Assembly (NCBI GenBank): GCA_003224855.1
Contig: QHZY01000046.1
Location: forward strand, 1-41,709
Length of the DNA: 41,709 bases
Source: Acidobacteriota bacterium
Lineage (GTDB): Bacteria; Acidobacteriota; Terriglobia; Terriglobales; Acidobacteriaceae
Reading direction: 5' to 3'
Both the position numbers and the translations under genes were made by a program. The notes beneath the pieces were generated by a model. It was not told where the DNA came from. It made no database searches and was given only the letters and a program-made list of their open reading frames with translations. Shown here piece after piece: positions 1 through 41,709 of this stretch. The first letter of the stretch is position 1, and every line of letters begins with the position of its first letter.

Positions 1-23
1 GCGTCCAAACGGGCGGAGGTTCG

Positions 24-1547
24 ATGAGAAAGCGTCTCTTTAAGATAACGGCTGCGGTCTTCCTGCTGTGCGCGGCAGCGGTCGCGCAGGACCTGGCAGC
101 TTTTGAGAAGCACATTACGGTCAAGAAACTCGACAACGGGCTGACGGCGATCGTGTACGAGCGGCCGGAGGCGCCGGTGTTTTCGTTCTTCAACCATGTT
201 GATGCAGGCTCGGTGCAGGACCCAACCGGGCAGACCGGAATGGCGCACATGTTCGAGCACATGGCCTTCAAAGGAACGGACAAGATCGGAACGACCGACT
301 ATGCCGCCGAGAAGGTTGCGCTCGAAAGAGTGGAGAAAGATTACGCGGCGTATCGATATATGCGGGACGCGAATGTGGATGGCGCGAGCGACCAGAAATT
401 GAAAGAGCTGCAGAAGAAGTGGCAGGACGCGATTGCTGAGGCGCAGAAATATGTGGTGCCGAATGAGTATCCGCGCATTCTGGAGAGCAATGGCGCAGAG
501 GGGTTGAACGCGTTCACCAATGAAGATGAGACGGCCTATCACTACTCGATGCCGACCAACCGGCTGGAGCTGTGGGCGTACATGGAATCGGAGAGATTTC
601 TGCATCCGGTGATGCGCGAGTTCTACAAAGAGAGAAACGTAGTAATCGAAGAACGGCGGATGCGGACGGACAGCAATCCCATTGGGCGGCTGCTGGAGCA
701 GTTCATCACGGCGGCGTACCAGGCGCACCAGTATCATCGGCCGACCATCGGCTGGATGTCAGACCTGAATTCGTTTTCGGCGACCGAGGCGCTGGACTTC
801 TTTCACACTTATTACATTCCTTCGAACATGGTGGTGGCGGTGGTGGGAGACGTGAAGGCATCGGAGGCCATGCCGATCATCGAGAAATATTTTGGCCGGA
901 TCAAGTCGGTGGAGAAGCCGGATGAGCGGACGACCACCGAGCCTCCGCAGAATTCCGAGCGGCGGGTCGTGCTGCACGAAGTTTCGCAACCGGTTTATCT
1001 CGAGGGTTATCACCGGCCGGATTATCGCAGCAAGGATGACGCGGTTTACGACTCGATTGCCGACCTGGTTTCAAATGGGCGAACGTCCCGACTGTATCGC
1101 GCACTGGTGCGCGATAAAAAGATTGCATCAGATTCGGCGGGATTCACGGGATTGCCAGGCAACAAGTATCCGCACCTGTTTGCGTTTTATGCCATTCCGC
1201 TGCCCGGGCATAAGCCGGAGGACATGGCTTCCGCAATACACGCGGAGTTGGAGCGCTTGAAGAATGAAGACATCACGGATGACGAACTGAAGATGATCAA
1301 GACCCGTGCCAAGGCGAACCTCTTACGCGGACTGGACAACAATGCGGGGTTGGCATCGCAGCTGGCAACCTATCAATCGCGTTATGACGATTGGCGCGAG
1401 CTCTTCCGCACTGTGGACCGGATTGAGCAGGTAACCAAGGCCGACATTCGGCGGGTGGCTGCGCAGACCTTTGTGGCCAGCAATCGGACGGTGGGGATTA
1501 TCGAAACCGCATCGCCTAACGGGGCGCAGAAGGGAGGCGCGCAATGA
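24..1547 (+). CDS. Secreted M16 family zinc metallopeptidase, catalytically competent
   Basis: The 507-residue protein opens with a Sec-type signal peptide (about residues 1-21, ending AVAQ). The inverted zinc motif of M16 peptidases, HxxEH, is present at H75-M-F-E78-H79 in the context GMAHMFEHMAFKGT. A distal acidic cluster (VVIEERR, near residue 210) can supply the third zinc ligand. Between the two is a charged, probably helical insertion (about 95-150), longer than in the canonical family. M16 enzymes degrade peptides, in the periplasm when they carry a signal as here. An AGG-type Shine-Dalgarno (GGAGG, 15-19) sits 4 bases before the ATG. The stop overlaps the next gene's start as ATGA, so the two are translationally coupled and probably form a heterodimer, as other paired M16 subunits do. 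The physiological substrate cannot be told from the sequence. Confidence 0.93.
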   Translation: MRKRLFKITAAVFLLCAAAVAQDLAAFEKHITVKKLDNGLTAIVYERPEAPVFSFFNHVDAGSVQDPTGQTGMAHMFEHMAFKGTDKIGTTDYAAEKVALERVEKDYAAYRYMRDANVDGASDQKLKELQKKWQDAIAEAQKYVVPNEYPRILESNGAEGLNAFTNEDETAYHYSMPTNRLELWAYMESERFLHPVMREFYKERNVVIEERRMRTDSNPIGRLLEQFITAAYQAHQYHRPTIGWMSDLNSFSATEALDFFHTYYIPSNMVVAVVGDVKASEAMPIIEKYFGRIKSVEKPDERTTTEPPQNSERRVVLHEVSQPVYLEGYHRPDYRSKDDAVYDSIADLVSNGRTSRLYRALVRDKKIASDSAGFTGLPGNKYPHLFAFYAIPLPGHKPEDMASAIHAELERLKNEDITDDELKMIKTRAKANLLRGLDNNAGLASQLATYQSRYDDWRELFRTVDRIEQVTKADIRRVAAQTFVASNRTVGIIETASPNGAQKGGAQ

Positions 1548-2989
1548 AAACGAAGTGGAAGCTGTTTCTCTTCTGCGTATTGATGGTGGCGGCGATGCCG
1601 GTCTGCAGCCAGGTGGGGTCATGGAAAGAGGTCAGGATTCCGGCACTGCCGGAGTTCAAGCCGCAGGAGCCGAAACGGATTGAGTTGCCGAACGGCATGG
1701 TGATCTTTCTGCAGGAAGATCATGAACTGCCGCTGATCGACGGGGTGGCGCGCATTCGTGGGGGATCGCGCTCGGAGCCGTCCGGCAAAATTGGGATGGT
1801 GGATATCTATGGCGAAGTGTGGCGCACCGGTGGCACGAAAAATCATACCGGCGACGAGCTGGATGATTATTTGGAAGTCCGCGCCGCGAAGGTAGAAACC
1901 GGCAACACCGCGGATTCAACGACCATAGGCTGGTCATCGTTAAAGCCGGACTTTAACGACGTGTTTGCGGCATTTCTGGACCTGTTGCAGAACCCTGAGT
2001 TTCGGTCCGACAAGGTCGAACTGGCGCAGCGGGAATACTTTGACGCGATTTCGCGGCGAAATGATGATGTGGGGCAGATTGCCGCGCGCGAGGCAACCAA
2101 GCTGGCGTATGGGGCCAGTAATCCGTACGCGCGGGTGCCAGAGTACGCCACGGTGGCCGCGGTCACGCGCCAGGACCTGATTGACTGGCACCACAGCCAC
2201 GTTCTTCCAAACAACATAATTTTAGGGGTGGTGGGCGATTTCGATTCAGCGCAGATGGAAGCCAGGCTGCGAAGCGTGTTCGGAAACTGGAAGCGGGGAA
2301 CGCCCCCCCCGGAGCCTAGGATCGACTTCACTCCCGCGAGGCCGGGCTACTACCTGATTCCCAAGGAAGATGTAAACCAGAGTTCGATCCGGATCGTTGG
2401 CCTGGGCACGATTCGCAAGAATCCTGATTATTACGCCATTGAAGTGTTCAACGAGGCTTTCGGCGGGGGAATGGCTTCGCGGCTGTTCCGGGAACTGCGC
2501 ACCGCGAAGGGACTGGCTTATTCGGTAGGCGGCGGGGTCGGAACGGCGTTCGACCATCCGGGAATCGATCGCCTTTCGATGGGGACCAAAAGTGAATCGA
2601 CGGTAGAGGCGGTGCAAGGGCTGTTCGAAGAAGTCGACAAGCTGAACTCGCACCCGATTACCGAGGAAGAGGCGCAGCGCGCGAAGGATTCGATTCTGAA
2701 TTCGTTCGTCTTCAACCTGGATTCGGCGGAAAAGATTTTGCGCGAGCGGATGGCGTATGAGTTCTATGGATACCCGGCAGATTTTCTGGAGCGCTACCGG
2801 GCAGGGATCGAGAAGGTGCAGACCCCGAGTGTGACCGCGGCAGGGACGAAATATCTGCACAAGGAGCAAATGCCGGTGCTGGTGATCGGCAACACCAAAG
2901 AGTTCGATAAGCCGTTGACGTCTTTGGGAACGGTGACCAATGTGGACATCACTATTCCGCCACCCCCGGCGGGGCTGATGCCGCAGTAG
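1544..2989 (+). CDS. Secreted M16 family peptidase-like partner lacking the zinc site
   Basis: This 481-residue M16-fold protein has an N-terminal signal peptide (about 1-22). Where the zinc motif should be, the aligned stretch reads D87-I-Y-G90-E91, so both histidines and the catalytic glutamate of HxxEH are gone. The C-terminal half keeps the M16 substrate-binding signature (LRTAKGLAYSVGGGVG, near 325), typical of the non-catalytic subunit of a two-subunit M16 protease. The start codon overlaps the stop of the active partner by four bases, so co-translation and complex formation are likely. An alternative is a purely structural or regulatory role. The family assignment is secure; the heterodimer is inferred from gene order and complementary motifs. 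Confidence 0.92.
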   Translation: MKTKWKLFLFCVLMVAAMPVCSQVGSWKEVRIPALPEFKPQEPKRIELPNGMVIFLQEDHELPLIDGVARIRGGSRSEPSGKIGMVDIYGEVWRTGGTKNHTGDELDDYLEVRAAKVETGNTADSTTIGWSSLKPDFNDVFAAFLDLLQNPEFRSDKVELAQREYFDAISRRNDDVGQIAAREATKLAYGASNPYARVPEYATVAAVTRQDLIDWHHSHVLPNNIILGVVGDFDSAQMEARLRSVFGNWKRGTPPPEPRIDFTPARPGYYLIPKEDVNQSSIRIVGLGTIRKNPDYYAIEVFNEAFGGGMASRLFRELRTAKGLAYSVGGGVGTAFDHPGIDRLSMGTKSESTVEAVQGLFEEVDKLNSHPITEEEAQRAKDSILNSFVFNLDSAEKILRERMAYEFYGYPADFLERYRAGIEKVQTPSVTAAGTKYLHKEQMPVLVIGNTKEFDKPLTSLGTVTNVDITIPPPPAGLMPQ

Positions 2990-3008
2990 ATTTGCGAAAA
3001 ATTCAAAG

Positions 3009-3056
3009 TTGATCTTAGTATTCGCCTTCGCTATAATGGCGAACAAAAGGCGAATA
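3009..3056 (+). promoter_or_regulatory. Promoter with flanking GGCGAA-type inverted/direct repeats (operator) for the radical SAM gene
   Basis: TTGATC (3009-3014) and a perfect TATAAT (3032-3037) are separated by exactly 17 bases. A perfect 10-base inverted repeat, TATTCGCCTT (3019-3028) and AAGGCGAATA (3047-3056), brackets the -10 box and reaches the Shine-Dalgarno AAGG (3047-3050). A third copy, GGCGAA (3038-3043), lies exactly 11 bases, about one helical turn, before the GGCGAA at 3049-3054. Spacer, -10, start site and ribosome-binding site are thus all inside the repeat field, which is what a tightly repressed gene looks like. The regulator is unknown; a LexA-type damage repressor is a guess. 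Confidence 0.75.
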
Positions 3057-3057
3057 T

Positions 3058-4065
3058 ATGGCTACCCTCCCTTTGTTGCCCCAGCTCACGCCTGAACGGC
3101 CAGGCCCGAAACTCATTGGAATCGCTCGCCTCGCCGCCGATGGCGAATCGGTGCGTCAAGGGCATGAAGTGGAATACTTCACGCTGCCGGCGCGGTCGGT
3201 GCTGAACCGTTGCGTCAGCAAGCGCGAGATGCCGTTTACCTGGACAATCAATCCTTATCGCGGGTGCGAGTTTGCCTGCAAGTACTGTTACGCGCGCTAC
3301 ACGCACGAGTTCATGGAGATGCGCGATGGCATTGCGTTCGAGCAAAAGATCTACATCAAGCAGCATGCGGCGGAGCTGTTGCGGCAGGAACTGCGCCACG
3401 TCAAGCCGGGCGAGGAGATAGCGATCGGGACGGCCACTGATCCGTATCAGCCGGCGGAGAAGCGGTTTGAGGTGACGAAGGGAATTCTGGAGGAGCTGGC
3501 GCGGCACGAAGGGCTGGAGCTGGGGATCATCACGAAATCGAATCTCGTAGTGCGCGACCTGGAGCTGCTGGGCGAGATCAATCGTAAGAACCGCCTGCAT
3601 GTGAGCCTGACGATTACCACCATGGATGCGAAGCTGGCGAGAATCCTGGAGCCGCGCGCTCCCAGGCCCGACTTACGGATGCAGGCTGTGAAGGAGTTGT
3701 CCGCGGCTGGAATCCGCACGGGAATAAGTTGTTCTCCGGTACTGCCGGGAATCACGGATTCGGCGAAGAACCTGGAAGGCGTGGTCAAGTCGGCAGCGGG
3801 TGCAGGAGCGAAGGGGATTTTTGCGAATCCTTTGTTTCTGAAGCCATGCTCGGCGGCGGTGTTCATGCCATTTCTGCAAGAAGAGTTTCCGAAGCTTTAC
3901 GAGGAGTATAGGAAACGATACGAGAAGCACGCGTTTTTGCCGAAGGCTTACCATCAGCGGATTTCGGAGCTAATGAAACGGTTGCGAGAGAAGCACGGTT
4001 TAGGGGAGCGCAGGAGAGCGGATGCGGTTGTGGTGCAGAAGGCACCGCAGATGAGCCTGTTTTGA
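3058..4065 (+). CDS. Radical SAM protein, spore photoproduct lyase-like (Rv2578c/PA0069-type)
   Basis: The 335-residue protein has the radical SAM cluster motif CxxxCxxC as C-E-F-A-C-K-Y-C in NPYRGCEFACKYCYARYTHE (near residues 64-83). Later segments fit a SAM-radical TIM barrel: IAIGTATDPYQPAEK, the ITKSNLVVRD strand and SLTITTMD. This arrangement matches the group distantly related to spore photoproduct lyase SplB and found in non-sporulating bacteria. The reaction of that group is not established. AAGG sits 7 bases before the ATG and is part of the operator arm. It stands alone, with about 70 bases to the M16 pair and its own strong promoter. Mycobacterial relatives have, as I recall without checking, been listed among damage-inducible genes, so a DNA-repair or nucleic-acid role is a reasonable guess only. 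Confidence 0.88.
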   Translation: MATLPLLPQLTPERPGPKLIGIARLAADGESVRQGHEVEYFTLPARSVLNRCVSKREMPFTWTINPYRGCEFACKYCYARYTHEFMEMRDGIAFEQKIYIKQHAAELLRQELRHVKPGEEIAIGTATDPYQPAEKRFEVTKGILEELARHEGLELGIITKSNLVVRDLELLGEINRKNRLHVSLTITTMDAKLARILEPRAPRPDLRMQAVKELSAAGIRTGISCSPVLPGITDSAKNLEGVVKSAAGAGAKGIFANPLFLKPCSAAVFMPFLQEEFPKLYEEYRKRYEKHAFLPKAYHQRISELMKRLREKHGLGERRRADAVVVQKAPQMSLF

Positions 4066-4076
4066 AAATCATCAAT

Positions 4077-4098
4077 CACGAAGGTCCACGAAGGGACC
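4077..4098. repeat. Short intergenic CACGAAGG direct repeat
   Basis: CACGAAGG occurs at 4077-4084 and 4087-4094 (period 10), and GGTCC/GGACC (4083-4087, 4094-4098) can form a short hairpin across the second copy. The gene-free stretch 4066-4197 shows nothing else beyond the promoter at its end. The repeat resembles degenerate intergenic repeats common in soil bacteria; no function can be claimed. Confidence 0.35.
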
Positions 4099-4197
4099 AA
4101 AGACTTTAACCATGAAGTAAAATCAACAGCTTTTTACTGCAATGCGCACAAAGGTACTGCCAGGGAGCGCAAAGAATGAGAGGGCGAATGGGTGGTT

Positions 4198-4203
4198 TAT
4201 AAT
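4198..4203 (+). promoter_or_regulatory. -10 box TATAAT of the PP2C phosphatase gene (candidate leaderless promoter)
   Basis: A perfect TATAAT ends 11 bases before the ATG at 4215. No Shine-Dalgarno lies between them, and the usual start-site distance would put the first base of the mRNA within about 5 bases of the start codon. No convincing -35 box is seen. Confidence 0.55.
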
Positions 4204-4214
4204 CGCCATCTCGC

Positions 4215-5414
4215 ATGCCCTTCCAGCCTCCCCGGCCAGCTGAAAATCCAGGCACCTGGGGCGCGGTTCCGCCTGAAGTTGCTCACCGCCGAAAAGGGAT
4301 GATCGCCGGCTTGCAAAGGTTCTGGCAACGAGTGACCGAAGGCCTGGAGATCGATCAGCTGTGGTCGCAGTTCAAGCGCGACGCGCAGAGTAGTTATCGG
4401 CTCTACTCCCGCGATGTGGAAGCCCGCAAGCTGCCCCATACAGGGCGGCACCGGTGGGTGCGCACTCTGCAGGAGTTCGCATGGGCGATTCTTGAAAAAC
4501 TGACGCCCGCGCGCCGGGTGCTGCTGCTGATCGGAATTATTTTCCTGATTTTTCCTGCTGGCGGTTTCAGCTTTCATGGGAAAGCCGGCCAAGTGGAAGT
4601 AGTGGAATTCGACTTCCGCTTCTACGGCGGGCTTCTGCTGCTGATTGTGCTGATTTTGGAAGTTTCCGATCGCGTAGTGATGAAGCGCGACCTGGAAATT
4701 GCTCGCGATATTCAGAACTGGCTGTTGCCCGAGCATCCTCCTGCGATTCCCGGGTTGGCGGTGGCGTTCGCGACCCGTCCCGCGAATACGGTAGCGGGAG
4801 ATTATTACGACACGTTCGCGCGTCCAGGCAGCGAGAATGCGAAATATTTGCTGGCCGTGGCGGATGTAGCGGGAAAGAGTATTCCTGCAGCCATGCTGAT
4901 GGCAACATTCCAGGCAAGTCTGCGAACCCTTTCGGCGGCGCCGGTATCGCTGCTGGAGATCGTGCGCGGCATGAATCAATATGCGTGCAGCAACAGCCAG
5001 AAGGGTGCGCGATTCACGACCGCATTCCTGGCGGAGTTCGATTCGGTCACACGCCAGCTCGATTACATCAACGCGGGACATAATCCACCGGTACTGAGGC
5101 GGGCAAGTGGCGACATTGAACACCTCACCGAAGGCGGATTGCCGCTGGGAATCATGCTCGATCGACCGCATGCTGCCGGGCGATGCGAGTTACAAGCGGG
5201 CGACTGGCTGATGATTTTTACTGACGGGCTGGTGGAGGCGTTGAACTATGCCGAAGCAGAGTATGGAGAAGAGCGCATGCTGGGCGTGCTTCAAAATGCA
5301 GTCTCTGTAACACCGGAAGAGTTGCTGCATCGGGTGATGGTCGACGTGGATTTTTTCGTGGGCGACACGCCGCAGCATGATGACATCACGTTGATGTTGA
5401 TTAAGGCAACGTAA
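4215..5414 (+). CDS. Membrane-anchored RsbU/SpoIIE-type PP2C serine phosphatase
   Basis: The 399-residue protein has a positively charged cytoplasmic N-terminal region (1-100), two membrane helices (about 102-118 and 138-151) and a C-terminal PPM/SpoIIE phosphatase domain (about 160-399). The domain shows the linker EIARDIQNWLLPE, the metal-binding GDYYD (195-199), DVAGKSIPAAMLMA (217-230), AGHNPP, FTDGLVEA and the terminal DDITLMLIK. The metal-coordinating aspartates D196, D217 and the final DD are present, so it should be active. Such enzymes dephosphorylate anti-sigma-factor antagonists in partner-switching cascades. No antagonist or anti-sigma kinase gene is adjacent, so the partner is elsewhere. 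The ATG at 4215 is supported by the TATAAT 11 bases upstream. Confidence 0.92.
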   Translation: MPFQPPRPAENPGTWGAVPPEVAHRRKGMIAGLQRFWQRVTEGLEIDQLWSQFKRDAQSSYRLYSRDVEARKLPHTGRHRWVRTLQEFAWAILEKLTPARRVLLLIGIIFLIFPAGGFSFHGKAGQVEVVEFDFRFYGGLLLLIVLILEVSDRVVMKRDLEIARDIQNWLLPEHPPAIPGLAVAFATRPANTVAGDYYDTFARPGSENAKYLLAVADVAGKSIPAAMLMATFQASLRTLSAAPVSLLEIVRGMNQYACSNSQKGARFTTAFLAEFDSVTRQLDYINAGHNPPVLRRASGDIEHLTEGGLPLGIMLDRPHAAGRCELQAGDWLMIFTDGLVEALNYAEAEYGEERMLGVLQNAVSVTPEELLHRVMVDVDFFVGDTPQHDDITLMLIKAT

Positions 5415-5441
5415 GTTCAGAATCTTAAAACGCAGAGCTCC

Positions 5442-5456
5442 CAGAGAAAGTCTCTG
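5442..5456. other. Small hairpin between convergent genes
   Basis: CAGAGA (5442-5447) and TCTCTG (5451-5456) form a 6-bp stem with a 3-base loop, between the ends of the phosphatase gene and the GerW-like gene. There is no T-run on either strand, so it may be a weak transcription end or an mRNA 3'-end structure. Confidence 0.3.
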
Positions 5457-5478
5457 AAAACCCGCGGAGCAGCAGATA

Positions 5479-5832
5479 TTATTGTCTCCGCCGTCTGCGA
5501 GCGAATAGAAGCCCCAGAGCGGCGCCCACCAGCAAACTCCCGGCCAGCTTCTTGCGATCCTGAATGGCGACAAAACGGGTTTCGCGCGGGCCAACTTCAA
5601 ACACACCGATCGGAATGGCGCGCACGCCGCCGCCACCTCCTCCGCCTTCACCTTTAGGGCGGGTGTCACCCAGTCCGCCGGTCCCCGCGCCAGCTCCGAA
5701 GCCGTAAGCGATCTTGGCGACAGGGATGATCGTCTTGTCGCCGGCGGTGACGGGATCGCCGAAAACACTTTTAACCTGCGCGCGACTGGAAAGATTGTCG
5801 TGCAACGACTGCAGCAAGGTATGGCTGCTCAT
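5479..5832 (-). CDS. GerW/YtfJ-family protein with C-terminal membrane anchor
   Basis: The ATG at 5832 is chosen over an upstream TTG (5847) because AAGGAG lies 6 bases before it; the TTG frame would run through that Shine-Dalgarno. The 117-residue protein matches the GerW/YtfJ family: the VFGDPVTAGDKTIIPVAKIAYGFGAG core, a long glycine tract, then AIPIGVFEVGPRETRFVAI. It ends in one hydrophobic helix (LAGSLLVGAALGLLF) followed by five arginines, so it is probably tail-anchored in the inner membrane with its body in the cytoplasm. In spore formers the family is linked to spores and germination; in other bacteria its function is unknown. It starts 11 bases after the Rieske gene's stop and is probably co-transcribed with it. 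Confidence 0.85.
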   Translation of the reverse strand: MSSHTLLQSLHDNLSSRAQVKSVFGDPVTAGDKTIIPVAKIAYGFGAGAGTGGLGDTRPKGEGGGGGGGVRAIPIGVFEVGPRETRFVAIQDRKKLAGSLLVGAALGLLFARRRRRQ

Positions 5833-5843
5833 AAGAAACTCCT

Positions 5844-6929
5844 TCAATCAGAATTCATGATTTCTGCGTACATGCGATGAAAGGCGTGGACTCCAACTTC
5901 CTGCTTGATGCTGTAGCGGCCTCGCTGGTAGCTCCGGGAGTGCAGATTTTTCTGCACGGTTTCGCAGATGGCGAGGTCTTCCGACTGAGTCTGGTGGCTG
6001 AACTCCACCGAGCGCAGTGCATCGGGACTGCCGAGCAGTTCAGGCAAAACGTACCACTCGAAAACCGCCATCGTGCGCTCGGGCGCGAGCGGGCAGATCA
6101 TATTGATCTGGACGTTGTCGGGATAGCAGTTGAGCATCCAGTTGGGGAAGACCCAGAAGTAGTCGGTCGTGAGACCGTCCGTTGCGGAAGAGTAAATTCG
6201 GGCAGTTTCATCGCCGGCCTGAGCCCCGCGCATGGGACTGAACTGGCGAACGTAGTTGGCATGCGGCTCGACGGTGTAGGAGCCGTAATCGAGCTCTCGA
6301 TTCAGGCCAGGGTGCACGCTGGGCAGATGATATCCCTCAAGATAATTGTCGATGTAGGTCTTCCAGTTGCATTGCATATCGTAGTTGCGCCGCTCGAGCA
6401 GCTTCATCTTGTCAAAAGGAAACTTGCTGAATTGTGCCGCTAGCCCGGCAAGCTGAGAGGCGAGCGGCACCGCCGACAGATCGAGATTGGCGAAGATCAG
6501 GTTTGACCATTCTTCCGTTCTGATCTGAGTGAGAGAAAACTCGGCAGCATTGAACCCGGGCTGGGCTTCGAATTCCGGAGCGCTGATGAGCTTGCCGTTG
6601 AGATCGTAAGTCCAGCCGTGATAACCGCAGCGGAAAAGCTTGCGCGACCCGCAGCCAGTGGCCGGTGGACCGGCGCGATGCCGGCAGACGTTATAGAAAC
6701 CGTTCAGCTCGATGGATGCCGTTCGAGCGATGAGCAGAGGCTCGCCGGCAAGTTCAGTGGTAAAAAAATCGCCAGCTTTGGCGACCTGATCGTGATGTCC
6801 GACGAGCTGCCAATTTCGGGAGAAGATGCGTGACATTTCTTCGGCAAAAATGGCCGAATCTCTATAGCAGTACGCGGGAAGAGCCCAGGCGCGGAGGAGA
6901 TCGCGATCGATTTCGAACTGGTGCGGCAT
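5844..6929 (-). CDS. Rieske [2Fe-2S] non-heme iron oxygenase, alpha-subunit type (choline/betaine monooxygenase-like)
   Basis: Taking the ATG at 6929, the protein has 361 residues; a GTG at 6941 is possible. The Rieske cluster motif is complete: C82-R-H84 and C101-G-Y-H104, followed by GWTYDLNG. The catalytic domain has NWKTYIDNYLEGYHLPSVHP, with bridging D194 and iron ligands H201 and H206; the third ligand is probably D318 in SEDLAICE. The end, RYSIKQEVGVHAFHRMY, resembles the choline/glycine-betaine monooxygenase branch rather than aromatic dioxygenases. No beta subunit or reductase is adjacent, so electron transfer must come from elsewhere. The substrate is uncertain. The start has no Shine-Dalgarno and lies directly behind a 15-bp tandem repeat that may carry the promoter. 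Confidence 0.9.
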   Translation of the reverse strand: MPHQFEIDRDLLRAWALPAYCYRDSAIFAEEMSRIFSRNWQLVGHHDQVAKAGDFFTTELAGEPLLIARTASIELNGFYNVCRHRAGPPATGCGSRKLFRCGYHGWTYDLNGKLISAPEFEAQPGFNAAEFSLTQIRTEEWSNLIFANLDLSAVPLASQLAGLAAQFSKFPFDKMKLLERRNYDMQCNWKTYIDNYLEGYHLPSVHPGLNRELDYGSYTVEPHANYVRQFSPMRGAQAGDETARIYSSATDGLTTDYFWVFPNWMLNCYPDNVQINMICPLAPERTMAVFEWYVLPELLGSPDALRSVEFSHQTQSEDLAICETVQKNLHSRSYQRGRYSIKQEVGVHAFHRMYAEIMNSD

Positions 6930-6941
6930 GGCCGGAAACAC

Positions 6942-6986
6942 TGTACGGCCAGCTATTGTACGGCCAGGTATTGTACGGCCAGCTAA
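6942..6986. repeat. Three tandem 15-bp repeats upstream of the Rieske gene
   Basis: TGTACGGCCAGCTAT (6942-6956), TGTACGGCCAGGTAT (6957-6971) and TGTACGGCCAGCTAA (6972-6986) are head-to-tail copies differing at one or two bases. On the minus strand the junctions create -10-like hexamers: TACAAT at 6975-6970 and 6960-6955, and TACAGT at 6945-6940. The last ends 10 bases before the Rieske ATG. Copy number could therefore alter promoter number or spacing. Confidence 0.85.
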
Positions 6987-7015
6987 AGAAAGCAGCCGAG
7001 TTGTGGCGAACGCGC

Positions 7016-8620
7016 CTATTTCATCGCGGTGGTGGCCAGGGCCTTGCGCGCCTCGAGAACTTCGGGGCGTTCGTCGCCGACTGCGATCTCGGTCAGCTTG
7101 CGAAAGTATTCCTGAGCGGCGACTGGATTGCTTGCCGCTGCAGCCGCCTGTGCCGCGCCATACAGCGCGTTGAAGCGATTGGGTGCGAGCTTGAGGACGG
7201 CCTGGTATTCGACCGCAGCTTCCTTAGGACGATTGGCCTGAGCCAGCATTTGCGCCAGCATCTCGCGCGCGGGAACGATGGCCCCCGGTGTGACCGCGTG
7301 CTTGTCCATGCTCTCTTCAAGATCGGCGGCAGAGCGCATCATCAGGATCGCTTCGGTAGATTTTCCTTGCTGTTGCTGGTTACAAGCTGCAACTTCTCTG
7401 CGCTGCACTTCGATCTGGTTTGACCAGTAAGAATCGCCACTGCGGGCGGCTGCGTCACGAAGAGAAGCAAGAGTGTGTTCAGACTGGGTGGCGCGCGCCG
7501 AATCCTTCAGGTGAGCGTTGGCGATTCCGATAGCGAGCCAGCTCACGGCCTGCGCCCAGGGAACGCCCTCGCGCCGTACGCTCAAGCCTGAGGCTTTGGT
7601 CCAGTCTCCCGCTTCAATCGCCTGACGCGCCGGAATAGCGGCGAGAGCGTAATCACCGGTCAACGTAAGACCGCTCACGGGTGACAGGGAATTCATCTGA
7701 TCGAGCACGGCCTGCGCCTGCTTCATCTGTCCGCTTTGCAGGTAGGCGTATTCCAGGTAGTCCATGGCGTGTAGGCGCTGGTCGCGAGCCTCGCCGTTGT
7801 GTGACTCCGGTTCAGCGGCGGCTGCCAGCTCTGCCGAGCGCCGGTTTGAATCGATTGATTCCCGCCAGGATCCCACCCGCGTGAAAATGTGTGACGGCAT
7901 GTGATTGGCGTGAGCGGAAGCAGGAGCGATCCTGGCGTAGGTGCGCGCGGCTTGCAGGCCACTTTCAGCCAGCACCGGATTGTCGTAGCAGTGAATCAGA
8001 TAGTGGGCTACGCCGGGGTGATTGGGAAGCCGGTGAAGTACGGGTTCCAGGATTTCGCCGCACTTTTTCTGATTAGCGAACGTCCGGTCAGTTTTGGCAG
8101 CAGTGATGCTCAGCGAGAGCGCGTGGAAAATTGCAGCCTCGGTATCATCGGGATACGCGGCCTGCAGAGCCGCCATTTTCTGCTCAAAGGCAATGGCTTG
8201 TGCCGCTCCGCCGCGGTTGTCTTGCGCATAGATTTCACCCAGCCCTTCGATGTACCGCTTTTCGCGCGGGCTGGTCCGGCTATTTGCCTGAGCAGCGCTC
8301 CTGGCCTGCTGCAGGGCGGCGCGTCCTGCATTGGCATCGCCGTTTCCCCACAGACCGTGATAATGCGTCATGGCCACGCCCCAATACGCCATTGCGCAGT
8401 CAGGGTCGCGGCGAAAGACATCAGAGAACGCCTGGCGCGCCTGCTCATACTGAAATGAATGCAGCAGAGCAACCGCGTGATTGAACTGGGCCTCGTTCTG
8501 CTTCGCGCACGAAGTCACAAAGTGCACAGAGCCGATTTCCTGGTCCGTGAGCTCATGATGATGCGATTGCTCAGCCCAGCAGGGCGCGATGAGACAAACG
8601 ATCAGAACAAGCCAGCGCAT
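7016..8620 (-). CDS. Secreted TPR-repeat protein of unknown function
   Basis: The 534-residue protein has a short signal peptide (1-16, ending CWAE) followed by a histidine-rich stretch (SHHHELT). The body is helical repeats with TPR character, for example FNHAVALLHSFQYEQARQAF, FRRDPDCAMAYWGVAM and EAAVEYQAVLKLAPNRFNALYGAAQAA near the end. The segment SCAKQNEAQFNHAVALLHSF followed by CAMAYWG is a recurring signature of a large uncharacterised family of exported TPR proteins. AAGGAG lies 7 bases before the ATG, so the start is firm. It reads towards the Rieske and GerW-like genes, but 86 bases and a tandem repeat separate them, so co-transcription is uncertain. A scaffold role in the periplasm is the cautious reading. 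Confidence 0.88.
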   Translation of the reverse strand: MRWLVLIVCLIAPCWAEQSHHHELTDQEIGSVHFVTSCAKQNEAQFNHAVALLHSFQYEQARQAFSDVFRRDPDCAMAYWGVAMTHYHGLWGNGDANAGRAALQQARSAAQANSRTSPREKRYIEGLGEIYAQDNRGGAAQAIAFEQKMAALQAAYPDDTEAAIFHALSLSITAAKTDRTFANQKKCGEILEPVLHRLPNHPGVAHYLIHCYDNPVLAESGLQAARTYARIAPASAHANHMPSHIFTRVGSWRESIDSNRRSAELAAAAEPESHNGEARDQRLHAMDYLEYAYLQSGQMKQAQAVLDQMNSLSPVSGLTLTGDYALAAIPARQAIEAGDWTKASGLSVRREGVPWAQAVSWLAIGIANAHLKDSARATQSEHTLASLRDAAARSGDSYWSNQIEVQRREVAACNQQQQGKSTEAILMMRSAADLEESMDKHAVTPGAIVPAREMLAQMLAQANRPKEAAVEYQAVLKLAPNRFNALYGAAQAAAAASNPVAAQEYFRKLTEIAVGDERPEVLEARKALATTAMK

Positions 8621-8639
8621 AAGTCTGCTCCTTAATGTT

Positions 8640-8744
8640 CGAGGGTGCGCTCAGATCGGGATTTTTTCAAGAGGCTTACCCTCTACACAGAGGCCCGGGG
8701 CTTCGGGGAAAAGGTCTAACCAGCTAAGTATCCTTGCACCCTCG
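8640..8744 (-). promoter_or_regulatory. Candidate structured 5' leader of the TPR gene
   Basis: A perfect 9-base inverted repeat, CGAGGGTGC (8640-8648) and GCACCCTCG (8736-8744), closes a 105-base segment immediately upstream of the TPR gene's Shine-Dalgarno. Inside, AGAGG (8670-8674), CCTCT (8680-8684) and AGAGG (8689-8693) allow two mutually exclusive 5-bp hairpins. I do not recognise a known riboswitch. It could equally be chance, or a regulatory site for the divergent promoters. Confidence 0.35.
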
Positions 8745-8812
8745 GTGGGTAGGCTGTTCCTGCCTGGACAGTGCTGGCGCCGGATAGCGCGGGCACTCGC
8801 GCCACTGCACAC

Positions 8813-8818
8813 TATAAT
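8813..8818 (+). promoter_or_regulatory. -10 box TATAAT of the LolC/E-type permease gene (candidate leaderless promoter)
   Basis: A perfect TATAAT ends 11 bases before the ATG at 8830. The bases between contain no Shine-Dalgarno, so the transcript probably starts within about 5 bases of the start codon. No good -35 box is visible. Confidence 0.55.
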
Positions 8819-8829
8819 CATATTCCTTC

Positions 8830-10140
8830 ATGAACTTTGAGCTGTTCATTGCACGTCGTTATCTGCGAGCGAAACGCCGGCAGGCGGTGATCGGAATCAT
8901 TACGGCGATTTCGATTATCGGGGTAGCGGCGGGTGTGGCGTCCCTGATAATCGCGCTGGCCATCAACAATGGATTCCGGCAGGACCTGCAAGAAAGGCTG
9001 CTGGGTTCCAGTTCGCACGTGAATCTGCTGCGGGTTGAGAGTGATGGCATCAAGAACTGGCGGCCGCTGATGGAAAAGCTGGCAAAACAGCCGCATGTAG
9101 TGGCAGCGGCGCCGGCCATCTATGAACAAGTATTGATTTCCCGCGGACCGAGGGCGCGTGGGGCGGTGCTGAAAGGGTTGATACCGCAGGACGAGATGCG
9201 GGTGAGCGACCTGCTGAAGACGGTGCGAGTGGGATCGATAGACGCGTTGAAAGAGGCGGACGCGGGCGCCCGCCCCCCACAGCAACCCCGCGCCACACCG
9301 GATGGTCAGGCTGATTCCATGCAAGCCGTGCAGGGCCGGGTGACGGCGATGCCGCCGATCATATTGGGGAAAGATATGGCTGACAGTCTGGGTGCTGGAG
9401 TGGGATCGGTAGTGCTGGTGACGAGCCCGCAGGGTGAGCTGACGCCCTTTGGAATGGTTCCCAAATATTACCGTTTTCGGGTGGAAGGGATTTTCAATTC
9501 TGGTTTCTATGACTACGACTACTCGTGGTCCTTTACGCGGCTGGCGGATGCGCAACGGCTGTTTGGAATTGGCGATGAGATATCAGTCCTGGAATTCAAA
9601 GTAGATGACATCTATAAAGCGGGCGAGATCGGGCGAGAGCTGGAGAATGCGGCCGGCACCGGATTCATGGCCACGAACTGGATGGAGCAGAACAAAGCAA
9701 TTTTTCGGGCGCTTCGGTTAGAGCGGCTGGTTACGTTCATCACCATTGGCTTGATCGTTTTTGTGGCCGCGCTCAACATTCTGATCTCGCTCATCATGAT
9801 GGTCATGGAGAAGACGCGAGACATTGCGGTGCTGATGTCGATGGGAACACGCAAAGCACAAGTCCGGCGAATCTTTGTAGCCCAAGGAGTGCTGATAGGG
9901 ATTATCGGCACCGCAATCGGTCTGGTGCTGGGATACCTGCTTTCGTGGGCGGGGGGACACTACCATGTGCTGTCGCTGGCGCCGGAAGTGTACTCCATTG
10001 ACTACGTCCCATTTGCGCCCCGCCCGCTGGATGGAGTCGTGGTGGCAGTAGTGGCGATTGGCATATCGCTGGTGGCAACCATCTATCCTTCGTGGTCCGC
10101 TTCGCGGATATTGCCTGCGGAAGCGTTGCGCTACGAATAA
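8830..10140 (+). CDS. LolC/LolE-type ABC transporter permease (lipoprotein release)
   Basis: The 436-residue protein starts FELFIARRYLRAKRRQA and is followed by a first membrane helix (about 19-45). A large periplasmic domain (about 46-295) and three C-terminal helices (about 300-325, 350-377 and 402-423) complete the MacB/FtsX/LolCE topology. The cytoplasmic loop EKTRDIAVLMSMGTRKAQVRRIFVAQG is the coupling region typical of LolC/E. The protein should pull outer-membrane lipoproteins from the inner membrane for transfer to a LolA-type carrier. A LolD-type ATPase gene follows after 149 bases. Only one such permease is here, so the complex may be a homodimer. There is a proline/alanine-rich insert (near 140-155) in the periplasmic domain. 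Confidence 0.9.
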   Translation: MNFELFIARRYLRAKRRQAVIGIITAISIIGVAAGVASLIIALAINNGFRQDLQERLLGSSSHVNLLRVESDGIKNWRPLMEKLAKQPHVVAAAPAIYEQVLISRGPRARGAVLKGLIPQDEMRVSDLLKTVRVGSIDALKEADAGARPPQQPRATPDGQADSMQAVQGRVTAMPPIILGKDMADSLGAGVGSVVLVTSPQGELTPFGMVPKYYRFRVEGIFNSGFYDYDYSWSFTRLADAQRLFGIGDEISVLEFKVDDIYKAGEIGRELENAAGTGFMATNWMEQNKAIFRALRLERLVTFITIGLIVFVAALNILISLIMMVMEKTRDIAVLMSMGTRKAQVRRIFVAQGVLIGIIGTAIGLVLGYLLSWAGGHYHVLSLAPEVYSIDYVPFAPRPLDGVVVAVVAIGISLVATIYPSWSASRILPAEALRYE

Positions 10141-10289
10141 TTTCTACAAATTTTGGTATCCCTCCCGTGGTTCGCTGAGCCAATTTAGACAACCTGCGGG
10201 GATCGAAGCAGAGTACATGGTTTTCCGGTCGTGTTTTAATGTGGTAACAGCACATTATTGCGCTGGAAGGTGATGGCCGGGCGGGCTAT

Positions 10290-11027
10290 ATGAGCCGCGG
10301 AGCATTGCGAGTGCATCTAACTGAAAAGCAAGAGGTGGTGCGAGCCGAGGGACTTAGAAAAGTTTTTCGCTCGGGGAATGCAGAACTGGTGCTCTTTGAA
10401 AACCTGACGTTTCAAGTAGCGCGAGGGGAAATGCTGGCGATTGTCGGCCAGTCAGGAGCAGGAAAGAGTACCCTGTTACACATCCTCGGCACCCTTGATA
10501 GGGCTTCGGCAGGAGATTTATACTTCGGCCAACTAGCGGTGAAATCGCTGACCGAAGAAACTGCGGCCGAGTTCAGAAACCGGGAACTTGGCTTTGTCTG
10601 GCAGTTCCACTATCTTTTGCCGGAGTTTACGGCGCTGGAGAATGTGGCGATGCCGCTGCTGGTGCGAGGAAAGAACCGCGCGGAGGCGGAGCAGGAAGCA
10701 TCGCAGTGGTTGCGCGAGGTAGGGCTCGAGCAGCGTGGGCACCATCGATCGGGTGAGCTGTCGGGCGGAGAGCAGCAGCGGGTTGCGCTGGCTCGGGCAT
10801 TGATCACTAAGCCGAGAGTGCTTTTGGCCGATGAACCGACAGGGGACCTCGACAGCCGGACAGCCGACGCCATTTTTGATTTGATCGCAACATTACATCA
10901 CGATCACCAGCTAACTTCTTTAATTGCTACGCACAATCTTGGTTTTGCTCGACGTTGTAACCGCGTAATGCGGTTGGAACAGGGCAGGTTGGAAGAACTT
11001 CTTCCGGCGGAGTTGCGCGCGCGGTAA
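10290..11027 (+). CDS. lolD: LolD-type ABC transporter ATPase
   Basis: The 245-residue ATPase has Walker A GQSGAGKST (53-61), a Q-loop region FVWQFHYLLPEFTALENV, signature LSGGEQQRVALARAL (157-171), Walker B VLLADEPTGDLD (177-188) and the switch histidine in IATHN. The HYLLPEFTALENVAMP stretch is characteristic of the LolD/MacB subfamily. It follows the LolC/E-type permease and most likely powers it. The 149-base gap between them suggests its own promoter, but I cannot point to a convincing one. The ATG at 10290 is the first sensible start. A candidate GGAAGG (10265-10270) is rather far from it, so the exact N-terminus is uncertain. Confidence 0.9.
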   Translation: MSRGALRVHLTEKQEVVRAEGLRKVFRSGNAELVLFENLTFQVARGEMLAIVGQSGAGKSTLLHILGTLDRASAGDLYFGQLAVKSLTEETAAEFRNRELGFVWQFHYLLPEFTALENVAMPLLVRGKNRAEAEQEASQWLREVGLEQRGHHRSGELSGGEQQRVALARALITKPRVLLADEPTGDLDSRTADAIFDLIATLHHDHQLTSLIATHNLGFARRCNRVMRLEQGRLEELLPAELRAR

Positions 11028-11178
11028 AAGGAATGAGCGGTGTCTTTAGTAATGGACAGGCGGCAGAGAAGTCACTTGGAACGTTGGCAAGATGATTGCA
11101 AGATTATCTCAGGGTCATGGGTTGTTTCCGCGTGCGCCAATGGGGGCGCTTCGGCAAACGCTGAAGGGGTAGGGCTTT

Positions 11179-13623
<2,445 letters not shown>

Positions 13624-13641
13624 TTGACGGTAAGTTTTATC

Positions 13642-13673
13642 AGCCGCCGGCGAAAGCTGGCGGCTTTGTTTTG
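13642..13673 (+). terminator. Rho-independent terminator after clpC
   Basis: AGCCGCCGGC (13642-13651) pairs with GCTGGCGGCT (13656-13665) across a GAAA tetraloop: ten base pairs including one G-T wobble, followed by TTGTTTTG. It starts 18 bases after the clpC stop. The toxin remnant on the other strand ends within a few bases of it. Confidence 0.9.
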
Positions 13674-13675
13674 CC

Positions 13676-13875
13676 TTAGCGAGTCCACTCGTCCAGACTT
13701 AGCCCTTTCACTCTGCCAAATACTTTGTCGCTGGCCACCAGCGTAAGGTCTGAAGCCCGTGCCCGGCTGGAAATCATCATGTCGAGATTGCCCATGGAGT
13801 CCGCGGCGCTCCAATGCGGCGCTAATGCGGCGCAAAGATCTTTTTTTGGCTGACGCCGAATCCCAAACGAAGCGG
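13676..13875 (-). pseudogene. Remnant of a VapC-type PIN-domain toxin gene
   Basis: Reading right to left, one frame gives SLRRISAALERRG and another continues with MGNLDMMISSRARASDLTLV and then ASDKVFGRVKGLSLDEWTR before a TAA stop (13678-13676). Together these match the C-terminal half of VapC PIN nucleases: the helix before the third acidic residue, the GxLDxxIAA motif with its aspartate, the SDxxF motif and the WTR-like end. The change of frame lies near 13797-13805. The N-terminal half with the first catalytic aspartate is not visible upstream, and no vapB antitoxin gene is found. It is a degraded, non-functional relic, not an active toxin. Confidence 0.75.
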
Positions 13876-13950
13876 AGGCCGGCGTTGAATAGATCGGTAT
13901 GGTGGCAGGTCTTCCAAGCGGACCAACAGCGCTTCTCAGGATGGCATTCT

Positions 13951-14939
13951 CTACTGTGCTATCGAAGGGAAAGCGATGACCAACTGGTCCAGCGGCAGGG
14001 CATTGTGAACGGGTTGGCCTGCCTGGGGAACGATGGTGAGAGGAGCGCCCTTAGCCTCTGCTTCGTCGAACGCTTCAGTCCCGGGCGTTTTTCCGGTGAC
14101 CTGAAAGTTGTCAATCTCATAGGGAAGGCCGTTGGAGGCGAGGGAGGAAGGAGAGTCCATCACCTGGAAGTGAAGATGAGGCGCAATGGAGTTTCCGGAG
14201 TTGCCGACTAAGCCCAGCACCTGTCCGCGATGAACTTTGTCCCTGGCATGAACTCGAATGCTCCCCGGTTGCATGTGGGCGTACATGCAATATCGATGAT
14301 TGCCGAGATCGAGGATGACAGCGTTTCCGTCGGCGGCGTCCGGTGAGATGTCGGTTGGAAACTTGCCTGGAGTCTGCTCGGGCAGGCCGTCAGTAACAGA
14401 CGCGACGGTCGCATCGGCAACCGCGATCGCAGCCTTTCCGAAGATGGTGTAACTCTCCGGTTTCTCCCGCGGACCGGAATAGATGCGGTGGTCCTTATCA
14501 AGCTGTTCCCAATCAACGGCAAAGCGCTGGGCAATCCAGACTCGGCCATTTACCGGCAATGCGGCACGGGTGTGCCGGGTCGCGTCGCAGCAGGAATCGG
14601 CAGAAACAGCGCTTGCGTGCTTTTTGCGAGAACTCCCGATGACTGGCGAAGTCCAGCCGGCTGCAGGCGGCCAGCGATCTCTGCCGAATCAAAGCTCTGA
14701 ATGATCGACCCGTCCCCGAGCACGTCGACTTTTTCCAGAGCCGCTTCGGCGCTGGAGAAATTGGTGATCCAGAGCTCATAAACAAGATGGCTGCGGCCAT
14801 CCGAACCTTGGAAGGCGATCGGTGCATCGGCGACATTGAGTATCAGGGGAGTGATAACTTCCGAGTCACAGTCAGCCCCCGCGACGATGGCTGGCGTGAG
14901 GGCAAATACGAGAACGATGAAAACAAGGCTGCGATTCAT
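13951..14939 (-). pseudogene. Disrupted exported M23 (LytM-type) metallopeptidase gene
   Basis: The first part starts at ATG 14939 with a signal peptide (MNRSLVFIVLVFALTPAIVAG). A beta-rich N-terminal domain (YELWITNFSSAEAALEKVDV) follows and the frame ends at 14550. The second part, in another frame from about 14580 to 13951, gives HTRAALPVNGRVWIAQRFAV and then the M23 core: MYAHMQPGS, GLVGNSGNSIAPHLHFQV (HxH zinc motif) and a tail. At the junction (about 14550-14590) the reading frame shifts, and a connecting segment of perhaps 50-70 residues seems to be missing. That estimate rests on my memory of related architecture. The second half alone could start at 14559, giving a signal-less 202-residue protein, but export would be lost. 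The first zinc-ligand position before the aspartate reads R-F-A-V-D rather than HxxxD. Confidence 0.7.
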
Positions 14940-15031
14940 GATGCCGACCATCGGGCGCAACATGGTAAACAACGCTCTGGAGGATCGGCAAGAGAGATGG
15001 CGATATTGGTTGTGGCGGTCACGCATCCGAT

Positions 15032-15066
15032 CTCAGGTCCCGGTTCCCGGTTTCCGGTTATCAGTT
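15032..15066. repeat. Degenerate heptanucleotide tandem repeat
   Basis: Five consecutive 7-base units read CTCAGGT, CCCGGTT, CCCGGTT, TCCGGTT and ATCAGTT. The consensus is roughly yCCGGTT. They lie in the 259-base gap between the broken M23 gene and the lipoprotein gene. Nothing else is recognisable there apart from a possible TATACT -10 box at 15164-15169. Confidence 0.6.
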
Positions 15067-15198
15067 TTGGGTACCCCATCGGCTTAAAAATTAGAATTGT
15101 CTTAGGTCTGGGACTCATCCAACTTGCCAATGAGCCCCGATGATGTGGCTGTGCATCAGGCTATATACTGGCGGTGGAAGGCTTCTCCGCCACTGCTG

Positions 15199-16128
15199 AT
15201 GAATTTTCGCAAGCTGCTTCAGATCTTTTGTCTTTTCGTAATTGCACTGCCGCTGGGCGGCTGCCTTTTCCGCTCACGCCCGATCACCAGAAAACTTAGT
15301 ACTGCGCCGCTGAAATCAGCGACCCGCCAGGAACTGCTGGACTACATCAATATTCAGGCCACTAAGATTCGGACCATGCAGGCCACGGTCGATATCGATA
15401 CCTCTGTGGGAGGGATCAAGAAAGGGAAGGTGGTCGATTATCAGCAGATTCGCGGCTACGTGTTGGCGCGTAAGCCTGCAATGCTGCGCATGATCGGGCT
15501 GCTGCCGATCCTGCGTAATCGCGCTTTTGACATGGTGAGCGACGGCAATAACTTTAAGCTCTGGATTCCGCCCAAGAACCGGTTCGTGATCGGACGCAAC
15601 GATGTGCAGACCCGCAATCCATCGCAACCGCTCGAGAGCTTGCGTCCCCAGCAGATTTACGATGCTCTGTTGCTGCCGGAAGTGAACCAGAACGGCGAAA
15701 TAGCCGTGCTCGAAAACGGGTTTGAGATCGTGAAGGATTCCAAGGGGCACGACGTAGAGCAGCCCAATTACGAACTGCAGGTTATCCGCGCCACGGGCGA
15801 CAAAGGGCCGTATCTTTCCCACAAACTACTATTCAGCCGTACGGACCTGCTGCCACACCGGCAATTGATTTACGACCAGGATGGCAATCTCGTGACCGAC
15901 GTTCATTACGAGGGATACAAGGATTATGACGATCTCAAGTTTCCGAGCCAGATTGAGATCTGGCGGCCACAGGAAGAGTACGACATCACCCTGACCATCT
16001 TGAAGTTGCAGTTGAACGAAAACCTGCCCGATGACAAATTCGCGCTGCAGCAACCACCCGGAGCGCAGGTGGTGCGCCTGGACCAACCCCAGGCGAGCAG
16101 CATTGTGGAAATGCCCCGGGGCAAGTAA
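15199..16128 (+). CDS. LolA-like (DUF4292-type) outer-membrane lipoprotein
   Basis: The ATG at 15199 is chosen over an upstream TTG (15124) because it begins a proper lipoprotein signal: NFRKLLQIFCLFVIALPLGGC, with lipobox LGGC and the modified cysteine at residue 22. The mature 288 residues have the mixed beta pattern of the LolA/LolB-like fold: RTMQATVDIDTSV, a GYVLARKPAMLRMIG strand pair, DMVSDGNNFKLWIPPKNRFVIG, and DLKFPSQIEIWRPQEEY near the end. Such proteins carry or accept lipidated cargo or lipids. It is followed after 6 bases by an FtsX-type permease gene, with which it surely forms a transcription unit. GGAAG (15176-15180) is a distant ribosome-binding candidate. Confidence 0.82.
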   Translation: MNFRKLLQIFCLFVIALPLGGCLFRSRPITRKLSTAPLKSATRQELLDYINIQATKIRTMQATVDIDTSVGGIKKGKVVDYQQIRGYVLARKPAMLRMIGLLPILRNRAFDMVSDGNNFKLWIPPKNRFVIGRNDVQTRNPSQPLESLRPQQIYDALLLPEVNQNGEIAVLENGFEIVKDSKGHDVEQPNYELQVIRATGDKGPYLSHKLLFSRTDLLPHRQLIYDQDGNLVTDVHYEGYKDYDDLKFPSQIEIWRPQEEYDITLTILKLQLNENLPDDKFALQQPPGAQVVRLDQPQASSIVEMPRGK

Positions 16129-16134
16129 ATAGAC

Positions 16135-17241
16135 ATGATGAACTCGATGATTGTCGCCAACCTGGTGTATCGGCCGATCCGGTCCATGATCAGCATTGTG
16201 GCGATCGCGCTGGAAGTGACGTTAATTCTACTGATCGTCTGGCTGTCGCTCGGGATGCTCAAGGACTCGCGCGATCGGCAGGCCGGTATCGGAGCGGATG
16301 TAATTGTGCTGCCCCCGGGATCGTCCAACCTGATGGGTGTGACCGGTGCGCCGGCGCCAATCAAGGTAGCAGACATAATTGCCAAGCTGCCGCATGTGGT
16401 ACGTGTTTCGCCGGTGGTGATGCAGATTTCGACCGCGGGTAATGTCGAAGTGATTTATGGGATTGACCTCGACAGCTTCCAGGCGCTGGGTGCGCCATTC
16501 CGCTATCTGCAGGGCGGGCCTTTTCAGGGGCCTAACGATGCCATCGTGGACGATTTTTTTGCACATTCCAAACACGTAAAAGCGGGCGACACAATCGAGA
16601 TCCTGAATAATAAGTTTCGAGTGGCGGGAGTGGTGGAGCACGGAAAAGGAGCGCGCAAGTTTGTTCCCTTGAAGACCCTGCAGGAGTTGAGTGGAGCGCA
16701 AGGCAAAGCGTCAGCGTTTTACGCTAAGCTGGATTCGCCGGCCAATGCTGACCAGGTGGTTGAAGAAATCCGCCAGGTGCCTGGAATGGGGTCTTACGTA
16801 ATTCGCTCGATGCGGGAATATCTCTCGATGATGACGGCGAGCAATGTGCCTGCGCTCTCCATCTTCATCAATATTGTGATCGGAATTTCCCTGATCATCG
16901 GATTCATCGCTATTTTCCAGGCCATGTACACGGCAGTTATGGAGCGGACGCGCGAGATCGGGATCCTGAAGTCGATGGGCGCCTCGAAATTTTACATTGT
17001 GAACGCGATTTTGCGCGAAGCGGTGATCCTGGCGATTGGCGGAATCATCGTGGGAGTCACTGTGAGCCTGGCGGCGCGGGCCGGGATCGCACAGAGAGCG
17101 CCTACGCTTCCGGTTGAGCTGGACTGGAGCTGGGTAGGCCGGGCAGCGTTGATTGCGGTAGTAGGGTCGCTGGCGGGAGCTCTCTATCCTGCGTTCAAGG
17201 CAGCGCAGAAAGATCCCATTGAAGCGCTGGCCTACGAGTAA
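16135..17241 (+). CDS. FtsX/MacB-type ABC transporter permease without adjacent ATPase
   Basis: The 368-residue protein has one N-terminal membrane helix (about 17-42), an extracytoplasmic MacB-PCD-like domain (about 50-240, with IGADVIVLPPGSSNL) and three C-terminal helices (about 246-272, 295-318 and 338-358). The coupling loop is MERTREIGILKSMGASKFYI, and the protein ends ALYPAFKAAQKDPIEALAYE, as is standard for the family. It belongs to the short DevC/FtsX-like group. It is co-directional with the upstream LolA-like lipoprotein gene (6-base gap). No ATP-binding subunit follows, because the next gene is convergent. Its ATPase must be supplied in trans, perhaps by the LolD-type gene 5 kb upstream. 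The start may be either of two consecutive ATGs. Confidence 0.88.
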   Translation: MMNSMIVANLVYRPIRSMISIVAIALEVTLILLIVWLSLGMLKDSRDRQAGIGADVIVLPPGSSNLMGVTGAPAPIKVADIIAKLPHVVRVSPVVMQISTAGNVEVIYGIDLDSFQALGAPFRYLQGGPFQGPNDAIVDDFFAHSKHVKAGDTIEILNNKFRVAGVVEHGKGARKFVPLKTLQELSGAQGKASAFYAKLDSPANADQVVEEIRQVPGMGSYVIRSMREYLSMMTASNVPALSIFINIVIGISLIIGFIAIFQAMYTAVMERTREIGILKSMGASKFYIVNAILREAVILAIGGIIVGVTVSLAARAGIAQRAPTLPVELDWSWVGRAALIAVVGSLAGALYPAFKAAQKDPIEALAYE

Positions 17242-17250
17242 AACGCCCCG

Positions 17251-18234
17251 CTAGGCGGCGAGTCTTGATTTTATGACGCGCAGTTCGGCCTTAGGTGCGA
17301 TTGTGGCCAGAGCGGCTTCGGTTACATCCCGCTGGCTGATGACAGCGCCTTCCATTTCTGCAAGAACCACTTTCGTAATTCCCGAGTAATCCCCGCCTGC
17401 GATGATCAGAGCTGCGAGTGCGGTCTGCAACGGCGGCAGGCTGGGATTGAATGCTGCGTTCTCGATGTAGCAGCCGCGAAAGATGCGGTCGCGCGCGCTT
17501 ACCGCTACGCCCGAGTGTGACTTGGTGTAAGGCGCATAGGATTTACGGGCTGCGCTGAGAGCAGCCGAGATCAGATCGTCTGATTGCGTTTTTGTAAGAA
17601 CCAGGTTGCTCTCGCGAACCGGGAATGCACCATCAGAAAACCCGAGGTCTTTCGGTCCGAAAGATTGCGGCAACAGCGCCGATAAGTTCACCGCAGGCGA
17701 ACCTTCGATCAGAATCCGAATATCAGAGCCGGGCGTAAGCTCGTTCATAAACTGTCGGCAGTGGCCGCAGGGCGCGGCTGTCACGGCGACCGCACTAATG
17801 CCAGTGTCGCCGTGCATGTATGCGTTTGAGATGGCCGACTGCTCTCCATGCACTGAGAAGTTCAGGGAATGTCCTGCCAGTTCAAGATTGGCGCCGAGAT
17901 ATAGACCGCCATCTCTGCCCTGGGCGACGGTTCCCACCAGGTACTTCGAAATTGGCGGGCGAGAGTAGGTCCGAGCCAGCGGCAACAAGGCGAGCATGAG
18001 AGCGTCGATATCAGTAGGTCCGGACGCCAGCAGCGCGCGAACATCTGTTGCCGGAATTTGCCCGCTGAAGCCGGGCTGACGAATCACCCGTAATAACCGT
18101 TCGCGCGATTCTGTGCTGAGTTTTGGCAGCAGCTGGGCGAAATTGGTTTCGCTTTCTTTTCCCGACAACATGTGAGTAGCAAGTAAGCCGAGACTTGCTG
18201 ACCCGAGCATTGTAATGGCGTTTCGTCGATTCAT
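17251..18234 (-). CDS. cdd: Cytidine deaminase (two-domain type) with apparent Tat/Sec export signal
   Basis: The 327-residue protein has the zinc site of cytidine deaminases: H129-G-E131 in FSVHGEQSAISNA and P155-C156-G-H-C159 in AAPCGHCRQFMNE. A second, degenerate deaminase fold (about 215-315, with SHSGVAVSARDRIFRGCYIENAAFNPSLPP) gives the E. coli-type layout. Family members are cytosolic and deaminate cytidine and deoxycytidine to uridines. This one carries about 30 extra N-terminal residues, RRNAITMLGSASLGLLATHM, with an arginine pair and a hydrophobic stretch that look like a Tat-type signal or anchor. No typical AxA cleavage site is obvious. It is convergent with the permease (9 bases apart). 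A TAAAAT box lies 10 bases before the ATG. Confidence 0.9.
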   Translation of the reverse strand: MNRRNAITMLGSASLGLLATHMLSGKESETNFAQLLPKLSTESRERLLRVIRQPGFSGQIPATDVRALLASGPTDIDALMLALLPLARTYSRPPISKYLVGTVAQGRDGGLYLGANLELAGHSLNFSVHGEQSAISNAYMHGDTGISAVAVTAAPCGHCRQFMNELTPGSDIRILIEGSPAVNLSALLPQSFGPKDLGFSDGAFPVRESNLVLTKTQSDDLISAALSAARKSYAPYTKSHSGVAVSARDRIFRGCYIENAAFNPSLPPLQTALAALIIAGGDYSGITKVVLAEMEGAVISQRDVTEAALATIAPKAELRVIKSRLAA

Positions 18235-18244
18235 CGTGGGTGGA

Positions 18245-18250
18245 ATTTTA
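18245..18250 (-). promoter_or_regulatory. -10 box TAAAAT of the cytidine deaminase gene (candidate leaderless promoter)
   Basis: On the minus strand TAAAAT ends exactly 10 bases before the ATG, and no Shine-Dalgarno is present in those bases. Confidence 0.45.
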
Positions 18251-18401
18251 CGCCTATATTGTGCAGCTCAGGAGACCTAGGTTGTTGCGCTTAGGAAGCT
18301 AAAGACGCCTTTTCGAATTTTTACATCCCAGTACCGATGGTATTTGCCGGATAGGCACGTTCTACTGGGGAGGCGTTGCTAATTTAACGGGAGCGAAAAC
18401 A

Positions 18402-18863
18402 ATGCAAGGGAATATGCAATCAAAACTGAGGGAGCTGAAGATCGACAGGAACACTATTCCGGACGCGTTCCGGAAATCGCCAAAGTTGATCTCCCCTGGC
18501 GTGCACCGCTGGCTGGATGTGGCCGTTACCGCATACTTTACGGTTCTGGGTACGGCATGTGCGCTTAAGGGCAAAAGTGGGGCGGCCACATCTGCATTCG
18601 TAAATGCTGGCATGGTGGCTGGGCTCACACTGTTTACTGACTACGAAGGGACAGGCAGAAAACCCGTAAGCTTTAAGCTCCACGGAACTCTGGATGCCGT
18701 GCAGGCGGCTACAGCAGCTCTGGGTCCGGTGCTGCACGGATTCGCAGACGAGCCGGAATCCAAATGGTTTTATGCTCAAGCTCTGAATGAAGTCGGGGTG
18801 ATTGCCACAACCGACTGGGACCAGGTCATGAGAGGCCGCAGGAGCTTAGGTCGGGCAGCCTGA
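18402..18863 (+). CDS. Small membrane protein of unknown function
   Basis: I do not recognise this 153-residue protein. GGGAG (18389-18393) lies 8 bases before the ATG, so it is a real gene. After a charged N-terminal region (1-33) it has hydrophobic stretches LDVAVTAYFTVLGTACAL, TSAFVNAGMVAGLTLF and AVQAATAALGPVLHGF, separated by short polar loops (DYEGTGRKPVSF). The C-terminus, EVGVIATTDWDQVMRGRRSL, is basic. The pattern suggests three or four membrane helices, perhaps an SPW-repeat-like fold, but this is a topology impression only. It is followed 9 bases later by the AlkB-like gene and may be co-transcribed with it. Confidence 0.75.
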   Translation: MQGNMQSKLRELKIDRNTIPDAFRKSPKLISPGVHRWLDVAVTAYFTVLGTACALKGKSGAATSAFVNAGMVAGLTLFTDYEGTGRKPVSFKLHGTLDAVQAATAALGPVLHGFADEPESKWFYAQALNEVGVIATTDWDQVMRGRRSLGRAA

Positions 18864-18872
18864 TCAGAGTTG

Positions 18873-19436
18873 ATGATTACCAAAGCAGGGCGTCCTGTCG
18901 ATCTGCCGAAAGGCTTCGAATATCGGCAGGATTTTTTGTCGCCAGAAGAAGAACAGGACCTGCTCACCAAGGTTGCCGGGCTCGACTTTCAGCCTTTTGA
19001 ATTCCAGGGGTATATTGCCAAGCGGCGGATTGTTGAATACGGCTATGAGTACGACTTCAGTTCGCGGCGGACAAGTGCAGCCCCGGCAATTCCGGAATTC
19101 CTTAATCCAATTAGGGTGCGAGCGGCAGAATGGGCAGCTGTACGCTCAAACGAAATTGTTGAAGCAGTGATAACCGAGTACATGCCCGGATCGCCGATTG
19201 GCTGGCATCGGGACGTACCTCAGTTTGAGGCAATCATTGGTATTTCGCTCGGCAGCGCCTCGCGAATGCGCTTCAAACCCTACAAGTCGGAAGGGAAGAT
19301 CATCTCAGTTGTTCTCGATCCCCGGTCAGCTTATATGCTACGGGGTATTGCCAGGTGGAATTTTCAGCACAGCATTCCTACGGTCAAAAGGCTAAGGTAT
19401 TCCATTACGTTCAGGACACTAAGAACAAAGAAGTAG
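18873..19436 (+). CDS. AlkB-family 2-oxoglutarate/Fe(II) dioxygenase
   Basis: The ATG at 18873 is preferred to the TTG three bases earlier. The 187-residue protein has the iron ligands H112-R-D114 (PIGWHRDVPQFEAIIGISLG) and H166 (WNFQHSIPTV). The 2-oxoglutarate-binding signature RxNxTxR reads R175-Y-S-I-T-F-R181, with serine in the third position. VEYGYEYDFSSRR resembles the nucleotide-recognition lid of AlkB-like proteins, although substrate lids vary. AlkB enzymes remove alkyl groups from DNA or RNA bases by oxidation. The gene faces ligA tail to tail with only 10 bases between stops. The family call is secure; DNA versus RNA or protein as substrate is open. Confidence 0.9.
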   Translation: MITKAGRPVDLPKGFEYRQDFLSPEEEQDLLTKVAGLDFQPFEFQGYIAKRRIVEYGYEYDFSSRRTSAAPAIPEFLNPIRVRAAEWAAVRSNEIVEAVITEYMPGSPIGWHRDVPQFEAIIGISLGSASRMRFKPYKSEGKIISVVLDPRSAYMLRGIARWNFQHSIPTVKRLRYSITFRTLRTKK

Positions 19437-19446
19437 GAGCCGGGCA

Positions 19447-21498
<2,052 letters not shown>

Positions 21499-21580
21499 TC
21501 ATTCTGAAGGTGTGCGCTAGAATCCCAAAACGGAGTACGGACGCACTCAGTTATCTGGCACAAGCCTGATCTACCGCTGG

Positions 21581-21946
21581 TCAGTTTCTGCATGACCACG
21601 AACGTATCGTGGTTCGGGTTTCGAATTCAACCGGTTCACGTACCAGAATGTACGGCTCATAGCGCCATTGACTCACCGCATTTATTGCGGCTTGCACGAG
21701 CTGCGGGTCGCCGGCGACCGGGACAATATCTTTGACTCTTCCACCCTTGGCCACCAGCAACTTGAGCTTCACCACCGCGTTCGCGCAGAGGCTACAAGCA
21801 CCGTCGGGACACACCGGCTGAATGCGGGAAGTGATTCGGTGATTTCCCGAACCCTCGGATAAATGAAGAAGATGCGGGCTCTCTCTTTGCGGCAAGTCAC
21901 CAAACGCAACCGAAACAAGAAGAATGAAAGCGAAAACAAATTTCAC
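21581..21946 (-). CDS. Exported stand-alone TonB C-terminal-domain protein
   Basis: The GTG at 21946 is preferred to an earlier GTG (21967): GAGG lies 5 bases upstream of it and it begins directly with the signal peptide MKFVFAFILLVSVAFG. The 121-residue product ends in the TonB C-terminal fold: VKLKLLVAKGGRVKDIVPVA, AAINAVSQWRYEPYI, then a final strand EFETRTTI. It has no membrane anchor or proline-rich spacer, so it cannot be a classical energy transducer by itself. A cysteine group, C46-x4-C51-x2-C54 plus C119, sits at the start of the domain and is unusual. It lies 20 bases behind the AsmA-family gene on the same strand and is likely independent of ligA. Confidence 0.8.
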   Translation of the reverse strand: MKFVFAFILLVSVAFGDLPQRESPHLLHLSEGSGNHRITSRIQPVCPDGACSLCANAVVKLKLLVAKGGRVKDIVPVAGDPQLVQAAINAVSQWRYEPYILVREPVEFETRTTIRSWSCRN

Positions 21947-21987
21947 AGGCACCTCAAATCGTTTCACCTTCCGAGGTAGCAGCTGTT

Positions 21988-23721
21988 CTATTGCTTCTTC
22001 TTCTTTTTTCCGAACAGGCCGCTCAATGCATCAATAGCCTGGTTCGCCCCCGGGTTGTTGGACTGAGGCAGCCGCCCTTTAAGCTGATTCCCAAGCTGGT
22101 TGCTCAGTTGGCTTCCGACGATCCCCTTAACATCGGGAACAAATTGCGGATTGGAAGTTGTCCCCTGCACGAAGAAGGGGATACTTGCGCCGTTCCCGCT
22201 CATGCCGGCCAGTTGCGACAGGCCGCTCACGGCACTGCCGGCGACATTGGCCGTGAGGTGATAATTCAGCGCGCCGGCCGGGGAAATGTTGCCGCTTCCT
22301 GTGACTGTCCCCAGAGCAGGGATATTCAGATTTACATTGTTAGTGGAAATTCCTTCTGGCCCGACGCGCGCATCGGTGCTGAGATTTTTGATGGAAGTGT
22401 CGTTTCCGGTCTTTGCGCCGGAGAGCGCGCTCACCGCTGAGAGCTTTGATCCCAGATCGAAACCGGCCAGTTTGGTGTCAGCAAGCTTCAACGGGCCAGT
22501 AATGACCGGGTTATCAGCCGGGCCGTTGATGCTCAGAGCAGTCGAAAGAGTTCCGCCCTGCAGAGACGAACCCTGCGGAAGAACTACACCTAACGCAGGC
22601 AGCATGGCCTGCAGTTCATTCACCGACATGTTGGGAGCGTCGAGCTTCATGTTCAGAATAGGCTTGGGTCCGTGCACATCGTAAGCTCCGGTTAAATGCG
22701 CGAGTGCTTGCCCAAGTGCGACATCGCCCTGAGTTAATAAACCGGTCTGCTTATCCAGATTGAAGTCTGTTGCGTACTTGATCTGCACCGGGCGCGCAGC
22801 TGGCGAGCCTTTAGGCGAAAGCTTCAATTTGTCAGCATTAACGGTTCCGCTGGATTTTGCGATGTGACCGTTAGATTGGAGGGTCGCGTCAACGTTCGTG
22901 ATTCCGGCAATTCCGCTAGAGGGTTCCACAAAGCCTGAGGCTGCAAGGTTCAGCTGGTTAATTTTCAGTTTGGCTTGCACCGGCGAAGCCGCAGCATCAT
23001 CAGGATCGATTGGGCCAGCGGTACCGTCCAGTTTAAGGTCGCCGCCTCCCGGCAAGTTACAAGTGAGCGTAAAGGGAAATTGTGAATCCATCGAGAAGTT
23101 CGTAACCGTGACATTGACTTTGTCGTAGACGCGCGGCTTCGCGCTTGAATTCGCGTCGCCCACCGATACGCGCCCGTCGGTAACGTTCAGTTTCGCCACG
23201 GAAAGATTCTGTTCGAGTGGTTCACCGGCCTTGGGTCCTGAACTTGGCGCTTGCGCAGGTTTCCTCGCCGCTTCCGGCGCTTTTGCTGGCGGAGCTTCGG
23301 GCGAGGTCTGCTGCGCGCCTGGGGCATGCGCATTTTTGCCCAGGCTGGAGAAGTTCCATTTGCCGGACGAATTCTTAATCAATGAAATCTGTGGCTGATC
23401 GAGCGTGAGATTTGTGACATGCACTTGCTTGGAGAAGATCAGCGGCATCATCTCGACTCCGACCTTCAGGGCCTTCGCCTGAATGAATGGAGCTTTGCTG
23501 AATGCCGGGTCGTCTGCGATGGAAAGATTTTCAGCCGCGACGTTGCCCGATAGTATGGACAAGCTCAAATTGCCCACCTTCACCTCGCGGCCGAGGGCCT
23601 TGGAGAGGTCAGACTCAATCCGGGGCCGGAAAGCGTTCACGTTGATGAGGAAGGGAAGAGCAATTAGAACGACAATGACGAGAACGATTACCACTCCCAC
23701 GATCTTCAATGCGCGTTTCAT
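21988..23721 (-). CDS. AsmA-family inner-membrane-anchored envelope protein
   Basis: The ATG at 23721 (GGAGG 5 bases upstream) replaces a much longer open frame; the upstream 63 residues have no signal or domain. The 577-residue protein has an N-terminal membrane anchor (about 7-27, KIVGVVIVLVIVVLIALPFL). The AsmA N-terminal motif NVNAFRPRIESDLSKALGRE and long beta-repeat regions typical of AsmA/TamB-like lipid-bridge proteins follow. A proline/alanine-rich linker (about 150-180) divides the body. The C-terminus has a glycine/asparagine-rich segment and a lysine tail (GLFGKKKKKQ). AsmA-like proteins span the periplasm and influence outer-membrane lipid homeostasis. The TonB-C gene follows closely. 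Confidence 0.88.
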   Translation of the reverse strand: MKRALKIVGVVIVLVIVVLIALPFLINVNAFRPRIESDLSKALGREVKVGNLSLSILSGNVAAENLSIADDPAFSKAPFIQAKALKVGVEMMPLIFSKQVHVTNLTLDQPQISLIKNSSGKWNFSSLGKNAHAPGAQQTSPEAPPAKAPEAARKPAQAPSSGPKAGEPLEQNLSVAKLNVTDGRVSVGDANSSAKPRVYDKVNVTVTNFSMDSQFPFTLTCNLPGGGDLKLDGTAGPIDPDDAAASPVQAKLKINQLNLAASGFVEPSSGIAGITNVDATLQSNGHIAKSSGTVNADKLKLSPKGSPAARPVQIKYATDFNLDKQTGLLTQGDVALGQALAHLTGAYDVHGPKPILNMKLDAPNMSVNELQAMLPALGVVLPQGSSLQGGTLSTALSINGPADNPVITGPLKLADTKLAGFDLGSKLSAVSALSGAKTGNDTSIKNLSTDARVGPEGISTNNVNLNIPALGTVTGSGNISPAGALNYHLTANVAGSAVSGLSQLAGMSGNGASIPFFVQGTTSNPQFVPDVKGIVGSQLSNQLGNQLKGRLPQSNNPGANQAIDALSGLFGKKKKKQ

Positions 23722-23945
23722 GGAAACCTCCGTTGCGAACGCTGAAGTTTGGATGGCGCTATGGGGTTGTGTGATAGCTCGAAATTGCAGGGCCCCGAAC
23801 CTACTTACAAAGAAAGAAGTTGCATGGATGCAAGCGTTTGGCCGCTTGACAGTGCCTGTACTCTCTGCTGTAGTGTCGGCCAGCGAACGCTGATTTCCAG
23901 CGCCAGCCATGCTACCAGATTATGCGCGGGAAAAGTGCCGGTTTG

Positions 23946-24992
23946 ATGGTTACGATTCGGGATGTCGCCAAGGAAAGTGGGTTCTCCTCGACCACAGTTT
24001 CGATCGTTCTGAATAATGCCCCGTTAGCCCGCTACATTCCCTCCGCCACCAAGAAAAAAATCGAAAAGGCGGCCAATAAGCTCGGCTACCGGCCCAATCT
24101 TTTTGCGCGCTCGCTACGCAGCAAACGCAGCCATACGGTTGGGGTAATGGTTTTCGATATGACCGATCCTTTCTGCACGCTGGTGCTGCGCGGCATTGAA
24201 AATGCCTTGTACCAGGCTTCGTACCTGCCAATCCTTACCGACGTGCAGAACGAGCGCAGCCGGTTTGAACGTTACCTGGAAATGCTTCTGGACCGCCGAG
24301 TCGAAGCGTTGATCGTTCTGGCGAACTGGCTGTTTGTTGATATTGACGTGCTGGCGGATGTCGAGAAGAGCAGCGTTCCGACAATGATGATTGGCAGGGA
24401 ACTGCAGACCGACAGCGTGAGTTCAGTAATTGTCGACAACGAACTCGGCGCCCATGCCGCGCTTGAACATCTTTACGTGCTTGGGCACCGGCGGATTGCC
24501 TTCATCCGTGGCCCTAAGACACTGGCCGACAGCGCCCCGCGCTGGCGTGGCATACGATTATTCGCCAAAAACGCAGGTCTCGAACTGGATAACGATCTGA
24601 TCCTTGATTTACCGGAGTCGCGCGACCCGATCTCGAGCTTCGAGGCCGGTCGCAAATTAACCGAGGACCTGCTGAAGAAAGGTTCTTCATTCACCGCGCT
24701 GATGGCATTCGATGATATGACGGCGTTCGGGGCCATCCGGGCGCTGGCCAAGGCCGGGCGCCGTGTGCCGGAGCATTGCTCCGTCATCGGCTTTGATGAC
24801 GTGGCCGTCAGCGCGCTTTACACTCCGCCGCTGACAACCATCCATCAGCCCATGGAGGAAATGGGAACCATGGCGGCTGGCATCGTGGTTGACGCAATCA
24901 ATGGCGTCATCGAGAAGCGCAGTTCGGGCGCCGTGCATCGAAAACTGGCTCCAGAACTGGTCGTGCGGGAGTCGACCCGTACCTTGTCGTAA
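23946..24992 (+). CDS. LacI-family transcriptional regulator
   Basis: Starting at the ATG 23946 (an ATG at 23922 would add eight residues), the 348-residue protein begins with the LacI helix-turn-helix: VTIRDVAKESGFSSTTVSIV, hinge helix near NKLGYRPNLFARSLRSKRS. The periplasmic-binding-like effector domain follows (HTVGVMVFDMTDPF, DNELGAHAALEHLYVLGHRR, FDDMTAFGAIRAL, GFDDVAVSALYTPPLTT). Its ligand is probably a sugar or nucleoside. It is transcribed towards the TonB receptor gene, whose promoter region has a 20-base palindrome of LacI-operator shape. It is therefore the obvious candidate to control that gene. The 224-base gap to the divergent AsmA gene shows nothing else I can name. Confidence 0.92.
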   Translation: MVTIRDVAKESGFSSTTVSIVLNNAPLARYIPSATKKKIEKAANKLGYRPNLFARSLRSKRSHTVGVMVFDMTDPFCTLVLRGIENALYQASYLPILTDVQNERSRFERYLEMLLDRRVEALIVLANWLFVDIDVLADVEKSSVPTMMIGRELQTDSVSSVIVDNELGAHAALEHLYVLGHRRIAFIRGPKTLADSAPRWRGIRLFAKNAGLELDNDLILDLPESRDPISSFEAGRKLTEDLLKKGSSFTALMAFDDMTAFGAIRALAKAGRRVPEHCSVIGFDDVAVSALYTPPLTTIHQPMEEMGTMAAGIVVDAINGVIEKRSSGAVHRKLAPELVVRESTRTLS

Positions 24993-25014
24993 ACGGCCGG
25001 AAGGGATTTTTTTC

Positions 25015-25044
25015 TTGACAGTTGCGATTCGATTACCGCAATAT
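25015..25044 (+). promoter_or_regulatory. Candidate promoter of the TonB receptor gene
   Basis: A perfect -35 box TTGACA (25015-25020) is followed by imperfect -10 candidates CGCAAT (16-base spacer) or CAATAT (18-base spacer, 25039-25044). Either would place the start site just before or at the palindrome at 25055. Confidence 0.45.
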
Positions 25045-25054
25045 TCCGGTTATT

Positions 25055-25074
25055 GATACGTTTTAATACGTATC
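25055..25074. promoter_or_regulatory. 20-bp palindromic operator, probable LacI-family site
   Basis: GATACGT (25055-25061) and ACGTATC (25068-25074) form a perfect inverted repeat around TTTAAT. The size, symmetry and central position just downstream of the TTGACA promoter fit a LacI-family operator. The regulator encoded immediately upstream is the natural candidate. The assignment is inference; the palindrome is observed. Confidence 0.7.
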
Positions 25075-25172
25075 CCTCAGCAGCTCATCGATGGCCAGCC
25101 GCGGCTTTCGGGTTAAACGTGAGGCGTGACATCGGCAATTCCGCGAATTCTTTCCCGGTCCGGAGGAAATCC

Positions 25173-28100
25173 ATGCGCACAGGTATTCGCATTGGCGTCG
25201 TAGCCCTGGTGGTTCTAGCTTGTCTTCTGCCACTCCCGGCACAAAAAGTTACCAGCACAATCCGCGGGACAGTCACCGACCCGTCGGGCGCTGCAATTGC
25301 GGGCGCGGAGGTGACGGTCAGAAACCAGAGCACGAACCTCACCCGCGCCGCGAGGACGAACTCCTCCGGCGAGTACGTTGTTACCGACCTTGAACCTGGA
25401 AAGTACGAAGTGCGCGTGAAGCAGCAGAGCTTCAAGGAATCGGTGACACAAAACATCGAGCTGTTTGTTTCCAGTACCGCCGTAATCGATGCTGCACTGC
25501 AAGTGGGGAGTGCCAGCGAGCAGGTAACGGTGGAAGCGAATCCGGTTCAGGTGGAAACGTCAACCGGAGCGGTCGGAAACGTGGTTGAAGGAAATGAAGT
25601 TCGCGAGTTGCCGCTCAACGGTCGGAGCTTTGTTCAGCTCACGCAATTGATGCCAGGCGTTTCGCCGCAAGCTTCATTCGATCCCAAGAACAAAGGGTTG
25701 CTTGCGGGAGTGGATTTCTCGGTGAACGGGAACAACACCACTGGCAATATTTTTATGGTCGATGGCGTTAACAATAACGATATCGGTTCCAACCGAACGA
25801 TTCTGGTTTACCCCTCGATCGATGCAATTCAAGAGTTCAAGATTCTCCGCAACAGCTATGGTCCCGAGTATGGTCAGGCCATGGGCGCGATCATCAATCT
25901 AGAACAGCGCGTTCAGCAAATGTGCCAACGCCAGCAGAGAAGCAGGGAGACTTCTCGCAACTCCGTGTCGCAAACGACGGCACGCCTTGCGAGAATGCAC
26001 CTACGGTCGGTGCCAATACACTCACCGGTGTGCCGGCCGGACAGACTTCCGCTGCCGGTGCATTGCTGGTACAGCTTTTTCCTGATCCTAATCTTCCAGC
26101 CTCGCAGGTTCTCCCCGGCAACTGCTTCAACTGGTCCACATCGTTAACTGCACCAATCTACTGGCGTGAGGAGAACATTCGTGTCGATTACAAGCCCACA
26201 GCGACTTGGAGCGTGATGGGCAGGTACACGCATGATGCGTGGTCGCAGCCATTCCCAAGTACGCTGGGATTTTGGGGCGATGACAAATATCCATCTGTGG
26301 AAACCAGCTGGATCCAGCCAGGATGGCAGGCCACGATCAAATTAACCAAGTTATTTGGAAGCACCTCCGTGAATGACTTTCAGGTTTCCTATGCGGGCAA
26401 CCGAATCACAGCTACCCGCGCCGGAACAAATCCAGGATTAAATAATCAGATCACAGCCGCTCTGCCGCCTGACTATCCAATTTCGGATAAGACATCAGGC
26501 AAAGACCTGGGATACCCGGTGTTTTGGGGGGGGTTAGGCAACGGTGCAGATTCAGATGATCTATGGACTCAGGCACCCTGGCACAACAATGAGCAGCTGT
26601 TTATCTACAAAGATGATTTCTCGAAGGTGATGGGCAATCACACCTTCAAGCTCGGCGTGCTGTTCAGCAACAATCAGAAGAATGAATTGGTGAATGGGTC
26701 TTCCGAGGAGGCGCCCAACTTTGGGGGGCTCTCATCCGGCAGCATTGATAGCACTAATGGAGTGTTCAACGCGTTGTGGAACCAAGTCTCGTGGAATGCT
26801 TCTGAGCTGCAGACTAATCCCTTCGGACAGCAAAGATGGCATGACGTGGAGTTCTACTACGGAGATAGTTGGAAAATTCGACGTAACCTCACCTTCGAGT
26901 ACGGGGTCCGCTGGTCATTTTTGCGACAGCCATACGTTGCAAATGACAGGATCTCAAGCTTCGAGCCCTTCGCTTACGATCCGAGTTGGGCAATTTTATC
27001 AGCGCGAGCGTCTGAGTAACGGGCTCTCGATGGCCAACAATTCACCGTTCTCTCTGACAGCACCGAGCATTGATCGCACCCTCGATGTGCCGGTGCCGCC
27101 GGGGCAAGGCACAGGCGCGCCGAATTTCGGTGTCGATCCAAGCAACCAAATTCCTAACACTTGGCAGTGGAACCTGACAGTCGAAAGAGAGGTGTTCCGG
27201 GATTCGAAACTGGAGCTTGCTTACGTCGGCAATAGAGGAATCCATCTTCTCAGATACACCGATGCCAATTTCGTTAATCCCCCGAGTTCATGGCTGGAGT
27301 ATTCCACTAATTCAACCCTGCTGGCCAACCTGATCGCCAGTGGCGAAGACCCGGCAACGGCTGCGGCCGATGCTGGAAGCGCCAACAACGGACTACGGCC
27401 CTTCGGCCGTACACCGGCATGTGACCCCCTGTCCGATCCCGGCTGCGGAAACTTCGGTCAGATTGATTTTGCCGAATGGAAAGGCAGCTCCAACTATCAC
27501 GCTCTTCAGGCGTTGTACCGGGTTCGCATCAAGTCACTGGATGCGCAGTTCGCGTACACCTACTCTAAGTCTCTTTCTGACACGTCCCTGACGAGTAGCG
27601 GAACGACCGCGAATAGCACTGTGCTTTTGAACCCGATCAATCCCAGACTAAATTATGGGCCGAGCTTTATTAACCGGCCGCACATATTCGTGGGCAACAT
27701 TGATTATCTGCTGCCGACCTTTACGGGGCGAAACGCATTGATACGCCACGGCTTGGGAGGGTGGGAAGTGGCTAGCATTCTGGGTTATTCAAGTGGAACT
27801 TCGATGACCGTCTTCGGAAGTGGGGACATCACGGGAGCTCCTGGTGGCCTGACGGGAACTGGCGCTAGGATCGACGCCTCGCGGCCGAACCGGGTTCCAG
27901 GCCAGCCCTGTCGGGCTCCTTCGGGCTCTCCCAAGTTTCAATGGCTGAATCCGGCGGCGTGGACCATTAACGACTATCAGTTGGGTTCATTCCCAACAGC
28001 TAGCGTTGGAGAATGTTCCGGACCTGGCCTTGCCAACACAGATTTCTCAGTTCACAAGAATTTCAAAGTTGGAGAGAAGGTTACACTGCAATTCCGCATG

Positions 28101-28373
28101 GAGTTCTTTAACGTCTTCAACAAAGTTCAGTTCAAAGGCTTCTCAGAAGACATTACTGGGATACATAACGACATCGTAGGCAGTGGCTTTGCATGCACGA
28201 GCCTGGCAGCGACCGATCCAGATACGCAGAGTCAGTTTAATTCACTATGCCCTCACGGTGTAACGAACCGAGTGGCGTGGAATTTTGCGAATAACGGGCA
28301 GACTAACTTTGGTCAAGCTGCCGCCGACAAAGGGCCGCGCGAGATTCAGTACTCATTGAAAATCGAGTTCTGA
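25173..28373 (+). pseudogene. Oar-like TonB-dependent receptor gene with two frame-breaking junctions
   Basis: GGAGG (25162-25166) and a signal peptide (MRTGIRIGVVALVVLACLL) mark the start. Segment 1 (25173 to about 25898) encodes a carboxypeptidase-regulatory-like domain (GTVTDPSGAAIAGAEVTVRN) and the plug (ELPLNGRSFVQLTQLMPGV, NNDIGSNR), then stops making sense after MGAIIN. Segment 2 (about 25898-26985), in another frame, resumes with RTARSANVPTPAEKQGDFSQ and barrel strands. Segment 3 (about 26985-28373), back in the first frame, resumes with GQFYQRERL and runs to the terminal SLKIEF. Expected conserved stretches are absent at both junctions: the VVTKSGTNxFHG-type plug end and a barrel segment before the GQFYQRE motif. 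Internal sequence has therefore been lost twice. It sits behind a LacI operator and ahead of a terminator. A sequencing or assembly cause is possible. Confidence 0.85.
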
Positions 28374-28393
28374 GGTAGTCTGTTCTGCGATTG

Positions 28394-28419
28394 AGGCCGG
28401 AGCGATCCGGCCTTTTTTT
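28394..28419. terminator. Bidirectionally placed Rho-independent terminator
   Basis: AGGCCGGA (28394-28401) pairs perfectly with TCCGGCCT (28406-28413) across a GCGA tetraloop and runs into seven Ts. It lies between the ends of the receptor gene and the convergent oxidoreductase gene. The T-run serves the plus strand. Confidence 0.93.
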
Positions 28420-28436
28420 CTTGCAGTCCGCAACAG

Positions 28437-29585
28437 TTATCGATAGTTCACGCTAACCCACTTACGCTCCCGGGAACTGGCGAGGATGGCGTCGCACAGA
28501 ATCAATTCCTCATGGCCGGTTTCGAATGTCGGGAAGCTGCGTGGGGCGGAGAGATCTCCGGCAGCGATGTAAGCGTAGAAATCCTTAAATAACTGTGCGA
28601 AGGTGTCGGCGTAGCCTTCGGTATGGCCGCCGGGATAGGCAGAGTATCCGCGTGTGGCCGGGCTCATGAGCGCCGGGTCTTTCAGCATAATTTCGTTTGG
28701 CTGGGTGCGGCGGCCGATCCACAACGTGTTTGGATCTTCGGATTGCCATGCCAGCGAGCCTTCTGATCCGTCGATCTCCCAGCCAAGACGCGCTTTGCGG
28801 CCGGCACTGATCTGCGAGACCGTCATTACGCCGCGCAGGCCGCCTTCCAGGTGCAACAGCACGGAGCCGCAGTCGTCGGTGGTGATTTTCACATCATCGA
28901 ATTCGGCGGACGCAGCTTTCTGGAAGCTTTCTACTCGGCCGCGCGGCTTGCGCCGGACGGGGAGCATGGTCGCGAGATCGGCGCATACCTCGGTGACTTT
29001 GCGTCCGGTCAGCCAGGTGACAGTGTCGAGCACGTGGGTGCCGATATCGGAGATGGCGCGCAACTCGCCTCCCAGTTGCGATTCCAGGCGCCAGTTCCAG
29101 TCGGTGGGATAAAGAAGCCAATCTTGCAAGAAGCTGCCATGGACGAGGCGAGGCTCGCCGATTGCGCCTTTGGCGATCAGCGAGTGAGCTTCCTGAGCCA
29201 ACGGGTAATAGCGCAAGTTGTAGGTGACGCCGCCGACCCGCTTCTGTTTTTTGGCAACCTCAATCAACTCCGGGCTTTCGACGGTATCCATGGCGAGCGG
29301 TTTCTCGCACATAACGTGCTTTCCGGCTTCCAGAGCGGCTTTTGACTCTTCGAAATGGACGTTGTTGGGCGTGCAAACGTGGACCACGTCTACCGACTTG
29401 TCGGCGAGCAGGTCGTCAAGCGAGCTATAAGCGCGATCAACACCCAGGGTGTCGCGGTAGTGCTGGCTGCGGTCGGGGGAGCTGGCAAGCACTCCCTGAA
29501 CAGGGATGCCCTGGCGGCGGAGAGATTCGAGGTGGGCCTTGCCCACAAAGCCAACACCAATGACGGCGGCGCGAAGTTTGGCCAT
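28437..29585 (-). CDS. Gfo/Idh/MocA-family NAD(P)-dependent oxidoreductase
   Basis: The 382-residue protein has the Rossmann motif GVGFVG (9-14) at the N-terminus. VHVCTPNNVHFEESKAALEA and the family hallmark CEKPLAMD (about 94-101) follow. The C-terminal domain has the substrate-site motif SDIGTHVLDTVTWL (about 182-195). Family enzymes oxidise or reduce sugars, inositols or related polyols; the substrate is not evident. It starts 18 bases behind the Cys/Met-metabolism gene on the same strand. Despite its metabolic neighbours it may serve carbohydrate use with the LacI/TonB locus next door. There is no obvious Shine-Dalgarno, so translation may rely on coupling. Confidence 0.9.
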   Translation of the reverse strand: MAKLRAAVIGVGFVGKAHLESLRRQGIPVQGVLASSPDRSQHYRDTLGVDRAYSSLDDLLADKSVDVVHVCTPNNVHFEESKAALEAGKHVMCEKPLAMDTVESPELIEVAKKQKRVGGVTYNLRYYPLAQEAHSLIAKGAIGEPRLVHGSFLQDWLLYPTDWNWRLESQLGGELRAISDIGTHVLDTVTWLTGRKVTEVCADLATMLPVRRKPRGRVESFQKAASAEFDDVKITTDDCGSVLLHLEGGLRGVMTVSQISAGRKARLGWEIDGSEGSLAWQSEDPNTLWIGRRTQPNEIMLKDPALMSPATRGYSAYPGGHTEGYADTFAQLFKDFYAYIAAGDLSAPRSFPTFETGHEELILCDAILASSRERKWVSVNYR

Positions 29586-29603
29586 AAGAATGAGAATCGC
29601 AGG

Positions 29604-30806
29604 CTAACTTACGTGTGCGTGCTCGCGCACCGGGCTGACTACGGCGAGACCACGCTCGAGATCAGCGATGAGATCATCCGCGTTCTCTATGCCGACGGAA
29701 AGCCGAATCAGTTGGTCGGTGACGCCCATCTTTTGGCGATGCTCGGCGGAAATCATGGCGTGTGAAGTAAGGACTGGAATGGTAACCAGCGAGTCCACGC
29801 CGCCCAGGCTGGGTGCGAGCGTAAACAGGCTGAGTGATTCGGCGACCCGGCGCGCATCTTCACCGGTCCCATCTACTTCGAAACTAAGTACGCCGCCTCC
29901 GCCGTGCATTTGTTGAATGGCAAGCGCGCGCTGTGGATGTGAGTTCAGAAACGGATAGTTGACGGCCCGCACTTTGGGATGTTGCGACAGGAATTCAGCC
30001 ACCCGCAGCGTGTTCTGGTTGTGGCGCTGCACGCGAACGGCGAGTGTCTTTATTCCGCGAAGCAAAAGAAAGGCACCGTGGGGATCCATGTTGCAGCCGA
30101 AGGTTGTGCGGGCTTCATGGATCTGGTCGATCAAATCCTGTCTGCCGCACACGATGCCGCAGATCAGGTCACCGTGACCGGCAAAATACTTGGTGCCAGA
30201 GTGCATGACGAGATCGATACCGAACTCCGCGGGGCGCGTGTTTATCGGGGTAGCGAAGGTACTGTCCACCATCGAGATCAGGTTGTGTTTGCGCGCGATC
30301 CCGGCGATGCGGTGCAGGTCGACAACCCGCAGCGTGGGGTTGGTGGGTGATTCAACGTAGATAAGCTTCGTATTGGGGCGGATGGCGCGAGTGTGTTGAT
30401 CGTAGTCGATGGTATTAACGAAAGTGGTCTCAACCCCGAATCGCGGCAGCACAGAGCTGAAGAATTTGGTGGCGCCGCCGTAGATGTCGCGTTGTGCAAC
30501 CACATGGTCGCCGGCCTTGAGCAGCGCGAGCGCAGTGGCAGTAATGGCGGACATCCCGGAAGAAAAAACCAGCCCGGCATCTACACTTTCGAGTTCCGCG
30601 ATTGCCTTCTCGGCTACCGTGTTCGTAGGATTTCCATAGCGCGTGTAGAACCGATCGGTATGGGTCGCGCGGAGCTGCTCGTCGTTATCGGTGACTTCGA
30701 ACGTGGAAGTCTGATAAATGGGAGTTGCGAGTGGGCCATTCTTCTTGCTCAGATCGGAACCGGCCCGGACGGATTGGGTTTCAAAATGGTGCTTGCGTGA
30801 TGTCAT
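29604..30806 (-). CDS. Cys/Met-metabolism PLP-dependent enzyme (cystathionine gamma-synthase/lyase type)
   Basis: The 400-residue protein is a full-length trans-sulfuration enzyme: the TRYGNPTNTVAEKAIAELE N-terminal motif, the SSGMSAI loop binding the cofactor phosphate (82-88), and the aspartate in MVDSTFATP (D181). The PLP lysine K206 lies in MHSGTKYFAGHGD. The active-site arginine region near LVTIPVLTSH precedes the C-terminal helix IGIENADDLIADLE-like segment. Members make or break cystathionine or use O-acyl-homoserine; this family is hard to subdivide by eye, so no symbol is assigned. AAGGAG lies 5 bases before the ATG. It follows ilvE after 12 bases and precedes the Gfo/Idh gene, likely as one operon. 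Confidence 0.92.
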   Translation of the reverse strand: MTSRKHHFETQSVRAGSDLSKKNGPLATPIYQTSTFEVTDNDEQLRATHTDRFYTRYGNPTNTVAEKAIAELESVDAGLVFSSGMSAITATALALLKAGDHVVAQRDIYGGATKFFSSVLPRFGVETTFVNTIDYDQHTRAIRPNTKLIYVESPTNPTLRVVDLHRIAGIARKHNLISMVDSTFATPINTRPAEFGIDLVMHSGTKYFAGHGDLICGIVCGRQDLIDQIHEARTTFGCNMDPHGAFLLLRGIKTLAVRVQRHNQNTLRVAEFLSQHPKVRAVNYPFLNSHPQRALAIQQMHGGGGVLSFEVDGTGEDARRVAESLSLFTLAPSLGGVDSLVTIPVLTSHAMISAEHRQKMGVTDQLIRLSVGIENADDLIADLERGLAVVSPVREHAHVS

Positions 30807-30818
30807 GTTCTCTCCTTC

Positions 30819-31757
30819 TCACGCGCCGACAGTTTCAGACGCGGTGACCAGCGAAAGCCATTCAGCAGAACGCGCATGACAGCCGCTGGTCAGTTGGTCA
30901 AACGCTTTCTGCAATGCGCGCGTGATGGGGCCAGCTTTGCCGCTGCCGATAATGCGAAAGTCGATTTCGCGAAGTCCGATGACCTCGGCAGCAGTGCCGC
31001 ATACAAACACTTCGTCTGCGATGTAAAGCTGGTCACGCGAGATCGGCTCTTCCGTTACTTTGTAGCCCAGATCGCGGGCCAGAATAATCAGACTGTCGCG
31101 GGTGATGCCTTCAAGAATTGAGCCACGCGGCGGTGTATAGATTTTTCCGTCGCGCGCCATGAACAGATTTTCCCCGGTGCATTCGGCGACGTAACCCTGG
31201 GGATCAAGCATGATGGCTTCATCAAAGCCGGCACGCTGCGATTCGGTCTTGGCGAGAATCGAGCTGACATAATTGCCCGCGACCTTGGCCTTGGTCATGG
31301 CGATATTCGGATGCAGGCGAGTGAAGGATGCAATGTTGGCGCGAATGCCGTTCTCTTTGGCTTCTTTTCCCAGAAAGGCTGTCCATTCCCAGACAGCAAT
31401 AAGCAGGCGAGGCTTGCCGCTATCTACCACCAGATTCATTGCGCCGTCGAGATATATCACCGGCCGGATGTAACAGGCGGAGAATTTATTGGCGAGGATG
31501 GTTTTGTTGATGGCATCGATCAGGTATTCGCGGTCCCAGGCGAGATCGCGAAAACCCACGATCTGAGCCGAGTCCAAAAGGCGATCGACATGCTCTTCCA
31601 TGCGCAGAACTGCCGGCCCGCGATCAGTGGCATAGCAGCGAATCCCCTCAAACACCGTATATCCGTAGTGCAAACCAGCGTTTACAACGGGAACTGAAGC
31701 CTGGGCCGCGTCTTTGAGTCCATCGTCAACCCAGACATATTTTGCAGCATTCGGCAT
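30819..31757 (-). CDS. ilvE: Branched-chain amino-acid aminotransferase
   Basis: Start ATG 31757 is chosen because a promoter (TTGCCG-N17-TACTCT) lies just upstream and a longer frame to 31823 would begin inside its -35 box. The 312-residue protein has the fold-type IV PLP layout: HYGYTVFEGIRCY (30-42), RP around residue 98, the PLP lysine K158 in MTKAKVAGNYVSS, EAIMLDPQGYVAECTGENLF and the phosphate-binding FVCGTAAEVIGLREID near the end. It transfers amino groups between branched-chain amino acids and 2-oxoglutarate. It heads a minus-strand transcription unit with the trans-sulfuration and Gfo/Idh genes. It is divergent from the SDR gene. Confidence 0.95.
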   Translation of the reverse strand: MPNAAKYVWVDDGLKDAAQASVPVVNAGLHYGYTVFEGIRCYATDRGPAVLRMEEHVDRLLDSAQIVGFRDLAWDREYLIDAINKTILANKFSACYIRPVIYLDGAMNLVVDSGKPRLLIAVWEWTAFLGKEAKENGIRANIASFTRLHPNIAMTKAKVAGNYVSSILAKTESQRAGFDEAIMLDPQGYVAECTGENLFMARDGKIYTPPRGSILEGITRDSLIILARDLGYKVTEEPISRDQLYIADEVFVCGTAAEVIGLREIDFRIIGSGKAGPITRALQKAFDQLTSGCHARSAEWLSLVTASETVGA

Positions 31758-31794
31758 TTGCGAGACCCCGGAGAGGACTGGAATAGACCTTTCA

Positions 31795-31823
31795 AGAGTA
31801 TCGTTCCCTGCATAACTCGGCAA
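31795..31823 (-). promoter_or_regulatory. Promoter of the ilvE operon
   Basis: On the minus strand TTGCCG (31823-31818) and TACTCT (31800-31795) are separated by 17 bases. This gives a leader of about 30 bases before the ATG at 31757. Confidence 0.5.
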
Positions 31824-31837
31824 GTTGTGGCGTGCCT

Positions 31838-31843
31838 TATAAT
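31838..31843 (+). promoter_or_regulatory. -10 box TATAAT of the SDR gene (candidate leaderless promoter)
   Basis: A perfect TATAAT ends 9 bases before the ATG at 31853, with CGCGGGCCT between and no ribosome-binding site. A longer frame from a GTG at 31832 would overlap the box, so the ATG is preferred. Confidence 0.55.
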
Positions 31844-31852
31844 CGCGGGCCT

Positions 31853-32641
31853 ATGGAAACAGGATTGAAGAATCGAGTAGCGGTTGTCGCGGCTTCCAGC
31901 CAGGGAATAGGACGCGCCACGGCTGAGGCATTTGCCGCCGAAGGTTGCAAGGTGGCCATGTGCGCGCGCAATGCGGAGGCGCTGGAAGCGGCAGCTGCGC
32001 AGATAAGGGGCAAGTACAAAGCCGAGGTGTTTGCTTCGGCCGTCGATGTGACGAATGAAGCGGCAGTGCAGTCGTTTGTTAAATCGGTAGTGGGAAAATT
32101 CGGCAGTGTCGATATCTGCGTTACCAATGCCGGTGGTCCACCCGCTAAGCGCTTTTTAGCGGCCACCGTAGAGGAGTGGCGCCAGGCGTTGGACGCTAAC
32201 CTTCTGAGCGCGGTGTACTTTGCGCGGGAGGTGATCCCGCATATGCAGAAGAAGCGATGGGGGCGGATCATTACCATAACCTCAATTACAACCAAGCAAC
32301 CGGTAACAGATCTGGTTTTGTCGAACGCAGTGCGCGCGGGGGTTGTCGGATTGGTTAAGAGCCTGGCCAATGAGTTCGGGCAGGACGGCATTCTGGTTAA
32401 CAACGTTGGGCCGGGCTATACGGCAACCGATAGGCTGAAGCAACTGTCCAAAGCCCGGGCTACCAGTTTGGGAATTTCCGAAGGCGAGATTTTCAAGATG
32501 TGGGCAGCTGAATCCGCGCTGAAAAGGGTAGCAGAGCCGGGTGAGGTGGCGGATACAATTGTCTGGCTGGCTTCCGAGCGAGCTTCGTTCATCACCGGAC
32601 AAACCATCCTGGTGGATGGGGGTGCGTACAAAGGCCTGTAA
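31853..32641 (+). CDS. Short-chain dehydrogenase/reductase with atypical catalytic residues
   Basis: The 262-residue protein is SDR-sized with the cofactor loop AASSQGIGRATAEAFAAEG (the TGxxxGxG motif reads ASSQGIG) and the NAGGPP motif. The catalytic region departs from the norm. The serine is present in IITITSITT, but the YxxxK pair is replaced: the aligned stretch reads VLSNAVRAGVVGLVK, with S for Y and R for K. The rest, NNVGPGYTATDRL and the end TGQTILVDGGAYKGL, is FabG-like. Either it uses a different mechanism, or it belongs to the known SDR subgroup with SN..R in this place. It is divergent from ilvE and stands alone before the long receptor block. Confidence 0.88.
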   Translation: METGLKNRVAVVAASSQGIGRATAEAFAAEGCKVAMCARNAEALEAAAAQIRGKYKAEVFASAVDVTNEAAVQSFVKSVVGKFGSVDICVTNAGGPPAKRFLAATVEEWRQALDANLLSAVYFAREVIPHMQKKRWGRIITITSITTKQPVTDLVLSNAVRAGVVGLVKSLANEFGQDGILVNNVGPGYTATDRLKQLSKARATSLGISEGEIFKMWAAESALKRVAEPGEVADTIVWLASERASFITGQTILVDGGAYKGL

Positions 32642-32785
32642 CAAATGTTTCAGGCGCTCAGGTTTTGTAACAAGTTATTGCCAATTAAGTTCCTTTTCCA
32701 GTAAGCTGACTGCCATCTCTTTAGACGCACAGGGGTGCAATCGCACCCAGAAATGTGTACCCAACCGAATCTTGTAGGGGGGAAC

Positions 32786-35700
32786 ATGCCGAGCCATTCC
32801 GCCAAGTACATTTACCCAGTGCTGATTATGTGGATGATGACCGCTCAGATGTGGTCGCAGGGTGGGGCCACGGGCGCGATCACGGGAACAGTGCAGGACC
32901 CGAGCGGCGCGGTAGTGGCCAACGCCGAAGTGCGGATCATAAATCAGGAGACTGGCACCGTGACCCGCACGGTGAAAACGGACGCGAATGGCGCCTTTGC
33001 CGCTCCGCTAATGCCAGTGGGAACCTACACCGTGGCAGTGACAAGCGCCGGTTTTCAGGAAGCAAAGTTCCCCGGCGTGGCGGTGCGCGTGACCGAGACT
33101 ACGCGCATGGAAGCGAAACTGCGGACCACGACCGTTAAAGAACAGATCGAAGTGCAGGCGGTGGTGCAGTCGATCGATACGAGCACGGCAACCACGGGTC
33201 AAGCGCTTGAGGCAAAGACCATCCGTGAGCTGCCGCTGGCCACACAGAACTTTCATCAGCTGCTAAGCCTGTCAACCGGTGCACAGAGCGAACTGAATGC
33301 ATCCGCGCAACTGGGACGAGGCAACGTGCGCATCATTGTCAATGGCCAGCGCGAAGATAATAATAATTACCTGATCGAGGGAATCAGTGCGACCGATTAC
33401 AACGTTGGGCAAGCCACCAATGTTCCTTTGCCGAATCCGGATGTAGTTGGTGAATTCAAGGTGCAGACCTCGCTCTACGATGCCAGCCAGGGGCGCAATG
33501 GCGGCGGCAACGTAAATGCCATTCTCAAGACCGGTACCAAGACATTTCATGGTGATGCATACGAGTTTTTCCGCAATGACGTGTTGAATGCGAATGATTT
33601 CTTTCTGAATCGGGCTGGCCTTGATCGTCCGTCGGTGAAGCAGAACATCTTTGGCGGAAGCTTCGGCGGCCCGCTCGGACCGGCGGCTAAGCTCGGTTTC
33701 TTTTTCGTGAACTACCAGGGGACGCGGCAGCGCAGCGGGTTGTCGCCGGGAACGTTTATCAGCACCACCATTCCGGTGCTTCCGTCAGTGCGCGACGATG
33801 CGACGCTGGATTCAGTACTGGAATCGGCCTTTGGGGTCCCCAGTATCGATCCCGTGGTGCATAAACTGCTGTTATTTAAGAGCGACCAATTCGGTCAGAG
33901 CCCGGGTGGATTTCTGATTCCTTCCATACCGGGTACGGTTGGGCAGACCGGGCAATTCGTCATCAGTAAGCCGGGTAAGTACACCGACGATCAATTCACT
34001 ACAACATGGGATCGCGAATTTCGTGGCGGCAACGACAAAGTCGGAGCACGCTTCTTCTTTTCCAATGCCGAGTCGCTGCTGCCCTTCGGAGCCGGCGGAT
34101 TGCAGGCATCGCTCGGCGGCACGTTGGCCAGCAGCATCAGTGCCACAGACCTGAATTTCCCTTACGATCTGCCGGTGAATACACGGTTCTTCAGCGTGGA
34201 CGAAACGCACATGTTCTCGCTCAACCTGGTAAATGATTTCCGTTTCGGTTATGTACGCATCAACAACAGCCTGATCAATTCACCACCCGTTACGGCCGAT
34301 GATTTAGGTATCATTCGACCAACTAACAACATCACCCAATCGATTTACAAGTTCAGTCTTTCCAGTTTCCAGATTGGCCCTACTCCCCCCGCCGACCAGT
34401 TCCAGACGCAGAACAATTACAACTTCGTGGATAACATGAGCTGGGTGCACGGAGCGCACATCGTGCGATTCGGGGGTGATTACACTCGGGTGAATCTCGA
34501 CAAGTTGTTTCCGCAGACGTTTAACGGGCAGCTGTTCTTCGGGGCTCAGGGTGGCTTCAGTGACTTTCAGAATTTTCTGCAGGGCGCGGCCACCGGCAGT
34601 TTCGGCGGTGGCGGCATTTTCAACCATAAGTACAGAAACAACGATTATGGTTTGTTCGTGCAGGATGACTGGAAGGCGCGTCCGGACCTGACTTTGAACC
34701 TGGGGCTGCGCACCGAAGTCCTGGGAGCATTTTACGATGACCTCTGCCACATCGGAAACTTCGACCCGCAATTGGCGAATAGCGGAGAATATCCTCTGGT
34801 ATACGGAGGCTGCGCGAACAAGCTTGGAGTGGCGGGATTGACCGGCTCAGGCAATAACACGACTTACAAGAACAACTACGCGACGGGCTGGGGACCGCGC
34901 GTGGGCTTTGCCTGGGATATCTTCGGACGACATACGACAACTCTGCGTGGCGGATACGGCATTTACTACGTTCGCGAGGATGTTGGAACGGTCGATCAGC
35001 TCTCTTTTCAGGCTCCGTTCCTGCCCATCGCCGGGCTGCCAAATGCAGCGGGATGCCTTTCACAGTTTTTCGCGCCGGTTGATCCCAGCAATCCGCCCCC
35101 GCCGCAGTGTTTGTCAAACGGTGTGAACCTGAACGCTCTGCCCGCGGCCGGGACCCTCGATCCAGGATTTGTACCATGCCTAGGCACATTACTCGACTTT
35201 CCAGGGGGCGATACTCGCACCTTTCCGAATTTCGGCTGCGCGGGAGGCAGTGCGGGGCTGGTTCCTTCCAATCTGCTTTTCGTGCTTACGGTACCCAGGC
35301 GTTTCCAGGTCCCGAGCACGCAACAATGGAACCTGACTCTGCAGCGCGATCTGGGAAAGAATTGGGTGCTTGAGGTTGGTTACGTGGGCACTCATGCCCT
35401 TCACCTGCGCGAGACACGGACTAACATTCAGGCTGCCTTGGCTACCAGTCTTCACCCGTTAACGGTGCAGACTGCAAACGGGCCGGTGCAGCTTACCGAG
35501 AGTACTGTGAGTAATGGACCAGCGCGATCGAATCTGACAGGAGTAAACGGTTACGGCGGATTTCAGATTTTTGCGAATGACGCTTACTCTCACTATAACT
35601 CGCTGCAGACGACCTTATCGCGCCGATGGGGAGCGGGATACTTCCAGGGTGCTTACACGTTCTCCAAGTCCACCGACGCAACCTCCAGTGGAAACACCGC

Positions 35701-36373
35701 TTTGAATACGGCGTTTAACGACGAGAGCGACCTTAAGTTCTCGCGTGGCTTATCAGATTTTGATCGCAAACACCGGCTGAGCGTCAGCTACCGATATGAT
35801 CTGCCATTTTTTGCCGGAGCGCAGGGCTTCAAGCGTACGATGCTCGGCGGTTGGTCGGTAAGCGGCATCACGATCTTCCAATCGGGAACACCATTTTCGG
35901 TGCTTGATTCTGCAGCAGGGTCGGCCTATCTGGCGACCTTCTTGTCTTTTGCGGCATTGGGAGCTGATCTGGCGCCAGGGCGGACCGTCTCGTCGGGTTT
36001 GACGCACGGTGATATTCACAGCAGGCTTGACGGGTATGTTGACCTGAATAACTTTACGACCGCCTCGCTTGCCGACCCGGCCGGATGCCAGGCTGATCCC
36101 TCGAACGCCTGCACCACCAATTTTGGGACGCTTGGCCGCAACATTTACCGCGGGCCGTTCCAACAGAACTGGGATTTCTCACTGATAAAGAATTTTCGAT
36201 TAACCGAACGCCAAAATATGCGGTTCACGGTTGATTTCTTTAACATCTGGAACCATGCCAATTTTGCCAGCCCCTCTTCCAATGATGTTGAGAACCCGGG
36301 AGCATTCGGCAAAATCGTAAGCACAGTAGGCAATCCCCGTTTGATCCAGCTTTCTTTGCGATGGGCGTTCTGA
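32786..36373 (+). CDS. Oar-like TonB-dependent outer-membrane receptor
   Basis: ATG 32786 follows AGGGGGG at a good distance and starts a signal peptide (about 1-30, ending MWSQG). The 1195-residue protein has a carboxypeptidase-regulatory-like beta domain (about 30-115, GAITGTVQDPSGAVVANAEV). The plug (about 130-260) has ELPLATQNFHQLLSLSTG, NYLIEGISATDYNV and the intact plug end VNAILKTGTKTFHGDAYEFF. A long 22-strand-type barrel ends SLRWAF, with a terminal aromatic residue as outer-membrane proteins require. Such receptors import large or scarce substrates, often oligosaccharides or peptides, using TonB energy; no ligand can be assigned. It is the intact counterpart of the broken receptor 4 kb upstream. 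Its stop overlaps the next start as TGATG. Confidence 0.95.
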   Translation: MPSHSAKYIYPVLIMWMMTAQMWSQGGATGAITGTVQDPSGAVVANAEVRIINQETGTVTRTVKTDANGAFAAPLMPVGTYTVAVTSAGFQEAKFPGVAVRVTETTRMEAKLRTTTVKEQIEVQAVVQSIDTSTATTGQALEAKTIRELPLATQNFHQLLSLSTGAQSELNASAQLGRGNVRIIVNGQREDNNNYLIEGISATDYNVGQATNVPLPNPDVVGEFKVQTSLYDASQGRNGGGNVNAILKTGTKTFHGDAYEFFRNDVLNANDFFLNRAGLDRPSVKQNIFGGSFGGPLGPAAKLGFFFVNYQGTRQRSGLSPGTFISTTIPVLPSVRDDATLDSVLESAFGVPSIDPVVHKLLLFKSDQFGQSPGGFLIPSIPGTVGQTGQFVISKPGKYTDDQFTTTWDREFRGGNDKVGARFFFSNAESLLPFGAGGLQASLGGTLASSISATDLNFPYDLPVNTRFFSVDETHMFSLNLVNDFRFGYVRINNSLINSPPVTADDLGIIRPTNNITQSIYKFSLSSFQIGPTPPADQFQTQNNYNFVDNMSWVHGAHIVRFGGDYTRVNLDKLFPQTFNGQLFFGAQGGFSDFQNFLQGAATGSFGGGGIFNHKYRNNDYGLFVQDDWKARPDLTLNLGLRTEVLGAFYDDLCHIGNFDPQLANSGEYPLVYGGCANKLGVAGLTGSGNNTTYKNNYATGWGPRVGFAWDIFGRHTTTLRGGYGIYYVREDVGTVDQLSFQAPFLPIAGLPNAAGCLSQFFAPVDPSNPPPPQCLSNGVNLNALPAAGTLDPGFVPCLGTLLDFPGGDTRTFPNFGCAGGSAGLVPSNLLFVLTVPRRFQVPSTQQWNLTLQRDLGKNWVLEVGYVGTHALHLRETRTNIQAALATSLHPLTVQTANGPVQLTESTVSNGPARSNLTGVNGYGGFQIFANDAYSHYNSLQTTLSRRWGAGYFQGAYTFSKSTDATSSGNTALNTAFNDESDLKFSRGLSDFDRKHRLSVSYRYDLPFFAGAQGFKRTMLGGWSVSGITIFQSGTPFSVLDSAAGSAYLATFLSFAALGADLAPGRTVSSGLTHGDIHSRLDGYVDLNNFTTASLADPAGCQADPSNACTTNFGTLGRNIYRGPFQQNWDFSLIKNFRLTERQNMRFTVDFFNIWNHANFASPSSNDVENPGAFGKIVSTVGNPRLIQLSLRWAF

Positions 36374-36933
36374 TGACCGCGAATGAGGCTTCTACGCGCA
36401 TCCCGTTGCTTGAGCGTGAGCAGGTCACGCCCGAGTTGGCTTCGGTGTATGACGCGCTGCTGGCCCAGCGCGGCGTGGTGCCGAACATGTTCAAAACCGT
36501 GGCGCATGTTCCGTCATTGGCGCTGGCGTTTGCCGCTTTGCTGAAGGCACTTCTGAGCGACGGCGCTTTGCCAGGCTGGTACAAAGAGCTGGTTGCTACC
36601 CGCATGTCATTCCTGTGTGGATCGGAGTACGCAACCAAAGCGCACTCAATTTCAGCCCGGCAGAAGGGCGCCACCGAAGAGCAGATTTCAGCGGCCCGGT
36701 CGAGCTTCGAGTCGGGACCGTTCAGTGACGCTGAAAAAGTGGGGTTTCGCTGTACGGAGAAGTTGCACCACTCAGGCAGGGAACTGGACGACGCGAGCTT
36801 TGCCGAGCTCAAGGCAGCTTTCTCCGTTCCGGCGATTGTTGAACTGGTGGCAGCGGCTTCGATCTTCGAATTCTTTCCCCGCTTTGTGGATGGGCTCCGC
36901 ATCCCGGTAACGCCGAATCCGAGGAACAGCTGA
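36373..36933 (+). CDS. AhpD/carboxymuconolactone-decarboxylase-like protein lacking the redox cysteines
   Basis: Start ATG 36373 overlaps the receptor stop by one base (TGATG), giving 186 residues; an ATG at 36361 would lie inside the receptor gene. It has the all-helical CMD fold with the AhpD-like spacing E72-x11-S84-E-Y-A87-T-K-A-H91 in KELVATRMSFLCGSEYATKA. In AhpD and its peroxidase relatives the positions of S84 and A87 are the CxxC cysteines. Both are substituted here, though a cysteine occurs at 82. Glutamate and histidine of the proton relay are kept. It is therefore unlikely to act as a thiol peroxidase and may be a non-redox family member. It belongs to the long plus-strand operon (2-base gap to the aminotransferase remnant). 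Confidence 0.82.
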   Translation: MTANEASTRIPLLEREQVTPELASVYDALLAQRGVVPNMFKTVAHVPSLALAFAALLKALLSDGALPGWYKELVATRMSFLCGSEYATKAHSISARQKGATEEQISAARSSFESGPFSDAEKVGFRCTEKLHHSGRELDDASFAELKAAFSVPAIVELVAAASIFEFFPRFVDGLRIPVTPNPRNS

Positions 36934-36935
36934 TC

Positions 36936-37947
36936 ATGCGTCCGCTGGCTTCACGCATGTCGGTGATGACGGGCGAAGGCGCGCTTTCCGTGTATTCTCA
37001 CGCCAAGCAACTGGAAAAGGAAGGGAAGTCGATCATCCATCTTGAATTAGGGGAACCGGACTTTCATCCCTCTGCCGCGGTCAATAACGCTCTGAAAAAA
37101 GCCCTGGATCAAGGAAAAGATCGTTACTGCCCGATGGCGGGAGTTCCAGCGCTGCGGCAGGAAATTGCTGCTTATCTTGATCGCACGCGAAACATAACAG
37201 TCCTGCCTCAAAACGTAGTGATCGCGCCCGGATGCAAAATCGCGCTGTTTATGGCGCTGATGGCATTGATTGATCCGGGCGATGAGGTGCTTTATCCCGA
37301 TCCAGGGTTTCCGGGATATGCGTCGATAACGCTCGGGCTGGGCGGGGTGCCGGTACCATTCGAGCTAGCCGAAAAGAATCGGCTGCAACCTGATCCGGAG
37401 GAGATCATTGCGAAAATTTCGAAGCGGACGAAAGTTCTTATCACCAACTCGCCCGGAAATCCAACCGGAACGGTTTACACGGACGAGGTACAACGACGAA
37501 TTGCCCAACTGGTGCTCGAACACGATCTGATCGTTCTTTCCGACGAGATTTATGCGCGCATCATTTATGGCGGCGAGTACATGTCGATGCTGCGTTATCC
37601 GGACTACGGAGAATGCCACCGAGCATATGGTGCAGGAGTTTGCGCGTCGGCGGGAACAGTTCGCGCGTGATCTGAATCGCGTGCCGGGCTTCCGCTGTGT
37701 GCCGCCCGAAGGGGCGTTCTACGCCTGGGTGAACATAGAAGAGACAGGAGTGAGTGCGGAAGAAGTGTGCCGCATTATGCTGGAAGAGGGCGGAGTGGCC
37801 GGCATCCCGGGTGCAGCATTCGGGGCGAGCGGCGCCAACTTTGTGCGCTTTTCGTTTGCCTCGTCTGCCGCCATTTTGCGGGAAGCAGTAGAGCGGATCC
37901 AGAAAGTCTCTTCGGAGTGGCAGGGAACTGCCGCGATCAGAAATTGA
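36936..37947 (+). pseudogene. Class I/II aminotransferase gene missing its PLP-lysine region
   Basis: Frame 1 (36936 to about 37608) encodes the N-terminal two thirds: a Met-Arg-Pro start, YSHAKQLEKEGKSIIHLELG, PGCKIALFMALMALIDPGDE, the NSPGNPTGTVY motif and LSDEIYARIIYGGEYMS. Frame 3 (about 37608-37947) resumes with ATEHMVQEFARRREQFARDL and continues to the C-terminus, including PEGAFYAW and the arginine in NFVRFSFA. The intervening stretch of about 65-70 residues found in relatives, including the SKxYxMTGWR segment with the PLP lysine, is absent, and the frame changes there. The gene cannot make an active aminotransferase. Frame 1 as read ends at 37670 with an unrelated tail. Deletion with frameshift fits best; an assembly error is possible. 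Confidence 0.88.
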
Positions 37948-37965
37948 ATCTTTGCAGGAGAATGC

Positions 37966-39300
37966 ATGGGTATTTCACTCCGAAGAATATTTTGTCTGCT
38001 CGCGCTATGCGAATGCGCGGCGTTCGCCGCGGCCCAGGCCCGGCCGCTGCCGGGCAACGATGTTCAGCAGATCTACCGACGGCTTCTGCCGCAGATTGAA
38101 AAAATTCCTATCTTCGATCACCATGCGCATCCTGGATTCTTTGATGATCCGGATGTCGACGCCATGGCCGCTCCTCCCGGAAGCGCTGCGTTGCGCGAGC
38201 GGGACTCAAATCCAGAGCTGGTGGCGGCTGCCAAAGCTCTCTTTGGATATCCATACAGTGACCTGTCCCCGGAGCATGCTAAGTGGCTGATTCAGAAAAA
38301 AGCGGAGCTTAAGAAGTCGCGCGGCAATGCTTACTTTTCTGACATCCTGGACAAGCTGAACATCGAGCGCGGTGTAGCAAACCGCGCCATGATGGCCGAT
38401 TATCTCGATCCGAAGCGCTTTCCCTGGGTCTTTTTTGTGGATTCATTCATGTGGCCGTTTGATAACCAGCGTGAGCGCTCGCGAAATCCTGATCAGCAGG
38501 TTTACATACCGCTGCAGGAGAAAATGCTGCATCGCTGGATGCAACAGGAGAGCGTGAGCAAACTGCCACCCGATTTCTCAGGCTACTTGCAATTGATCAC
38601 CCGTACACTCGAGGACAACCAGGAAAAGGGTGGTATCGCCATGAAGTTCGAAGTGGCGTATTTTCGGCCGCTGACGTTTACTGATCCAACACAAGAACAG
38701 GCTGAGGCAATTTATCGCCAGTATGCAAGCGGCGGGATACCCAACGAGCAGGAATACCGGACCTTTCAGGATTTTATCTTCCGATATCTGATTCGCGAGG
38801 GCGGACGTCTTCATCTCCCTGTGCACATTCATTCAGCCGTGGGAATTGGCGACTACTTCAACCTTTCGCAAAGCAATATCATGCGGCTGGAGAATATCGT
38901 GCGCGATCCGCGATACTCCGGCACAACTTTCGTCATGATCCACGGCGGATATCCGCTGGAACGCGAGGCCATCTGGCTGGCTGCCATAAAGAATGTTTAC
39001 ATGGATTCATCCCTGATGGAAATTGTGATGTATCCGGCCGCGTTCAAGGATACCCTGAAGCAGTGGCTGGAGACTTTTCCCGACAAGATCACGTTCGGCA
39101 CAGACTCCTTCCCTTACAATGAAACGCTGGGCGCGGAAGAGAGCTACTGGCTGGGTGTACAGTCCGCCCGCACAGCACTGGCAGCGGCCCTGGCGGAGAT
39201 GATTTCGGAAGGTGAAGTGAGCGAAGCCCAGGCTCTGCAGATGGCCCATGCTTACTTGCATGACACCGGAGTGGGATTGTATCCCGGAAAACTTAATTAA
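37966..39300 (+). CDS. Exported amidohydrolase-superfamily protein
   Basis: AGGAG lies 6 bases before the ATG. The 444-residue protein has a signal peptide (about 1-23, AAFAAAQ) and an amidohydrolase (TIM-barrel) core. The first metal motif is H53-A-H55 in IFDHHAHPGFF. The strand VAYFRPL is preceded by a lysine in AMKFE, and the further metal histidines lie in HIHSAVG and VMIHGGYP. The catalytic aspartate lies in KITFGTDSFPYN. The layout resembles amidohydrolase-2 (ACMSD-like) enzymes but is unusually long and periplasmic. It sits between the aminotransferase remnant (18-base gap) and the cupin gene (1-base gap). Substrate unknown; a ring or lactone hydrolysis linked to the same import locus is conceivable. 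Confidence 0.87.
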   Translation: MGISLRRIFCLLALCECAAFAAAQARPLPGNDVQQIYRRLLPQIEKIPIFDHHAHPGFFDDPDVDAMAAPPGSAALRERDSNPELVAAAKALFGYPYSDLSPEHAKWLIQKKAELKKSRGNAYFSDILDKLNIERGVANRAMMADYLDPKRFPWVFFVDSFMWPFDNQRERSRNPDQQVYIPLQEKMLHRWMQQESVSKLPPDFSGYLQLITRTLEDNQEKGGIAMKFEVAYFRPLTFTDPTQEQAEAIYRQYASGGIPNEQEYRTFQDFIFRYLIREGGRLHLPVHIHSAVGIGDYFNLSQSNIMRLENIVRDPRYSGTTFVMIHGGYPLEREAIWLAAIKNVYMDSSLMEIVMYPAAFKDTLKQWLETFPDKITFGTDSFPYNETLGAEESYWLGVQSARTALAAALAEMISEGEVSEAQALQMAHAYLHDTGVGLYPGKLN

Positions 39301-39301
39301 T

Positions 39302-39760
39302 ATGGCAACACGGAAAAAAGCGAAAATGGCAGCGCGCAAGCGGACCTCCAGCGAGCGCCTTCATAAGGTCGGCGGTAAGAAGAAAAAAGCTGCAGGAAAA
39401 GCAAAGCTCAAATACATTCCGTGGTCTTCGGTTCCGATCGAAGACCTGAATCCCTTGCTGCAGAGGCATTTCGTGGTGGGACGCGACATCATGCTGGCCC
39501 GCGTCCTGATGAAGAAGGGCTGTATCGTTCCGCTGCATAGCCATCACAACGAACAGGTGACCTATATCCTTGAAGGAGCGCTGAAGTTCTGGATTGATGG
39601 CAAGGAGATCGTGGTAAATGCCGGCGAGGTTCTGACCATTCCGCCGCACATGCCGCACAAGGCAGAGGCCATGGCGGATACGGTAGATCTTGACGTCTTC
39701 AATCCGCCGCGCGAGGACTGGATCAGTAAGACAGATAAATACCTGCGCGGCAGCAAATGA
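39302..39760 (+). CDS. Cupin-domain protein with lysine-rich N-terminal tail
   Basis: Start ATG 39302 follows the amidohydrolase stop by one base; a longer frame from 39248 lies inside that gene. The 152-residue protein has a single cupin barrel (about 55-130): PLHSHHNEQVTYILEGALKF gives the HxH...E ligands, and PPHMPHKAEA gives the final histidine. The first 38 residues contain 16 lysines or arginines, with runs such as GKKKKAAGKAKLK. This resembles histone-H1-like tails and is rare on cupins. The tail may bind nucleic acid or acidic surfaces. Small single-domain cupins are commonly sugar isomerases, dioxygenase-like or sensory proteins, so no reaction is assigned. Confidence 0.85.
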   Translation: MATRKKAKMAARKRTSSERLHKVGGKKKKAAGKAKLKYIPWSSVPIEDLNPLLQRHFVVGRDIMLARVLMKKGCIVPLHSHHNEQVTYILEGALKFWIDGKEIVVNAGEVLTIPPHMPHKAEAMADTVDLDVFNPPREDWISKTDKYLRGSK

Positions 39761-39785
39761 CCCTTTCCCTTTTAAAACGCGCGAC

Positions 39786-41126
39786 ATGACTGCGCCTGGC
39801 GCACTGACAGGCAGTTCCTACCAGCTTCGCTGCATCCACTGCGGCACGGTCGGTCGTGCTGACGGCAGCAACCTGCGTTGTGATGAGTGCGGCAATCTTC
39901 TGGAAGTCGTCTTCTCCGACCTCAAAAGCCGGGACTCCGGCACTTTAAAAGAGATCTGGCTGCAGCGCCGAACCTCGTACGCTCCCGAGGATAGCAGCGG
40001 TGTCTGGCGATTTCGCGAACTGTTGCCGAACCTTGATGCCTCTCACTTGCCGATCACACTGCGCGAGGGCAATACACCGCTATATGAGTTGCAGCGATGC
40101 GCCGAGGCTGCGGGGGTGGAGAGATTGCTGGCGAAGCACCAGGGGATGAACCCCACCGGTTCCTTCAAGGATACGGGGATGACCGTCGCGGCTTCCTTTG
40201 CACACCAGGCGGGATTCGATTGGGTCGCATGTGCATCTACGGGCAACACGTCTGCTTCCATGGCGGCATACGCCGCTTACGGCGGCATGCGCAGCCTGGT
40301 GCTGATTCCGGAAGGCCATATCACCTGGGGCAAGCTGTCTCAGGCGCTGGATTATGGCGCGCTGACCTGCCAATTAAAAACCGACTTCGACGGATGTCTC
40401 AAGCTTCTCGAGCAGATTGTGCAACGTAAGCGTATTTATGTACTGAACTCGATCAATCCATACCGCATTGAGGGTCAGAAAACAACGGCCATCGAGTTGA
40501 TGGAACAACTGAACTGGACGGCTCCTGATCACATCATTGTTCCCGGAGGCAATCTGGGTAATTCGTCGGCCATAGGCAAGGCATTGATGGAGATGAAAGA
40601 AGCGGGATTGATAACTTCTTTGCCGAAGCTTTCGATTATCCAGGCCGAAGGTGCAAATGCGCTGGTCAGAACCATGCGGGAAACGGGAGGGAAGCAGTTG
40701 GTCCCGGTCCAGGCAGAGACGATGGCAACCGCCATCCGAATAGGAAATCCCGCGTCATGGAAAAAAGCAGTTCGCGTGTTGCAGGCGACTGGCGGCACGG
40801 TGGAAGAAGTAAGCGAGGTGGAAATTGCCATCGCCAAGGCTGAAATCGGAGCTGATGGCATCGGCTGCGAACCCGCCTCCGCCGTGACGTTAGCGGGGCT
40901 GAAAAAGCTGGTTGATCACGGTTTTGTCAGGCGGGATGAACGCATCGTCCTGATTCTTACAGGCCACGTCTTGAAAGATCCCGATTTCACCATCAAGTTT
41001 CATCGCGGAGATCTGTTCAAGGACACAGAAGAGATTCGAATCGATAGACGTCCACCCATTATTCTGGATGCAGACCCTGACGCCGTCCTGAAAGCATTGG
41101 AGCAGCATGAGCGCACGGCGAAGTGA
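39786..41126 (+). CDS. thrC: Threonine synthase
   Basis: ATG 39786 is chosen because the product then starts shortly before its zinc ribbon; the longer frame would overlap the cupin gene. The 446-residue enzyme has a four-cysteine rubredoxin-like N-terminal knuckle (C16-x2-C19, C32-x2-C35). The PLP fold follows, with the lysine K128 in NPTGSFKDTGMT, ACASTGNTSASMAAYAA, the glycine-rich phosphate loop VPGGNLGNSSAIG and GCEPASAVTLAGL near the end. It converts O-phosphohomoserine to threonine. The zinc knuckle marks the subfamily shared by many bacteria and archaea. The homoserine kinase gene overlaps its end by 20 bases, so the two consecutive pathway steps are coupled. Confidence 0.95.
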   Translation: MTAPGALTGSSYQLRCIHCGTVGRADGSNLRCDECGNLLEVVFSDLKSRDSGTLKEIWLQRRTSYAPEDSSGVWRFRELLPNLDASHLPITLREGNTPLYELQRCAEAAGVERLLAKHQGMNPTGSFKDTGMTVAASFAHQAGFDWVACASTGNTSASMAAYAAYGGMRSLVLIPEGHITWGKLSQALDYGALTCQLKTDFDGCLKLLEQIVQRKRIYVLNSINPYRIEGQKTTAIELMEQLNWTAPDHIIVPGGNLGNSSAIGKALMEMKEAGLITSLPKLSIIQAEGANALVRTMRETGGKQLVPVQAETMATAIRIGNPASWKKAVRVLQATGGTVEEVSEVEIAIAKAEIGADGIGCEPASAVTLAGLKKLVDHGFVRRDERIVLILTGHVLKDPDFTIKFHRGDLFKDTEEIRIDRRPPIILDADPDAVLKALEQHERTAK

Positions 41127-41709
41127 AGCAGCGTTCCGGATCCGGCTGCCTGCGACTTCGGCGAATCTTGGCCCGGCGTTCGATGCGGCAGCGCTGGCCT
41201 TCAATCTATTTCTCGAAGTACGCGCCCGGCCAGCCAAAGAGTTCGCGATTACTGCGTCGGGCCGAGACTCGGAGATTTGCGGCCAGCTCGAGAAGCATCT
41301 CATTCTGGAAACTTACCTGGAAGTTCTTCGTGCCGAAAGGAAGAGTATTGTTCCACTCACTCTTCAAATCAGGAATGATGTTCCCATCGGCAAAGGTTGC
41401 GGTTCATCTGCTTCGGCTCGCCTGGCAGGAATTGCGCTGGCCGTGCGGTTCGGAAAGCTGAAGTGGAACGATGCCCGTATAGTTGGCGAAGCGTCTTACC
41501 GTGAGCACCACCCTGACAACGCCTCCGCTTGCTGGCTGGGTGGGATCGCCGTGGCACGAATGTCGAGCGAGCGCGAAGCGGAAGTCGCGGTGATCACACC
41601 AAAAGGAAAGTGGCCGCTCTTGCTGGCCGTCCCCGAACAGGCGCTCTCAACCGAGAGAGCCCGTAGCGTATTGCCAAGGCAATATTCACGCGCCGACACG
41701 GTCACAAAC
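41107..41709 (+). CDS. thrB: Homoserine kinase, partial (runs off the window)
   Basis: The frame opens at ATG 41107, inside the last codons of thrC, and stays open to the window end (201 codons, no stop). It reads AFRIRLPATSANLGPAFDAA, a GHMP-kinase N-terminus (the usual LGPGFD is LGPAFD here). The ATP-binding motif follows: VPIGKGCGSSASARLAGIAL. Then EHHPDNASACWLGGI, typical of ThrB, and a C-terminal-half start WPLLLAVPEQALSTERARSV. It phosphorylates homoserine, giving the substrate of ThrC. Family length is about 300 residues, so about one third is missing on the right. The 20-base overlap shows translational coupling. Confidence 0.9.
   Translation, partial: MSARRSEAAFRIRLPATSANLGPAFDAAALAFNLFLEVRARPAKEFAITASGRDSEICGQLEKHLILETYLEVLRAERKSIVPLTLQIRNDVPIGKGCGSSASARLAGIALAVRFGKLKWNDARIVGEASYREHHPDNASACWLGGIAVARMSSEREAEVAVITPKGKWPLLLAVPEQALSTERARSVLPRQYSRADTVTN

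Follow-up and report, generated by a model that had tools for sequence, protein, structure and literature searches.

The window analyzed here, a 41.7-kb stretch of DNA, corresponds to a single contig (G000:C256) of a draft acidobacterial genome (3.74 Mb, 274 contigs). The gene under study encodes a radical SAM protein of 335 aa (3058-4065, plus strand) that is Rv2578c/PA0069-like (COG1533, ‘SplB-like’) based on family matches and fold. The closest named relatives of this gene are found in Acidobacteriaceae/Terriglobia genomes. A pair of M16-family peptidase genes (24-2989), likely forming one operon, ends just 5' of the promoter. Downstream, a SpoIIE/PP2C-type phosphatase gene (4215-5414) is preceded by a separate TATAAT-like promoter (4176-4203), which makes it probable that the radical SAM gene forms a transcript of its own.

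The original prediction, made on the sequence of this region, described a promoter, several TTCGCC/GGCGAA copies and a perfect 10-base inverted repeat, all of which are present. A -35 hexamer TTGATC (3009-3014) and a -10 hexamer TATAAT (3032-3037) are read on the plus strand, separated by 17 bp and matching the consensus at 10 of 12 positions. TTCGCC is located at 3021, TTCGC at 3027 and GGCGAA at 3038-3043 and 3049-3054, whereas the arms of the inverted repeat are TATTCGCCTT (3019-3028) and AAGGCGAATA (3047-3056). A Shine-Dalgarno-like AAAGG (3046-3050, plus strand) overlaps the right arm, as had been proposed.

A conserved direct repeat follows the -10 hexamer

The original prediction interpreted these copies as a three-copy operator wrapped around the promoter. 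The signal that comparison supports is instead a single direct repeat with two copies, GGCGAA-CAAAA-GGCGAA (3038-3054, plus strand), situated 3' of the -10 hexamer, and the TTCGCC arm is not conserved. Its core (3039-3054) reads GCGAACAAAAGGCGAA (TTCGCCTTTTGTTCGC on the minus strand) and comprises two half-sites in the same orientation with an 11-bp period, GCGAA-N6-GCGAA; it is the only match in the window with all ten half-site bases. The conserved element can be written as RGCGAA-NAAAAR-GCGAA, placed immediately 3' of the -10 hexamer.

Upstream of the orthologues, GCGAA-N6-GCGAA was found with 10/10 half-site bases in 26 of 30 cases and with at least 9/10 in 28, so that the second GGCGAA, predicted to lie one helical turn from the first, belongs to a conserved repeat; a good box is missing in two orthologues (L015 and L021). 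In a coding-sequence control, a match of at least 9/10 occurred once in 30. This control was used instead of the reversed pattern, which is inflated in the orthologue scan because it overlaps the motif itself. TTGAC/TTGAT-like hexamers occur 30-40 bp 5' of the box in most orthologues.

A profile of 55 distinct orthologous promoters, RGCGAANAAAARGCGAA, carries its information in columns 0-16, with little in the flanks and near zero at the left arm of the inverted repeat. The score of the half-site columns is partly by construction, as these columns served to choose the boxes. The A's of the core, present in 50, 51, 55 and 47 of the 55 promoters, and the conserved purines at columns 0 and 11 were not used in this choice. 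Among the orthologues, the box lies anywhere between 11 and about 280 bp from the start codon, and the position of the Shine-Dalgarno-like sequence inside the box is hence local to the genome of the window.

The same box precedes SOS genes

The own genome was searched by pattern and by family. The loose pattern GCGAA-N6-GCGAA occurs 23 times in this genome versus 22 times for the control and is too weak alone; the A-rich core is needed in the pattern. With the strict 16-mer pattern GCGAAYAWAARGCGAA, 130 matches were obtained in 61 genomes versus two for the reversed control, an excess of about 65-fold.

In the own genome, strict sites lie in the promoters of recA, imuA and the radical SAM gene, besides one inside the uvrA coding sequence. 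The recA site (C153:15672) is located about 67 bp 5' of the matched start and overlaps the -35 region, and the imuA site (C269:215) is followed by imuB and dnaE2 in an imuA-imuB-dnaE2 operon. The genome encodes a complete LexA, in which both the S24 peptidase domain and the LexA DNA-binding domain are present, and in the promoter of lexA a box, TTCGCTTTCCTTTCGC, occupies the spacer between the -35 hexamer TTGACA and the -10 hexamer. The search for the motif upstream of lexA, recA and imuB/dnaE2 that the original prediction had suggested thus recovers the direct repeat, both in the own genome and in its relatives.

The 125 distinct strict sites include 21 at imuA, 20 at radical SAM genes, 17 at recA and at least 17 at lexA; dinB, SRAP, ruvB and ribonucleotide reductase genes are also among the genes at these sites. 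Simple matching left 42 of the 125 sites in relatives without an SOS-gene assignment, some of which proved to be dinB, SRAP or lexA on inspection.

The box is present in the promoter of 55 out of 59 lexA genes (9 or 10 of 10 half-site bases). Three of the four lexA genes that lack it (G052, G057a and G060) are the only ones with a recognition helix that is not of the SLATVHKH kind. For the fourth (G036), the match begins only at residue 29, and the start of this gene may be misplaced.

The strict site within uvrA (G000:C157:14403-14418, L077) recurs in the relative G036 (L218), spanning codons for LRLLFA. It is probably a coding coincidence that is kept in the relative through its codons, and it was set aside; not every strict match is thus an operator.

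Alternative explanations of the repeat

Three other readings of the region were weighed against a LexA box. The one closest to the original prediction is a palindromic operator (3019-3028/3047-3056) for a dedicated dimeric repressor that would loop over or enclose the promoter. The inverted repeat is indeed perfect and encloses the -10 hexamer. Nevertheless, it occurs at chance frequency: the window holds two perfect 10-bp inverted repeats with a gap of at most 30, versus 1.95 on average in Markov simulations, and TTCGCC-gap-GGCGAA pairs are not enriched genome-wide (25 versus 29 for the reversed control). The left arm is retained in only one of the 55 distinct orthologous promoters, namely that of the window itself, its arms being neither conserved in orthologues nor repeated in the genome, and no regulator gene was found adjoining the radical SAM gene in the neighborhood. 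We consider this operator very improbable, the left arm being probably fortuitous, and rejected the inverted repeat as operator.

The direct repeat could also be a coding or compositional accident without a regulatory role. GGCGAA alone is near its chance frequency in the window (46 versus 41 expected) and as such uninformative, and the uvrA site illustrates that a strict match can arise within a coding sequence. The excess of the strict 16-mer across the 61 genomes and the conservation of the box in promoters whose flanks are not conserved make such an accident the least credible of the readings, with a practically negligible probability. Finally, a damage or stress regulator other than LexA might bind the direct repeat and also happen to govern lexA, recA and imuA; LexA-independent damage regulators exist in several bacteria. 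Against this stand the presence of the box at lexA's own promoter and its absence where the LexA recognition helix changes, as well as a period and core that match the alphaproteobacterial LexA box before the same gene. A regulator of this type is therefore most unlikely.

Because the box is shared with lexA, recA and imuA and the strict motif is in such excess, we propose with high confidence that 3038-3054 serves this acidobacterial lineage as its LexA (SOS) box, through which the gene would be repressed by LexA and induced by damage together with lexA, recA and imuA-imuB-dnaE2. Comparison across genomes supports the existence and conservation of the box, the set of genes that it accompanies and its connection with the recognition helix, and the radical SAM gene almost certainly belongs to the SOS response.

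Comparison with known LexA boxes

Homologues of the radical SAM gene in named genomes are preceded by GTTC-N7-GTTC (e.g. GTTCTTGTTTTGTTC) in most Alphaproteobacteria sampled and by CTGTATA-N-TACAG, of the CTGT-N8-ACAG type, in several Burkholderiales. GTTC-N7-GTTC and CTGT-N8-ACAG are the published LexA boxes of the Alphaproteobacteria and Burkholderiales, respectively (PMC3323433). The alphaproteobacterial box is likewise a direct repeat with an 11-bp period and has the same T-rich core, which in the window reads as A-rich on the plus strand. It too occupies the promoters of lexA, recA and imuA-imuB-dnaE2, and it occurs upstream of the same radical SAM family. On the minus strand, the acidobacterial box reads ATTC-GCC-TTTT-GTTC and is in register with it: compared as ATTC-N7-GTTC, the second tetramer fits and the first differs by one base. 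The acidobacterial half-site (TTCGC-N6-TTCGC on the minus strand) is longer and shifted relative to the alphaproteobacterial one.

A paper by Mazon et al. (2006; doi 10.1099/mic.0.28376-0) reportedly deals with the LexA box of Acidobacterium capsulatum. It is cited in the reference lists of PMC3323433 and PMC7739468. The in-register alignment fits the existence of this paper, and the box at 3038-3054 may be the same as the published A. capsulatum box.

LexA control of splB was predicted in alpha- and betaproteobacteria in 2012 (PMC3323433) and in Bacteroidetes in 2021 (PMC8565304). These genes belong to the same annotation class (COG1533, SplB-like radical SAM) and are under LexA, yet they occur in other phyla and with another LexA box than in Acidobacteriota. 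No report of a LexA-controlled splB in Acidobacteriota was found in the literature examined.

The radical SAM enzyme

The best family matches of the protein, spanning most of its length, are the NCBIfam families rSAM Rv2578c (NF038135) and PA0069 (NF033668), with scores of 266 and 235 bits that are below the curated cut-offs of 430 and 360 bits, respectively. By sequence, no relative turned up in the PDB. By fold, the six top-ranking PDB entries for the predicted structure (mean pLDDT 81) are all spore photoproduct lyase (SPL), at a TM of about 0.57 and about 15% identity. The CX3CX2C motif and the fold are thus common to SPL (PDB 4fhc, 4fhf) and the radical SAM protein.

The hydrogen-donor cysteine of SPL is C140 in the Geobacillus enzyme (4fhc numbering). 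Across 28 orthologues, only the three cysteines of the CX3CX2C [4Fe-4S] motif (C70, C74 and C77; codons within 3265-3288, plus strand) are invariant; judging from these invariant positions, C140 appears to have no conserved counterpart. The label ‘SplB-like’ is fair for fold and regulation, and an identity as spore photoproduct lyase is unsupported, as there is no conserved fourth cysteine.

LexA boxes of three different shapes precede this family, one each in Acidobacteriota, Alphaproteobacteria and Burkholderiales. Given these boxes and an SPL-like fold that lacks the conserved donor cysteine, we tentatively raise the idea, to which we give somewhat less than even weight, that the protein is a repair enzyme of the SOS response that is widespread and independent of light and whose reaction is unlike that of SPL. 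Its lesion would in that case be a general product of damage and not the spore photoproduct.

Proposed regulation and significance

By analogy with the established SOS mechanism, LexA bound at 3038-3054 would cover the expected transcription start just 3' of TATAAT and block RNA polymerase by occlusion, keeping the radical SAM gene off. Upon DNA damage, RecA filaments would trigger self-cleavage of LexA, by which the gene would be switched on jointly with lexA, recA and imuA-imuB-dnaE2. The radical SAM enzyme may then repair or process a DNA lesion via radical chemistry.

The original prediction was partly right: the region that it singled out is truly regulatory and the regulator that it guessed is the right one, on reasoning that was partly wrong. 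Of the inducing stresses it named, DNA damage with LexA-type control is borne out by the box before lexA, recA and imuA, and light finds no support. Nor does the gene stand out by how much control it is under, as it appears to be one unexceptional gene in a regulon that comprises several.

This type of system is already known, and the surprise is modest given that LexA regulation of the same gene family has been reported in other phyla; the acidobacterial case is a new, well supported instance based on sequence comparison. It proposes an SOS box and regulon for a soil phylum that is abundant yet little studied, and the LexA recognition helix and its box are cleanly linked. Moreover, a further large group now has this uncharacterized radical SAM family in its SOS response, a placement that narrows the function of the family to DNA damage and indicates under which conditions its substrate should be sought.

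Additional observations

Elsewhere in the window, an ORF (18870-19436) resembles an AlkB-type dealkylase, as judged by eye; a scan of the window found no LexA-type box directly 5' of it.

At about 9 of 20 loci checked, a LexA-type box precedes DUF5131 genes, either directly (L348 in G006:C21, L351 in G033 and L366 in G011:C35) or 0.7-0.9 kb upstream (about 700-930 bp; L349, L352, L353, L354, L355 and L358). At the loci with a distant box, a gene for a three-Cys-motif partner (TcmP) intervenes first, as seen in L088 and L074. This arrangement suggests that the TcmP-DUF5131 pair belongs to the SOS regulon, and one publication (PMC12445080) reportedly names both TcmP and LexA.

In the distant genome G056, the core of several strict sites (L180, L179 and L046) contains a T, and one of these sites lies in a tandem run, GCGAATATGAAGCGAACATAAAGCGAA; the downstream genes were not recognized as SOS genes. 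In two relatives (L205 and L093), the box is located about 150-180 bp before genes that resemble the replicative helicase gene dnaB.
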